Positions 1 to 49,932 of a stretch of DNA of 49,932 bases are shown piece by piece. The first letter of the stretch is position 1. The number at the start of each line of letters is the position of its first letter. The notes under the pieces are model-generated. The model saw only the letters and a program-made list of their open reading frames with translations. It was not told where the DNA came from and did no database searches. Where the stretch lies: the NCBI GenBank assembly GCA_025455865.1, contig JALOLS010000006.1:1-49932 (forward strand), given 5' to 3'. This DNA is from Thermoleophilia bacterium. GTDB lineage: Bacteria > Actinomycetota > Thermoleophilia > Miltoncostaeales > Miltoncostaeaceae. A program made the position numbers and the translations under genes.

Positions 1-258
1 GCGGTGGACGATCGCCACCCGGGCGCCGAACCGGGCCTCGGCGTCATCCGCCACCCGGGCCAGCTCGGCCGGCGCCATCTCCTCGTAGGCCTCGTAGTCG
101 AGCGCGGCCACCGATCCCGCGTCCGCGTCGGGGCGGGTGGTGCCGAGGAAGAGGCACGTCCCGCCGTGGCCGGGGTCGGCCACCAGGGCGAGGAGCGCCC
201 CCGGGTCCAGGGGCGCTCGGGTGAGGGCGACCCGCTCCGGGGCGCCCGCGTCAGCCAC
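1..258 (-). CDS. moaE: Molybdopterin synthase catalytic subunit MoaE, partial
   Basis: Large subunit of molybdopterin synthase, which adds the dithiolene sulfurs to precursor Z in molybdenum cofactor synthesis. The 86 visible residues are the N-terminal part. They contain a [10 protein letters not shown] segment, the [10 protein letters not shown] motif and AIVHR, all in the usual MoaE order. The GTG start at 256-258 overlaps the end of moaD by 8 bases, so the two are translationally coupled. The C-terminal half, with the catalytic lysine region, is beyond the window edge. Confidence 0.9.
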
Positions 259-502
259 CGGACACCGGGGGGACGATGGCCACCTCGTCGCCGTCGGCCA
301 GCGGCGCCCCGGGGAGGGTGAAGGCCCGGTTGACCGCCCAGCGCACGCCGGCCGGCGGCTCCACCGCCCCGATCCCGGGCAGGAGCGCCCACACCGCGCC
401 CACCGGCGTGGCCGAGGGGACCTCCAGCGCCACCGTCCCCGTCCCGGCCCGCTCGCGCAGGGAGGCGAACAGGCGCACGGTGACACGGATCCGGTCGGGC
501 AC
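251..502 (-). CDS. moaD: Molybdopterin synthase sulfur carrier subunit MoaD
   Basis: Ubiquitin-like sulfur carrier that delivers thiocarboxylate sulfur to MoaE. The protein has 83 residues from a GTG at 500-502, the usual MoaD length. It starts with an [15 protein letters not shown] strand-helix segment, carries the WAVNRAF and [14 protein letters not shown] motifs, and ends in the Gly-Gly that is activated and thiolated. It is the first gene of a minus-strand moaD-moaE pair and diverges from the mutase gene at 638. No strong Shine-Dalgarno sequence is visible. Confidence 0.93.
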
Positions 503-567
503 AGGGCGGATCGTACCCCCCCGCCGCCGGGCGCCCGCCGGTCGGTCGGCGGGCCCCGACCTTCTGG

Positions 568-573
568 TAGCGT
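568..573 (+). promoter_or_regulatory. Putative -10 box (TAGCGT) for the propionate operon
   Basis: A TAnnnT hexamer lies about 65 bases before the mutase GTG in the divergent gap with moaD. It fits the -10 form seen before many genes here. No convincing -35 is visible. Confidence 0.35.
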
Positions 574-637
574 CGTCCGCGGCTCCGACGGGGGGCAACC
601 CGGAGCCCGCACACCGAGGACCGCGACCGGGGGACCC

Positions 638-2248
638 GTGAGCGAACAGCCGTCCCAAGCCCACGCCGACGTCAGGACGACCGACTCCGGCGTCCTCATC
701 GAGCCGGTCTACGACGCCGGGTCCGTCGCCGGGCTCGACCTGGCCGCGCGCCTGGGCGAGCCGGGCCGCTTCCCGTTCGCCCGCGGCGTCCACCCGGACA
801 TGTACCGCCGCAAGCCCTGGACCATGCGCCAGTACGCCGGCTTCGCCACGGCCGAGGAGACCAACGAGCGCTTCCGCTACCTGCTGGCCAACGGCGCGCC
901 CGGGCTCTCGGTGGCCTTCGACCTGCCGACCCAGCTCGGCATGGACTCCGACGACCCGCTCGCCCTCGGGGAGGTCGGCCGGGTGGGGGTCGCGATCGAC
1001 TCGGTCGAGGACATGGCCCGGGTGTTCGACGGCATCCCGCTCGACCAGGTCTCGACCAGCATGACCATCAACGCGCCGGCGTCGGTCCTGCTGTTGCTCT
1101 ACCAGCTCGTCGGCGAGGAGCAGGGGGTCGACACCTCGGCGCTCCGGGGCACGATCCAGAACGACGTGCTCAAGGAGTACATCGCGCGGGGCAACTACAT
1201 CTACCCGCCGCAGGCCTCCATGCGGCTCACCACCGACACCTTCGCCTACTGCGCGAAGGAGCTGCCGCGCTGGAACACGATCTCCATCTCGGGCTACCAC
1301 ATCCGCGAGGCCGGCTCGACCGCGGTGCAGGAGATCGCGTTCACGCTGGCCGACGGCATGGCCTACGTACGCGGGGCGCTGGAGGCGGGCCTCGATGTGG
1401 ACCGCTTCGCGCCGCGCCTGTCGTTCTTCTTCAACGCCCACTCCAACTTCATGGAGGAGGTCGCCAAGTTCCGCGCGGCCCGGCGGCTGTGGGCCCGGAT
1501 CATGCGCGACCGGTTCGGAGCCTCCGACGAGCGGTCCATGACCCTGCGCTTCCACGCCCAGACCGGGGGCAGCACGCTCACCGCCCAGCAGCCCGACAAC
1601 AACGTGGTCCGGGTGGCCCTGCAGGTGCTCTCGGCCGCGCTCGGCGGCGCCCAGTCGGTGCATGCCAACGGCTTCGACGAGGCGCTCGCGCTGCCCACCG
1701 AGCACTCGGCCAAGCTGGCGCTCCGCACCCAGCAGGTCATCGCCACCGAGACCGGCATCTGCGACACCGTCGACCCGCTGGGCGGCGCCTGGTTCCTGGA
1801 GTCGCTCACCGCCGAGCTCGAGACCCGGGCCGAGGCGCTCATCGACGAGATCGAGGAGCGCGGCGGGGCGGTCGAGTGCATCGAGTTCATGCGCGAGGCC
1901 ATCGCCGACTCGGCCTACCGCTGGCACGAGGCCCTGCGCACGGGCGAGCGGGCGGTCGTGGGGCTCAACACCCTGGTCGAGGAGGGCGAGGCCGACGTCG
2001 AGATCCTCAAGATCGACCCGGAGGTCGAGCGGGCCCAGGTGGCGCGCACCCAGGCGCTCCGGGCCCGGCGCGACCCGGATGCGGTCCGGGCGCGCCTCGA
2101 GGACGTGCGGACCGCCGCCCGGGGCACCGCCAACCTGCTCTACCCCATGCGGGACGCCCTGCGCGCCCGCGCCACCGTCGGCGAGGTGTGCAACGTGCTG
2201 CGCGAGGAGTACGGCGAGTACGACAAGCTCCTCGCGGCCCGCGGATAG
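638..2248 (+). CDS. Methylmalonyl-CoA mutase large (catalytic) subunit
   Basis: Catalytic TIM-barrel subunit of an adenosylcobalamin-dependent acyl-CoA mutase, interconverting methylmalonyl-CoA and succinyl-CoA. It has 536 residues from the GTG at 638, with a GGGGGA stretch just upstream. Family motifs are RQYAGF (Tyr66), [30 protein letters not shown] (Arg184), SGYHIREAG and HAQTGGSTL. Tyr66 and Arg184 align with the residues that bind the substrate carboxylate in methylmalonyl-CoA mutases and are Phe and Gln in isobutyryl-CoA mutase, so methylmalonyl-CoA is the likely substrate. The C-terminal B12-binding domain is absent, so a separate small subunit is needed and is not in this window. Placement before propionyl-CoA carboxylase genes supports the assignment. 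Confidence 0.9.
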
Positions 2249-2257
2249 GAGGCCGGA

Positions 2258-3816
<1,559 letters not shown>

Positions 3817-3820
<4 letters not shown>

Positions 3821-4043
3821 GCGCGTCCCACGCCGTCGCGGGCGGGGTCCCCACCCCGGAGGAGGCCGCCGTCATCGCGGCCGCCGTCGAGCAGGTCCTG
3901 GCCGAGGCCCGCGCCGCCGCGGCCGCCGGCGCAGGCGACGCGCGGCCCGCGCCCTACCGGTCCAACTGGCGGCGCACCGCCATCCTGGAGGCCTCGATCG
4001 CCATGCACGTCACCGAGCACTCGCCGATGTGGAGGGTGAGCTG

Positions 4044-4044
<1 letters not shown>
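3817..4044 (+). CDS. Small acyl-CoA carboxylase epsilon-like subunit
   Basis: A 75-residue protein whose GTG overlaps the pccB stop as GTGA and whose TGA overlaps the pccA ATG by one base. It has a [19 protein letters not shown] helix, an alanine-rich linker, and a C-terminal segment with [15 protein letters not shown]. Actinomycete acyl-CoA carboxylases often carry a short epsilon protein that has a PT-x-EE-x-A helix and bridges the alpha and beta subunits. The position and the helix motif fit that role, but the sequence is short and diverged, so the assignment is inferred mostly from context. Confidence 0.65.
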
Positions 4045-5827
<1,783 letters not shown>

Positions 5828-5831
<4 letters not shown>

Positions 5832-6022
5832 GCTGGCTGGCGGTGGCGGCGGGGGTGGCGCTCGTCGCCTACCAGTCCGTCGCCATCGCCATCCGCTGGC
5901 GGGCCATGTCGCTGGCCCCGCCCGGCCCGGAGCGCACCGCCGCCCGCGTCGCGGTGCTGGTGGTCCGGGGCGGGGGCCTGGTGCTCGGCCTCGCCCTGAT
6001 CGCCTGGGGCCTCACCCGGTGA
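5828..6022 (+). CDS. Small two-helix membrane protein
   Basis: A 64-residue protein whose ATG overlaps the pccA stop as ATGA. It has one hydrophobic helix at about residues 2-22, an RWRAMSLAPPGPE loop, and a second helix at about 41-61. It belongs to the propionate operon by coupling. No known domain is recognised, so its role is unknown. Confidence 0.65.
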
Positions 6023-6085
6023 GCCGCCCGGTTGGACGCGTCGACAGGCGGTCGTCACACTCACGTGTATGAGGAGCCGCCGGCC

Positions 6086-6949
6086 GTGATCCGCGCCCGC
6101 CTGGTGGTCGGCCCCCTCGGGCCCGGCCGCGCCGGCGTGGGCGTGGACTGGTCGCCGGGCACCGCCTCCCGCGAGGAGGTGCGGCGGGGGGTGCTCACCG
6201 CCGGGCTGGCCGCGCTCGCCGAGCTCATCCCCCGGGTGCCGGAGCCCGCGCGGTCCGAGCTGGTCAAGGAGCTCTCGGACACCGGGCCGGGCGAGGTGGT
6301 GGACCTGCTCGCCGCGCGCCGGCGCGAGGGCCTCGCCGTGGACGCCGCCCCCCTGGACCCGGAGGAGCCGAGCACGGCCTGGCTGCGCGCCACGCTGGTG
6401 AGCGACCCCGAGGAGGAGGTCGAGGACGCCCCGGTGCGGGTGCGCCCCGGCGACGGCCCGGCCGCGCTCGACCCGGCCACCTGCGCCCGGCTGGTCCCGG
6501 TGGCCCTGGCCCGGGCCATGCCGCGCGACCTGGTCTTCCTGGCCCGCCTCGGGGCGGCGCTGCGGGCGCTCGCGCGCGAGGCCGGGGCCTACCCGGACAC
6601 CGTGGGTGAGATGGTGCCCGGCATCGCCGCGACCGTGCGCGACCCGGAGGTGGTCCGCGACTTCGGCCGGCTCTCGGTGGACTCCGACGACGGGCGGGTG
6701 CACATCCCCCTGCCGCGCCGGCCGGCGAACGTGCGCCGGGCCGTGGCCGCCGTGGCCGCCACGCTGCTCCTGGCCGTCGCCGGCGGGCTCGCCGCCGAGG
6801 CCGTCTGGCGGGCCCTGGACCCCGGGAGGGCCCAGCACGCGACCGTGCTCATCGCCGGGGTGGTCGTCGGTCTGCTCGTGGGGCTCCTGGTCGGGCGCGC
6901 GATCGTGCGCCGGCCGGTGGTGCGCTCCGGGCCGCCGGCCCGCATCTGA
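6086..6949 (+). CDS. Hypothetical protein with two C-terminal membrane helices
   Basis: 287 residues from the GTG at 6086, chosen because GGAG lies nine bases upstream. Earlier in-frame starts at 6032 (TTG) and 6065 (GTG) have no such site. Residues 1-215 form an acidic soluble region with alternating helices and the dipeptide-rich stretch SDPEEEVEDAP. Membrane helices are predicted at about 219-240 and 252-273, followed by a basic tail. The likely topology is a cytoplasmic domain anchored at its C terminus. I do not recognise the family. The gene follows the propionate operon after about 60 bases and may be part of it. Confidence 0.7.
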   Translation: MIRARLVVGPLGPGRAGVGVDWSPGTASREEVRRGVLTAGLAALAELIPRVPEPARSELVKELSDTGPGEVVDLLAARRREGLAVDAAPLDPEEPSTAWLRATLVSDPEEEVEDAPVRVRPGDGPAALDPATCARLVPVALARAMPRDLVFLARLGAALRALAREAGAYPDTVGEMVPGIAATVRDPEVVRDFGRLSVDSDDGRVHIPLPRRPANVRRAVAAVAATLLLAVAGGLAAEAVWRALDPGRAQHATVLIAGVVVGLLVGLLVGRAIVRRPVVRSGPPARI

Positions 6950-6994
6950 CTGCCTCGCCCCCGCGACGCCCGCGAGCCCGCGGCGTGCGGCGCG

Positions 6995-7348
6995 ATGTTC
7001 ACGGATGACGGCGTGCGCGAGTGGATGGTGAAGCCGCTGAGCCCCGTCATCCCCGCCCGGTACGAGGGCCGCGCCGCGGTCGTGGAGGGAATCGCCGGGT
7101 TCATGGGCGCCCTGCCCGACATCCGCGTCGAGGGCGGGGACGCCTGGGAGATCGAGGGCGGCGCGGTCCTGGAGTGGCGGGTGACCGGGACGCACACCGC
7201 GGACTGGGACGGCTGGGACGCCCAGGGGGAGGCGGTCGACTTCCCGGGCTGCTCGGTCTACCGGATCGAGGACGGCATGATCCGCCGGGAGCGGATGTAC
7301 TGGGACACCGCCCAGATGGTCGCCGGCTGGCGGCCGCCGGGCGCCTGA
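6995..7348 (+). CDS. SnoaL/NTF2-like protein with an uncertain or truncated start
   Basis: The 117 residues from the ATG at 6995 resemble SnoaL-type cone-barrel proteins: MFTDDGVREW, YEGRAAVVEGIAGFM, LEWRVTGTH, and GCSVYRIEDGMIRRERMYWD. Similarity appears to continue upstream of the ATG, because the in-frame codons 6950-6994 read LPRPRDAREPAACGA, like the usual WNARD-x-DA-x-AA segment. That frame opens directly after the TGA of the previous gene (6947-6949), and its first codon is CTG. Either translation starts at CTG 6950 or the first helix of the domain has been lost. The substrate is unknown, because this fold serves many enzymes and binding proteins. Confidence 0.6.
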   Translation: MFTDDGVREWMVKPLSPVIPARYEGRAAVVEGIAGFMGALPDIRVEGGDAWEIEGGAVLEWRVTGTHTADWDGWDAQGEAVDFPGCSVYRIEDGMIRRERMYWDTAQMVAGWRPPGA

Positions 7349-7361
7349 GGCCGGAGCGCCC

Positions 7362-7381
7362 CCGGCCCGGCACCGGGCCGG
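7362..7381. terminator. Bidirectional terminator hairpin
   Basis: Perfect 9-base arms (7362-7370 and 7373-7381) around a two-base centre, lying between convergent genes. The flanks can extend the stem. There is no T-run, as is common in such genomes. Confidence 0.55.
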
Positions 7382-7403
7382 GCCGGGGGCCACACGAACC
7401 GGG

Positions 7404-10400
7404 CTACCGGACCAGGTCGAAGCGCCCGCCGCCCTCCAGGAAGCGCGCGGGGGTCCGCAGGTCGACGACCCGCACCCGGTAGGCGCCGGTCGGCAGGAGC
7501 CGGGTGGAGAGGTTGACGACGTACTGGCCCGCGCGGGCGTCGAAGCGCATCAGCGGGACGACCCCGCCCGGCGCCGCGGCGGAGCCCTCGTTCTGCCGCC
7601 CGCTCGCCGGCCCGGTGCGCTCCAGCAGGACGAGGGGGAGCAGGCCGGGCACCGGCGCGCCGGCGCAGTCGGTGATCCGGACCTTCAGCGGGATCGTGCT
7701 CCCCCGGCGGAAGTTGCTGCTGCCGTCGGCGTTGACCGGCGCCAGCAGCGGGCTCGTGGCGTAGCGGCGGTCCACCACGGCGGTGGCCTCGGCCCCGGCG
7801 ATGCCGGCGGCGTCGCTCACCTGGACCCGCACGGTGTACCGGCCGGGGGCGGAGTCGTGGGTGCGCCGGGGCTGGGCGCCGAGCGCGGCACCGGCGAAGG
7901 TCTCCACGGTGCCGTCACCCCAGTCCACCCGGACGCGCCACGGGCCGTCCTGCACCCCGGGGTCGACCACCGACAGGTCGAGGGTCACCGCGTTGGCTCC
8001 CCGGCAGGCGGTGCCGGTGGCCCCGCCCAGGGTGAGCCCGGCGACGGTGGGCGCGACGTCGGTGACCGTGACGAGGACCTGGCCGATGGCCGAGCCGCCG
8101 TCCCCGTCGCTCACGTGCACCCGCACGGCCCGCGCGCCATCCTGGGGGAACCCACACGCCGCGCTCGCCCCCGGCTGCGGGCCGGTCTCGAAGACGCCGT
8201 CGTCGTTGCAGTCGAACCGATAGGCGAGCGGGTCGGCCGCCCCGGCCGGATCGGACGCGTCCACCGCCACCGTGGCCGACCCGCCCTCGGACACCGGCCC
8301 GGCGGCGGTCACCCGTGCGATGACCGGGTCGGCGTTGGCCACCTCGACCGTCGCCTGATCGGTCACACAGCGCCCGCCGGGGTCGCAGGCCCGCGCCACC
8401 ACGGTGCGGGTCGCGGGCCCGTCGATCGCGGCGGCCGAGAAGGACGGGGTGGCCCCCGTGGTCTCGAAGGTGCCGTCGCCGTCGAGGTCCCAGCCGATGG
8501 CGGGAGTCAGCGAGCCGAACCCGGCCGCGGTGGCGCCGAGCGGCACCGACCCGCCCTCGGCCACGACGTACGGGCCGGCGGCGTCCACCGACGGGGCGGC
8601 GAGGTCGAGCCCCACCAGCACCGGGTCGTGGTCGGATGAGCGGAACTGGTCCGGCGCATAGAGCGACGTCTGCTGCCCGGCGCTCTTGAAGTTCGTGTTG
8701 TAGTCGAGCGCCAGGGGCTCGTCGGCGTTGATGTGCCACTCCGCGACGCCGGTCACCTGGGGCGCGAGGGTCGGCGAGGCCAGGGCGTGGTCGAGATGGC
8801 CCCACTGCCCGTCGAACACGTAGCTGTAGGCGTCGGGGCCGCCGAACCGGACGACGAGGTTCTCATAGCCCGCGGTCTCGAGGGCCCGGATCGGGTCCTC
8901 CTTGGCGTAGCTGTTGAGGTCGCCGGCGATCAGCACGTCGGCGTCGCCCGAGCCGGTCGGGTCGGTGGCCAGCCAGGCCGCCAGCTCGCGCGCGGCCGCC
9001 GTGCGGGTCAGGTTGCAGTTGCCCTGCCCGTCGCCGGCGTCGGGGTCGGGCCCGGCCGGGGCGGTGGGGTCGTTGTCGGCGCAGGCCGACCCCTTGCTCT
9101 TCAGGTGGTTGGCCACCACGACGACCCGGCCGCCGGTGGCGACCTCGTCGAACGCCTGCGCCAGCGCGGGCCGGTTGCGCTGGATCGGCGCGCCGCCGGT
9201 GCGCGCGAACGGCCCGAAGGCGCCGGTGTCGAGCACGGCAGGGGCGCCGGCCGGGGTCACCCGCGCGGGCCGGTAGAGCATCCCGACCGTGATCGCATCG
9301 GTGCCGAGCGGGCCGCCGGCGTCGACGAAGGCCCAGGTGCCGGGCGCGGTCGCGGCGTTCAGGCGGCCCACCAGGTCCTGGATCGCGCTCTGCGGGCCGA
9401 ACCCGTCGTTCTCGAGCTCGTTGACCGCGACCACGTCGGCGCCGAGGCCGAGGATGGCCGCGACGGTCTTCGGCGCCTGCCGCTCGAGCTCGGCCACGCT
9501 CTCGGCCCCGCGGCAGTCGGTGGCCGTGCCCGTGGTCCCGCACTGGCCGCTCGTGAAGTCATTGAAGTAGTTGAGCAGGTTGAAGCTCGCGACCCGCACG
9601 TCGCCGCCCACGGCCGGCGGCGCCGCCGGGCGCGGGTTGGCGGGCTGGAAGTCGGCCGGCCCGGCGACCTGCAGCCGGTAGGCGCTGAAGCCGAAGCCGA
9701 GCACCCCGCTCACGCCGGTGATCGTGTCGCCGCCACGCAGGGTGTTGGCGGCCGAGAGCGGCTGCCCGCCCCGGGCGAAGCGGATCGGGTCAGGGTTCTG
9801 CCGGTTGGATCCGTCGTCCAGGAGGATCTGGTCGAGGTCGTTCGCGGCCTGCAGGGCGTTCGCCGCCGCCCCCGGCGCCACCACGTCGGTGGGCTGGGCC
9901 AGGCGGGCGCCCGAGGAGAGCAGCACCTCGCCGAAGCGGCCGAGCCCGAAGTGCTCGGTCACCACGAGCCCCTGCGGGAGGGTCACCCGCATGCCCTCGA
10001 GGCGCTCGGGCGACGAGGCGGTGCCGAGGGGGAGCGTCAGCTCGGCGGCGCCGGGCAGGGGGTTGCCCCCCGAGCAGACCTCGATCACCGGGCTGGTGCC
10101 GGCGAGCTGGGTCTGGCCCGAGAACTCGCCGGCCGTCCCGGTGACCCGGACGCGGTCCCCGACCTCGACGGCGGGCGCGGAGGGCGCGAAGACGAAGACG
10201 CCCTCGGAGGTCGACGGATCGGCGTCGGCGTCGGCCTCCTCCTCCTGGACGAAGACGCCGTTGAGCCCGCCCGAGCCCTGGAAGTCACCGACGACGATGC
10301 CCTCGACCGTCGTGACCTGGCCGGCGAGCGGCGTCGTGGCCCCGCTTCCCTGGACCTGGCTGATCGGGGTCGCGGGCGCGCCGCAGGCGTCGGCCCGGTC

Positions 10401-11381
10401 GTCGTCGGTGACCGAGACGGTGACGGATGGCACCGTCAGGCCGGCGAAGGCCGGATCGGCGCTGGAGACCGCGTGGGTGATCGTGCCCGTGTGCGGCCCC
10501 TCGACGGCGGCGTCATCGACGGCGCTCACGGTGACCGTCTGCGGCGTGGTGTCGGTCAGGGTGAGCACGCCGGGAGCGGCGGAGACCTGCGCGTCCGGGC
10601 TGAGGGTGACGACGACCGGCGCCGCGGGCGTGCTCGCGAGGGCGACGGTGTAGGTGTCGGTCGCGCCCCCCTCGGTCACGGCGGTGGTCCCACCGGACTG
10701 CGTGAGGGTGATGCCGGCGGGCACCACCGCGCAGGGGGTCGGTGCGCCCGCGCTGTTCCGGGGGTTCGGTGCGCCCGTCGCGAAGTCGGCGCCGTTCTGG
10801 TCGGTGTCGGTGCAGCCGCCGGCCGCCCGCAGCGCGGCGGTCGTGGTGCTCAGTCCCGGCGCGGCGGAGCCCTCGAAGAAGTTGGCGGTGCCGTAGCCGA
10901 CGAGGTCGCGGATCAGGGCGAGCTGGTCGGGTGAGCAGACCGTCGAGCCGCCGTTGCAGGCCAGCCCGGCGGCCGAGTCGACCAGGGCGACCTTGCCCGC
11001 CGAGCCGGACATGTTGATCGTGCCGGTGACGTCGGGGGCCGGCAGCGGCACGCCGGTCGCCCCGCCGGCGAGCTGCACGAGGAAGCGCTGCCCGGGCGCG
11101 AGCGAGCCGGTGAGGGCGACGACCGGGTTCGCGCCGAAGTTGCCGGTGCCGGTCGCGCTCGCGTACTGGATCGACCTCCCGGCGAGCGACACGGGCGCCG
11201 GCCCCCGGTTGAACAGCTCGACGAAGTCGTTGCTGAAGGGCGCGCCGCTGTTGCCGCCCGCGCCGTAGACCTGGCTGATCACCACATCGGGCGACACGGC
11301 GGCCGCGGGTCCCGCGAGCCCGAGCGCGAGCCCGAGCACACCCACCAGCGCACGCCGCACCACGCGGCCCACCTGCCTCAT
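7404..11381 (-). CDS. Large secreted ExeM/NucH-type nuclease with lamin-tail and PKD-like domains
   Basis: 1325 residues with a signal peptide (about 1-28) ending in AAA. In order: a lamin-tail domain (about 30-150, ISQVYGAGGNSG and FVELFNRG), a Calx-beta-like repeat (about 225-328), an OB-fold segment typical of ExeM proteins (about 338-450), an endonuclease/exonuclease/phosphatase domain (about 595-928), three PKD or immunoglobulin-like domains (about 930-1205) and a C-terminal beta domain. Catalytic motifs are ASFNLLNY, NELEND (Glu655), NHLKSKG (His759), GDLNSY (Asp821) and SSDHDP (His918). It probably degrades extracellular DNA for nutrients or to reshape biofilm. No LPXTG or membrane anchor follows, so release is expected. 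GAGGGG lies nine bases before the ATG. Confidence 0.88.
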   Translation of the reverse strand: MRQVGRVVRRALVGVLGLALGLAGPAAAVSPDVVISQVYGAGGNSGAPFSNDFVELFNRGPAPVSLAGRSIQYASATGTGNFGANPVVALTGSLAPGQRFLVQLAGGATGVPLPAPDVTGTINMSGSAGKVALVDSAAGLACNGGSTVCSPDQLALIRDLVGYGTANFFEGSAAPGLSTTTAALRAAGGCTDTDQNGADFATGAPNPRNSAGAPTPCAVVPAGITLTQSGGTTAVTEGGATDTYTVALASTPAAPVVVTLSPDAQVSAAPGVLTLTDTTPQTVTVSAVDDAAVEGPHTGTITHAVSSADPAFAGLTVPSVTVSVTDDDRADACGAPATPISQVQGSGATTPLAGQVTTVEGIVVGDFQGSGGLNGVFVQEEEADADADPSTSEGVFVFAPSAPAVEVGDRVRVTGTAGEFSGQTQLAGTSPVIEVCSGGNPLPGAAELTLPLGTASSPERLEGMRVTLPQGLVVTEHFGLGRFGEVLLSSGARLAQPTDVVAPGAAANALQAANDLDQILLDDGSNRQNPDPIRFARGGQPLSAANTLRGGDTITGVSGVLGFGFSAYRLQVAGPADFQPANPRPAAPPAVGGDVRVASFNLLNYFNDFTSGQCGTTGTATDCRGAESVAELERQAPKTVAAILGLGADVVAVNELENDGFGPQSAIQDLVGRLNAATAPGTWAFVDAGGPLGTDAITVGMLYRPARVTPAGAPAVLDTGAFGPFARTGGAPIQRNRPALAQAFDEVATGGRVVVVANHLKSKGSACADNDPTAPAGPDPDAGDGQGNCNLTRTAAARELAAWLATDPTGSGDADVLIAGDLNSYAKEDPIRALETAGYENLVVRFGGPDAYSYVFDGQWGHLDHALASPTLAPQVTGVAEWHINADEPLALDYNTNFKSAGQQTSLYAPDQFRSSDHDPVLVGLDLAAPSVDAAGPYVVAEGGSVPLGATAAGFGSLTPAIGWDLDGDGTFETTGATPSFSAAAIDGPATRTVVARACDPGGRCVTDQATVEVANADPVIARVTAAGPVSEGGSATVAVDASDPAGAADPLAYRFDCNDDGVFETGPQPGASAACGFPQDGARAVRVHVSDGDGGSAIGQVLVTVTDVAPTVAGLTLGGATGTACRGANAVTLDLSVVDPGVQDGPWRVRVDWGDGTVETFAGAALGAQPRRTHDSAPGRYTVRVQVSDAAGIAGAEATAVVDRRYATSPLLAPVNADGSSNFRRGSTIPLKVRITDCAGAPVPGLLPLVLLERTGPASGRQNEGSAAAPGGVVPLMRFDARAGQYVVNLSTRLLPTGAYRVRVVDLRTPARFLEGGGRFDLVR

Positions 11382-11412
11382 GTCCGATCCCCTCGTCCGA
11401 TGGCCGCGGGCG

Positions 11413-11418
11413 ACCGTA
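11413..11418 (-). promoter_or_regulatory. Putative -10 box (TACGGT) for the secreted nuclease
   Basis: A TAnnnT hexamer on the minus strand about 31 bases before the nuclease ATG, leaving a short leader that contains the GAGGGG ribosome site. Confidence 0.35.
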
Positions 11419-11508
11419 AGGGAGGCGGTCGCCGCCCGGGTTACAGGGCGGGGAACGGGCGCGGGTGGTTACAGCGGCGCAACGCGAGGCCCGGCAGGGA
11501 GGCGCGGG

Positions 11509-11514
11509 TAGAGT
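11509..11514 (+). promoter_or_regulatory. -10 box (TAGAGT) for a leaderless PRC-barrel transcript
   Basis: TAGAGT ends seven bases before the GTG at 11522, and no ribosome site lies between. Transcription would begin at the start codon. Confidence 0.5.
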
Positions 11515-11521
11515 GCCAGGC

Positions 11522-12202
11522 GTGATCCACCACGCACACGACCTGCTCAAGATGCACGTCACCGTCGACGGCGATCGCGCCGGCACGGTCGACGACGTGC
11601 TGATCGACGACGCGACCTGGGCGGTGCGCCACCTGGTGGTCCGCGTGGGCGAGCGGGACGTGCTGCTGCCCCCGGCCGAGGCCCGCGGCGGCGGGCACGG
11701 CATCGCGACCACCCAGGCCGCGCTCGACGCCGCCCCGGGGGCCGAGACGGACCTGCCGGTCAGCGCTCGCATGCGCCCCGACCCGGGCCTCGCGCTCGGC
11801 TGGACCGACGAGGGAACCGGGGGCCCGAGCCCCTGGGGCCCGGGCATGGTGCCGACCGCGCCCGAGCGCCTGGCCGCCGAGGCCGAGGCCGAGGCGGTCG
11901 GCGGCGTGCCGCCCGGGCCGCCGGAGGAGGTGCCGGGTGACCCGCACCTGCGATCGCTGCGCGAGGTGCTGGGCTACGCCGTCCAGGCGTCCGACGGCCA
12001 CGCGGGCCGCCTGTCGGACCTCACCGTCGACGACGACGGCTGGCGGGTGACCGATCTGGTGGTCGACACCAAGGAGTGGTGGCCGGGCGGCAAGGTGCAC
12101 CTGCCGGCGTCGGCCGCGTTCTCGGTGGACTGGGCCGAGCGGAGCGTCACCGTCGACGCCACCCGCGACGAGGTCCGCCACCGTCACGGCCGGCCCGACT
12201 GA
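11522..12202 (+). CDS. PRC-barrel domain protein (two PRC-barrel-like units)
   Basis: 226 residues from GTG 11522. The N-terminal unit (about 8-45) reads KMHVTVDGDRAGTVDDVLID and VRHLVVRVG. A proline- and alanine-rich linker follows (about 75-145). The C-terminal unit (about 150-220) has GYAVQASDGHAGRLSDLTVD, VTDLVVDTKEWWPGGKVHLP and SVDWAERSVTVD. PRC-barrel proteins of this kind are small cytoplasmic proteins, often stress-linked and sometimes duplicated as here. The molecular role is unknown. The start is placed at the presumed transcription start given by the TAGAGT box, and no Shine-Dalgarno sequence is correctly spaced. Confidence 0.8.
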   Translation: MIHHAHDLLKMHVTVDGDRAGTVDDVLIDDATWAVRHLVVRVGERDVLLPPAEARGGGHGIATTQAALDAAPGAETDLPVSARMRPDPGLALGWTDEGTGGPSPWGPGMVPTAPERLAAEAEAEAVGGVPPGPPEEVPGDPHLRSLREVLGYAVQASDGHAGRLSDLTVDDDGWRVTDLVVDTKEWWPGGKVHLPASAAFSVDWAERSVTVDATRDEVRHRHGRPD

Positions 12203-12209
12203 CCGGGCG

Positions 12210-12476
12210 GCCGCCGCGGCCGCCATCCGGGACCTTCTCGCCGCACGCCGCCCGGGCGCGTCGATCTGCCCATCGGAGGCCGCCCGGTGCCTCGATCCGG
12301 AGCGCTGGCGCGACCTCATGCCCGTGGTGCGCGAGGCCGCCGGCCGGCTTCAGGCACGCGGCGAGGTCGAGGTCACCCGTCGCGGCGAACCGGCGGACCC
12401 CCTCGCCCCCGGCGGTCCCATCCGCATCCGGCGGGTGGCGGCTCAGCCGGAGACGAGGCGGACGGCCGGCGAGTAG
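12210..12476 (+). CDS. DUF3253-like protein, no visible start codon
   Basis: The reading frame from about 12210 to the TAG at 12474-12476 encodes a recognisable DUF3253-type domain: RDLLAARRPGASICPSEAAR, WRDLMPVVREAAGRL, GEVEVTRRGEPADP and GGPIRIRR. The order and spacing match the whole family domain (about 70 residues), so it is unlikely to be chance. The frame is open from 12051, but no ATG, GTG, TTG or CTG occurs in it before the domain. It may begin at a rarer codon, be joined by frameshift to the PRC-barrel gene ending at 12202, or be a broken gene. Its tail overlaps the vapC tail by 34 bases. The family has no established function. Confidence 0.55.
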   Translation, partial: AAAAAIRDLLAARRPGASICPSEAARCLDPERWRDLMPVVREAAGRLQARGEVEVTRRGEPADPLAPGGPIRIRRVAAQPETRRTAGE

Positions 12477-12838
12477 CGGGGCCAGGAGGCGTCGGCGGTC
12501 ATCGCCTCGCCCCCGGCGTCGATCGCGGCGCCCAGGATGAGTGCGTCCGGAAGACGGAGCGCCCGGTGCGCCGCGCGCAGGCGGGCCGCCTCCGCGGCCG
12601 CCCCCCGGCTCAGCGGCAGCACGCGCAGCGAGGCGAAGAACGCCTCGGCGGCCTCGGCGGTGGGCCCGCCGATCGCGACGGGGCGCACCATCGCCTCGGC
12701 GTACGCCACCACCGGCACGACGACCTCCTCGCCCTCGGTCCACGCGGCGGCGAGCGCCGCCACCGCCGCGGCGTGGAGCGGATCGTCCCCGTCGAGGGTC
12801 GCGATCAGGATGCTCGCGTCGGCGAGGATCAGCGCCAC
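12443..12838 (-). CDS. vapC: PIN-domain toxin, VapC type
   Basis: 131 residues with the PIN acidic set: Asp7 in LILADASIL, Glu in VVAYAEAM, Asp in LRLPDALILGAAI and the MTADASWPR end motif. VapC proteins are magnesium-dependent ribonucleases that cut tRNA or rRNA when their antitoxin is lost. The ATG overlaps the antitoxin gene by 10 bases, the usual antitoxin-first order. The cellular target cannot be read from the sequence. Confidence 0.87.
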   Translation of the reverse strand: MALILADASILIATLDGDDPLHAAAVAALAAAWTEGEEVVVPVVAYAEAMVRPVAIGGPTAEAAEAFFASLRVLPLSRGAAAEAARLRAAHRALRLPDALILGAAIDAGGEAMTADASWPRYSPAVRLVSG

Positions 12839-13074
12839 TCGTCACGGAGCGCGTCGAGATACCCCGGCGGATAGACGCCGGTCAGCGTGCCGGCGAACCG
12901 CAGGAACGGGTTCTCCACCCGCCGCATGACGATGCGCTCGCCGTCGGCCTCGACACGGAGCACGTCCCCGGGCTCAAGGCCTGCCTGCCGCAGGGCCTCG
13001 ACCGGGATGGTGACCTGATGCTTCGCGGAGATCCGGGTGGTTCCCCGGACGCGTTTCCGTACTTCCTCGCCCAT
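12829..13074 (-). CDS. vapB: AbrB/SpoVT-type antitoxin, VapB-like
   Basis: 81 residues. The N-terminal swapped-hairpin DNA-binding motif reads ISAKHQVTIPVEALRQAGLEPGDVLRVEADGERIVM (split here by function: RISAKHQVTIPVEALR and GLEPGDVLRVEADG). The C-terminal part, with FLRFAGTLTGVYPPGY, should wrap the toxin. Such antitoxins neutralise the PIN toxin and repress their own operon. The ATG lies 10 bases after the ribonuclease stop, and a TAACCT box six bases before the ATG could also give an independent leaderless transcript. Confidence 0.87.
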   Translation of the reverse strand: MGEEVRKRVRGTTRISAKHQVTIPVEALRQAGLEPGDVLRVEADGERIVMRRVENPFLRFAGTLTGVYPPGYLDALRDEWR

Positions 13075-13080
13075 GAGTAA

Positions 13081-13086
13081 AGGTTA
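13081..13086 (-). promoter_or_regulatory. -10 box (TAACCT) for the toxin-antitoxin pair
   Basis: The minus-strand hexamer ends six bases before the vapB ATG and includes the stop codon of the preceding ribonuclease gene. It would allow the antitoxin to be expressed separately from the upstream operon. Confidence 0.45.
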
Positions 13087-14508
13087 GCGCGCGAAGACGA
13101 CCGCTCCCCTGGCCGGGTCGGCGGCGGCCAGACGCACCGTGACCGGCTCCCCCAGCGCGAGGCCGTCGGCCGGCATGGTCGCGACCACCGCAGGGTCGGC
13201 GATCTGGACCGTCGCCTCGTCATCGTCCAGGTCCACCACCACCGCGGGGAAGCGCTCGCCCACCCGGCCGGCGAGGAGGGCGGCCTCGACGTGGTCGAGC
13301 GCGGCGCGCTCGGCGGCGCGGGCCCGGCGGGCGGCGCCCTGCATGAGCCCGGGCAGGTCGGGGAGGGCCTCGCGCACCCAGTCCGGGACCTCCCGGCCGG
13401 CGCCGGCGGCCAGGGCGACCTCGGCCGCGAAGCGGTCGGCCAGGCGGCGGATGGGCGCGGTCACGTGGGCGTAGGGGGCGGCCACCGCGGCGTGCTCGGG
13501 GATCGGCCCGTCGGCCGCGGCCCAGGCCGTGTATCCGGCGCCGCGCAGGGTGCGCGCGGCCTGGGTGAGGAACGCCGCCGCGCGGGGGCGCGCGGCATCG
13601 CAGGCGCGGACCACCTCGGAGTATGAGCGGCCCTCGGGCCAGTCGACGCCGAGCGCGGCGGCCATCCGCCGCAGGCGGGCCAGGGCGCGGGGATCGGCCG
13701 GCGGCATGGTGCGAAGCAGGCCGAGCCCGGCCGTCGCCATGAGCCCGGCCGCCGCCATCCCGGTCAGCAGCGACACCTGCGCGTTCCAGCCCTCGACCGG
13801 CAGGGGCGCCTCGTAGCGCAGCATGTACCCGTCCCCGTCGCGGACCACCTCCTGGGCCGGCAGGTCCAGGCTCACGCCGCCGCGCTCACGCTCCCGGGCC
13901 TGGCGGAGCAGGCCGACCTCGCGAAGCAGCCCGAGGGCCGGCGGCCCGGATCCGCGGTCGACCATCACCTGGGCCTCGGCGGAGGAGTGCCGGGCCCGGC
14001 TGCGCACCCACGCCCGTCCCACCCCGGTGGCCCCGAGGCCACCGTCGGCGTCGAGGTCCAGGGTCCAGAGCACCGCCGGGCGGTCCCGGCCCGGCAGCAG
14101 GCTCGCGGCCGCCTCGCCGATGAGGTCGGGGTGCAGCGGGACGCGGCGGTCCGGCAGGTAGACCGTCATCCCGCGCCGGCGGCACTCGGCGTCGAGTGAC
14201 CCGCCTGCGCGCACGAACGCCCCGACGTCGGCGATGGCGTAGTGCACGCGGTACCCGGGGGCGCGGCGCTCCAGGTGCAGGGCCTGGTCCAGGTCGCGGC
14301 TGCCGGGCGGGTCGATCGTGAGCAGGGGGAGATCACGCCGGTCGGCCCGGTCGGCGGGGACCGGCCCGCGCGCCGCGACCGCGGCCGCCTCGGCCGCGGC
14401 GCCGGCCGGCCAGCGGTCGGGGATGCCGGCCACGGCCCGGACCTGCCAGAGCGCCGCCCCGAGGGCCCGGGCGGCGGACGGCCCCAGGCGTACCGGCGCC
14501 CGGGGCAC
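13084..14508 (-). CDS. RNB-domain exoribonuclease (RNase II/R family, compact form)
   Basis: 474 residues from GTG 14508. The RNB motif LLTIDPPGSRDLDQAL gives metal-binding Asp66, Asp72 and Asp74. The fourth position, Asp in E. coli RNase II, is Gln75. YAIADVGAFV, MTVYLPDRRVPLHP and HVTAPIRRLADRFAAEVAL follow in family order, then a short C-terminal beta domain. The protein lacks the two N-terminal cold-shock domains of RNase II (644 residues in E. coli) and has at most a reduced S1-like tail. It probably degrades single-stranded RNA 3'-5'. It lies three bases after a small gene and 10 bases before vapB, so it may be co-transcribed with the toxin-antitoxin pair. Confidence 0.87.
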   Translation of the reverse strand: MPRAPVRLGPSAARALGAALWQVRAVAGIPDRWPAGAAAEAAAVAARGPVPADRADRRDLPLLTIDPPGSRDLDQALHLERRAPGYRVHYAIADVGAFVRAGGSLDAECRRRGMTVYLPDRRVPLHPDLIGEAAASLLPGRDRPAVLWTLDLDADGGLGATGVGRAWVRSRARHSSAEAQVMVDRGSGPPALGLLREVGLLRQARERERGGVSLDLPAQEVVRDGDGYMLRYEAPLPVEGWNAQVSLLTGMAAAGLMATAGLGLLRTMPPADPRALARLRRMAAALGVDWPEGRSYSEVVRACDAARPRAAAFLTQAARTLRGAGYTAWAAADGPIPEHAAVAAPYAHVTAPIRRLADRFAAEVALAAGAGREVPDWVREALPDLPGLMQGAARRARAAERAALDHVEAALLAGRVGERFPAVVVDLDDDEATVQIADPAVVATMPADGLALGEPVTVRLAAADPARGAVVFAR

Positions 14509-14511
14509 CGG

Positions 14512-14799
14512 CTACCGCCCCCCGAACAGGCGGTCGGCGTCGGCCCGCAGCGCGTCGCCGAGGCGCACGTGGGCGTCCCGCCCCGGCCCGCCCGGCCAGG
14601 TCACGGCGACCACCCCGCGCTCCTCCAGCTCACCCAGCGCCCCCATCACCGCGAGCAGGCCCTCCCGCCCCGCCGGCAGGGCGAGCTCGGCCGCCGCGGT
14701 GGTCACCGACAGGGCGACCGCGCCGTCGGACGGGCGGTCCTCGTCCAGCCACTGGAGCACCAGGAGCATCTCCAGGCGCTCGTGCAGGTCAGCGTCCAC
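14512..14799 (-). CDS. Small hypothetical protein, first gene of the ribonuclease operon
   Basis: 95 residues from GTG 14797-14799. It is mostly helical, with LHERLEMLLVLQWLDED, VTTAAAELALP and LLAVMGALGELEERGVVAVTW, which together look like a small winged-helix-like fold (inference). It ends three bases before the RNB gene. The function is unknown, and coupling suggests a role with the ribonuclease. Confidence 0.6.
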   Translation of the reverse strand: MDADLHERLEMLLVLQWLDEDRPSDGAVALSVTTAAAELALPAGREGLLAVMGALGELEERGVVAVTWPGGPGRDAHVRLGDALRADADRLFGGR

Positions 14800-14839
14800 T
14801 CAGGATGAGCGTAACCCCCCGCCCGCCGTGGCCCGGCGG

Positions 14840-14845
14840 TAGGAT
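14840..14845 (+). promoter_or_regulatory. Putative -10 box (TAGGAT) for sucCD
   Basis: TAGGAT lies in the divergent gap, about 57 bases before the sucC GTG. It gives a leader that holds the GAGGGG ribosome site. Confidence 0.4.
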
Positions 14846-14901
14846 GCCCGGCGGCCCGCCACCCGGCGGGCGCTTCTTTGTGCACCGGATGAGGGGACGA
14901 G

Positions 14902-16047
14902 GTGGATCTCTTCGAATACCAGGGCAAGGAGCTCTTCGCGCGCTTCGGAATCCCGGTCTCGGCCGGCGAGGCGGTGGAGACTCCGGAGGACGCCCGCGCC
15001 GCCGCCGAGCGCATCGGCGGGCAGGTGGTGGTCAAGGCCCAGGTCCAGATCGGGGGCCGCGGCAAGGCCGGCGGCATCAAGCTGGCGGGCACCCCCGAGG
15101 AGGCCGAGCAGCACGCCCGGAACATCCTCGGCATGGACATCCGGGGGCACGTCGTGCGCCGCCTCTGGATCGAGAGCGCCTCGGACATCGCCAGGGAGTA
15201 CTACGCCTCGGTCACCTTCGACCGGGGCGAGAAGAAGCCCCTGTTCATGCTCTCCGCGATGGGCGGCATGGACATCGAGGCGGTGGCCGTGGACAACCCG
15301 GAGGCCCTCGCCAGGCTGCACGTGGACCCCCTCACCGGCTTCCAGGCCCATCACGCGCGCTGGCTGGCCTACCACGCCGGCATCGACACGCCGGCCATCA
15401 AGGGCGTCGTCGACGTGCTGCAGAAGCTCTACGAGGCGTTCATCGCCACCGACGCGATGCTGATGGAGATCAACCCGCTCATCTGGACGACCGACGAGCG
15501 CGTGATCGCCCTCGACAGCAAGGTCACGATCGACAACAACGCCCTCTATCGCCACCCGGAGATCGCCGCGATGCGCGAGGCGACCACCGAGGATCCGCAG
15601 GAGCGGATGGCGCAGGAGCGCGGGGTCACCTACGTGAAGCTCGACGGCGACGTCGGGATCATGGGCAACGGCGCCGGCCTGGTCATGAGCACCCTGGACG
15701 TCGTGGCCCTCGCGGGCGGGCGCCCGGCCAACTTCCTGGACGCCGGCGGCGGATCGAAGGCCGACGAGGTGGTGACCGGCCTGGAGGTGCTGCTCTCGGA
15801 CCCCAAGGTCAAGGTGCTGCTGATCAACATCTTCGGCGGCATCACCCGCTGCGACGAGGTGGCCCGGGGACTCCTGACCGCCCTGGACAAGCTGAACGTG
15901 ACCATCCCGATCGTGGTGCGCCTGGACGGCACCAACGAGGAGGAGGGCCGGCGGATCATCGCCGAGGAGGCCCCCTCCAACGTGGTGGTCGAGGCGACCA
16001 TGCTGTCCGCCGCCGAGCGGGCCGTGCTGCTGGCGAAGGAGGCCTGA
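14902..16047 (+). CDS. sucC: Succinyl-CoA synthetase (succinate-CoA ligase) beta subunit
   Basis: Nucleotide-binding subunit of the TCA-cycle enzyme that couples succinyl-CoA cleavage to NTP formation. It has 381 residues from GTG 14902, with GAGGGG upstream. The ATP-grasp start reads DLFEYQGKELFARFGIPV, followed by VVKAQVQIGGRGKAGGIK, LMEINPL, GNGAGLVMSTLD, FLDAGGGSKADEV and INIFGGITRCDEVA. The length and motif order are complete. sucD follows directly. In this window it accepts the succinyl-CoA made by the mutase. Confidence 0.95.
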   Translation: MDLFEYQGKELFARFGIPVSAGEAVETPEDARAAAERIGGQVVVKAQVQIGGRGKAGGIKLAGTPEEAEQHARNILGMDIRGHVVRRLWIESASDIAREYYASVTFDRGEKKPLFMLSAMGGMDIEAVAVDNPEALARLHVDPLTGFQAHHARWLAYHAGIDTPAIKGVVDVLQKLYEAFIATDAMLMEINPLIWTTDERVIALDSKVTIDNNALYRHPEIAAMREATTEDPQERMAQERGVTYVKLDGDVGIMGNGAGLVMSTLDVVALAGGRPANFLDAGGGSKADEVVTGLEVLLSDPKVKVLLINIFGGITRCDEVARGLLTALDKLNVTIPIVVRLDGTNEEEGRRIIAEEAPSNVVVEATMLSAAERAVLLAKEA

Positions 16048-16917
16048 GTGAGCATCCTGGTCGACGAGGGCACGCGCCTGGTGGTGCAGGGCATCACCGG
16101 CCGCGAGGGGGCGTTCCACGCCACCCGCAACAAGGCCTACGGCACCAACGTGGTGGCCGGCGTGACCCCGGGCAAGGCCGGGCAGGACGTCGAGGGCATC
16201 CCGGTCTTCAACACCGTGCGCGATGCGGTGGAGGAGACGCAGGCGAACACCGCGATGGTCTTCGTGCCCCCGCGCTTCGCCGCCGACGCCCTGTATGAGG
16301 CGCTCGAGAGCGGCGTGGACACGGTGGTGTGCATCACCGAGGGCATCCCCGCCCACGAGATGCTGCGGGTCTACACGCATCTCAAGCGCGGCCAGCAGGT
16401 GCTGGTGGGCCCCAACTGCCCGGGCATCATCAGCCCCGGCAAGGCCAGCGTGGGGATCATGCCCACCCAGGTCTTCTCGCCCGGCCGCGTCGGCCTGGTG
16501 AGCCGGTCCGGCACGCTGACCTACCAGATCAGCAAGGAGCTCGGGGACCTCGGCATCGGCCAGAGCACGGTGGTCGGCATCGGCGGCGACCCGGTGGTGG
16601 GGTCGTCGTTCATCGACATCATCTCCCGGTTCGAGGCCGACCCCGACACCGACCTGGTGGTGATGGTGGGCGAGATCGGCGGCGCCGAGGAGGAGAAGGC
16701 GGCCGAGTACATCGCCGAGCACATGCAGACGCCGGTGGTCGCCTACATCGCCGGCTTCCAGGCCCCGCCCGGCAAGCAGATGGGCCACGCGGGCGCCATC
16801 ATCACCGGCTCGTCGGGCACCGCGCAGGCCAAGAAGGAGGCCCTCGAGGCCAAGGGCGTGAAGGTGGGGACCAACCCCACCGAGGTCGCCCGGTTCGTGA
16901 AGGAGCGGCTGCAGTAG
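16048..16917 (+). CDS. sucD: Succinyl-CoA synthetase alpha subunit
   Basis: CoA-binding and phosphohistidine subunit. It has 289 residues starting at the GTG right after the sucC stop. Motifs are [63 protein letters not shown] and [12 protein letters not shown]. His247 in the last is the residue phosphorylated during the reaction. The gene ends just before a strong hairpin, closing the operon. Confidence 0.95.
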
Positions 16918-16925
16918 CGCTCCGG

Positions 16926-16961
16926 GCGCGCCGGGCCCCCCGCCGCGGGGGCCCGGCGCGC
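16926..16961 (+). terminator. Strong sucCD terminator hairpin
   Basis: Fifteen-base perfect arms (16926-16940 and 16947-16961) with a six-base loop, nine bases after the sucD stop. Confidence 0.75.
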
Positions 16962-16997
16962 TTGACCTGCGCGTCCGGGCCGTGTGGAGTGGCGGGC

Positions 16998-17708
16998 GTG
17001 CGCGCCCTCATCGCCCTGGCCACCCTGGCCCTCGTCCCCGCCGCGGCCCATGGGGCCGTGGTCATCGACGGGGAGCCCCTGCCCACGCCGCCGACCGACC
17101 GGCAGGCGTGGACCGCGACGATCCTCGCCCCCGTGCCCGCGCGGGCCGAGCCCCGGGCCTCGGCCCGGGTGGTCCGGCGCCTGAGCGGGCAGACGCCGTT
17201 CAGCAAGCGCACCGAGGTGCTCCTGGTGACCGGCGCGCGGCAGGTCGGCCGCCGGCAGTGGGTCCAGGTGCAGCTCCCCTCGCGCCCGAACGGCGTGACC
17301 GGCTGGGTGCCGGCCGATGCCACGATCCTCTCGCCCACGCCCGTGCGCATCCGCATCCGCCTGGGCGCCAAGCGGGTCGAGGTGTACCGCGCGGGCCGCA
17401 GGGTGGGCAGCTACCGCGCCGCGGTGGGCAAGCCGTCGACGCCGACGCCGGTCGGCCGCTTCGCCGTCTACGACCCGGTCCCCACCGACGGACAGCTCGC
17501 CCCGGTGATCATGGTGCTGACCGCCTACAGCCCGGTCCTCCAGTCGTTCCTGGGCGGCACCGGCGTGTCGGCCATCCACGGCTGGCCGGATCCGGGGGTC
17601 ATGGGGCAGGCCGTGAGCGCCGGCTGCATCCGGCTCTCCCAGCGCGACACCGCCCGGGTCGCCCGGGTGGCCGAGCCCGGCACCCCGGTCACCATCGACC
17701 GCACGTGA
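16998..17708 (+). CDS. L,D-transpeptidase (YkuD domain), exported
   Basis: 236 residues from GTG 16998, with GGAG eight bases upstream. A signal peptide (about 1-20, ending AHGA) is followed by an SH3-like region (about 30-115, WVQVQLPSRPNGVTGWVP) and a YkuD catalytic domain (about 118-236). The active-site block has His in AIHGWPD and Cys in SAGCIRLS, the standard catalytic pair. It should make 3-3 cross-links or attach proteins to peptidoglycan outside the membrane. It is coupled to the next gene by a GTGA overlap and resembles the gene at 18639, with the same domain order. Confidence 0.9.
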   Translation: MRALIALATLALVPAAAHGAVVIDGEPLPTPPTDRQAWTATILAPVPARAEPRASARVVRRLSGQTPFSKRTEVLLVTGARQVGRRQWVQVQLPSRPNGVTGWVPADATILSPTPVRIRIRLGAKRVEVYRAGRRVGSYRAAVGKPSTPTPVGRFAVYDPVPTDGQLAPVIMVLTAYSPVLQSFLGGTGVSAIHGWPDPGVMGQAVSAGCIRLSQRDTARVARVAEPGTPVTIDRT

Positions 17709-18619
17709 GCCTCGGGGCCGGCGGCGCCGGCCCCGTCCCCGACGTCCCCGAGGAGGTCAGGGGGCCCTGGGATCCGCGGGTGCGGGTGTTCCGGGCCGGG
17801 GCCGAGGTGGACGCCTTCTGCGTCGTGGGGGACCGGGCGGTCGCGGTGGTCGACACCATGTCCAGCCCCCAGCTCGCCGAGGGCATGCTCGCGGCGCTGG
17901 GCGACGACCTCACGGGGCGGGCGCTGGTGGTGGTGAACACCCACCAGCACCACGACCACACGTGGGGGAACTGCGCGGTGCCGGCGCCGGTGATCGCCCA
18001 CCCGGCGGGCCCGGCCATCGCCCTCGGCGCGGCGGCCGCGCGGTTCCTGGAGGAGCGGCGCGCGGCGGAGGCGCGGTTCGCGCGGGTGCGGATCGTCCCG
18101 CCCACGGTCACGGTGCCCGACGGGGCCGAGGTGCACCTGGGCGGGCTCACGCTCGTGCTCGTGCACGCGCCCGGGCACACCCCGGACCACCTGGCCGTGT
18201 GGATCCCCGAGCTCCGCCTGCTCCTGCCCGGCGACGCGGCCGAGCACCCCTTCCCCTACGCCGAGGCGCCCGCGGGGCCGGCGGACCTCGCCGTCACCCT
18301 GCGGCGGCTCGCGGCCCTGGACCCCGAGACCGTGCTCCCCTGCCACGGCGGCACGCACGACCCGGGGCTGCTCGCGAGGAACCTGGCCTACCTGGACCGC
18401 GTCATCGCCACCGGCGGCGGCCCCGGGGCTGAAGCGGCGTTCCCATCTGCCGATGCACTCGCCATGAGCGGGACCGACGCCGGTCGCGTGCCGGCCTTCT
18501 ACGCCGACTTCCATCGCCAGAACCTCCTGAACGCGGCGATCGCGCCGGCACCTTCGGGCCGCTCCGAGCGCCCTTCCGCCGAGGTCGCGGTTGATCCGCA
18601 GGCAGGGGATGGGCTTTGA
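17705..18619 (+). CDS. Metallo-beta-lactamase-fold hydrolase
   Basis: 304 residues. The metal-binding motif is NTHQHHDHTWGN (HxHxDH), with HAPGHTPDHLAVW, LLPGDAAEHPFPYAEAP and LPCHGG giving the later ligands. No signal peptide is seen, so the enzyme is probably cytoplasmic. After the fold, about residue 240 onward, a tail contains PAFYADFHRQNLLNAAI, which is seen in some family members. The GTG overlaps the stop of the preceding transpeptidase, and its 3' end lies against the second transpeptidase. The substrate is unknown. A role with cell-wall precursors is suggested only by position. Confidence 0.85.
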   Translation: MSLGAGGAGPVPDVPEEVRGPWDPRVRVFRAGAEVDAFCVVGDRAVAVVDTMSSPQLAEGMLAALGDDLTGRALVVVNTHQHHDHTWGNCAVPAPVIAHPAGPAIALGAAAARFLEERRAAEARFARVRIVPPTVTVPDGAEVHLGGLTLVLVHAPGHTPDHLAVWIPELRLLLPGDAAEHPFPYAEAPAGPADLAVTLRRLAALDPETVLPCHGGTHDPGLLARNLAYLDRVIATGGGPGAEAAFPSADALAMSGTDAGRVPAFYADFHRQNLLNAAIAPAPSGRSERPSAEVAVDPQAGDGL

Positions 18620-18638
18620 TCCCGCGAAGGTGAGGCCC

Positions 18639-19364
18639 GTGTCCCCCCGCACGCTGGTTCCCGTCGCGCTGCTCGCCGGCGCGCTGCTCGCGACCCCGGC
18701 CCTCGCCGAGGACGCCGTCGAGCTGTCGGCGCCCGACGCCGACAGCGCCTGGACCGCGCGCATCCTCTACCCGGTGGCCGGCCGCGCGGCGCCGCGTCCC
18801 CGCGCCCGGGTGGTCGGCGGGCTGGTGCACTACACCGCGTTCTCGCGCCGGCCCCAGGTGCTGATGGTGACCGGGAGCGCCACCGACGACTCGGGGCGCG
18901 ACTGGGTGCGGGTCCAGCTCCCGCGCCGGCCCAACGGATCCTCGGCCTGGGTGCCGCAGGACGCCGTGCAGCTCCAGTCCACCGGCGTCCGGCTGCGGGT
19001 GCGCCTGCGGGCACGCAAGGTCGAGGTCTGGCGTGACGGCCGGCGCACCCACTCCTACCGCGCCGCGGTCGGGACCGGGGGCACGCCGACCCCGCGGGGC
19101 CTGTTCGCGATCCAGGACCCGGTGGTCGCCGGCGAGCACCAGCGCAGCTACCTCGGGCCCTACATCCTCACCCTCACCGCCCACTCCACGGTGCTCCGGG
19201 AGTTCATGGGCGGCAACGGCCTGGTGGCCATCCACGGCACCAACGCCCCCGGCCTGCTCGGCCAGGCGGTGAGCAACGGGTGCGTGCGGGTGGCGAACGA
19301 CACCATCCGCGCCCTCTGGCGGGTCGCCCGCCCGGGGACGCCGGTGGAGGTCGTCAACACCTAG
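18639..19364 (+). CDS. Second L,D-transpeptidase (YkuD domain), exported
   Basis: 241 residues from GTG 18639, preceded by AAGGTGAGG. An in-frame ATG at 18609 would add ten residues and overlap the hydrolase gene. The signal peptide ends near ATPALAED. An SH3-like region (WVRVQLPRRPNGSSAWVP) precedes the catalytic domain, with His in AIHGTNAPG and Cys in SNGCVRV. The arrangement and linker are clearly related to the gene at 16998, which suggests duplication with divergence. It should act on peptidoglycan cross-linking. Confidence 0.88.
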   Translation: MSPRTLVPVALLAGALLATPALAEDAVELSAPDADSAWTARILYPVAGRAAPRPRARVVGGLVHYTAFSRRPQVLMVTGSATDDSGRDWVRVQLPRRPNGSSAWVPQDAVQLQSTGVRLRVRLRARKVEVWRDGRRTHSYRAAVGTGGTPTPRGLFAIQDPVVAGEHQRSYLGPYILTLTAHSTVLREFMGGNGLVAIHGTNAPGLLGQAVSNGCVRVANDTIRALWRVARPGTPVEVVNT

Positions 19365-19551
19365 CGCCGGCGAGCCACGCCGGGTGGCCGAGCGCATGGT
19401 GATCGGTGACCGGGGCCCGCCGGCGCACCATCAGGGGGGCCAGGAGGCGGGCCGAGCGGCGGTGCTCGGCGTCGGCCCGGGCGAAGAGGGCGGCGCGCAT
19501 GAGGCCGGTGACCCCGTCGGGCGGACCGGAGACGCGCGGGCGGGTCGGCAT
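19354..19551 (-). CDS. Small hypothetical protein
   Basis: 65 residues from the ATG at 19549-19551, convergent with and overlapping the transpeptidase tail by 11 bases. The third codon positions are almost all G or C, as in real genes here, whereas the overlapping frames read as arginine/proline-rich shadow sequence. It contains GVTGLMRAALFARADAEHRRSA and no known motif. A stop lies just upstream in frame, so the start is fixed. It may be a real small gene or a gene remnant. Confidence 0.4.
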   Translation of the reverse strand: MPTRPRVSGPPDGVTGLMRAALFARADAEHRRSARLLAPLMVRRRAPVTDHHALGHPAWLAGARC

Positions 19552-19733
19552 CCGGCGACATCACCAGGTCGACGCGCGGTGTCCCCGGCGGCCCGGGGCG
19601 ACACGGCCCCAGATCGTCGTGGTGGCGACGAGGAGCGGGGTCGCGGACGCCGGACCGGCGGGGGGGCCGCGCAGCGGGGCCGATCAGACGGCGGACAGCG
19701 GCGACATCGTGCGGCGGCGACGCGGCGTATACA
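19552..19733. other. Intergenic stretch with no recognised feature
   Basis: GC-rich sequence between the small minus gene and the zinc-locus promoter. No frame with convincing coding character is seen. Composition turns AT-rich only at its right end, where the promoter begins. Confidence 0.5.
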
Positions 19734-19746
19734 AATGAGAGTCATT
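19734..19746. promoter_or_regulatory. Fur/Zur-like operator 1
   Basis: Perfect palindrome AATGA-GAG-TCATT in the only AT-rich patch of the region, upstream of the small exported gene and cobW. It lies just before the putative -10 and matches operator 2 (21841-21853, reverse orientation) at 10 of 13 positions. The ATGA/TCAT core is typical of Fur-family sites. Confidence 0.6.
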
Positions 19747-19750
19747 CTTA

Positions 19751-19756
19751 TAACCT
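19751..19756 (+). promoter_or_regulatory. Putative -10 box (TAACCT) of the zinc locus
   Basis: The hexamer lies five bases after operator 1. A regulator bound there would block RNA polymerase. Confidence 0.4.
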
Positions 19757-19794
19757 GGCGCGTCCTGCCATCACGACGATGTCCGTGAGGTCAA

Positions 19795-20069
19795 GTGAGT
19801 CGAGGTGTCGCCCTGCTCGGCACAAGCGTCGCCCTGGCGGTCACCGCGACCCCGGTGGTCGCCGGTGGGAGCGACCACCCCCGGCAGGCCGGGGTGCAGG
19901 TCACCGGGGGCGCCCGGTGTCCCAGCCGCGCGTCGTCGCGGGCGGGGGTCGGCGGGTGCAGATGGGCGACGCCGTCGCGGGCCGGGTGGTCGAGCTCGGC
20001 ACCGACCCGCTCGGGGTCTCCGGCGACGAGGCCGCCTCGGACGCCGTCCCGCCCCGCCCCCGCGCATGA
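19795..20069 (+). pseudogene. Small exported protein gene with an apparent frameshift
   Basis: From GTG 19795, with GAGG just upstream, the frame encodes a signal-peptide-like start, SRGVALLGTSVALAVTAT then PVVAGGS, and reads naturally to about 19915. After that it becomes arginine/serine-rich, while another frame reads VQMGDAVAGRVVELGTDPLG and ends in PRPRA at the TGA 20067-20069. Joining the two frames near the G/C runs at about 19905-19930 would give a secreted protein of about 90 residues. A real frameshift, an assembly error or two unrelated pieces are all possible. It lies between the putative operator and cobW. Confidence 0.4.
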
Positions 20070-20096
20070 CATGCGCCCGAAGGAGGAGAACCCCCG

Positions 20097-21353
20097 ATGC
20101 CCCAGAGCGCTGAGCGACTTCCCGTCACCGTCCTCTCCGGCTTCCTCGGCGCCGGCAAGACCAGCCTGCTCAACCATGTGCTGACCAACCGCGAGGGCCG
20201 CCGGGTGGCGGTCATCGTCAACGACATGAGCGAGGTCAACATCGACGCCCAGTTGGTGCGCGACGGCGACGCGGCCCTCTCGCGGCAGGAGGAGCGCCTG
20301 GTCGAGATGACCAACGGCTGCATCTGCTGCACCCTTCGGGAGGACCTGCTCGAGGAGGTCGCCCGCCTGGCGCGCGAGGGCCGCTTCGACTACCTGCTGA
20401 TCGAGAGCACCGGGATCTCCGAGCCTCTGCCGGTCGCCCAGACCTTCACCTTCGCCGACGACACCGGGCGCTCGCTGTCGGATCTCGCCCGGCTCGACAC
20501 GATGGTCACCGTCGTGGACGCCCTCGGCTTCTGGGATGAGCTCGCTGAGGCCGACGACCTGGACTCGCGCGGGCTGGCGCTCGGGCCGGAGGACGAGCGC
20601 ACGATCGCCGACCTGCTGATCGAGCAGGTGGAGTTCGCCGACGTCGTCGTCATCACGAAGGAGGACCTGGCCGGGGCGGAGCAGACCGCCCGGGTCGAGC
20701 AGGTGGTGCGCGGGCTGAATCCCGGCGCGGTGGTGGTCCGCGCCCGGCACGGGAGGATCCCCCTCGACCTGGTGCTCGACACCGGACGCTTCGACATCGA
20801 CGAGGCGTCGCGGTCGGCCGCCTGGGTGCGCGAGCTCGAGGGCACACACGTGCCGGAGACCGAGGAGTACGGGATCTCGAGCACCGTCTTCCGTGCCCGC
20901 CGGCCCTTCCACCCGGAGCGGCTGCATCGATTCCTGACCGAGTCCGACGCTTGGGACGGCGTCGTCCGGTCCAAGGGGTTCTTCTGGCTCGCGACACGAC
21001 CGGCGGTCACCTGGCACTGGTCCCAGGCGGGTGGCGCGTGCACCTTCCATCCGGCGGGCCGGTGGTGGGCATCGGTCGAGCCGTCGGAGTGGCCGGACGA
21101 CCCGGAGCTGCGCGACGAGATCCTCGACCGCTGGGATCCGCGCTTCGGCGACCGCACGCAGGAGCTTGTCTTCATCGGGACCGGGATCGACGCGGCGGGG
21201 ATCCAGACGGCGCTCGGGCGCTGCCTGGCCGACGACGCCGAGATGGCGGCCGGTGCCCAGGCATCGGCCTCGCTCAGGGACCCCTTCCCCCCGGATGGCA
21301 GCGAGGAGCACGACGCGCCTGCGGTCCACGTGTCCCAGGACCACGGGGCGTAG
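20097..21353 (+). CDS. CobW/COG0523-family GTPase, probable zinc metallochaperone
   Basis: 418 residues from the ATG at 20097, with GGAGGAG upstream. Walker A is GFLGAGKT (15-22). The metal-binding motif CICC is at 75-78 in [20 protein letters not shown] and VVITKED are further GTPase motifs. The CobW C-terminal domain (about 265-390) contains [15 protein letters not shown] and FWLATRP, and the tail has a few His residues. COG0523 proteins load metals into client enzymes, and those controlled by Zur respond to zinc shortage. The neighbouring histidine-rich protein, Fur-family regulator and operator-like sites make zinc the most likely metal. Confidence 0.9.
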
Positions 21354-21427
21354 CGGCGCCCGGCGGCGGGAACAGGAGCCAGTCCCGTCTGCTTGGCCGG
21401 AACCCCCGCGTGCGGAACGATCCGTCC

Positions 21428-21778
21428 ATGAGCGCACATCACACCACTCACCCCGGCCACGCGCACACGCACGGGCCGGGCTGCGGACACACCGCCATCG
21501 CCCACGACGACCATGTGGACTACCTGCACGACGGCCACCTGCACCACCCCCACGCAGACCACGTCGACGAGCACGAGCTCGCCCCCGGCGCGGCGAACCC
21601 CGACCGGTGCACGCCCGACCACGCCTGCGGCGGACACGAGGAGGGTCACGTGCACGGCCCGGGGTGCGGGCATGATGCGGTGCCGCACGCCGGGCACGTC
21701 GACTACCTGGTGGCCGGCCACCTCCACCACCCGCACAACGATCACTGCGACGACCACGGACCGGTGACGACCGTCTGA
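21428..21778 (+). CDS. Histidine-rich tandem-repeat metal-binding protein
   Basis: 116 residues, about one quarter His. Two imperfect repeats are visible: HGPGCGH-(5)-H-(2)-HVDYLHDGHLHHPH at about 15-45 and again HGPGCGH-(5)-H-(2)-HVDYLVAGHLHHPH at about 78-108. Each holds one Cys within HGPGCGH, and a third Cys pair lies between them in DRCTPDHACGGH. No signal peptide is present, so it is probably a cytoplasmic zinc buffer or store. Similar short proteins are sometimes mis-named as transporters or dehydratases in databases. It lies between the GTPase and the Fur-family gene and ends just before a hairpin. Confidence 0.8.
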   Translation: MSAHHTTHPGHAHTHGPGCGHTAIAHDDHVDYLHDGHLHHPHADHVDEHELAPGAANPDRCTPDHACGGHEEGHVHGPGCGHDAVPHAGHVDYLVAGHLHHPHNDHCDDHGPVTTV

Positions 21779-21780
21779 GG

Positions 21781-21818
21781 CGGGCGGGGCGGGGCGGGGC
21801 GCTGCTCCGCCCCGCCCG
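21781..21818 (+). terminator. Terminator hairpin after the histidine-rich gene
   Basis: Twelve-base perfect arms (21781-21792 and 21807-21818), right after the stop codon. GGGGC repeats in the loop allow alternative pairings. Confidence 0.6.
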
Positions 21819-21836
21819 AACGAACGAACGAACGAA
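21817..21836. repeat. (CGAA)5 tetranucleotide repeat
   Basis: Five tandem CGAA units between the terminator and the Fur-family promoter. A slippage-prone repeat here could change spacing upstream of operator 2. Confidence 0.8.
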
Positions 21837-21840
21837 CGGG

Positions 21841-21853
21841 AACGGATCTCATT
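21841..21853. promoter_or_regulatory. Fur/Zur-like operator 2
   Basis: On the minus strand the site reads AATGAGATCCGTT and matches operator 1 at 10 of 13 positions. It is embedded in a GGGAA-(9)-TTCCC inverted repeat (21838-21856) and ends eight bases before the -10 of the regulator gene, which suggests autoregulation. Confidence 0.5.
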
Positions 21854-21860
21854 CCCGTGA

Positions 21861-21866
21861 TAGCCT
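21861..21866 (+). promoter_or_regulatory. -10 box (TAGCCT) of the Fur-family gene
   Basis: The hexamer ends six bases before the ATG at 21873, consistent with a leaderless transcript. Confidence 0.5.
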
Positions 21867-21872
21867 GACGGG

Positions 21873-22334
21873 ATGGATCCCGCTGTGCGCGACGGCTGGC
21901 TCGAGCGTGCGCACGCCTCCCTGGTCGCCGCGGGGCTCCGGCTGGGTGCGGCGCGGACCGGGGTGGTCGAGGTCCTCGCCCGTGACGGCCAATGCCTCAT
22001 CGAGGCCAGGGAGATCATCGACCGCCTGCGGGAGCGGGGTGGCCCGGGGTCGGCGGCGTCGGTCTACCGGGTGCTGGACGAGCTCCGCGGCCTGGGGCTC
22101 GTGCGGCGCGACGCCGACCCCGACGGCGGCGGGCGATACGAGATCGTCTTCGCCGCTGCCCACCACCACCACTTCGTCGACGTCGAGTCCGGCTCGATCG
22201 AGTCGTTCATCGACGAGGGGCTCGAGGCGGCCATCCAGGAGGCCGGCCGCCGCCTCGGCGTGCGACTCACCGGCCATTCGGTGGAGCTCAGGGGCACCCG
22301 GACGCGGCCGCAGAGCGCGCAGGAGCGACCCTGA
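21873..22334 (+). CDS. Fur-family transcriptional regulator, probable Zur
   Basis: 153 residues. The N-terminal winged helix (about 8-85) has GLRLGAARTGVVEVLA, CLIEAREIIDRLRER and SAASVYRVLDELRGLGLV. The metal and dimer domain (about 90-150) has HHHHFVDVESGSIESF. The usual CxxC structural zinc pairs are missing: positions that are often Cys are Glu and Ser in this motif, and only one Cys (Cys41) is present. It should repress zinc-uptake genes when zinc is bound. Zinc specificity is inferred from the CobW and histidine-rich neighbours, so iron or peroxide sensing cannot be excluded from sequence alone. Confidence 0.85.
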   Translation: MDPAVRDGWLERAHASLVAAGLRLGAARTGVVEVLARDGQCLIEAREIIDRLRERGGPGSAASVYRVLDELRGLGLVRRDADPDGGGRYEIVFAAAHHHHFVDVESGSIESFIDEGLEAAIQEAGRRLGVRLTGHSVELRGTRTRPQSAQERP

Positions 22335-22390
22335 CCCGTGCCCGGCCTCCCCGTCCCGGACATCGGGTCCGCCACGCCCGGGCGACGGGC

Positions 22391-22396
22391 TAGACT
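22391..22396 (+). promoter_or_regulatory. -10 box (TAGACT) of the aminotransferase gene
   Basis: The hexamer ends eight bases before the GTG at 22405 with only C and G between, consistent with leaderless transcription. Confidence 0.5.
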
Positions 22397-22404
22397 CCCG
22401 CCCC

Positions 22405-23502
22405 GTGGCCGACACCATCTCGTTCGCCCGCGGGGCCCCTTGCCCGGAGGCCCTGTCCGGCGACCTCATCGCTCGCTGCACGGCCGAGGCGCTCGCCGAG
22501 GACCACGTGCGGATCCTCTCCTACGGCACCGGGCACGGGTACCCCCCGCTGCGTGAGCTCCTCGCGGCCGATCACGGGGTCCCCGCCGACCGCGTCTTCA
22601 TCTCCAACGGCTCCCTGCAGGGCTTCGTGTTCCTGCTGGACGCGCTGCTGGAGCGGGGCGACCTCATCGCCCTGGAGGCGCCCACCTACGACCGCGCGCT
22701 GCTGCAGGCGAAGCTGCACGGGCTCGACATCCTCCCCGTGCCGATGGAGGACGACGGGCTGGACGTCGACGCGCTGGCCGCCGCCTGCGCCGCCGGCCGG
22801 GTCCCCCGCCTGCTCTACACCATCCCCAACTTCCACAACCCGGCCGGGACCACGATCTCCCTGGAGAAGCGCAAGGCCCTGGTGGCGCTGGCCGAGCAGC
22901 ACGGGTTCCTGATCCTCGAGGACGATCCCTACGGCAGGCTGCGCTTCGAGGGCGAGGCGCTGCCGTCGCTCTTCTCGCTGGGCGGCCCGGAGCGGGTCAT
23001 CTTCACCTCGTCGTTCTCCAAGACCGTCGCGCCCGGCCTGCGGGTCGGGTACATGGTCGCCCCGAAGGAGATCGCGGCCACCCTCGCCGGCGCCGCCGGG
23101 CGGACCTACATCTCGCCGGCGCTGCTCTCCGAGGCGGCCATCCACCGCCTGGTCGCCGGCGGCGGCCTGCCCGCCAACATCGCGCACGTGACCGCGCTGA
23201 TGAAGGAGCGGCGGGACGCCATGGTGGCCGGCCTGGAGCACATGCCCGAGGGCACCCGCTGCACCCCGCCCCTGGGCGGGTTCTTCATGTGGCTGGAGCT
23301 CCCCGAGGGCCTCTCGGCCGACGACCTGGCCCCGCAGGCCCAGGAGGCGGGCGTGCTGTACGTCCAGGGGAGCACCTGCTTCCTGGAGGGCGGCCACAAC
23401 ACGCTCCGGCTCGCCTACTCCGGCGTCGGCCCGCAGGAGATCGCCGAGGGCATGCGGCGCCTCGGGGGCGTCTTCAGCCGGGCCGCGGCCGGCGCCGCCT
23501 GA
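22405..23502 (+). CDS. Class I/II PLP-dependent aminotransferase
   Basis: 365 residues, somewhat short for fold type I. The N-terminal arm starts SFARGAPCPEAL. SYGTGHGYPPLRELLA, PNFHNPAGTTIS (Asn145), EDDPYGRLRF (Asp174) and SSFSKTVAPGLRVGYMVAP (PLP lysine Lys206) form the cofactor site. The C-terminal part has GGFFMWLELPEG and LRLAYSGVGP, where the Arg binds the substrate carboxylate. The pattern resembles 2-aminoadipate and branched-chain or aromatic aminotransferases related to MocR C-terminal domains, but no helix-turn-helix domain is attached. The exact amino acid cannot be decided. Confidence 0.9.
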   Translation: MADTISFARGAPCPEALSGDLIARCTAEALAEDHVRILSYGTGHGYPPLRELLAADHGVPADRVFISNGSLQGFVFLLDALLERGDLIALEAPTYDRALLQAKLHGLDILPVPMEDDGLDVDALAAACAAGRVPRLLYTIPNFHNPAGTTISLEKRKALVALAEQHGFLILEDDPYGRLRFEGEALPSLFSLGGPERVIFTSSFSKTVAPGLRVGYMVAPKEIAATLAGAAGRTYISPALLSEAAIHRLVAGGGLPANIAHVTALMKERRDAMVAGLEHMPEGTRCTPPLGGFFMWLELPEGLSADDLAPQAQEAGVLYVQGSTCFLEGGHNTLRLAYSGVGPQEIAEGMRRLGGVFSRAAAGAA

Positions 23503-23512
23503 CCGGCCCGCC

Positions 23513-23803
23513 ATGAGCACCGGCCCCCCCGCCCCGCAGGGCGGCCGCCCGCCGGGCGGGGGGCTCGACGAGCGCCAGGTCCGCCAGCTCGGCCTGATCG
23601 TCGTCATCGTGGTGGTGGCGATCCTGGTGCTCGCGTTCATCGTCGAGAACACCGACCGGGTCGAGCTGAGCTTCGTCTTCTTCAGCGCCCGGACCTCACT
23701 GATCTGGGTCATCCTGCTCGCGCTGGTGGCCGGGATCGTGATCGGGGCGGCGGGCGTGTACCTGCTCCGCCGGCGGTTCGCCTCCGCCCCGAAGGACCGG
23801 TGA
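23513..23803 (+). CDS. LapA-like (DUF1049) two-helix membrane protein
   Basis: 96 residues. A glycine/proline-rich N-terminal tail is followed by a membrane helix (about 26-44), the FIVENTDRVELSFVFF segment typical of LapA-domain proteins, a second helix (about 60-82), and a basic RRRFASAPKDR end. The role in Gram-positive bacteria is not established. It follows the aminotransferase after 10 bases and overlaps the next gene by 4. Confidence 0.8.
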   Translation: MSTGPPAPQGGRPPGGGLDERQVRQLGLIVVIVVVAILVLAFIVENTDRVELSFVFFSARTSLIWVILLALVAGIVIGAAGVYLLRRRFASAPKDR

Positions 23804-24090
23804 GCACCCCCGCCGCGGAGGTCCTGGACCTGCGGATCGTGCGCCCGGACCCGCCCCGCGCGGACCGGCGCGCCCTGGCCGGCCTGTACCTGGGGTTCGG
23901 GCGCAAGGCACCCCCGGCGGCCGCCGTGGCGGTCTTCGAGGTGGCCACCGGCCGGGTGCTCGTGGTGGTCCCCGCCGAGGACGGCGGCGGGGCGGCCCAG
24001 GGCCTGCTGCACGTGATGCGGGCCGACCTGGACCGCCTGGACGCAGATGCGTTCCTGCGGCGCTGGGCGCGGATGGGTCCGCGCCGCTGA
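23800..24090 (+). CDS. Small hypothetical soluble protein
   Basis: 96 residues from a GTG overlapping the previous stop as GTGA. It has VLDLRIVRPDPPRAD, AGLYLGFGRKAPPAAAVAVF and HVMRADLDRLDADAFLRRW. There is no signal or membrane helix. The family is not recognised. Coupling suggests it works with the LapA-like protein. Confidence 0.6.
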   Translation: MSTPAAEVLDLRIVRPDPPRADRRALAGLYLGFGRKAPPAAAVAVFEVATGRVLVVVPAEDGGGAAQGLLHVMRADLDRLDADAFLRRWARMGPRR

Positions 24091-24094
24091 CCGG

Positions 24095-24115
24095 CTCATG
24101 CACATCGCATGTGAG
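24095..24115. promoter_or_regulatory. Dyad-symmetric element upstream of the NlpC/P60 gene
   Basis: Contains the perfect palindrome CACAT-CGC-ATGTG (24101-24113), inside the overlapping pairs CATGC/GCATG and CTCA/TGAG. It ends about 35 bases before the -10. It could be an operator or a hairpin after the previous gene. Confidence 0.35.
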
Positions 24116-24149
24116 GTGAACGCCACCATATCGCCCTTGCGGGGGCTGG

Positions 24150-24155
24150 TACGGT
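24150..24155 (+). promoter_or_regulatory. -10 box (TACGGT) of the leader/NlpC transcript
   Basis: The hexamer ends seven bases before the ATG at 24163. Transcription would start at this ATG, so the small frame would be the first thing read on the message. Confidence 0.5.
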
Positions 24156-24162
24156 GGTTGAG

Positions 24163-24240
24163 ATGCGTCCCTCGATCCACCTGACGCAGGCCCTCGCGAC
24201 GGGCCCGATGCTTCTGCCGGCGACCCCGTCCGAGCGCTGA
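24163..24240 (+). CDS. 25-residue leader peptide frame
   Basis: The ATG at 24163 sits at the predicted transcription start. The frame reads RPSIHLTQALATGPMLLP and ends at the TGA 24238-24240. Its stop overlaps CTG 24237, the first codon of the large secreted protein, as CTGA. No ribosome site is visible for the downstream gene, so translation of the large protein probably depends on ribosomes finishing this leader. The peptide has no run of one amino acid that would indicate attenuation. Confidence 0.45.
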   Translation: MRPSIHLTQALATGPMLLPATPSER

Positions 24241-25505
24241 GCGGGTTCCGCCGACTCAGCTCGGTCGTCCTCGGAGCCGCCCTCTCGGCCGCCGCCGTGA
24301 CGGTCCCCGCTGCCGCGGCACCGCTCACGCGCGACGCCGTCCAGCAGCGCGCGAGCCAGGGGGCCCCGGCCGCCCAGATCCTGCGTGAGAGCTTCCCCGG
24401 CGTGTCCCTCTCCCGGATGCAGGGCACGACCGTCCGGGTGCTCGTGGCCGACCTGGCCCCCCAGGTGGTGCTCTCGGGGCAGACGCCGCTCCGCCTGGTG
24501 GATGAGGGCGCCCCGCGCACCGCCCCGCGCCTGGTGCTGCCGGGCCACCGGCACCTGATCGTCCGGCGCGGCGCGGTGATCACCGTGCGCGACCTGGACG
24601 ACCCGCGCGGCCGGGCCCGCCGGGTGACCGGCCCCATCCGGCTCGACGCCGGCCTGGCCGACACCGGCATCCGCATGGCCGAGCCGCTCGGCCGCCGCTA
24701 CCGGGGCTCGCTGCGGGTCGCGCCGTCGGCCGAGCGCGGCCTCTCGGTGGTCAACGAGGTGGGCCTCGAGGCCTACCTGCAGGGCGTCCTGCCGGGCGAC
24801 ATGCCGCCCGACTGGGCCGCCGGGGCCCTCCAGGCCGGCGCCGTGGCGGCCCGCTCGCGGGTGATGGCCAAGCTCGGCGCGACCGGCGCCGGCCGCAAGG
24901 CGTTCCACCTGACCGCCGACGATCCGCTCTACCTCGGCCTCGACGGGGAGCGGCCGACCACCAACCGGGCGGTGCAGGCGAGCCGCGGCATGGCGCTGCA
25001 GGTGTCCCGCCGGCCGTTCGAGGCCGACTTCCCGGTGGTGCCCGGCACCGCGCCGGTGGTCTTCCTGCCCGACCCCGGCGACCCCGACCCGGTCGCGGAG
25101 TCCCCGACGCGACCGGTGCCCGGCATGCGCCCGGGCCTCGCCCCCCAGGCCGTGCGCCTGGCCATGTCGTTCTCGGGCACCCCGTATGTGTGGGGCGGAT
25201 CACGGCCGGGCGGGTTCGACTGCTCCGGGCTCACCTACTACGTCTACGGGCAGCTGGGCATCCGGCTGCCCCGGGTGGCCGAGGACCAGGCCCGGGTGGG
25301 CATCCCGGTGCCGCGCGAGCAGCTTCGGCCCGGTGACCTGGTCTTCTTCGCCGACTCCTCGGGCTACATCGGGCACATGGGCATGTTCATCGGCAACGGG
25401 AAGATGCTCCACGCCCCGCAGACCGGTGACGTGGTGCGGGTGGCCGACATCACCACCGGCTCGTACGCGCGGCGCTACGCCGGCGCCCGCCGCTTCTCCC
25501 CGTAG
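24237..25505 (+). CDS. Exported SpoIID-like and NlpC/P60 cell-wall hydrolase
   Basis: 422 residues if begun at CTG 24237. The alternative GTG at 24297 would remove most of the signal peptide (SGFRRLSSVVLGAALSAAA...AAAA), and the frame upstream to the stop at 24159 has no ATG, GTG or TTG. A SpoIID-like domain (about 155-265) has YRGSLRV, VVNEVGLEAYLQGVLPGDMP and AGAVAARSRV. The position of the catalytic Glu in the usual PSEMP motif is Asp in PGDMP. A linker leads to an NlpC/P60 domain (about 300-422) with Cys329 in GFDCSGLTYY, His380 in YIGHMGMF and His392 in MLHAPQ. It probably cleaves peptidoglycan stem peptides. The start is the main uncertainty. Confidence 0.85.
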   Translation: MSGFRRLSSVVLGAALSAAAVTVPAAAAPLTRDAVQQRASQGAPAAQILRESFPGVSLSRMQGTTVRVLVADLAPQVVLSGQTPLRLVDEGAPRTAPRLVLPGHRHLIVRRGAVITVRDLDDPRGRARRVTGPIRLDAGLADTGIRMAEPLGRRYRGSLRVAPSAERGLSVVNEVGLEAYLQGVLPGDMPPDWAAGALQAGAVAARSRVMAKLGATGAGRKAFHLTADDPLYLGLDGERPTTNRAVQASRGMALQVSRRPFEADFPVVPGTAPVVFLPDPGDPDPVAESPTRPVPGMRPGLAPQAVRLAMSFSGTPYVWGGSRPGGFDCSGLTYYVYGQLGIRLPRVAEDQARVGIPVPREQLRPGDLVFFADSSGYIGHMGMFIGNGKMLHAPQTGDVVRVADITTGSYARRYAGARRFSP

Positions 25506-25523
25506 CCCCCCCGCAGGGCGGGA

Positions 25524-25549
25524 GGGGGGCGCCCCGCGGGACGCCCCCC
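25524..25549. terminator. Bidirectional terminator between nlpC/P60 and mdh
   Basis: Eight-base arms (GGGGGGCG at 25524-25531 and CGCCCCCC at 25542-25549) with a ten-base loop, between convergent genes. Confidence 0.6.
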
Positions 25550-25568
25550 GTCCACCCGCCCGCCGGTC

Positions 25569-26624
<1,056 letters not shown>

Positions 26625-26662
26625 TCAGGACGTTTCACACCGGTCGGGGGGCGTCCCTCGGG

Positions 26663-26668
26663 TAGCAT
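26663..26668 (+). promoter_or_regulatory. -10 box (TAGCAT) of sdhABE
   Basis: A TAnnnT hexamer about 45 bases before the sdhA GTG, leaving a leader with a GGAGG site. No clear -35 is visible. Confidence 0.45.
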
Positions 26669-26712
26669 CCGAAGCCGGATTCCAGGGCCCCAACGACCGG
26701 AGGTTCAAGCAC

Positions 26713-28407
26713 GTGCGCACACACGACGTCGTGGTCGTCGGCGCGGGGTTGGCGGGCATGCGGGCGGCGATCGCCGCGCACGAGGCCGGGGTCGACGTCG
26801 CACTCGTGACGAAGGTCCATCCCGTGCGCAGCCACTCCGGTGCCGCCCAGGGGGGCATCAACGCCGCGCTCGGCAACGAGACCGAGGACAACCCCGACAA
26901 CCACACCTTCGACACCGTCAAGGGCGCCGACTACATCGGCGACCAGGACGCGATCGAGACCCTGTGCCATCGGGCGCCGGAGGAGATCTACAAGCTCGAG
27001 CACTGGGGGGCGGTCTTCAGCCGCCAGGAGGGCACGGGCAAGATCGCCCAGCGCCCGTTCGGCGGCGCCGGCTTCCCGCGCACCTGCTACGCGGCCGACC
27101 TCACCGGCCTCGTCATCCTCCACACCCTCTACACGGTGTGCGTCAAGTACGACATCCCGACGTACGAGGAGTGGTTCGTCACCGAGCTGGTGACCGACTC
27201 CAGCGGCAACTGCACCGGCGTGGTGGCCTACGACATGATCCACGGCACGATCGAGACGATCGGGGCCAAGTCGGTCGTGCTGGCCACCGGCGGCGCGGGG
27301 CGCGTCTACCGCCCCTCGACCAACGCCCACGCCTCCACCGGCGACGGCATGAGCCTGGCGCTGCGCGCGGGCGTGCCGCTCAAGGACATGGAGTTCATGC
27401 AGTTCCACCCCACCACGCTGAAGTCCAACGGCGTGCTGGTCACCGAGGGGGCCCGGGGCGAGGGCGGCTACCTGCTCAACAAGGACGGCGAGCGGTTCAT
27501 GAGCAAGTACGCCCCCAACAAGCTGGAGCTCGCCTCGCGCGACGTCGTCTCCCGCGCGGAGGCCACCGAGATCAACGAGGGCCGCGGGGTCGACGGCTGC
27601 GTGCTGATCGACCTGCGCCACCTCGGACGCGACCGCATCATGGAGCGGCTGCCGCAGATCCGGGAGCTGGCCATCGCGTTCGCGGGCGTGGACCCCATCG
27701 ACGAGCCCATCCCGATCCGGCCCGGCGCCCACTACCACATGGGCGGCGTGCACGTGGACTCCTGGGGCGCGGCGCCGCACATGCCGGGCCTGTTCGCGGC
27801 CGGCGAGTGCGCGTGCGTGTCGGTCCACGGCGCCAACCGCCTGGGCGGCAACTCGCTGCTCGAGGCCGTCGTCTTCGGCGCCCGCACCGGCGAGGCCGCC
27901 GCGCGGCACGTGCAGGAGGCCTACAACGGCAAGGGCCCCGAGGTCCCCGGCGACGCCGCCGCGCAGTTCGAGGCGAAGCTGCGCGCGCTGCTCGAGCGCG
28001 ACAAGGGCCCGCGCCAGGCGGAGATCCGCGACGAGCTGGCCGACACCATGCAGGAGAAGGTCGGCGTGTTCCGCACCGGCGCCCAGCTCGAGGAGGCCCG
28101 CCAGACCGTCCACGCCCTGCGCGAGAAGTTCAAGGGCGTCGTCGTGGACGACAAGGGCCAGACGTTCAACCAGGACCTCATCACGACGCTCGAGACGGGG
28201 TACCTGCTGGACCTGGCCGAGTGCATGGTGACCGGGGCCGTCGCCCGCACCGAGAGCCGGGGGGCGCACTCGCGCCTGGACTTCCCGGAGCGCGACGACG
28301 AGACCTGGATGAAGCACACGCTGTCCTACCTCGAGGACGACGAGATCCGCCTGGACTACTCCGAGGTGACCGTGACCAAGTTCCAGCCGCAGGTGAGGTC
28401 CTACTGA
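26713..28407 (+). CDS. sdhA: Succinate dehydrogenase/fumarate reductase flavoprotein subunit
   Basis: 564 residues from GTG 26713, with GGAGG nine bases upstream. The FAD-binding start is [15 protein letters not shown]. His41 in [11 protein letters not shown] is the residue that carries covalent [46 protein letters not shown] and HYHMGGV (active-site His and Arg region) are followed by [16 protein letters not shown]. The C-terminal capping region is complete, ending with [16 protein letters not shown]. It oxidises succinate in the TCA cycle. It overlaps sdhB by one base. Confidence 0.95.
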
Positions 28408-29357
28408 TGCCAAGCACGACGTTCCGGGTCTTCCGGTACCAGCCGGACCAGGGCGACCCCCAGCCCTACCACGAGGACTTCAACCTCGAGCACGACGACA
28501 AGATCACCCTGCTCGACGCCATCCTGCGCCTGCGCAACGAGCAGGACGGGTCGCTGGCCGTCCGCTACTCATGCCGGTCGGCCATCTGCGGGTCCTGTGC
28601 CTGCCGGGCCGATGGCCGCACGGTGCTGGCCTGCATGGAGCAGGTCGAGTCGCTCAAGGAGCGCAACGGCAACGGCCACGTCCAGGTCGACCCGATCGGG
28701 AACTTCAAGCCGATCAAGGACCTCGTGGTCGACCTGCGGCCGTTCTGGGAGAAGTTCAAGTCGGTCAAGCCGTTCCTCGTCCCCGATGGGGCGGCGCCGC
28801 AGAAGGAGCGCCTCGTCTCCAAGGAGGCGATGCAGAAGATCTACAACGAGTCCAAGTGCATCCTGTGCGCCGCCTGCTACTCGGAGTGCAACTCGCTGGC
28901 CGCCGACCCCGACTTCGTCGGCCCGGCCGCCTTCGCGTGGGGCTTCCGGTTCGCGGCCGACGAGCGTGACGGCCAGCGGCGCAACCGGGTCAAGCTCTAC
29001 TCCGGCGACCACGGGGTGTGGGACTGCACCCGCTGCATGTTCTGCAACGAGCGCTGCCCCAAGGGCGTGGACCCGCGCGACGCCATCGAGAAGCTCGGCT
29101 CCATCGCGTTCCAGGAGGGCGTCACCCGCGACAAGGGCGCCCGGCACGCCAAGGCGTTCCTCATCTCCATGCGGACCGGCGGCAAGCTCAACGAGACGCT
29201 GCTCGTGCCCTACACCGACCCCATCGGCGCGCCGCTCGACACGCCCTTCGCGCTGCAGATGCTCCGCAAGGGCAAGGCCCCTTCGCCCCTCCCGCACAAG
29301 ATCAAGCAGCTGGACGAGGTGAAGAAGCTGATGAAGAACGTCAAGGAGACGATCTAA
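28407..29357 (+). CDS. sdhB: Succinate dehydrogenase iron-sulfur subunit
   Basis: 316 residues, longer than the usual 230-260. The plant-type 2Fe-2S motif has Cys56, Cys61, Cys64 and Cys76 (YSCRSAICGSC...LAC). The two C-terminal clusters use SKCILCAACYSEC and DCTRCMFCNERCPKG. The extra C-terminal stretch of about 70 residues, with AFLISMRTGGKLNETL and KIKQLDEVKKLMKNV, probably docks the CCG-domain partner encoded next. It passes electrons from SdhA towards the quinone site. Confidence 0.94.
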   Translation: MPSTTFRVFRYQPDQGDPQPYHEDFNLEHDDKITLLDAILRLRNEQDGSLAVRYSCRSAICGSCACRADGRTVLACMEQVESLKERNGNGHVQVDPIGNFKPIKDLVVDLRPFWEKFKSVKPFLVPDGAAPQKERLVSKEAMQKIYNESKCILCAACYSECNSLAADPDFVGPAAFAWGFRFAADERDGQRRNRVKLYSGDHGVWDCTRCMFCNERCPKGVDPRDAIEKLGSIAFQEGVTRDKGARHAKAFLISMRTGGKLNETLLVPYTDPIGAPLDTPFALQMLRKGKAPSPLPHKIKQLDEVKKLMKNVKETI

Positions 29358-30242
29358 GTGGCGCTCCAGTTCGCCTACTACCCGGGCTGCGTCGCCGAGT
29401 TCAGCTCGAAGGAGCTCAACGCCACCACCAAGGCGCTGGCGCCGATGCTGGACATCGAGCTCCTGCCGATGCCCGCGGCCACCTGCTGCGGCGCCGGCGA
29501 CATCGCCGAGGCCAAGCCGAACCTCTACCTGACGCTCAACATCCGCATCATGAGCCAGGCCGAGGAGATGGGCGTCGACGTCCTGACCATCTGCAACGTC
29601 TGCACGCTGAACCTGCGCCGGGCGAACAAGATGGTCAAGGAGGACCCGCGCCTGCTGGAGGCGGTCAACAAGGAGCTGGTGGCCGCCGGCGCCCGGCCGT
29701 ATCAGGGCACCAAGGAGGTCACCCACCTGCTGTGGTTCCTGGCCACCGAGGAGGGGCTCTCCCTGCTCGAGCGCCAGGGCCCGCGCGGCCTGAACGGCCT
29801 GCGGGTGGCCCCCTACTACGGCTGCCAGCTGCTCCGGCCCTCCTCGGTGATGGGCTTCGAGGACCCGGACCGGCCGCAGAGCCTCGAGCGCCTCATCCGC
29901 GCCCTGGGCGGCGAGGTGGCCGACTACGAGGCCAAGAGCAAGTGCTGCGGCTTCCCGATCATCCTGGCCCGCCAGGAGGTCGCGCTCAAGGAGTCGCACG
30001 TCGCCCTGGCCCAGGCCCGCGACGCCGACGCCCAGTGCATGGTCACCCCCTGCCCGCTGTGCCACCTGGCCATGGACGCCTACCAGCGCAAGGCCGAGGT
30101 CCAGAACGGCACCGAGTACAACATGCCGGTCCTGCACCTGCCGCAGATGATCGGCCTGGCCCTGGGCCTGCCCACGGCCACCATGGAGTTCAAGCGGCAC
30201 ATGGTCCCGGTGGACGAGGTGCTGCAGACGGTCGGCGCGTAG
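29358..30242 (+). CDS. sdhE: SdhE-type CCG-domain (HdrB-like) succinate dehydrogenase subunit
   Basis: 294 residues from a GTG that follows the sdhB TAA directly. Two cysteine-rich CCG domains are present: the first with YYPGCVAEF, TCCGAGD and CNVC, the second with YYGCQLL, SKCCGFPI and CPLCH. These are the signature of heterodisulfide reductase subunit B. In type E succinate:quinone oxidoreductases such a protein replaces the haem-carrying SdhC and SdhD. No transmembrane helices are seen and no membrane subunit follows, since a terminator comes next. The call as SdhE rests on motifs and position. Confidence 0.9.
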   Translation: MALQFAYYPGCVAEFSSKELNATTKALAPMLDIELLPMPAATCCGAGDIAEAKPNLYLTLNIRIMSQAEEMGVDVLTICNVCTLNLRRANKMVKEDPRLLEAVNKELVAAGARPYQGTKEVTHLLWFLATEEGLSLLERQGPRGLNGLRVAPYYGCQLLRPSSVMGFEDPDRPQSLERLIRALGGEVADYEAKSKCCGFPIILARQEVALKESHVALAQARDADAQCMVTPCPLCHLAMDAYQRKAEVQNGTEYNMPVLHLPQMIGLALGLPTATMEFKRHMVPVDEVLQTVGA

Positions 30243-30267
30243 CGCCCCCGCACACCCCGCAGCATCC

Positions 30268-30295
30268 GACGGCCCGGGCTCCCGCCCGGGCCGTC
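30268..30295 (+). terminator. sdhABE terminator hairpin
   Basis: Eleven-base perfect arms (30268-30278 and 30285-30295) with a six-base loop, 26 bases after the sdhE stop. Confidence 0.7.
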
Positions 30296-30352
30296 GTCGT
30301 TCCGGTACCCGTTTCCGGCGATTCGTGGGCCGGCTGGGGGAGAATGCCCTCC

Positions 30353-32191
30353 GTGCGCCGGACCGCCCTCACCGCCGTCGCCCTCGTCGCCGGCCCCGCC
30401 GCCGCATTCGGCGCACAGATCCCGGTCGCGGCGCCCGGCACCCCCGGCGCCGACGACGTGGTCTGCGCCCCGTGCGCGACCATCCAGGGCGCGGTGGCGC
30501 GGGCCGCCGTCCTCGCCGGGCCCGACGAGGTCCTGATCGCCGCGGGGACCTACCCCGAGGCGGTGACGGTGGCGCCCGGGAACGGCGTGACCCTGACCGG
30601 GGCGGGGGTGGGCGCGACGCTCATCGCCCCGCCCGCACCCGGCGTGGCGCTCCGTCTTCCGCTCGGGGGCCTGGCCCGCGGGCTGGAGGTGCGGGGGCGG
30701 GCGCCGGCCCCGGTGCTCGGCCTGGTGCTCCTGGAGGGCGGCGAGCTCTCGGGGGTGCGCGTGGTCGCCCTGCCGGCGGGGGCGCCCCAGACCGGCGTCT
30801 CCATGCCGCCGGGGCAGCCCGCGGGGGCGATCGCCGACAGCGAGGTGAGCCTCCCCCCGGACGAGGAGACGACCGCCGTCGGGATCGTCACCGCCGTCGG
30901 GAATCCCGTGGTCGCCCGCTCGGTCCTGCGCGCCCGGGTGGGGGTCGCGGGCATCACGGCCCGGCCGGTCGCGGTGCTCGGGTCCAGCGTGATCGCCGAG
31001 CAATCCGGAATCGGGCTGTTCACCCTCCTCGGCAGTCTCACGGTGCAGGGCAGCCTGGTCCGGGTGGGCAACGCCCCCGGCGCGACCGGGATCTCGGTCG
31101 TCAACGGCTTCGCGCAGGTCGCCTCGTCCACCGTGGTCGGCGCCGGCGGCGGGTCGGGCGTGTCGGCCGCGTCGATCACCGCCCCCTCCGGCGCGATCGT
31201 CGTCAACTCGGTGGTGGCGGGGTTCGCCGCCGACCTGCGCCGCGAGTCGCTCGGCCTGCAGCCCGCCTTCCTCGGCGCGGAGCACTCGCGCTTCGACCCG
31301 GCGCTGGTGGTGAGCAGCGGACCCGGGGCACTCGACCTGGCCGGCGCGGGCAACGTCGCCGGGGCCCCGGGCTTCGCCGACCCGGGCGCGGGCGACTTCA
31401 CCCCGGGCCCGGGGAGCGCGCTGATCGACGCCGGGAGCCCCGGCCCCCTGCTCGCCGGCGAGCCGGCGGTGGACCTGCTCGGCCGCCCGCGCCTGGTGGC
31501 TGGCCGCCGCGACATCGGGGCGTTCGAGGTCCAGCCCGCGCCGCCGCCGGGCACGGTCGCGCCGCCGCCGGTCCTCCCCGGCGCCACCCTGCCTCCCGGC
31601 GCGCCGCCGACGCGGACCCTGCCCGCCGTGCGGCTGCGCATCTCGGCCCCCCGGACGGCCGACCTGCGGCGGCCGCTCCCGGTGCGCGTGCGCACCGAGC
31701 GCCGGGGCCGCGTGGTGCTCGCCGTTCGCACCGCCCGCGGGCGGGTCATCGGCCGGCGGGTGCTCGGCGTCATCCCGGCCGGCTCGCGCGTGGTCGGCGT
31801 GCGCCTGGACCGGCGGGCCGCGCGCCCGGGTCCGGCCGTCGTCAGCGGCCTGCAGACCGGCGGGGGACGCTACCTGCCCGCCCGCGCGGCCCAGGCGGTC
31901 GTGCTCACCCCGGCCGGCGGCGGGCCGCTGCTCACCGTGTCCGCGCGGGCCGGGGTGAGCACGCTCGTCGTGAGCGGGCGCTCGGCCGCCGCGGGACGGG
32001 TGGTGGTCGTCGCCCGTCGCCCCAGCGGGTCGGTGGCCGGGCGGGTCGTCATCCCGCTGGCCGCCCCGGGGGCGTGGTCGGGGCGGCTCCCCGTGGCGCC
32101 GGGTCCGGCGCGGAGCCTCACCCTCACCGCATCGCTGGTGGCCGGCGCCTTCGAGGCCCGCGCGGTGCGCCGGGTGGCCGCTCCCCGCTGA
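30353..32191 (+). CDS. Secreted beta-helix protein with choice-of-anchor Q-like region
   Basis: 612 residues from GTG 30353, chosen because GGGGGAG lies nine to ten bases upstream. The ATG at 30344 lies almost on that site. The signal peptide runs to about AAAFGA. A right-handed parallel beta-helix (about 25-385) shows repeats such as TIQGAVARAAVLAGPDEVLIAAGTYPEAVTV and many V-x-G-S steps. It closes with DAGSPGPLLAGEPAVDLLGRP and RRDIGAFEV, a common end block of such proteins. A proline-rich linker leads to two beta domains (about 430-612). It is extracellular, and the ligand is unknown. Confidence 0.75.
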   Translation: MRRTALTAVALVAGPAAAFGAQIPVAAPGTPGADDVVCAPCATIQGAVARAAVLAGPDEVLIAAGTYPEAVTVAPGNGVTLTGAGVGATLIAPPAPGVALRLPLGGLARGLEVRGRAPAPVLGLVLLEGGELSGVRVVALPAGAPQTGVSMPPGQPAGAIADSEVSLPPDEETTAVGIVTAVGNPVVARSVLRARVGVAGITARPVAVLGSSVIAEQSGIGLFTLLGSLTVQGSLVRVGNAPGATGISVVNGFAQVASSTVVGAGGGSGVSAASITAPSGAIVVNSVVAGFAADLRRESLGLQPAFLGAEHSRFDPALVVSSGPGALDLAGAGNVAGAPGFADPGAGDFTPGPGSALIDAGSPGPLLAGEPAVDLLGRPRLVAGRRDIGAFEVQPAPPPGTVAPPPVLPGATLPPGAPPTRTLPAVRLRISAPRTADLRRPLPVRVRTERRGRVVLAVRTARGRVIGRRVLGVIPAGSRVVGVRLDRRAARPGPAVVSGLQTGGGRYLPARAAQAVVLTPAGGGPLLTVSARAGVSTLVVSGRSAAAGRVVVVARRPSGSVAGRVVIPLAAPGAWSGRLPVAPGPARSLTLTASLVAGAFEARAVRRVAAPR

Positions 32192-32231
32192 GTCGCTCAC
32201 CGGGCGCCCCGGCGGACCAGCCGCGCTGACC

Positions 32232-32237
32232 TATGAT
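32232..32237 (+). promoter_or_regulatory. -10 box (TATGAT) of the GNAT-like gene
   Basis: A near-consensus hexamer ending seven bases before the ATG at 32245. It overlaps two earlier in-frame ATGs, which are therefore unlikely starts. Confidence 0.55.
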
Positions 32238-32244
32238 GCGGCGC

Positions 32245-32847
32245 ATGAGGGCCCTGCCCCTCACCGCCGCGACGCTCGAGCGCCTGCCCGCCTGCTGCGG
32301 CGAGTGCGTGTTCTGGCAGTCCCTGCGCGCGACCACCGACCGGCGCCGGCGCGAGCGGTGGGCCCGCGAGTGCGAGGAGCGCTTCGGCGCCTGGGGTCGC
32401 GTGCTGGTCGACGGCGAGCGCTTCCGGGGGATGATGCAGTACGGCCCCTCGGCGGCCTTCGCCCGGGCGCAGGTGCTGCCGGCCGGGCCCCCGGCCCGCG
32501 ACGCCGCGCTGGTGACGTGCGTGTTCCTGGCCGACGACGACGCCCCCGGGGCGTGCGAGCGGCTCATGCTCGAGGCCCTGGCCGACTGCAAGGCGCGCGG
32601 CTTCCGCGCCGTCGAGGCCTTCGGGCTCCGCTACCCGGACGAGGTGGCGCTCGCCGACCGCTTCGGCGGGCACCACACCCTGTTCGACCGGACATTCCTG
32701 ACGCGGCTGGGCTTCGCCCCGGTCCGCGACCACGCGCAGGTGAGCCTCATGCGCCTGGAGCTCGGCGGCCTGGTGGCCGAGACCGGCCGCGCCACCCGCC
32801 TGGTCGCCCGCCTGCGCCCGGCGCCGGACGATCCCCTCCCCGCGTGA
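32245..32847 (+). CDS. GNAT-like acetyltransferase-fold protein with N-terminal CxxC
   Basis: 200 residues from ATG 32245, chosen because it is at the expected transcription start. The start region has LPACCGECVFWQSL, a Cys cluster also known from a group of actinobacterial GNAT-fold proteins. VTCVFLADDDAPGACERLMLEALADCKARGFRAVEAFGLRYPDE resembles the GNAT core with the acetyl-CoA site (segments LVTCVFLADDD and LADCKARGFRAVEAF). The substrate is unknown. It overlaps the next gene as GTGA. Confidence 0.7.
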   Translation: MRALPLTAATLERLPACCGECVFWQSLRATTDRRRRERWARECEERFGAWGRVLVDGERFRGMMQYGPSAAFARAQVLPAGPPARDAALVTCVFLADDDAPGACERLMLEALADCKARGFRAVEAFGLRYPDEVALADRFGGHHTLFDRTFLTRLGFAPVRDHAQVSLMRLELGGLVAETGRATRLVARLRPAPDDPLPA

Positions 32848-33902
32848 GGTGTCCGCTCCGCAGCGCCCTCCTGGCGGGCCTCGTGCTCGCGCTGGTGGGG
32901 CCCGGCGGCGCATGGGCGGCCGACCCGGCGCTGGACGCCCTGCGCGGATCGGATGCCTACGTGAGCACGCGGGTGCTCGGCGAGGCGGCCGAGGAGGGCC
33001 GGGCGCGGCTGGCCGCCGTGGCCGACGAGCTCGGGCGCTCGGGGCGGCCGGTCAAGCTCGCCGTGGTCGCCGGGCCCACCGGGGCGCCCTCGATGCGCGC
33101 GTACGTCCGGCGCCTGCGCCAGCAGCTCGGCTTCGAGGGCTTCGTCGTCGCGACCGCGCCCCGGCGCCAGACCGTGGCGGTCGGGCCGCGAGCCCCGGCC
33201 GAGATCACGCGAGACCTGCGCCGGGCGCAGGTGGGATCCATCCGCAACCCGGTCGACCGGGTGGAGGTGGCGGCCCGCAGCGCCACCGGCCCGTCCCCGG
33301 AGCCGGACGGCGGGGGCGCCTGGCGCGGACTGCTCGCGCTCCTGGGCCTGGCGCTGATCGGCGGGGCGTGGGCGGCCGCCTGGGGGGTGCGGCGCGAGCG
33401 GCGCCACCAGCGGATCGCCCTGGTCGACGCCCGGGCCCGGGCCGCCGTGCAGCTCGACGCCCTCGCGGCCCGCGCCGACGCCCTGGCCGTGCGGGACGAC
33501 CTCCCGCCCGCCGCGCGGCCCGACCTCGACCGGGCCATCGCGTCGGCCCGGTCGGTGAAGGCCGAGCTCGACCAGGCCCGGTCGGCCGCCGACGTGGATC
33601 TCGCCCTTCCCGAGCTCCGGGCGGGCCTGGCCGCGGTGGCCGAGGCCCAGGGGGCGACCGGGGACCCGGTGGGCGACGACCCGTTCTGGGGCCTGTGCCG
33701 CGTCGATCCCGGGCACGGGCCGGCGGTGGCCGAGGCCACCCCGGCCGGCGCCGGGGACGCGGTGCCGGTCTGCGCGCGCTGCGCCGAGCGCGCCGCGCAG
33801 GGCGAGCCGCCCGCGCGGCGGATGGTGCCGGTGGGCGGTCATCCGGTCCCGTTCGACGAGGCGGGCCTCGGCGCCGGGCTCCCGGAGGACGAAGAGGGGT
33901 GA
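32844..33902 (+). CDS. Membrane-anchored protein with an exported N-terminal domain
   Basis: 352 residues from a GTG overlapping the previous stop. A signal-like helix (about 8-27) precedes a globular domain (about 30-135), with VKLAVVAGP, MRAYVRRLRQQLGFEGFVVAT and QTVAVGPRAPAE, that vaguely resembles TPM-type domains. A membrane helix (about 160-180) is followed by a helical, coiled-coil-prone region (about 185-265), and by a C-terminal part with CRVDPGHG and VCARCAERAAQG, which could bind metal. The predicted topology puts the first domain outside and the cysteine region inside. The family is not firmly recognised. Confidence 0.65.
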   Translation: MRCPLRSALLAGLVLALVGPGGAWAADPALDALRGSDAYVSTRVLGEAAEEGRARLAAVADELGRSGRPVKLAVVAGPTGAPSMRAYVRRLRQQLGFEGFVVATAPRRQTVAVGPRAPAEITRDLRRAQVGSIRNPVDRVEVAARSATGPSPEPDGGGAWRGLLALLGLALIGGAWAAAWGVRRERRHQRIALVDARARAAVQLDALAARADALAVRDDLPPAARPDLDRAIASARSVKAELDQARSAADVDLALPELRAGLAAVAEAQGATGDPVGDDPFWGLCRVDPGHGPAVAEATPAGAGDAVPVCARCAERAAQGEPPARRMVPVGGHPVPFDEAGLGAGLPEDEEG

Positions 33903-33933
33903 GACCCGGCCCGGGCGGGGGCATGCTCGGGGC

Positions 33934-34284
33934 ATGAGACGAACCTGCGCGATCCTTCTCACCGCCGCCGCCCTGGCCGGAGCGGCCGCCGTGCCGGCGA
34001 CGGCGTCGCGGCCCGCGACCCCCGCGGAGCGCGCGGGCGTGGTGGCCGGGGTCAAGGCGACCGGCTACTACCGGCGCCTGAAGCCGCGGATCGGGCCGGT
34101 CATCGTCTCCACCGTCGACCGTCGCTTCGCCCTGGCCGACCTCACGTTCCGCCTCACCGGCGGCGCCGGCGCCATCCTGCGCCGCGGCACGGACGCCCGC
34201 TGGCGGTCGGTCTACCTGGGGACGGACTTCATCGACGTCCCCGGCGTGCCCCGCCGGGTGGTGCGGGACCTGGTCGGCTTCTAG
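33934..34284 (+). CDS. Small secreted hypothetical protein
   Basis: 116 residues. The signal peptide (about 1-24) ends in PATA. The mature part has AGVVAGVKATGYYRRLKPR, VIVSTVDRRFALADL and WRSVYLGTDFIDVPGVPRRVVRDL, which looks like a small alpha/beta domain. Its TAG shares the bases CTAG (34281-34284) with the stop of the convergent gene. The function is unknown. Confidence 0.7.
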   Translation: MRRTCAILLTAAALAGAAAVPATASRPATPAERAGVVAGVKATGYYRRLKPRIGPVIVSTVDRRFALADLTFRLTGGAGAILRRGTDARWRSVYLGTDFIDVPGVPRRVVRDLVGF

Positions 34285-35957
34285 CGCCGCGCCCCGAGCA
34301 GCACCGCGCGCACCGCCCGGGCCTCGGGGCCACGGGGGAAGCCGGAGTCGCGGGCGCGCACCTCCAGCCGGGCGCGGATGGCGCCGGGGCCGGTGATGGT
34401 GAGGCCGCCCACCCGCATCCTGACCGGGCGCGAGGTGCCCCAGGGGATCCGCACCGGGGCGCTGGCCAGGCGGCGCCCGGCGGGCAGCACGACGCGCCGG
34501 CCGCCCACCCGCGCCGGCGTGCGCCGGGCCAGGGTGAGGGTCGCGCGGCCCACGCACTGCGCCGCGCGGTAGACGCAGCGGGCGCGGAAGGTGGCAACGC
34601 CGTCGCGCTGGATGGTGGCCACGGGTGAGGTGATGCGAAGCTGGGGCGCCCGGCGGCCGTCGCCTCCGCCGGCGCCCCGGCCGGCGCCCTGGTCGGAGGG
34701 CCGGATCTGCGGCGGCACCGCGATGAACGGGGGCGGCGGGGGCACCAGCACCTGGCTGGGCGGCGCCGGCGGGCCCGGCGGGAAGGCGACCGGGGGCAGG
34801 CCGCCGCCGATCGGGCCCTCGCGGCCGGCCCCGCCCCGCTCGACGGTCTCGCAGTCGGGCTCCACCGGGTCGACGGCGTCGACCACCGCCCGGTCGGCGC
34901 CCCCGGGGCCGGTCGGCACCACGTCGCCGTCGCAGCTGATCGTGGCGTCGGCGCGCTCATCCCGGGCGAGCAGGGTGTCCGAGCCGCCGCGGCCGAAGAG
35001 CTGGTCGACCCCGCCGGCACCCTCCAGCTCGTCGTTGCCGGGGCCGCCGACCAGGAGCTCATCCGCCCCGGTGCCGGTGATGTCGTCGGCGAAGGCGGTA
35101 CCGGTGACCTGCTCGATGTCGGGGGCGGCGTTGTCGCGGTCGGCGCCGTTCGCGGCGCACCGCACCTGCAGGCCCGTCTCCGGATCGCGGAACCCGAGCC
35201 CCTGCAGTGGCGGAGGGGGAGCGAAGACGTCGGCCGGCGACCCGTCGTTGCAGAGCCCGTCCAGGGTGACGACGACCCCCTCGGTGCGCGCGGACGCGTC
35301 GTAGCGCAGCAGGTCGCGCCCGGTCCCGCCGAGCATGAGGTCGCCGTTCCCGCCGCCGTCCAGCACGTCGTCCCCGGCACCGCCGGCCATGTTGTCGTTG
35401 CCCTGCACCGCCGCCGGTGAGTCGCCGTCTCCGCGGATCACATCGTCGCCCCCCCCGCCGAGGATCCCGTCCCCGTCGGCACCGCCATCGAGCACGTCCG
35501 GCCCGTCGCCGCCGAACAGGGAGTCCACGCCCGGCCCGCCGAACACCTCGGCCGAGAAGACGCCCACGGAGGACTGCAGGGTGATGCGGTCGTCTCCCGC
35601 GCCGCCGTCGACGATGACCCGCCCGGGCGCGTCGGCGAGCACGCACGTGACCTCCTGCACGGTCCCGTCGACGGTGCGCCCGCACGGGGCGGGGGGAGCG
35701 GCGACGACCTCCGAGAGGGCGAACGCGAAGCCCACCGCCCGCACCCGCCCGTCGATGCCCGTCACGGTGACCCGGTTCGCCGCGCCGTCGCCGGTCATGG
35801 TGACCTGGGTGGCCGGCCGCGGGGGCGGGACCGCGCCGCCCGGTGGGGCCGGGTCCTGCACGGTCACCGTGGCGACCTGGAACGTGACGGCGCCGAGGGC
35901 GGGGGCGGCACCCAGGGCCAGGGCACCTGCGGCGAGTGGGAGGATCCGGCGGATCAT
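34281..35957 (-). CDS. Secreted calcium-binding RTX-type repeat protein
   Basis: 558 residues from the ATG at 35955-35957. The signal peptide ends near AAPALG. Residues about 115-345 carry glycine-aspartate nonapeptide repeats in two blocks, for example GGAGDDRITLQ, FGGDGPDVLDGGADGDGILG, GGAGDDVLDGGGNGDLM and GGPGNDELEGAGGVDQLFG, which form calcium-binding beta-rolls. A Pro-rich linker (about 400-440) leads to a beta-sandwich-like end with Arg-rich strands, similar to the C terminus of the beta-helix protein at 30353. It is probably a surface or matrix protein. No type I secretion genes are nearby and it has an ordinary signal peptide. Confidence 0.8.
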   Translation of the reverse strand: MIRRILPLAAGALALGAAPALGAVTFQVATVTVQDPAPPGGAVPPPRPATQVTMTGDGAANRVTVTGIDGRVRAVGFAFALSEVVAAPPAPCGRTVDGTVQEVTCVLADAPGRVIVDGGAGDDRITLQSSVGVFSAEVFGGPGVDSLFGGDGPDVLDGGADGDGILGGGGDDVIRGDGDSPAAVQGNDNMAGGAGDDVLDGGGNGDLMLGGTGRDLLRYDASARTEGVVVTLDGLCNDGSPADVFAPPPPLQGLGFRDPETGLQVRCAANGADRDNAAPDIEQVTGTAFADDITGTGADELLVGGPGNDELEGAGGVDQLFGRGGSDTLLARDERADATISCDGDVVPTGPGGADRAVVDAVDPVEPDCETVERGGAGREGPIGGGLPPVAFPPGPPAPPSQVLVPPPPPFIAVPPQIRPSDQGAGRGAGGGDGRRAPQLRITSPVATIQRDGVATFRARCVYRAAQCVGRATLTLARRTPARVGGRRVVLPAGRRLASAPVRIPWGTSRPVRMRVGGLTITGPGAIRARLEVRARDSGFPRGPEARAVRAVLLGARR

Positions 35958-35965
35958 GATGCGGG

Positions 35966-35971
35966 ACCCTA
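35966..35971 (-). promoter_or_regulatory. -10 box (TAGGGT) of the RTX-type gene
   Basis: The minus-strand hexamer ends eight bases before the ATG, consistent with a leaderless transcript. Confidence 0.5.
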
Positions 35972-35985
35972 GCCGACGACCCGCC

Positions 35986-36007
35986 GACCCCGTCACCTCA
36001 CGGGGTC
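35986..36007 (-). terminator. Terminator overlapping the asd stop codon
   Basis: GACCCCGT (35986-35993) and ACGGGGTC (36000-36007) form an eight-base stem with a six-base loop that includes part of the asd stop. Confidence 0.5.
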
Positions 36008-37013
36008 AGAGCCACCCCTTGGTGACCAGCGACTCGGCGATCTGCACGGCGTTGGTGGCGGCGCCCTTGCGCAGGTTGTCGGCGACGATCCAGAGGGCCA
36101 GGCCGCGGGGATGGGAGGAGTCCTCGCGGATGCGGCCCACGAACACCTCGTCGCGCCCGGCGGCGTCACGGGCGAGCGGGTAGCGGTTCAGGCCCGGCTC
36201 GTCGATCACCACCAGCCCGGGCGCGCCCATCAGCAGGTTGCGGGCCTGCTCGGCCGTGAGCCTCTCGGTGGTCTCGATCTGGACCGACTCCGAGTGGCCG
36301 TAGTACACCGGCACCCGCACGCAGGTGGCCGACACCCGCAGATCGGGCAGGCCCATCATCTTCCGCGTCTCGTTGGCGACCTTGGTCTCCTCGCCGGTGT
36401 AGCCGTCATCCCCGAAGGTGTCGATGTGGGGGAGCACGTTGAAGGCGATGGGGTGGGGGTAGACCTCGGGCTCGGGCTCGCTCCCGGCGAGCGCGCCGGC
36501 GGTCTGGGCCCGGAGCTCGTCGATGGCCGCGGCGCCGGTGCCGCTCACCGACTGGTACGAGGACAGCACCACCCGCTCCAGGCCGACCGCGTCGGCGATG
36601 GGCTTCAGCGCCACCACCAGGGGGGCCGCGACGCAGTTCGGGTTGGCGATGATCCCGGAGTGCCCGGCGATCGCCTCCTCGTTGACCTCGGGAACGACCA
36701 GCGGGACGACCGGGTCCATGCGGAACGCCGAGGAGTTGTCGATCACCACGGCGCCGGCCTCGACGGCCGCCGGCGCGAACGCCTTCGCCCGGGGCGACCC
36801 GGCCGAGAAGAGCGCGATGTCGATGCCCTCGAACGCGTCCTCGTCCAGCCGCCGGACCCGGCAGGGCTTGCCCAGGTAGTCGAGCTCACGGCCCTCCGAG
36901 CGCTCCGAGGCGAGCGGGCGCAGCTCGCTCACCGGGAAGCCGCGCTCCTCCAGCACCCGGATCATCACCCCGCCCACGGCGCCGGTCGCGCCGGCCACGG
37001 CGACCCTAAACAC
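36006..37013 (-). CDS. asd: Aspartate-semialdehyde dehydrogenase
   Basis: Reduces aspartyl phosphate to aspartate semialdehyde, leading to lysine, threonine, methionine and diaminopimelate. It has 335 residues from a GTG overlapping the lysC end by 8 bases. The NADP-binding start is [12 protein letters not shown]. The catalytic Cys127 lies in [28 protein letters not shown] follows, and the substrate-binding part is [13 protein letters not shown]. The family length is complete. With lysC it forms the usual two-gene operon. Confidence 0.95.
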
Positions 37014-38250
37014 GCCGGCGCTCCGCCTCGTTGCCGAGGTCGAACGCGTCGTGCAGCGCCCGCACCGCGCGCTCCACGTGCCGGCGGTCGATGACCACGG
37101 TGACCCGGATGGTCGAGGTGTCGATCATCTGGATGTTCACGCCCTCCGCGGCGAGCACCCGGAACATCTTGGCCGCGATGCCCGGGTTGGATCGCATGCC
37201 CTCGCCGACCAGGGTGACCTTGCCGATCTGATCGTCGTGCACGACCTCCCGGAACGGGAGCCGGGCCCGCATGGCCTCCAGCGTGTCGATCGCCCGCCGC
37301 AGATCGGTGAGCGGCACGGTGAACGACAGGTCGGCCCGGCCGTCGACCCCGACGTTCTGGATGATCGTGTCGACGTTGATCAGCGCGTCGGCGAGCGCGG
37401 TGAAGATGGTCGCGGCCACCCCCGGCTGGTCCTCGACCCCGAGCAGGGTGACCTTGGCCTCGTCGCTCTTGTGGGCGATGCCGGACACGATGGCCCGCTC
37501 CATCATGGGCGTCTCCTTGGTGATCCAGGTCCCCTCCTCGGGCAGGAAGGAGGACCGCACGTGGACGGGCACGTCGTGCAGCCGGGCCACCTCGACCGAC
37601 CGCAGGGCGAGCACCTTCGATCCCGAGGCGGCCATCTCGAGCATCTCCTCGTGGCTGGCCAGCGGGAGCTTGGCCGCGCCGGGGACGATGCGCGGGTCGG
37701 CGGTGAAGACGCCGGTCACATCGGTGTAGATCTCGCACACGTCGGCGTCCAGGGCGGCGGCGAGCGCCACCGCGGTGGTGTCGGAGCCGCCGCGGCCGAG
37801 GGTGGTCACGTTGTGGTCCTCCTGCGAGACCCCCTGGAAGCCCGCCACCAGGGCGATCCGGTCCTCGGCCAGCGCGTCGCGGACCCGGTCCCCGCGGATC
37901 TCGATGATCTTGGCCTTGGTGTGGGCGTCGTCGGTGACGATCCCGGCCTGCGACCCGGTGAAGCTCACGGCGGCGTGACCCAGGTCCATGAGCGCCATGG
38001 CCATGAGCGCGCAGGAGATGCGCTCGCCGGTCGAGAGCAGCATGTCCATCTCGCGCGGGTCGGGGCGCTCGGAGATCTCCAGCGCCATCGCGACGAGCCC
38101 GTCGGTGGTCTTCCCGCGGGCGGACACCACGGCGACGACCTGGTCACCCGACTCCTTGGCGTCGGCGATGCGCCGGGCGACGTTGCGGATCTTCTCGGCG
38201 TCGGCGACCGATGACCCGCCGAACTTCATCACGCGCAGGGCGATTGCCAC
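37006..38250 (-). CDS. lysC: Aspartate kinase
   Basis: First step of the aspartate pathway. It has 414 residues from the GTG at 38248-38250. GGGAAGGA directly abuts that start, so a start a few codons downstream is possible. The kinase domain (about 1-245) has [30 protein letters not shown] and [19 protein letters not shown]. Two ACT domains follow (about 265-400), with [16 protein letters not shown] and [10 protein letters not shown], which bind lysine and threonine for feedback control. The ACT region may also be made separately as a beta subunit, as in other Gram-positive bacteria, but no clear internal ribosome site was checked. Confidence 0.95.
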
Positions 38251-38299
38251 TCCTTCCCGACCGCTGGGCCAGCGCGGGAGTGTAGGACACCGGAGGCGC

Positions 38300-38791
38300 T
38301 CACAGGCCGAACGGAGCCGCGTAGCGCACCATCCCGCGCGCTTCGGGGCGGTACGCCGGGAGGGGCAGGGCCATCCAGGCCTCGGCGCGCGCGTCCAGGG
38401 GGCACCCGATGCCGAGCGGGCCGGCCGGCCGGAAGCCGAAGCGGGGGGAGGAGCGCGGGTGGCCGAGCACGATCACGACCGGATACGCCGTCCCCTGCGC
38501 CCGGAGCAGCGACTCGCGCACCAGAAGGGACCCCACGCCCTGCCCCTGATGGGCGGGCAGCACGGCCAGGGGCGCGAGGGCGAGCGCCCGGGCGGGGCCG
38601 AGCCCGGCCTCGGGGTGGGCGATGTGGCCGACCACCTCGCCGCCCCACTCCGCCACCAGGCAGAGCCCGGGCACCAGGTCCCCTGCGTCCCGGAGGGCGT
38701 CGACCAGGCTCGCCTCCCCCGGCGACGGCGCGAACGCCGACTGATGCACCCGGCGGACGTCCGCGGCGTCGCCCGGCCGCTCGGCCCGCAC
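38300..38791 (-). CDS. GNAT-family N-acetyltransferase
   Basis: 163 residues from the GTG at 38789-38791. The GNAT fold is clear: [59 protein letters not shown] (acetyl-CoA pyrophosphate loop QGQGVG) and [15 protein letters not shown]. The last segment is typical of the YhbS-like group. The frame continues upstream to CTG 38807-38809, which overlaps the recR stop as CTGA and would add LSGDLR, matching the usual start of the fold better. The substrate is unknown. Confidence 0.85.
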
Positions 38792-38805
38792 CCGCAGGTC
38801 GCCGC

Positions 38806-39405
38806 TCAGATCTCCCGCCGCCCGAGCAGCGCCCGGCCGAGGGTCAGCTCGTCGGCGTGCTCGAGGTCGGCGCCCACCGGCAGCCCGCTCGCCAGGCGCG
38901 TGACCCGGACCCGGCCGCGCACCCGGTCGGCCAGGTACAGCGCGGTGGCCTCCCCGCTCATCGTCGGGTTGGTGGCGATGACCAGCTCGCGCACCCCGTC
39001 GCGGGCGATGCGCGCGTCGAGCTCGGCGATCCGCAGGTCCTCCGGGTCGATCCCGTCGATCGGCGAGAGCGCCCCCCCGAGCACGTGGTACCGGCCCCGG
39101 AACTCGTGCGTGCGCTCGATGGAGAGGATGGCCGAGGGCTCCTCGACCACGCAGAGCACCGCCGGGTCGCGCCGGGGATCCGCGCAGACCGGGCACAGCT
39201 CGTCCTCGGCGAAGCTGAAGCACTGCGTGCACGGCCGCAGCCGGTCCGCGACGTCGGTGAGGGCCTCGGCCAGCGCGCGCGGCCGGTCCTCGGGCGCCTT
39301 CATCAGGTGGAAGGCCAGCCGCTGGGCGCTGCGGGGGCCGATGCCGGGCAGGCGGCTGAGCTCCGCCACCAGCCGCTCGACCGACGGCGTGAGGACCGAC
39401 GCCAC
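38806..39405 (-). CDS. recR: Recombination mediator protein RecR
   Basis: 199 residues from GTG 39403-39405, the usual RecR size. The helix-hairpin-helix region has LPGIGPRSAQRLAFHL. The Cys4 zinc finger is CTQC...CPVC (ELCPVCADP). The Toprim domain has LCVVEEPSAILSIE, GRYHVLGGALSPIDGI and IATNPTMSGEATALYL. It loads RecA at gaps through RecF and RecO. The order dnaX-ybaB-recR is conserved in many bacteria, which confirms the call. Confidence 0.96.
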   Translation of the reverse strand: MASVLTPSVERLVAELSRLPGIGPRSAQRLAFHLMKAPEDRPRALAEALTDVADRLRPCTQCFSFAEDELCPVCADPRRDPAVLCVVEEPSAILSIERTHEFRGRYHVLGGALSPIDGIDPEDLRIAELDARIARDGVRELVIATNPTMSGEATALYLADRVRGRVRVTRLASGLPVGADLEHADELTLGRALLGRREI

Positions 39406-39416
39406 GCAGGCGCCCG

Positions 39417-39743
39417 CTACAGGCCCGGGATGCCCAGGCCCGACAGCCCGCCGGCCACGCTGCCGAGACGCTCGTTGGCCATCTGCTGCGCGGCGCGCAT
39501 GGCCTCGTTGACCGCGGCGACCACCGTGTCCTCGAGGATCTCCACGTCCTCGGGGTCCACCGCAGCCGGGTCGATCTTCACCGACACCAGCTCGAGGCCG
39601 CCGCTGACGGTCGCGGTGACCGCGCCGCCGCCGGCCGACGCCGACACGGTCTCCTGCTGAAGCTCCTCCTGCACCCGCGCCATGTCCTGCTGGAGCTTCT
39701 GCATCTGCTTCATCATCTTGTTCGGGTTCATCCCCTGGGCCAC
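39417..39743 (-). CDS. YbaB/EbfC-family nucleoid-associated protein
   Basis: 108 residues from the GTG at 39741-39743, with GGAGGAG inside the end of dnaX about eight bases upstream. A coiled-coil start, NKMMKQMQKLQQDMARVQEELQQE, is followed by VTATVSGGLELVSVKIDP and DTVVAAVNEAMRAAQQMANE. These proteins bind DNA as tweezers-like dimers. It lies between dnaX and recR in the classic order. Confidence 0.93.
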   Translation of the reverse strand: MAQGMNPNKMMKQMQKLQQDMARVQEELQQETVSASAGGGAVTATVSGGLELVSVKIDPAAVDPEDVEILEDTVVAAVNEAMRAAQQMANERLGSVAGGLSGLGIPGL

Positions 39744-39746
39744 CGC

Positions 39747-41423
39747 TCACTCTCCTCCCGCATCGAGCACCTCCGCGTCGAACGCGGAGCGGATCTCCTC
39801 CATCAACCGCCGGTGGTCCAGCGGGCCCTGCTCCTCGGCCGCGGCGACGGGCTCGGCCCGCGCCTCCCCCTCCGAGAACCGCACCTGGAGCGCCCGTCCG
39901 GCCAGCCGGGCGAGCACACCCTCCACCCGCGACCGCTCGTCGGGCCGGGAGAGCATCCCCACCTGGACCGACCCGGGCACCGTCACGGTGACCACGTCGT
40001 CCTCCACCCCGGCCACGACCGAGTCGAGCAGGAACGCGTGGGCGTGCGGGGCCTCGTGCTCCAGCACCCCGACCACCTGGGGCCACAGGCGCGAGACGTG
40101 GTCGGTGTCGGCCGGCACCGGGTCCTCGCGGCGGGCGGGGCGGGGCGGGGGCGCATCGGCCACCGGGGCGGGCGGGGGCGGGGGCGGGGCGTCGGCCCCG
40201 GGCGCGGGGCGCGGGGGCGGGTCGGCGGCGACCGTGGGCGCGAGCGTCCCCATCGCCGCCACCCGGCCGCGCTCCAGGGCGTCGACCCGCCCGGCCAGGG
40301 CCTGCACCGAGGCATCGAGGGCGGGGCGGGCGAGCTTCGCGCACACCAGCTCCAGCTGGAGCCGGGGGTCGGCCTGCCCGTGGCGGATCCGGACCTGCGC
40401 GTCGCCCAGCAGGTCCAGCCCGCGCACCACCTGCGCCGGGGAGAGCTGGTTGGCCTGGGCGCGCAGCCGGTCGAGCTCCTCGGGGGCGAAGGCCCACTCC
40501 TCGCGGGACTGGGCGCCCTGCTGGAGCAGGCAGGCGTAGCGCAGGTGGCCGACCAGCCCGCGCATGAGCTGCTCGGGGTCGGCGCCGCCGTCGATGATGT
40601 CCTCGAGGAGCTCGAACGACCCGGCGGCGTCGCCCTGGGCCATGAGCTCGACCAGCTCGAACAGCGTCTCGCGCTCGACCGCGCCGAGCAGCTCCAGCGC
40701 GTCGCGGACCTCCACCTTGCCGCCGCCGAACGTCGCGATCTGGTCGAGCAGCCCGAGCGCGTCCCGGTAGGAGCCGTCCGCCGCCCGGGCGACCAGGTCG
40801 AGGGCGGCCTCGCTGGTGGTGATCCCCTCCTCCCGGGCCACCCGGTCGAGCACCCGCACCAGGTTCGGCACCCCGGGCTTGCGCAGGACGTAGTGCTGCA
40901 GCCGCGAGCGGATGGTGGCGAGGATCTCCCACGGGTGGGTGGTGCAGAGGATCACCACCAGGTGGGACGGGGGCTCCTCCAGCGTCTTGAGCAGCGCCGA
41001 TGCGGCCTGTTCCTGGATCTGGTGGGCCTCGTCCATGATCGTGACCCGGTAGCGGCAGGCGACCGGCGCGTAGCGGACGCTCTCCAGCCAGTCCCGCATC
41101 TCGTCGATGCGCCGCGCGCTCGAGGCGGCGTCGACCTCGACCACGTCGAGCCAGTCGTCATGGCCGGTGCGGCGGCACGAGTCGCAGGTGCCGCACGGCG
41201 TGGCGGTGGGAACCGGGGAGGACTGGCAGTTCAGGCACCGCGCCAGGATGCGCGCGGTGGTGGTCTTGCCCGTGCCGCGGGGGCCCGAGAACAGGAAGCC
41301 GTGGGCCGGGCGGCCGGCGGTGAGCGCGTTGGCCAGGGCGCGCGCGACGTGCTCCTGCCCCACCAGCTCCTCGAAGCGGGCGGGGCGGTGCCGGTTGTAG
41401 AGGCTGCTGCTGGGGTCGCTCAC
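39747..41423 (-). CDS. dnaX: DNA polymerase III subunit gamma/tau
   Basis: 558 residues from GTG 41421-41423; a second GTG at 41424-41426 is equally possible. The clamp-loader AAA+ domain starts SLYNRHRPARFEELVGQEHV. Walker A is GPRGTGKTTTAR near residue 45. Four cysteines (CLNC...CGTCDSC) bind zinc. The Walker B region is IMDEAHQIQEQAASALLKTLEE, and sensor residues lie in LCTTHPWEILATIRSRLQ. A Pro-rich linker (PPPRPAPGADAPPPPPP) separates a C-terminal tau-like domain. No ribosome site is seen before the start. The open frame continues upstream into the SRP RNA gene, but that part is not protein-like. Confidence 0.93.
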   Translation of the reverse strand: MSDPSSSLYNRHRPARFEELVGQEHVARALANALTAGRPAHGFLFSGPRGTGKTTTARILARCLNCQSSPVPTATPCGTCDSCRRTGHDDWLDVVEVDAASSARRIDEMRDWLESVRYAPVACRYRVTIMDEAHQIQEQAASALLKTLEEPPSHLVVILCTTHPWEILATIRSRLQHYVLRKPGVPNLVRVLDRVAREEGITTSEAALDLVARAADGSYRDALGLLDQIATFGGGKVEVRDALELLGAVERETLFELVELMAQGDAAGSFELLEDIIDGGADPEQLMRGLVGHLRYACLLQQGAQSREEWAFAPEELDRLRAQANQLSPAQVVRGLDLLGDAQVRIRHGQADPRLQLELVCAKLARPALDASVQALAGRVDALERGRVAAMGTLAPTVAADPPPRPAPGADAPPPPPPAPVADAPPPRPARREDPVPADTDHVSRLWPQVVGVLEHEAPHAHAFLLDSVVAGVEDDVVTVTVPGSVQVGMLSRPDERSRVEGVLARLAGRALQVRFSEGEARAEPVAAAEEQGPLDHRRLMEEIRSAFDAEVLDAGGE

Positions 41424-41455
41424 CACCGGGCCGGCGCCCGGTGGGAGCGGAGGAA

Positions 41456-41731
41456 CGTGACCGTGCACCCGCCGTCGAGATACGACCGGGAGGTGGATCC
41501 CGGGCCGCCAGCTCCGGCGAGGTCGCCCCACTGCGCGTGAGCGGGTCCGCTTAAGGCTGCTTCCTTCCGGACCTGACCTGGTTCACGGTCGCCCACCGAA
41601 TGGGACCTCGCCATCGACGCCGCATTGCCCGAGCCCGTGCCTCCGAGCCGACCCCTCGGGCGGGGATTCAGCCCCGCTGCAGCGGATTGCGGGTACAGGG
41701 CACCGCTAGCTCCCCGCCTAGCACGGTCACG
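41456..41731 (-). ncRNA. ffs: Signal recognition particle RNA, large bacterial type with Alu domain
   Basis: The S-domain core (GGTCAGGTCCGGAAGGAAGC, ending in CAGCC) lies at about 41555-41580. The 5' part, read on the minus strand, has GTGCTAGGCGGGGAGCTAGC, then GGTGCCCTGTACCCGCAATC and a GAATCCCCGCCCGAGG block, matching the Alu domain of the Bacillus-type SRP RNA as I recall it. The 3' end GGGTGCACGGTCACG also matches. The terminal 11 bases (41721-41731 and 41456-41466) pair perfectly, giving about 276 nucleotides. The inner helix GGCGAGGTC/GACCTCGCC (41604-41612 and 41516-41524) encloses the S domain. It scaffolds Ffh in protein targeting. Its place just before dnaX is conserved. Confidence 0.93.
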
Positions 41732-41736
41732 CGGCG

Positions 41737-41742
41737 AGTATG
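41737..41742 (-). promoter_or_regulatory. Putative -10 box (CATACT) of the SRP RNA
   Basis: The hexamer lies five bases before the predicted 5' end of the RNA on the minus strand. Confidence 0.4.
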
Positions 41743-41802
41743 GCACGGGTGAGGCCACCTCGCCGGGCCGCGGCGAAGGGGACCACCGCGCGCCGGCCGC
41801 GC

Positions 41803-42066
41803 CTACTTCTTCTTGCCCACCCGGGGGCTCACGCGCTCTCCGCGCCGGCGGACCCCCACCGCGCCGAAGATCGCGGCGACGCCGCCACCGATCATCGCGG
41901 TGGTGATCGCGATGTAGAGCCACACCCGGCTGCCGCCGTCGGCGCCGGTGATGAGCCACATGAGCGTGCCCCAGCCGAAGCCGAGCAGCCCGCCCAGGAT
42001 GACCTGCTTGATCCGCGGGGGGACGCCGCCGCCCTCGGCCGTGCGCGATCGGAAGAAGCGTCCCAC
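41803..42066 (-). CDS. Small two-helix membrane protein
   Basis: 87 residues from GTG 42064-42066. A basic start is followed by one membrane helix (about 20-40, with GGLLGFGWGTLMWLITG), a short loop DGGSRV and a second helix (about 47-68). The end is rich in Arg and Lys (RRRGERVSPRVGKKK). The orientation puts both ends in the cytoplasm. The family is unknown. A TACGCT box lies six bases before the start. Confidence 0.65.
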   Translation of the reverse strand: MGRFFRSRTAEGGGVPPRIKQVILGGLLGFGWGTLMWLITGADGGSRVWLYIAITTAMIGGGVAAIFGAVGVRRRGERVSPRVGKKK

Positions 42067-42072
42067 ACGGGG

Positions 42073-42078
42073 AGCGTA
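42073..42078 (-). promoter_or_regulatory. -10 box (TACGCT) of the small membrane protein gene
   Basis: The minus-strand hexamer ends six bases before the GTG at 42066, consistent with a leaderless transcript. Confidence 0.4.
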
Positions 42079-42160
42079 GCCGGTGCCGGGCCGCGGCCGC
42101 AGGCGGCCCCCCGGCGGAGCGGACGGGACCCGGGGGACCACGCCCCCGGGTCCCGCACCG

Positions 42161-42397
42161 TCACGCGCGCAGGTCGGCCAGATCGGCGCCGTGGTTGATG
42201 TGGAACACCTCGCCGTCCATGACGAGCGCGGGCACCGACCGCACGCCCGCCTGCTCGGCGCGCGCGATCTCGTCCGGGTGCTCGGCCAGGTGCACGACCT
42301 CGAGGTCGTAGCGGCCGGGATCGATCGCGGCGGCCAGGCGCTGCTCGGCGCTGATGCAGACCGGGCAGCCGGCGTGGAAGAACGTGGCGGTCGGCAT
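42161..42397 (-). CDS. Thioredoxin-like/glutaredoxin-like small redox protein (CPVC)
   Basis: 78 residues from an ATG with GGAGGT seven bases upstream. It is a compact thioredoxin fold with the redox motif CPVC (Cys11 and Cys14) in FFHAGCPVCISAEQRL and the cis-Pro segment VRSVPALVMDG. The end reads VFHINHGADLADL. It should reduce or sense disulfides in the cytoplasm. It diverges from a MarR-family regulator with its own cysteine cluster, and a palindromic operator lies upstream of its ribosome site. Confidence 0.85.
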   Translation of the reverse strand: MPTATFFHAGCPVCISAEQRLAAAIDPGRYDLEVVHLAEHPDEIARAEQAGVRSVPALVMDGEVFHINHGADLADLRA

Positions 42398-42416
42398 ACC
42401 TCACACCTCCGGTGTA

Positions 42417-42431
42417 GTAGCGGGTCGCTAC
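42417..42431. promoter_or_regulatory. MarR operator-like palindrome 1
   Basis: Perfect inverted repeat GTAGCG-GGT-CGCTAC, 20 bases upstream of the thioredoxin-like gene start and close to its ribosome site. It is identical in both arms to palindrome 2. Confidence 0.75.
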
Positions 42432-42461
42432 CACTGTTCCACAGGCGCGTCCGGGGCACAA

Positions 42462-42476
42462 GTAGCGATTCGCTAC
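42462..42476. promoter_or_regulatory. MarR operator-like palindrome 2
   Basis: Perfect inverted repeat GTAGCG-ATT-CGCTAC. Its last three bases overlap the -10 box of the regulator gene. The centre lies 45 bases from that of palindrome 1, about four helical turns. Confidence 0.75.
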
Positions 42477-42479
42477 GGT
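42474..42479 (+). promoter_or_regulatory. -10 box (TACGGT) of the MarR-family gene
   Basis: The hexamer ends six bases before the GTG at 42486 and is partly covered by palindrome 2, so binding there would block transcription. Confidence 0.55.
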
Positions 42480-42485
42480 TGCCCC

Positions 42486-43145
42486 GTGGACACGGGCTCC
42501 GTCGAGCTGATCGAACGCATCGGGGCGGTCCGCCGCGCCGCCCGGCGGGCCGTGGCCGCGCGGCTCGGCCTCTCGCTGGCGCAGCTCGACGCCCTGGAGT
42601 ACCTGGCCTCCTGCAACCGCTACTCCGACACCCCGGCCGCCGTCGCCGCGTTCCTCGACACCACCCGGGGAACCGCCTCCCAGAGCCTGAAGACCCTGGA
42701 GCGCAAGGGCCTCGTGGCGCGGACCGGCGACGCGCGCGACGGGCGGGTCCGCCACCTGCGCGTGTCCGATGCGGGCCTCGCGCTGCTCGCCGAGGTGCAC
42801 GCCGACGACGTGACCGCGGCCGTCGCCGGGCTGGGCCGGGACCGGGAGGATGAGCTCGCCCGCCTGCTGGAAGCCGTGCTGGAGACGGCGCAGCGCCGGC
42901 GCGGGGGGCGCACCTTCGGGCTGTGCCGGACCTGCCGGCACCTCGAGGGCGCGCCGGGGGATCACCGCTGCGGGCTCACCGGCGAGGCGCTCTCGGCCGC
43001 CGACACGGCGCTCAGATGCGCCGAGCACTCGCCGCGCACGGCCGGGGTGGAGCCGGAGGGGGGGACCGGCGACCCCCGGGCGACGGGGCCCCACGCGATC
43101 CACCCCGTCGGATCAGAGTGGGCAATACTGGATTTGAACCAGTGA
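42486..43145 (+). CDS. MarR-family regulator with C-terminal cysteine cluster
   Basis: 219 residues from GTG 42486. The winged helix (about 30-100) has LSLAQLDALEYLAS, TPAAVAAFLDTTRGTASQSLKTLERKGLV and VRHLRVSDAGLALL. The C-terminal domain has Cys147, Cys150, Cys162, Cys178 and His181 in GLCRTCRHLEG, HRCGLTGE and LRCAEH, which could bind zinc or switch by oxidation. It probably represses itself and the divergent thioredoxin-like gene through the two palindromes. The normal end of such proteins would be near residue 183. Here the frame runs on for about 36 residues, and the last eight codons lie inside the opposite-strand tRNA-Val, so the true end may differ. Confidence 0.83.
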   Translation: MDTGSVELIERIGAVRRAARRAVAARLGLSLAQLDALEYLASCNRYSDTPAAVAAFLDTTRGTASQSLKTLERKGLVARTGDARDGRVRHLRVSDAGLALLAEVHADDVTAAVAGLGRDREDELARLLEAVLETAQRRRGGRTFGLCRTCRHLEGAPGDHRCGLTGEALSAADTALRCAEHSPRTAGVEPEGGTGDPRATGPHAIHPVGSEWAILDLNQ

Positions 43146-43190
43146 CCTCCCGCGTGTGAGGCGGGCGCTCTCCCGCTGAGCTAATTGCCC
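43119..43190 (-). tRNA. tRNA-Val (CAC)
   Basis: 72 bases. The acceptor arms GGGCAAT and ATTGCCC pair, the anticodon loop CTCACAC gives CAC, and the T-loop is TTCAAAT in a five-base stem. The discriminator base is A, and CCA is not encoded. Confidence 0.95.
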
Positions 43191-43271
43191 GGGAGGGGCT
43201 CCAAGGCTACCACGCCACCCGGAACCGGAGCGGGGCGCAGGAGCCGGGCGCGGGGCGGCGAAGCCCGCCCA

Positions 43272-44582
43272 ATGGGCGGACGCCGGACCATCGCGACGGG
43301 TTCCGCGGTCCTGATGGCGCTCGCGGTCGTCCCGGGGACCGCGGGCGCCGACCGCCGCCCGCCGCGGCCGGAGGCGGTGCGCCTGGTGCCCGTCGCCGGC
43401 GGCTGGGCCCTCGCCCTGCGCCTGCCCGAGCGGGCCCGGCTGCGGGCCGTGGCCGAGCGGGTCGGCGCCGGCCCCGGGCGCGCGCGAGCGCGCGTGATCG
43501 GACCCCGGGCCCTCGCCGCGGGCGGGCATCGCATCCGGCTCGGGGCGCTCCCCGGGGGGCGCTGGCGGGTGCGGATGTGGCTGCGCGACCCGGCGGGCAA
43601 CCGCGCCCGGGCGAGCGCGCAGGCCGACGTGCCCATCCGCCTGGTGGTCGCGGCCGGCGGCGACCTCCTCATCCACGCGCCGGTCGCCGCCCGCGCCCGG
43701 GAGTACGGACGCGGTCAGGGGTATGCGTTCGCGCCCATGCTCCGGCCGGTCCGCCCGCAGCTGCGCCGCGCGGACCTCGCGCTCTGCCACATGGAGGTCC
43801 CCATGGCGCCGGGGACCCCGCAGGGCTATCCGCTCTTCCGCGCCCCGCCGGCGCTCGCCGGCGCCGTGGCCGCAGCCGGGGTGGACGCCTGCAGCACCGC
43901 CTCCAACCACTCGCTGGACATGGGACGGTCCGGGGTGGCGAGCACGCTGGCCGCCCTCCGGCGGGCCGGCGTCGCGGGCTTCGGCACCGCGGGCTCGGCG
44001 GCCGGGGCCCGCCGCCCGGTCATCGTGACCCGCTCCGGCGTGCGGGTCGGCCTGGTCGCGGCCACCGAGATGACCAACGGCATCCCCCTCCCGGACCCCT
44101 GGTCGGTGCGCCTGGCCTCGGCGACCGCCATCCTGCGCGCGGCCGGGGCGGCGCGACGGGCCGGGGCGCAGGCGGTGATCGTGAACGTCCACTGGGGCGA
44201 GGAGTACCGCACCGCGCCCACCGACCTGCAGTGGCGCCTGGCCCGCGCGCTCACCCGCTCGCCCGACGTCACCGCGGTGGTGGGCCAGCACGTGCACGTG
44301 GTCCAGCCCGTCCGCTGGGTGAACGGCAAGCCGGTGGTGTTCGGGATGGGCAACCTGCTCTCCAACCAGCAGCGGCCCGAGCAGCGGGGCGGGATGATCG
44401 CCCTGCTCGACCTGGTCGTGACGGGGCGCCGCGCGCGGGCCGAGCGGGTGCGCTACCTGCCCACGTGGGTCGCGTTCCCCGGTTTCGAGGTCACCCCCGC
44501 CGCGCGCGCCGAGCCCACCTCGTGGCGGCGCACCGTGGCGGTCGCCGGCCGGGGCGCGCGGACCCGGCCGCTCCGCGGCTGA
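43272..44582 (+). CDS. Exported CapA-family (PGA_cap) metallophosphatase-like protein
   Basis: 436 residues from ATG 43272. The signal peptide (about 1-25) ends in GTAGA. A small beta domain (about 35-115) precedes the CapA domain (about 120-410). CapA motifs are VVAAGGDLLIH, ADLALCHMEVPM, STASNHSLDMGRSG, NVHWGEEYR, VVGQHVHVVQPV and VFGMGNLLSNQ. The domain is related to calcineurin-type phosphoesterases and is linked to poly-gamma-glutamate capsule synthesis. No capB or capC lies nearby, so a role in envelope glycan or peptide handling is possible. The upstream ribosome site is weak. Confidence 0.87.
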   Translation: MGGRRTIATGSAVLMALAVVPGTAGADRRPPRPEAVRLVPVAGGWALALRLPERARLRAVAERVGAGPGRARARVIGPRALAAGGHRIRLGALPGGRWRVRMWLRDPAGNRARASAQADVPIRLVVAAGGDLLIHAPVAARAREYGRGQGYAFAPMLRPVRPQLRRADLALCHMEVPMAPGTPQGYPLFRAPPALAGAVAAAGVDACSTASNHSLDMGRSGVASTLAALRRAGVAGFGTAGSAAGARRPVIVTRSGVRVGLVAATEMTNGIPLPDPWSVRLASATAILRAAGAARRAGAQAVIVNVHWGEEYRTAPTDLQWRLARALTRSPDVTAVVGQHVHVVQPVRWVNGKPVVFGMGNLLSNQQRPEQRGGMIALLDLVVTGRRARAERVRYLPTWVAFPGFEVTPAARAEPTSWRRTVAVAGRGARTRPLRG

Positions 44583-44599
44583 GACGCCGGCCGGCGCGC

Positions 44600-44605
44600 T
44601 ACCTT
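44600..44605 (+). promoter_or_regulatory. -10 box (TACCTT) of the membrane protein gene
   Basis: The hexamer ends eight bases before the ATG at 44614, consistent with a leaderless transcript. Confidence 0.4.
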
Positions 44606-44613
44606 CGCCGCCG

Positions 44614-45069
44614 ATGAACACCTCACAGTGGTACCTCCTGATCCACCTCATCGGCGGGTTCGCGATGGCCGCGGGGGCCGCCGGCGCCTCGCTGGCGTTG
44701 CTCGCCGCCCGCTCCGCCCCGGGCCCCGGGGGCTCGGCGGTGGCCGCCCGCGCCACCCGGTGGGGCGTGCGCGCCCTGCTCATCCCGGGGGCGGTCGTGG
44801 CGCTGGTCTTCGGCCTCATCCTGGCCAACGACCTGGGCTACTCCATGGGCGCGGCCTGGCTCAGCGCCACCTTCGCGTGCTGGATCGTGCTGGCGATCGC
44901 CGCCGAGATGCTGCTCGGCCGCGCCGCGCGGCGCATCGGCGAGGCCGCCGCGGCCGGCCGGGACGCGACGGCGATCGCCCGGGATGGTGCCGTGACCGTC
45001 GGCGTCGCCCTGGTCAACCTGCTGACCGTCGCGATCATCGTGCTGATGGTCTGGCGCCCGGGGAGCTGA
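44614..45069 (+). CDS. Integral membrane protein, DUF2269-like
   Basis: 151 residues with four predicted membrane helices (about 6-30, 50-70, 78-98 and 125-147). The first helix has YLLIHLIGGFAMAAGAAGASLALL, with the His common in DUF2269-type predicted membrane proteins. LILANDLGYSMGAAWLSATFACWIVLAIAAEM forms the middle part. The function is unknown. Confidence 0.7.
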   Translation: MNTSQWYLLIHLIGGFAMAAGAAGASLALLAARSAPGPGGSAVAARATRWGVRALLIPGAVVALVFGLILANDLGYSMGAAWLSATFACWIVLAIAAEMLLGRAARRIGEAAAAGRDATAIARDGAVTVGVALVNLLTVAIIVLMVWRPGS

Positions 45070-45127
45070 GCCGGGGCCGGCGCCGCGCCCGGACCCCGCG
45101 GCGTGCGGGAGCCCGGGAGGCGCGGAA

Positions 45128-45219
<92 letters not shown>

Positions 45220-45255
45220 GCGGCGAGGGCGGATCGTAGCGCAGGGGTCCGATGG

Positions 45256-45261
45256 TAGGCT
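45256..45261 (+). promoter_or_regulatory. -10 box (TAGGCT) of tRNA-Ser (CGA)
   Basis: The hexamer ends seven bases before the mature tRNA 5' end, so little or no 5' trimming would be needed. Confidence 0.5.
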
Positions 45262-45268
45262 CCCGCGC

Positions 45269-45357
45269 GGAGGGGTGGCAGAGCGGTCGAATGCGGCGGT
45301 CTCGAAAACCGTTTCGGGCGGTTCCGTCCGACGAGGGTTCAAATCCCTCCCCCTCCG
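45269..45357 (+). tRNA. tRNA-Ser (CGA)
   Basis: 89 bases. The acceptor arms GGAGGGG and CCCCTCC pair, and the discriminator is G. The anticodon loop CTCGAAA gives CGA. The variable arm is long, and the T-loop is TTCAAAT. It is head-to-head with tRNA-Ser (GGA). Confidence 0.95.
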
Positions 45358-45462
45358 TTGGCCCCCGGCCTCGCACCCGCGAGCGCCCGCTCGCCCGGAC
45401 CGGCCGCGTACCCCTGCGGGGCGCGCGGTGATCGGCGGGCGAGCGCGGCGCCCGTCCCCGAC

Positions 45463-46293
45463 TCAGTCGCGCGGCCGCGTGGAGATGATCAGGTGGTTGG
45501 ACGCCTTCCCCGCCTCGACCATCGCCAGGTACCCGTTGAAGTACTCGATGTGGTCGTCGGTCTGCCGCGCCCCCTGCTCCGCGGCGATGGCGTCGCGGTG
45601 CCGGGTCCAGCCGTCGCGCCAGCGCTCGATGGTGTCGCGGAAGTCGCTGATGTACTCGGTCGCCTCGTCGACGACGAACCCCGCGGCCCGGAGCTTGGCC
45701 TTGTAGGAGGCGAGGTCGTCGGTGAACTGGGGGATCGCGTACCCGCGCGAGTAGAGCGCGCGCCACGCCTCGTCCTGCGGATCGCCCTCGACGAAGTCGA
45801 ACGTCCCGGAGAGGAACGCCCAGGTCCCGCCCGGGCGCAGCACCCGGCGCACCTCCCGGAACAACGCCACCTTGTCCTCGAACACGTTCAGCACGTTCAT
45901 GCTGATGGCGATGTCGAAGGTCTCATCCGCGAACGGCATGTGCATGCCGTCGCCGAGGACGAACTCCACCCGGTCCCCGAGGCCGGCGTCCGCGACCAGC
46001 CCGCGCGCGACCTCGATGCCCACCTCGTTCACCTCGAGCCCCGTCATGCGGCAGCCGCTGGCCGACGCCATGTAGATCGCGGGGCCGCCGCTCCCGCTCC
46101 CCAGGTCGAGCACATGGGTGTCGGGCCCCATCCCGAGGCGCCGGACCAGGTGGTCGAAGTACGGGAGCGTCGCGAAGGACTGCTGCCCCAGGTCGTGGCC
46201 CTCCGGCCACACGTCACGGCGGAGCAACCGGTTGGCCGGACTGTCGATCCGGTGGATACGGGAGTAGTCGACCCCCGCGGTCTCCTGCCCCAT
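45463..46293 (-). CDS. Class I SAM-dependent methyltransferase (glycine/sarcosine-type)
   Basis: 276 residues from the ATG at 46291-46293, with AAGGGGG upstream. The SAM-binding motif is VLDLGSGSGGPAIYMA, the acidic motif II is LEVNEVG, and GDGMHMPFADETFD and RVLRPGGTWAFLSG follow. The N-terminal part has PEGHDLGQQSFATLPYFDHL, and the C-terminal part has KLRAAGFVVDEATEY. The layout resembles sarcosine/dimethylglycine methyltransferases, but small-molecule specificity cannot be decided. No partner genes are adjacent. Confidence 0.85.
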   Translation of the reverse strand: MGQETAGVDYSRIHRIDSPANRLLRRDVWPEGHDLGQQSFATLPYFDHLVRRLGMGPDTHVLDLGSGSGGPAIYMASASGCRMTGLEVNEVGIEVARGLVADAGLGDRVEFVLGDGMHMPFADETFDIAISMNVLNVFEDKVALFREVRRVLRPGGTWAFLSGTFDFVEGDPQDEAWRALYSRGYAIPQFTDDLASYKAKLRAAGFVVDEATEYISDFRDTIERWRDGWTRHRDAIAAEQGARQTDDHIEYFNGYLAMVEAGKASNHLIISTRPRD

Positions 46294-46385
46294 CTCGTCG
46301 CCCCCTTCGTGGCTCGGCTCGGCATGACCACCGCCGCTCCGCACGCTAGGGCCGCGCTCCCTCCGCGTCCAATGCCGATCACCCC

Positions 46386-46416
46386 CGCGATCCAGAGGCC
46401 GGGCCTCTGGATCGCG
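46386..46416 (-). terminator. Perfect 31-base palindrome, terminator of the ATPase gene
   Basis: Fifteen-base arms (46386-46400 and 46402-46416) around one central base, about 40 bases after the ATPase stop on the minus strand. Confidence 0.65.
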
Positions 46417-46456
46417 GACGGAGTGCCCGTCGGCGGAGCGCCCCGGCCGACGCCGC

Positions 46457-48175
46457 TCAGGCCACGGTGCGGAGCATCTCGGCGATGCTCGTGTGGCCCT
46501 GCAGCACCTTGACCAGCGCGTCCTCGCCCATCGTGCGCATGCCCTCGCGGCGGGCCTGGGCGCGGATCTCGTCGGCCGGGGCGTCGGCGACGACGAGCGC
46601 CCCCAGGGTCTCGGTCATCACGAGCATCTCATAGACCCCGAACCGGCCCTTGTAGCCGGTGCCGGCGCACCGCGGGCAGCCGACGGACTTGTAGACGGCG
46701 ACCCGCTCGGGCAGGCCGGCGGGCAGGGCGTTGTCGCCGGCCACCTCCCGCAGGCGCGAGAGCGGCACCTCCTCCCTCTCCCGGCAGGTGGTGCACAGCC
46801 TGCGGCACAGGCGCTGGGCGAGCAGCCCGCTGATCGCGCTGGCCGACAGGAACGCCTCGATGCCCATCTTCGAGAGGCGCGCGAGGGTGGTCGCGGCGTC
46901 GTTGGTGTGCACCGTGGCGAGGACCAGGTGGCCGGTCAGCGCCGCCTCGATGGCGATCTGGGCGGTCTCGCGGTCGCGGATCTCCCCGATCATCACCACG
47001 TCGGGGTCGGCCCGCAGCACCGAGCGCAGGCCGTTGGCGAAGGTGAGGCCGGCCTTGTTGTTGACCTGCATCTGCTGGATGCCGGGCAGCCGGTACTCCA
47101 CCGGGTCCTCGACCGTGATGATCTTGCGGTCGCCGGAGTTCAGCTGGTGGAGCGTCCCGTAGACCGTCGTGGACTTGCCCGAGCCGGTCGGCCCGGTCAC
47201 CAGCACCGCCCCCCACGGCCGCCGCCAGCAGCCCTCGTACCGGGCGAGCGTCGAGGCCGTGAACCCCAAGTCGGTGAGCTGCATGACGACGCTGGAGCGG
47301 TCCAGCAGGCGGATGACCGCGCCCTCCCCGAACACCGTCGGCAGGCTCACCACCCGCAGGTCGAACGAGCGGCCCGACACCGAGAGCCCCACCCGGCCGT
47401 CCTGGGGGATCCGCCGCTCGGCGATGTCCATCTCGGCCATGACCTTGACCCGGCTGGCCACACCGCGGGACATCGAGAGCGGCACCTTGGCCACGGTGCG
47501 GAGCACGCCGTCGACCCGGAAGCGCACCACCATCTCCCGTGCCTGCGGCTCGAAGTGGATGTCGGAGGCCCCCTCCTCGACCGCCCGGGAGATGAGCGAG
47601 TTGACCAGGCGCACGACCGGCGCGTCCTCGGCGCTGGAGGTGATCTCGGAGAGCGCGTCGGCCTCGTCGGCCTCCACCGAGGCCTGCTCGGCCAGCCCGT
47701 CGACCATCTCCTCGACGCGGGCGACGCGGGCGAGGTGGTCGTCGATCTCCTCGGGGAGCGCGAGCGCGGGCACCACCTCCCGCCGCGCGAGCATGCGCAG
47801 GTCGTCCAGCACCAGCACGTTGGCCGGGTCGCGCATGGCGACGATCAGGCGCCCCTCGGCGTCGATCGCGATCGGCACCGCCGCGTAGCGCTTCTGCAGG
47901 TGGGGCTCGATCGCGTCGGCCACGGCCGGGTCCTGGCGGGCGATGATCGCCCGCTGGACGCCCAGGCGCCGGGCCAGCGCCAGCGCCAGGTGGTCCCGGG
48001 TGATGTAGCCCTTGGCGATGAGGATCTCGCCGAGCCGGCGGCCGTCGGCCCCCTGCTGCTGGAGGGCCTCGTCGAGCTGGGCGGTGGTGATGACGCCCAT
48101 CGTGACCAGGCTCTCGCCGAGCCGTCCGTAGCGGCCCGGTCCCGGCGCGGGCCGAGGTTCGGTCTGGGTGCCCAC
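46457..48175 (-). CDS. Type II secretion/type IV pilus assembly ATPase (GspE/PilB family)
   Basis: 572 residues from the GTG at 48173-48175, with GAGGAG seven bases upstream. Two N-terminal MshEN-like units (about 15-150) have RLGESLVTMGVIT and GEILIAKGYITRDHLALALA, which in some relatives bind cyclic di-GMP. The ATPase core has DIHFEPQ, RIPQDGR, Walker A GPTGSGKST (328-336), IITVEDPVEY, VMIGEIRDRETA and ATVHTNDAATTLARL. Four cysteines in CRRLCTTC and CPRCAG form a zinc site. It powers pilus extension or secretion. No pilin or inner-membrane platform gene follows in the window. Confidence 0.92.
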   Translation of the reverse strand: MGTQTEPRPAPGPGRYGRLGESLVTMGVITTAQLDEALQQQGADGRRLGEILIAKGYITRDHLALALARRLGVQRAIIARQDPAVADAIEPHLQKRYAAVPIAIDAEGRLIVAMRDPANVLVLDDLRMLARREVVPALALPEEIDDHLARVARVEEMVDGLAEQASVEADEADALSEITSSAEDAPVVRLVNSLISRAVEEGASDIHFEPQAREMVVRFRVDGVLRTVAKVPLSMSRGVASRVKVMAEMDIAERRIPQDGRVGLSVSGRSFDLRVVSLPTVFGEGAVIRLLDRSSVVMQLTDLGFTASTLARYEGCWRRPWGAVLVTGPTGSGKSTTVYGTLHQLNSGDRKIITVEDPVEYRLPGIQQMQVNNKAGLTFANGLRSVLRADPDVVMIGEIRDRETAQIAIEAALTGHLVLATVHTNDAATTLARLSKMGIEAFLSASAISGLLAQRLCRRLCTTCREREEVPLSRLREVAGDNALPAGLPERVAVYKSVGCPRCAGTGYKGRFGVYEMLVMTETLGALVVADAPADEIRAQARREGMRTMGEDALVKVLQGHTSIAEMLRTVA

Positions 48176-48260
48176 GTTCCGCTCCTCGCTCGCGACGCCT
48201 CCGGTCCCTCTTCGGCCCGGCGGACCGAGCCTTGAGCGGACCGGCCGTGCGCAGAACGAC

Positions 48261-48288
48261 CGGCGGCGGGCCCTGGGGCCCGCCGCCG
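48261..48288 (-). terminator. groEL terminator hairpin
   Basis: Twelve-base perfect arms (48261-48272 and 48277-48288) with a four-base loop, about 40 bases after the groEL stop. Confidence 0.65.
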
Positions 48289-48329
48289 TGGTGCGTCCTT
48301 CGGTCCTGCCGGTCCGCGGGGGACCGTCC

Positions 48330-49931
<1,602 letters not shown>

Positions 49932-49932
49932 C

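Follow-up and report, generated by a model that had tools for sequence, protein, structure and literature searches.

Fur-family zinc regulators are usually recognised by a Cys4 structural zinc site and a sensory cysteine; in Streptomyces coelicolor Zur, C79 is the hinge-region cysteine of the actinobacterial sensory site. All three Zur proteins of solved structure share the Cys4 site, which is well conserved in further Zur proteins too, and the sensory sites of Zur are of the N2OS type (PMC6103462). In the Zur regulons of S. coelicolor, Mycobacterium and Bacillus, znuABC and COG0523 genes are preceded by a 15-bp box of 7-1-7 layout (PMC11077047 for S. coelicolor), and S. coelicolor Zur is autoregulated (PMC6103462). 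About 40% of COG0523 proteins carry a His-rich stretch of their own (PMC2770081). In other bacteria, zinc depletion strongly induces COG0523 GTPases of the ZigA type (PMC10563805, PMC11834433), represented by ZigA of Acinetobacter baumannii and its relatives (NF038288); in Burkholderia cenocepacia no gene is induced more by zinc starvation than the ZigA relative (PMC10563805). Fur proteins that have lost the structural CxxC pairs are found in Pseudomonas aeruginosa and Magnetospirillum, where they sense iron or manganese. No Zur study on Thermoleophilia was found in the openly licensed papers that the search covered.

Here we analyzed a locus within a stretch of 49,932 nucleotides (the window) from a Thermoleophilia bacterium, whose host lineage is a poorly studied group of soil actinobacteria. 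The features of the locus are as follows, all on the plus strand.

19736-19750, plus strand: Zur-type 7-1-7 operator box TGAGAGTCATTCTTA upstream of zigA, 15 bp, with two mismatches to TGAGAATnATTCTCA (site 1).
19749-19754, plus strand: candidate -10 element TATAAC, overlapping the final bases of the site 1 box, with no clear -35.
19761-20096, plus strand: unusually long untranslated leader of zigA, its start assumed from the -10 element.
20097-21353, plus strand: ZigA, a COG0523 zinc metallochaperone GTPase with an NGCICC motif, 418 aa (NCBIfam NF038288).
21428-21778, plus strand: HisW, a His-rich protein of 116 aa (29 His, 5 Cys) with two repeats, from the translation.
21781-21818, plus strand: GC-rich hairpin of 17 bp between HisW and FurW, without a T-run.
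21837-21851, plus strand: second, degenerate operator box CGGGAACGGATCTCA, 21 nt upstream of the FurW start codon (site 2).
21861-21866, plus strand: candidate -10 element TAGCCT, 6 nt upstream of the furW start codon.
21873-22334, plus strand: FurW, a Fur-family regulator without a Cys4 structural zinc site.

This locus likely belongs to a Zur-type regulon, as a unit that zinc would repress and that would regulate itself. Like the described Zur regulons, it has a 15-bp box of 7-1-7 layout, znuABC and COG0523 genes as targets and, as predicted here, autoregulation as in S. coelicolor. In contrast to them, the box has the consensus TGAGAATnATTCTCA, the candidate reader lacks both Cys4 and the hinge cysteine, and the regulator gene has a His-rich gene as its partner. 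A Zur box combined with a COG0523 gene is a known kind of system; the Cys4-less regulator, its putative relocated sensory cysteine and its link to a His-rich partner set this one apart.

The COG0523 GTPase with CICC named in the original prediction proved to be ZigA, with a score of 613.9 bits against the curated equivalog NF038288 (cut-off 600, positions 1-390 of 390); the Pfam domains cobW and CobW_C were both above cut-off, and NGCICC is present in the translation. It shares with ZigA of A. baumannii and relatives the equivalog score, the CICC motif and the predicted control by a zinc-type box, but here it is accompanied by a His-rich protein encoded separately and by a regulator of the Fur type, not by folE2, queD or carbonic anhydrase. 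A small exported gene remnant had also been proposed ahead of zigA, at about 19795-20067. This candidate was rejected: no relative was found among 41 other genomes of the family, and the GC content at the three codon positions is 0.70, 0.81 and 0.88, unlike that of the neighbouring genes (0.44-0.51 at the second position), so that the segment reads as non-coding leader. The distance between box and zigA start is shorter in relatives, at about 25-100 nt. An Rfam search of the zigA leader found no family; the sole weak Rfam match, to the DUF1874 RNA (E 0.21, below gathering), is located inside furW.

The repeats of HisW are of the type HGPxCGHxAxxHxxHVDYLxxGHLHHPHxDHxDxH, and the protein has no evident signal peptide and no fitting Pfam or NCBIfam model. 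A paralogue is encoded on contig C97 of the same genome. Proteobacterial proteins with CGHxAxxHxxHVDYLxxGHLHHPH (Pantoea, Cupriavidus and Paraburkholderia plasmids) show 66-78% identity to HisW over the best stretches and are annotated only as hypothetical, whereas HisW here is paired with a Fur-family regulator. These plasmid genes stand beside znuABC, beside COG0523 and WD40 genes, or beside an ArsR/SmtB regulator, and the link between HisW and metal genes therefore crosses phyla. The placement of a His-rich gene in a zinc neighbourhood was borne out. The role of a store first given to it was not: HisW would more probably be produced under zinc shortage, to buffer or donate the metal.

Between HisW and FurW, the 17-bp hairpin has a folding energy of -42.2 kcal/mol (z = -5.2 against shuffles). 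Together with the separate promoter-plus-box that follows it, the hairpin argues that furW probably has its own transcript and that the locus probably consists of two promoters rather than one unit. A strict sigma-70 scan returned no full promoter, and a strict terminator scan returned nothing.

Both operator sites had originally been described as 13-mers. The palindrome AATGAGAGTCATT is present at 19734-19746 with perfect AATGA/TCATT arms, and the minus-strand sequence AATGAGATCCGTT at 21841-21853 agrees with it at 10 of 13 positions, as claimed. As a criterion on its own, the 13-mer pair is not significant: three matches with at most three mismatches were found in the window (0.97 expected), a number reached in 10 of 100 shuffles. 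Comparison with relatives and a genome search led us to drop the 13-mer register at both places in favour of the 7-1-7 box, which places site 1 at 19736-19750 and site 2 at 21837-21851.

The pattern AATGANANTCATT with at most one mismatch has only three matches in the 3.16-Mb genome (none for the reversed control): one is the site ahead of zigA, and the others precede a COG0523 gene and znuA on contig C55. In the 7-1-7 register, the full box TGAGAATnATTCTCA with at most two mismatches has only four sites in the same 3.16 Mb (reversed control again zero), preceding znuA-1, znuA-2, the second COG0523 GTPase gene and zigA; no ribosomal-protein paralogue is among these four targets, all of which are zinc transport or COG0523 genes. 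Assignment of the COG0523 paralogue on C55 to MRF was rejected (24.5 versus 375 bits in NCBIfam), and it is named here the second COG0523 GTPase. The pattern search covered the whole genome. A weight matrix derived from boxes of other genomes alone (33 in all) was scanned over 428 kb of this genome and ranked znuA-1 first (29.8), followed by znuA-2, the second COG0523 gene and site 1 (23.4 each), a gene for a FAD/NAD(P)-binding protein on contig C186 (19.6 bits) and site 2 (12.7), the best remaining score being 10.9, within coding sequence. The C186 box has three mismatches and is probably real, since two other genomes (G005 and G019) have a gene like the one on C186 in the vicinity of zigA or hisW. 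Two further sites with three mismatches, on C91 and C134, were rejected as chance matches, both lying within coding sequence. The operator is a 15-bp 7-1-7 palindrome specific to zinc genes; site 1 is genuine by its genome-wide specificity, and predicted zinc-box control of the ZigA-type GTPase is supported by the occurrence of the box only before zinc genes. That the sites are chance matches within an accidental gene cluster, as the non-significant 13-mer statistics could suggest, is contradicted by this exclusivity, by the independent matrix and by positional conservation of the box, and we give that reading almost no credence.

The site 2 score of 12.7, sixth in the 428 kb after five zinc-linked boxes, is below that of the lowest training box (15.5), and the intergenic stretch reached it in 0.06% of trials (0.0006) with simulated sequence of the same composition. 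When the matrix was retrained with all sites upstream of furW left out, it found a box no more than 90 nt ahead of the start in 11 of 18 FurW loci. In 10 of these the distance is 13-22 nt, as it is in nine related loci. In three other loci (L040, L055 and L099) the box precedes hisW, itself upstream of furW, and in two (L106 and L107) it precedes znuA, which is upstream of furW. The furW start is preceded at 6-7 nt by a TAnnnT element, and the same spacing recurs in L138, L139, L141 and L142, which suggests that furW transcripts may be leaderless. Site 2 is a weak, positionally conserved predicted operator, and the box at a conserved position before furW itself makes autoregulation of FurW probable.

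FurW matched PF01475 with 69.4 bits (gathering cut-off 23.1), and its AlphaFold2 model (pLDDT 85.5) as well as its sequence have Fur, Mur and PerR, not Zur, as the best PDB relatives. Profile score and fold matches thus agree with the winged helix plus dimerisation domain of the Fur superfamily. Both CxxC pairs of the Zur Cys4 site are missing in all FurW orthologues, and a glutamate (E90) stands near the place of the Zur hinge cysteine in FurW and in the paralogue Fur97a. Thus the regulator belongs to the Fur family and lies in a zinc neighbourhood, as predicted, but it is not a standard Zur. One orthologous locus (L103) has a single CxxC, in the N-terminal domain. FurW proteins form one clade (support 100/98) within a larger clade of Thermoleophilia proteins, most of the rest of which have Cys4. 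Because Cys4 is also missing in the four-member sister group of FurW (joint support 98/94), its loss may have been a single event. The cysteine in the column of FurW C41 is present in 40 of 40 aligned clade members and the glutamate at E90 wherever that position is covered, and C41, E90, H98, H99, H100, E118 and H135 are invariant in a nine-sequence alignment. In an ungapped alignment C41 falls on His32 of Escherichia coli Fur, one residue before the metal ligand His33. C41, E90, H98 and H100 could form a putative N2OS zinc-sensing site of the kind typical of Zur. FurW resembles the Fur proteins of P. aeruginosa and Magnetospirillum in the loss of the structural CxxC pairs, and that of Magnetospirillum also in a similar 'HLIDV.S' stretch, but differs from both in the invariant cysteine beside the Fur His33 ligand position and in being tied to zinc genes.

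The best matches to Fur, Mur and PerR in sequence and fold, the glutamate at the position of Fur E81 and the lack of a Zur hinge cysteine would fit a FurW that responds to manganese, iron or peroxide and couples this response to zinc genes. We regard this as improbable, given that all box targets of known function in the genome are zinc genes and that an invariant cysteine in the putative site would favour zinc over iron or manganese, as judged from the N2OS composition of Zur sites (PMC6103462).

The genome encodes three candidate readers of the box: FurW, the Cys4-containing Fur97a (C97:19299-19652) and the canonical Zur-like C97b (C97:23479-23835). C97b is closest to Mycobacterium tuberculosis Zur (E 9e-27) and has the hinge cysteine and Cys4, and could thus be taken as the reader of the boxes, with FurW acting on another target. 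However, no C97b orthologue was found at 1e-15 in six genomes that all carry boxes (G003, G005, G009, G014, G026 and G030), nor is any canonical Zur-like protein among their Fur-family members, and its recognition helix reads TVER against the [AT][ST]VYR common to FurW and Fur97a. The boxes thus do not require a canonical Zur-like protein, and a role of C97b as their reader is very improbable.

Fur97a is a more serious candidate. It lies beside znuA/znuB on C97, has M. tuberculosis Zur as its closest PDB relative and is widespread in the class (181 of 299 class genomes have matches of the FurW/Fur97a clade, and these are mostly of the Fur97a type), and boxes stand beside Fur97a in L124, L125 and L127. 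It might then be the true Zur and main reader of the box, leaving FurW to bind weakly or to regulate the hisW-furW module in a secondary or tuning role. Yet in G014 FurW is the single detected Fur-family protein, and four boxes with at most two mismatches are present (control zero), two of them before zigA and znuA; G003, with FurW, two regulators of other kinds and no protein of the Fur97a or canonical Zur type, likewise has four boxes, these two drafts being 95-96% complete so that a missing regulator is possible. Three further genomes (G009, G026 and G030) contain boxes with only FurW and the Cys4 paralogue, in a comparison whose drafts are 92-97% complete, which leaves some doubt. The position of the box before furW also suggests that FurW regulates itself, though Fur97a could bind there too. 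We consider Fur97a unlikely to be the main reader. From G014 above all, FurW probably reads the box, and it probably suffices for the boxes. In G003 and G014, furW has neither a HisW neighbour nor a box of its own.

We put forward tentatively, as a possibility with real but not prevailing weight, that FurW is a zinc sensor of undescribed design, which would have dropped Cys4 and rebuilt the N2OS site with a cysteine of the DNA-binding domain beside Fur His33, and which would be the sole Fur-family regulator in some Thermoleophilia and tied to a His-rich partner in most carrier lineages.

The association with the His-rich partner is widespread among relatives. HisW adjoins FurW in 15 of 21 distinct FurW loci (the window, L040, L041, L055, L096, L098-L101, L104, L106-L108, L141 and L142), and most of the 21 have znu, zigA or a further COG0523 gene in the vicinity. 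What stays constant is the pairing of the His-rich gene with the Fur-type gene, while the nearby gene may be zigA, znuA or a different COG0523 gene. The order ZigA, His-rich protein, Fur, proposed as something to look for in related genomes, was found only in the window; the closest arrangement is HisW-FurW-ZigA-ZnuA in G005. Of the idea of one self-regulated zinc-shortage unit, the zinc unit and a probable autoregulation hold, with two promoters probably taking the place of one.

We infer that the locus would work as follows. With enough zinc in the cell, FurW in its zinc-loaded form, perhaps assisted by Fur97a, would bind both boxes and repress both promoters: the box at 19736-19750 overlaps the candidate -10 element of the zigA-hisW transcript, and the weaker box at 21837-21851 lies upstream of the predicted leaderless furW promoter. 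In zinc shortage, sensed as predicted by C41, E90, H98 and H100 (one S, one O and two N ligands), FurW would lose its metal and let go of the DNA, so that zigA-hisW and furW would be derepressed. ZigA, as a GTP-dependent chaperone, would then deliver scarce zinc to essential clients. ZigA of the window has no His-rich stretch of its own, and HisW may buffer or relay zinc as a separate-protein stand-in for the His-rich stretch of many COG0523 proteins. Through the same box, the two znu transport loci, the second COG0523 GTPase and probably the FAD-linked oxidoreductase would come under the same control.

If the FurW clade reads such an operator without Cys4 or the usual sensory cysteine, the structural zinc would be dispensable and the sensory site would have been rebuilt, and such genes could be recognised among annotations that now say merely 'Fur family'. 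Proteins of the HisW type, occurring from Actinobacteria to Proteobacteria by zinc-uptake and COG0523 genes, are candidate zinc relay partners for COG0523 chaperones. For Thermoleophilia, the box and its predicted targets offer a first consensus of the operator and a first outline of the regulon. FurW matches within the phylum (E <= 1e-20) all come from this class, and carriers of FurW include Conexibacter sp. CPCC 206217, a Patulibacter MAG, Solirubrobacter phytolaccae and S. deserti.

Beyond the zinc unit of the window, three other contigs of the source genome (G000) carry zinc genes or zinc-type boxes:

Contig C55, 7445-11363 (L048): second COG0523 GTPase gene and znuABC-type operon, with a separate box for each
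Contig C97, 8264-10414 (L049): cluster close to znuA-znuB, encoding a FurW paralogue with Cys4, a membrane protein of the YibE/F family and a second protein rich in His
Contig C186, 30117-30131 (L136): zinc-type box CGAGAACGGTTCTCA, preceding an FAD/NAD(P)-binding protein gene

The C55 locus, whose boxes are TGGGAATGAGTCTCA at 8804 and TGAGAATGATTCTCA at 11349, is the principal zinc-uptake locus of this genome. The product of the box-preceded gene on C186 belongs to the NAD_binding_9 family, and similar genes adjoin zigA or hisW in the related genomes G005 and G019. Among relatives, genes for YibE/F proteins were found repeatedly next to boxes, to zigA or to FurW (L041, L047 and L099). One also adjoins two of the four members of the sister group of FurW (L109, L110, L111 and L128), all of which likewise lack the Cys4 site, and a HisW neighbour was absent from all four of these loci.

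The actinobacterial genome G019 (L041, 12222-13262) and a Paraburkholderia plasmid (L147, 2596-3627) both carry a COG0523 gene followed by a gene for a WD40-repeat protein; the plasmid also bears a HisW relative.

In the window, five ACGA-type units stand head-to-tail at 21819-21838, in the stretch that directly separates the hairpin from the second box; they are possibly a length-variable spacer, or may be due to chance. Immediately upstream of the zinc unit lies a tandem pair of L,D-transpeptidase (YkuD) genes (17004-17705 and 18591-19361) with 52% identity to each other, and of a pair of small genes at 12443-13074, judged by eye alone, one resembles an AbrB-type antitoxin and the other a VapC toxin of the PIN type.
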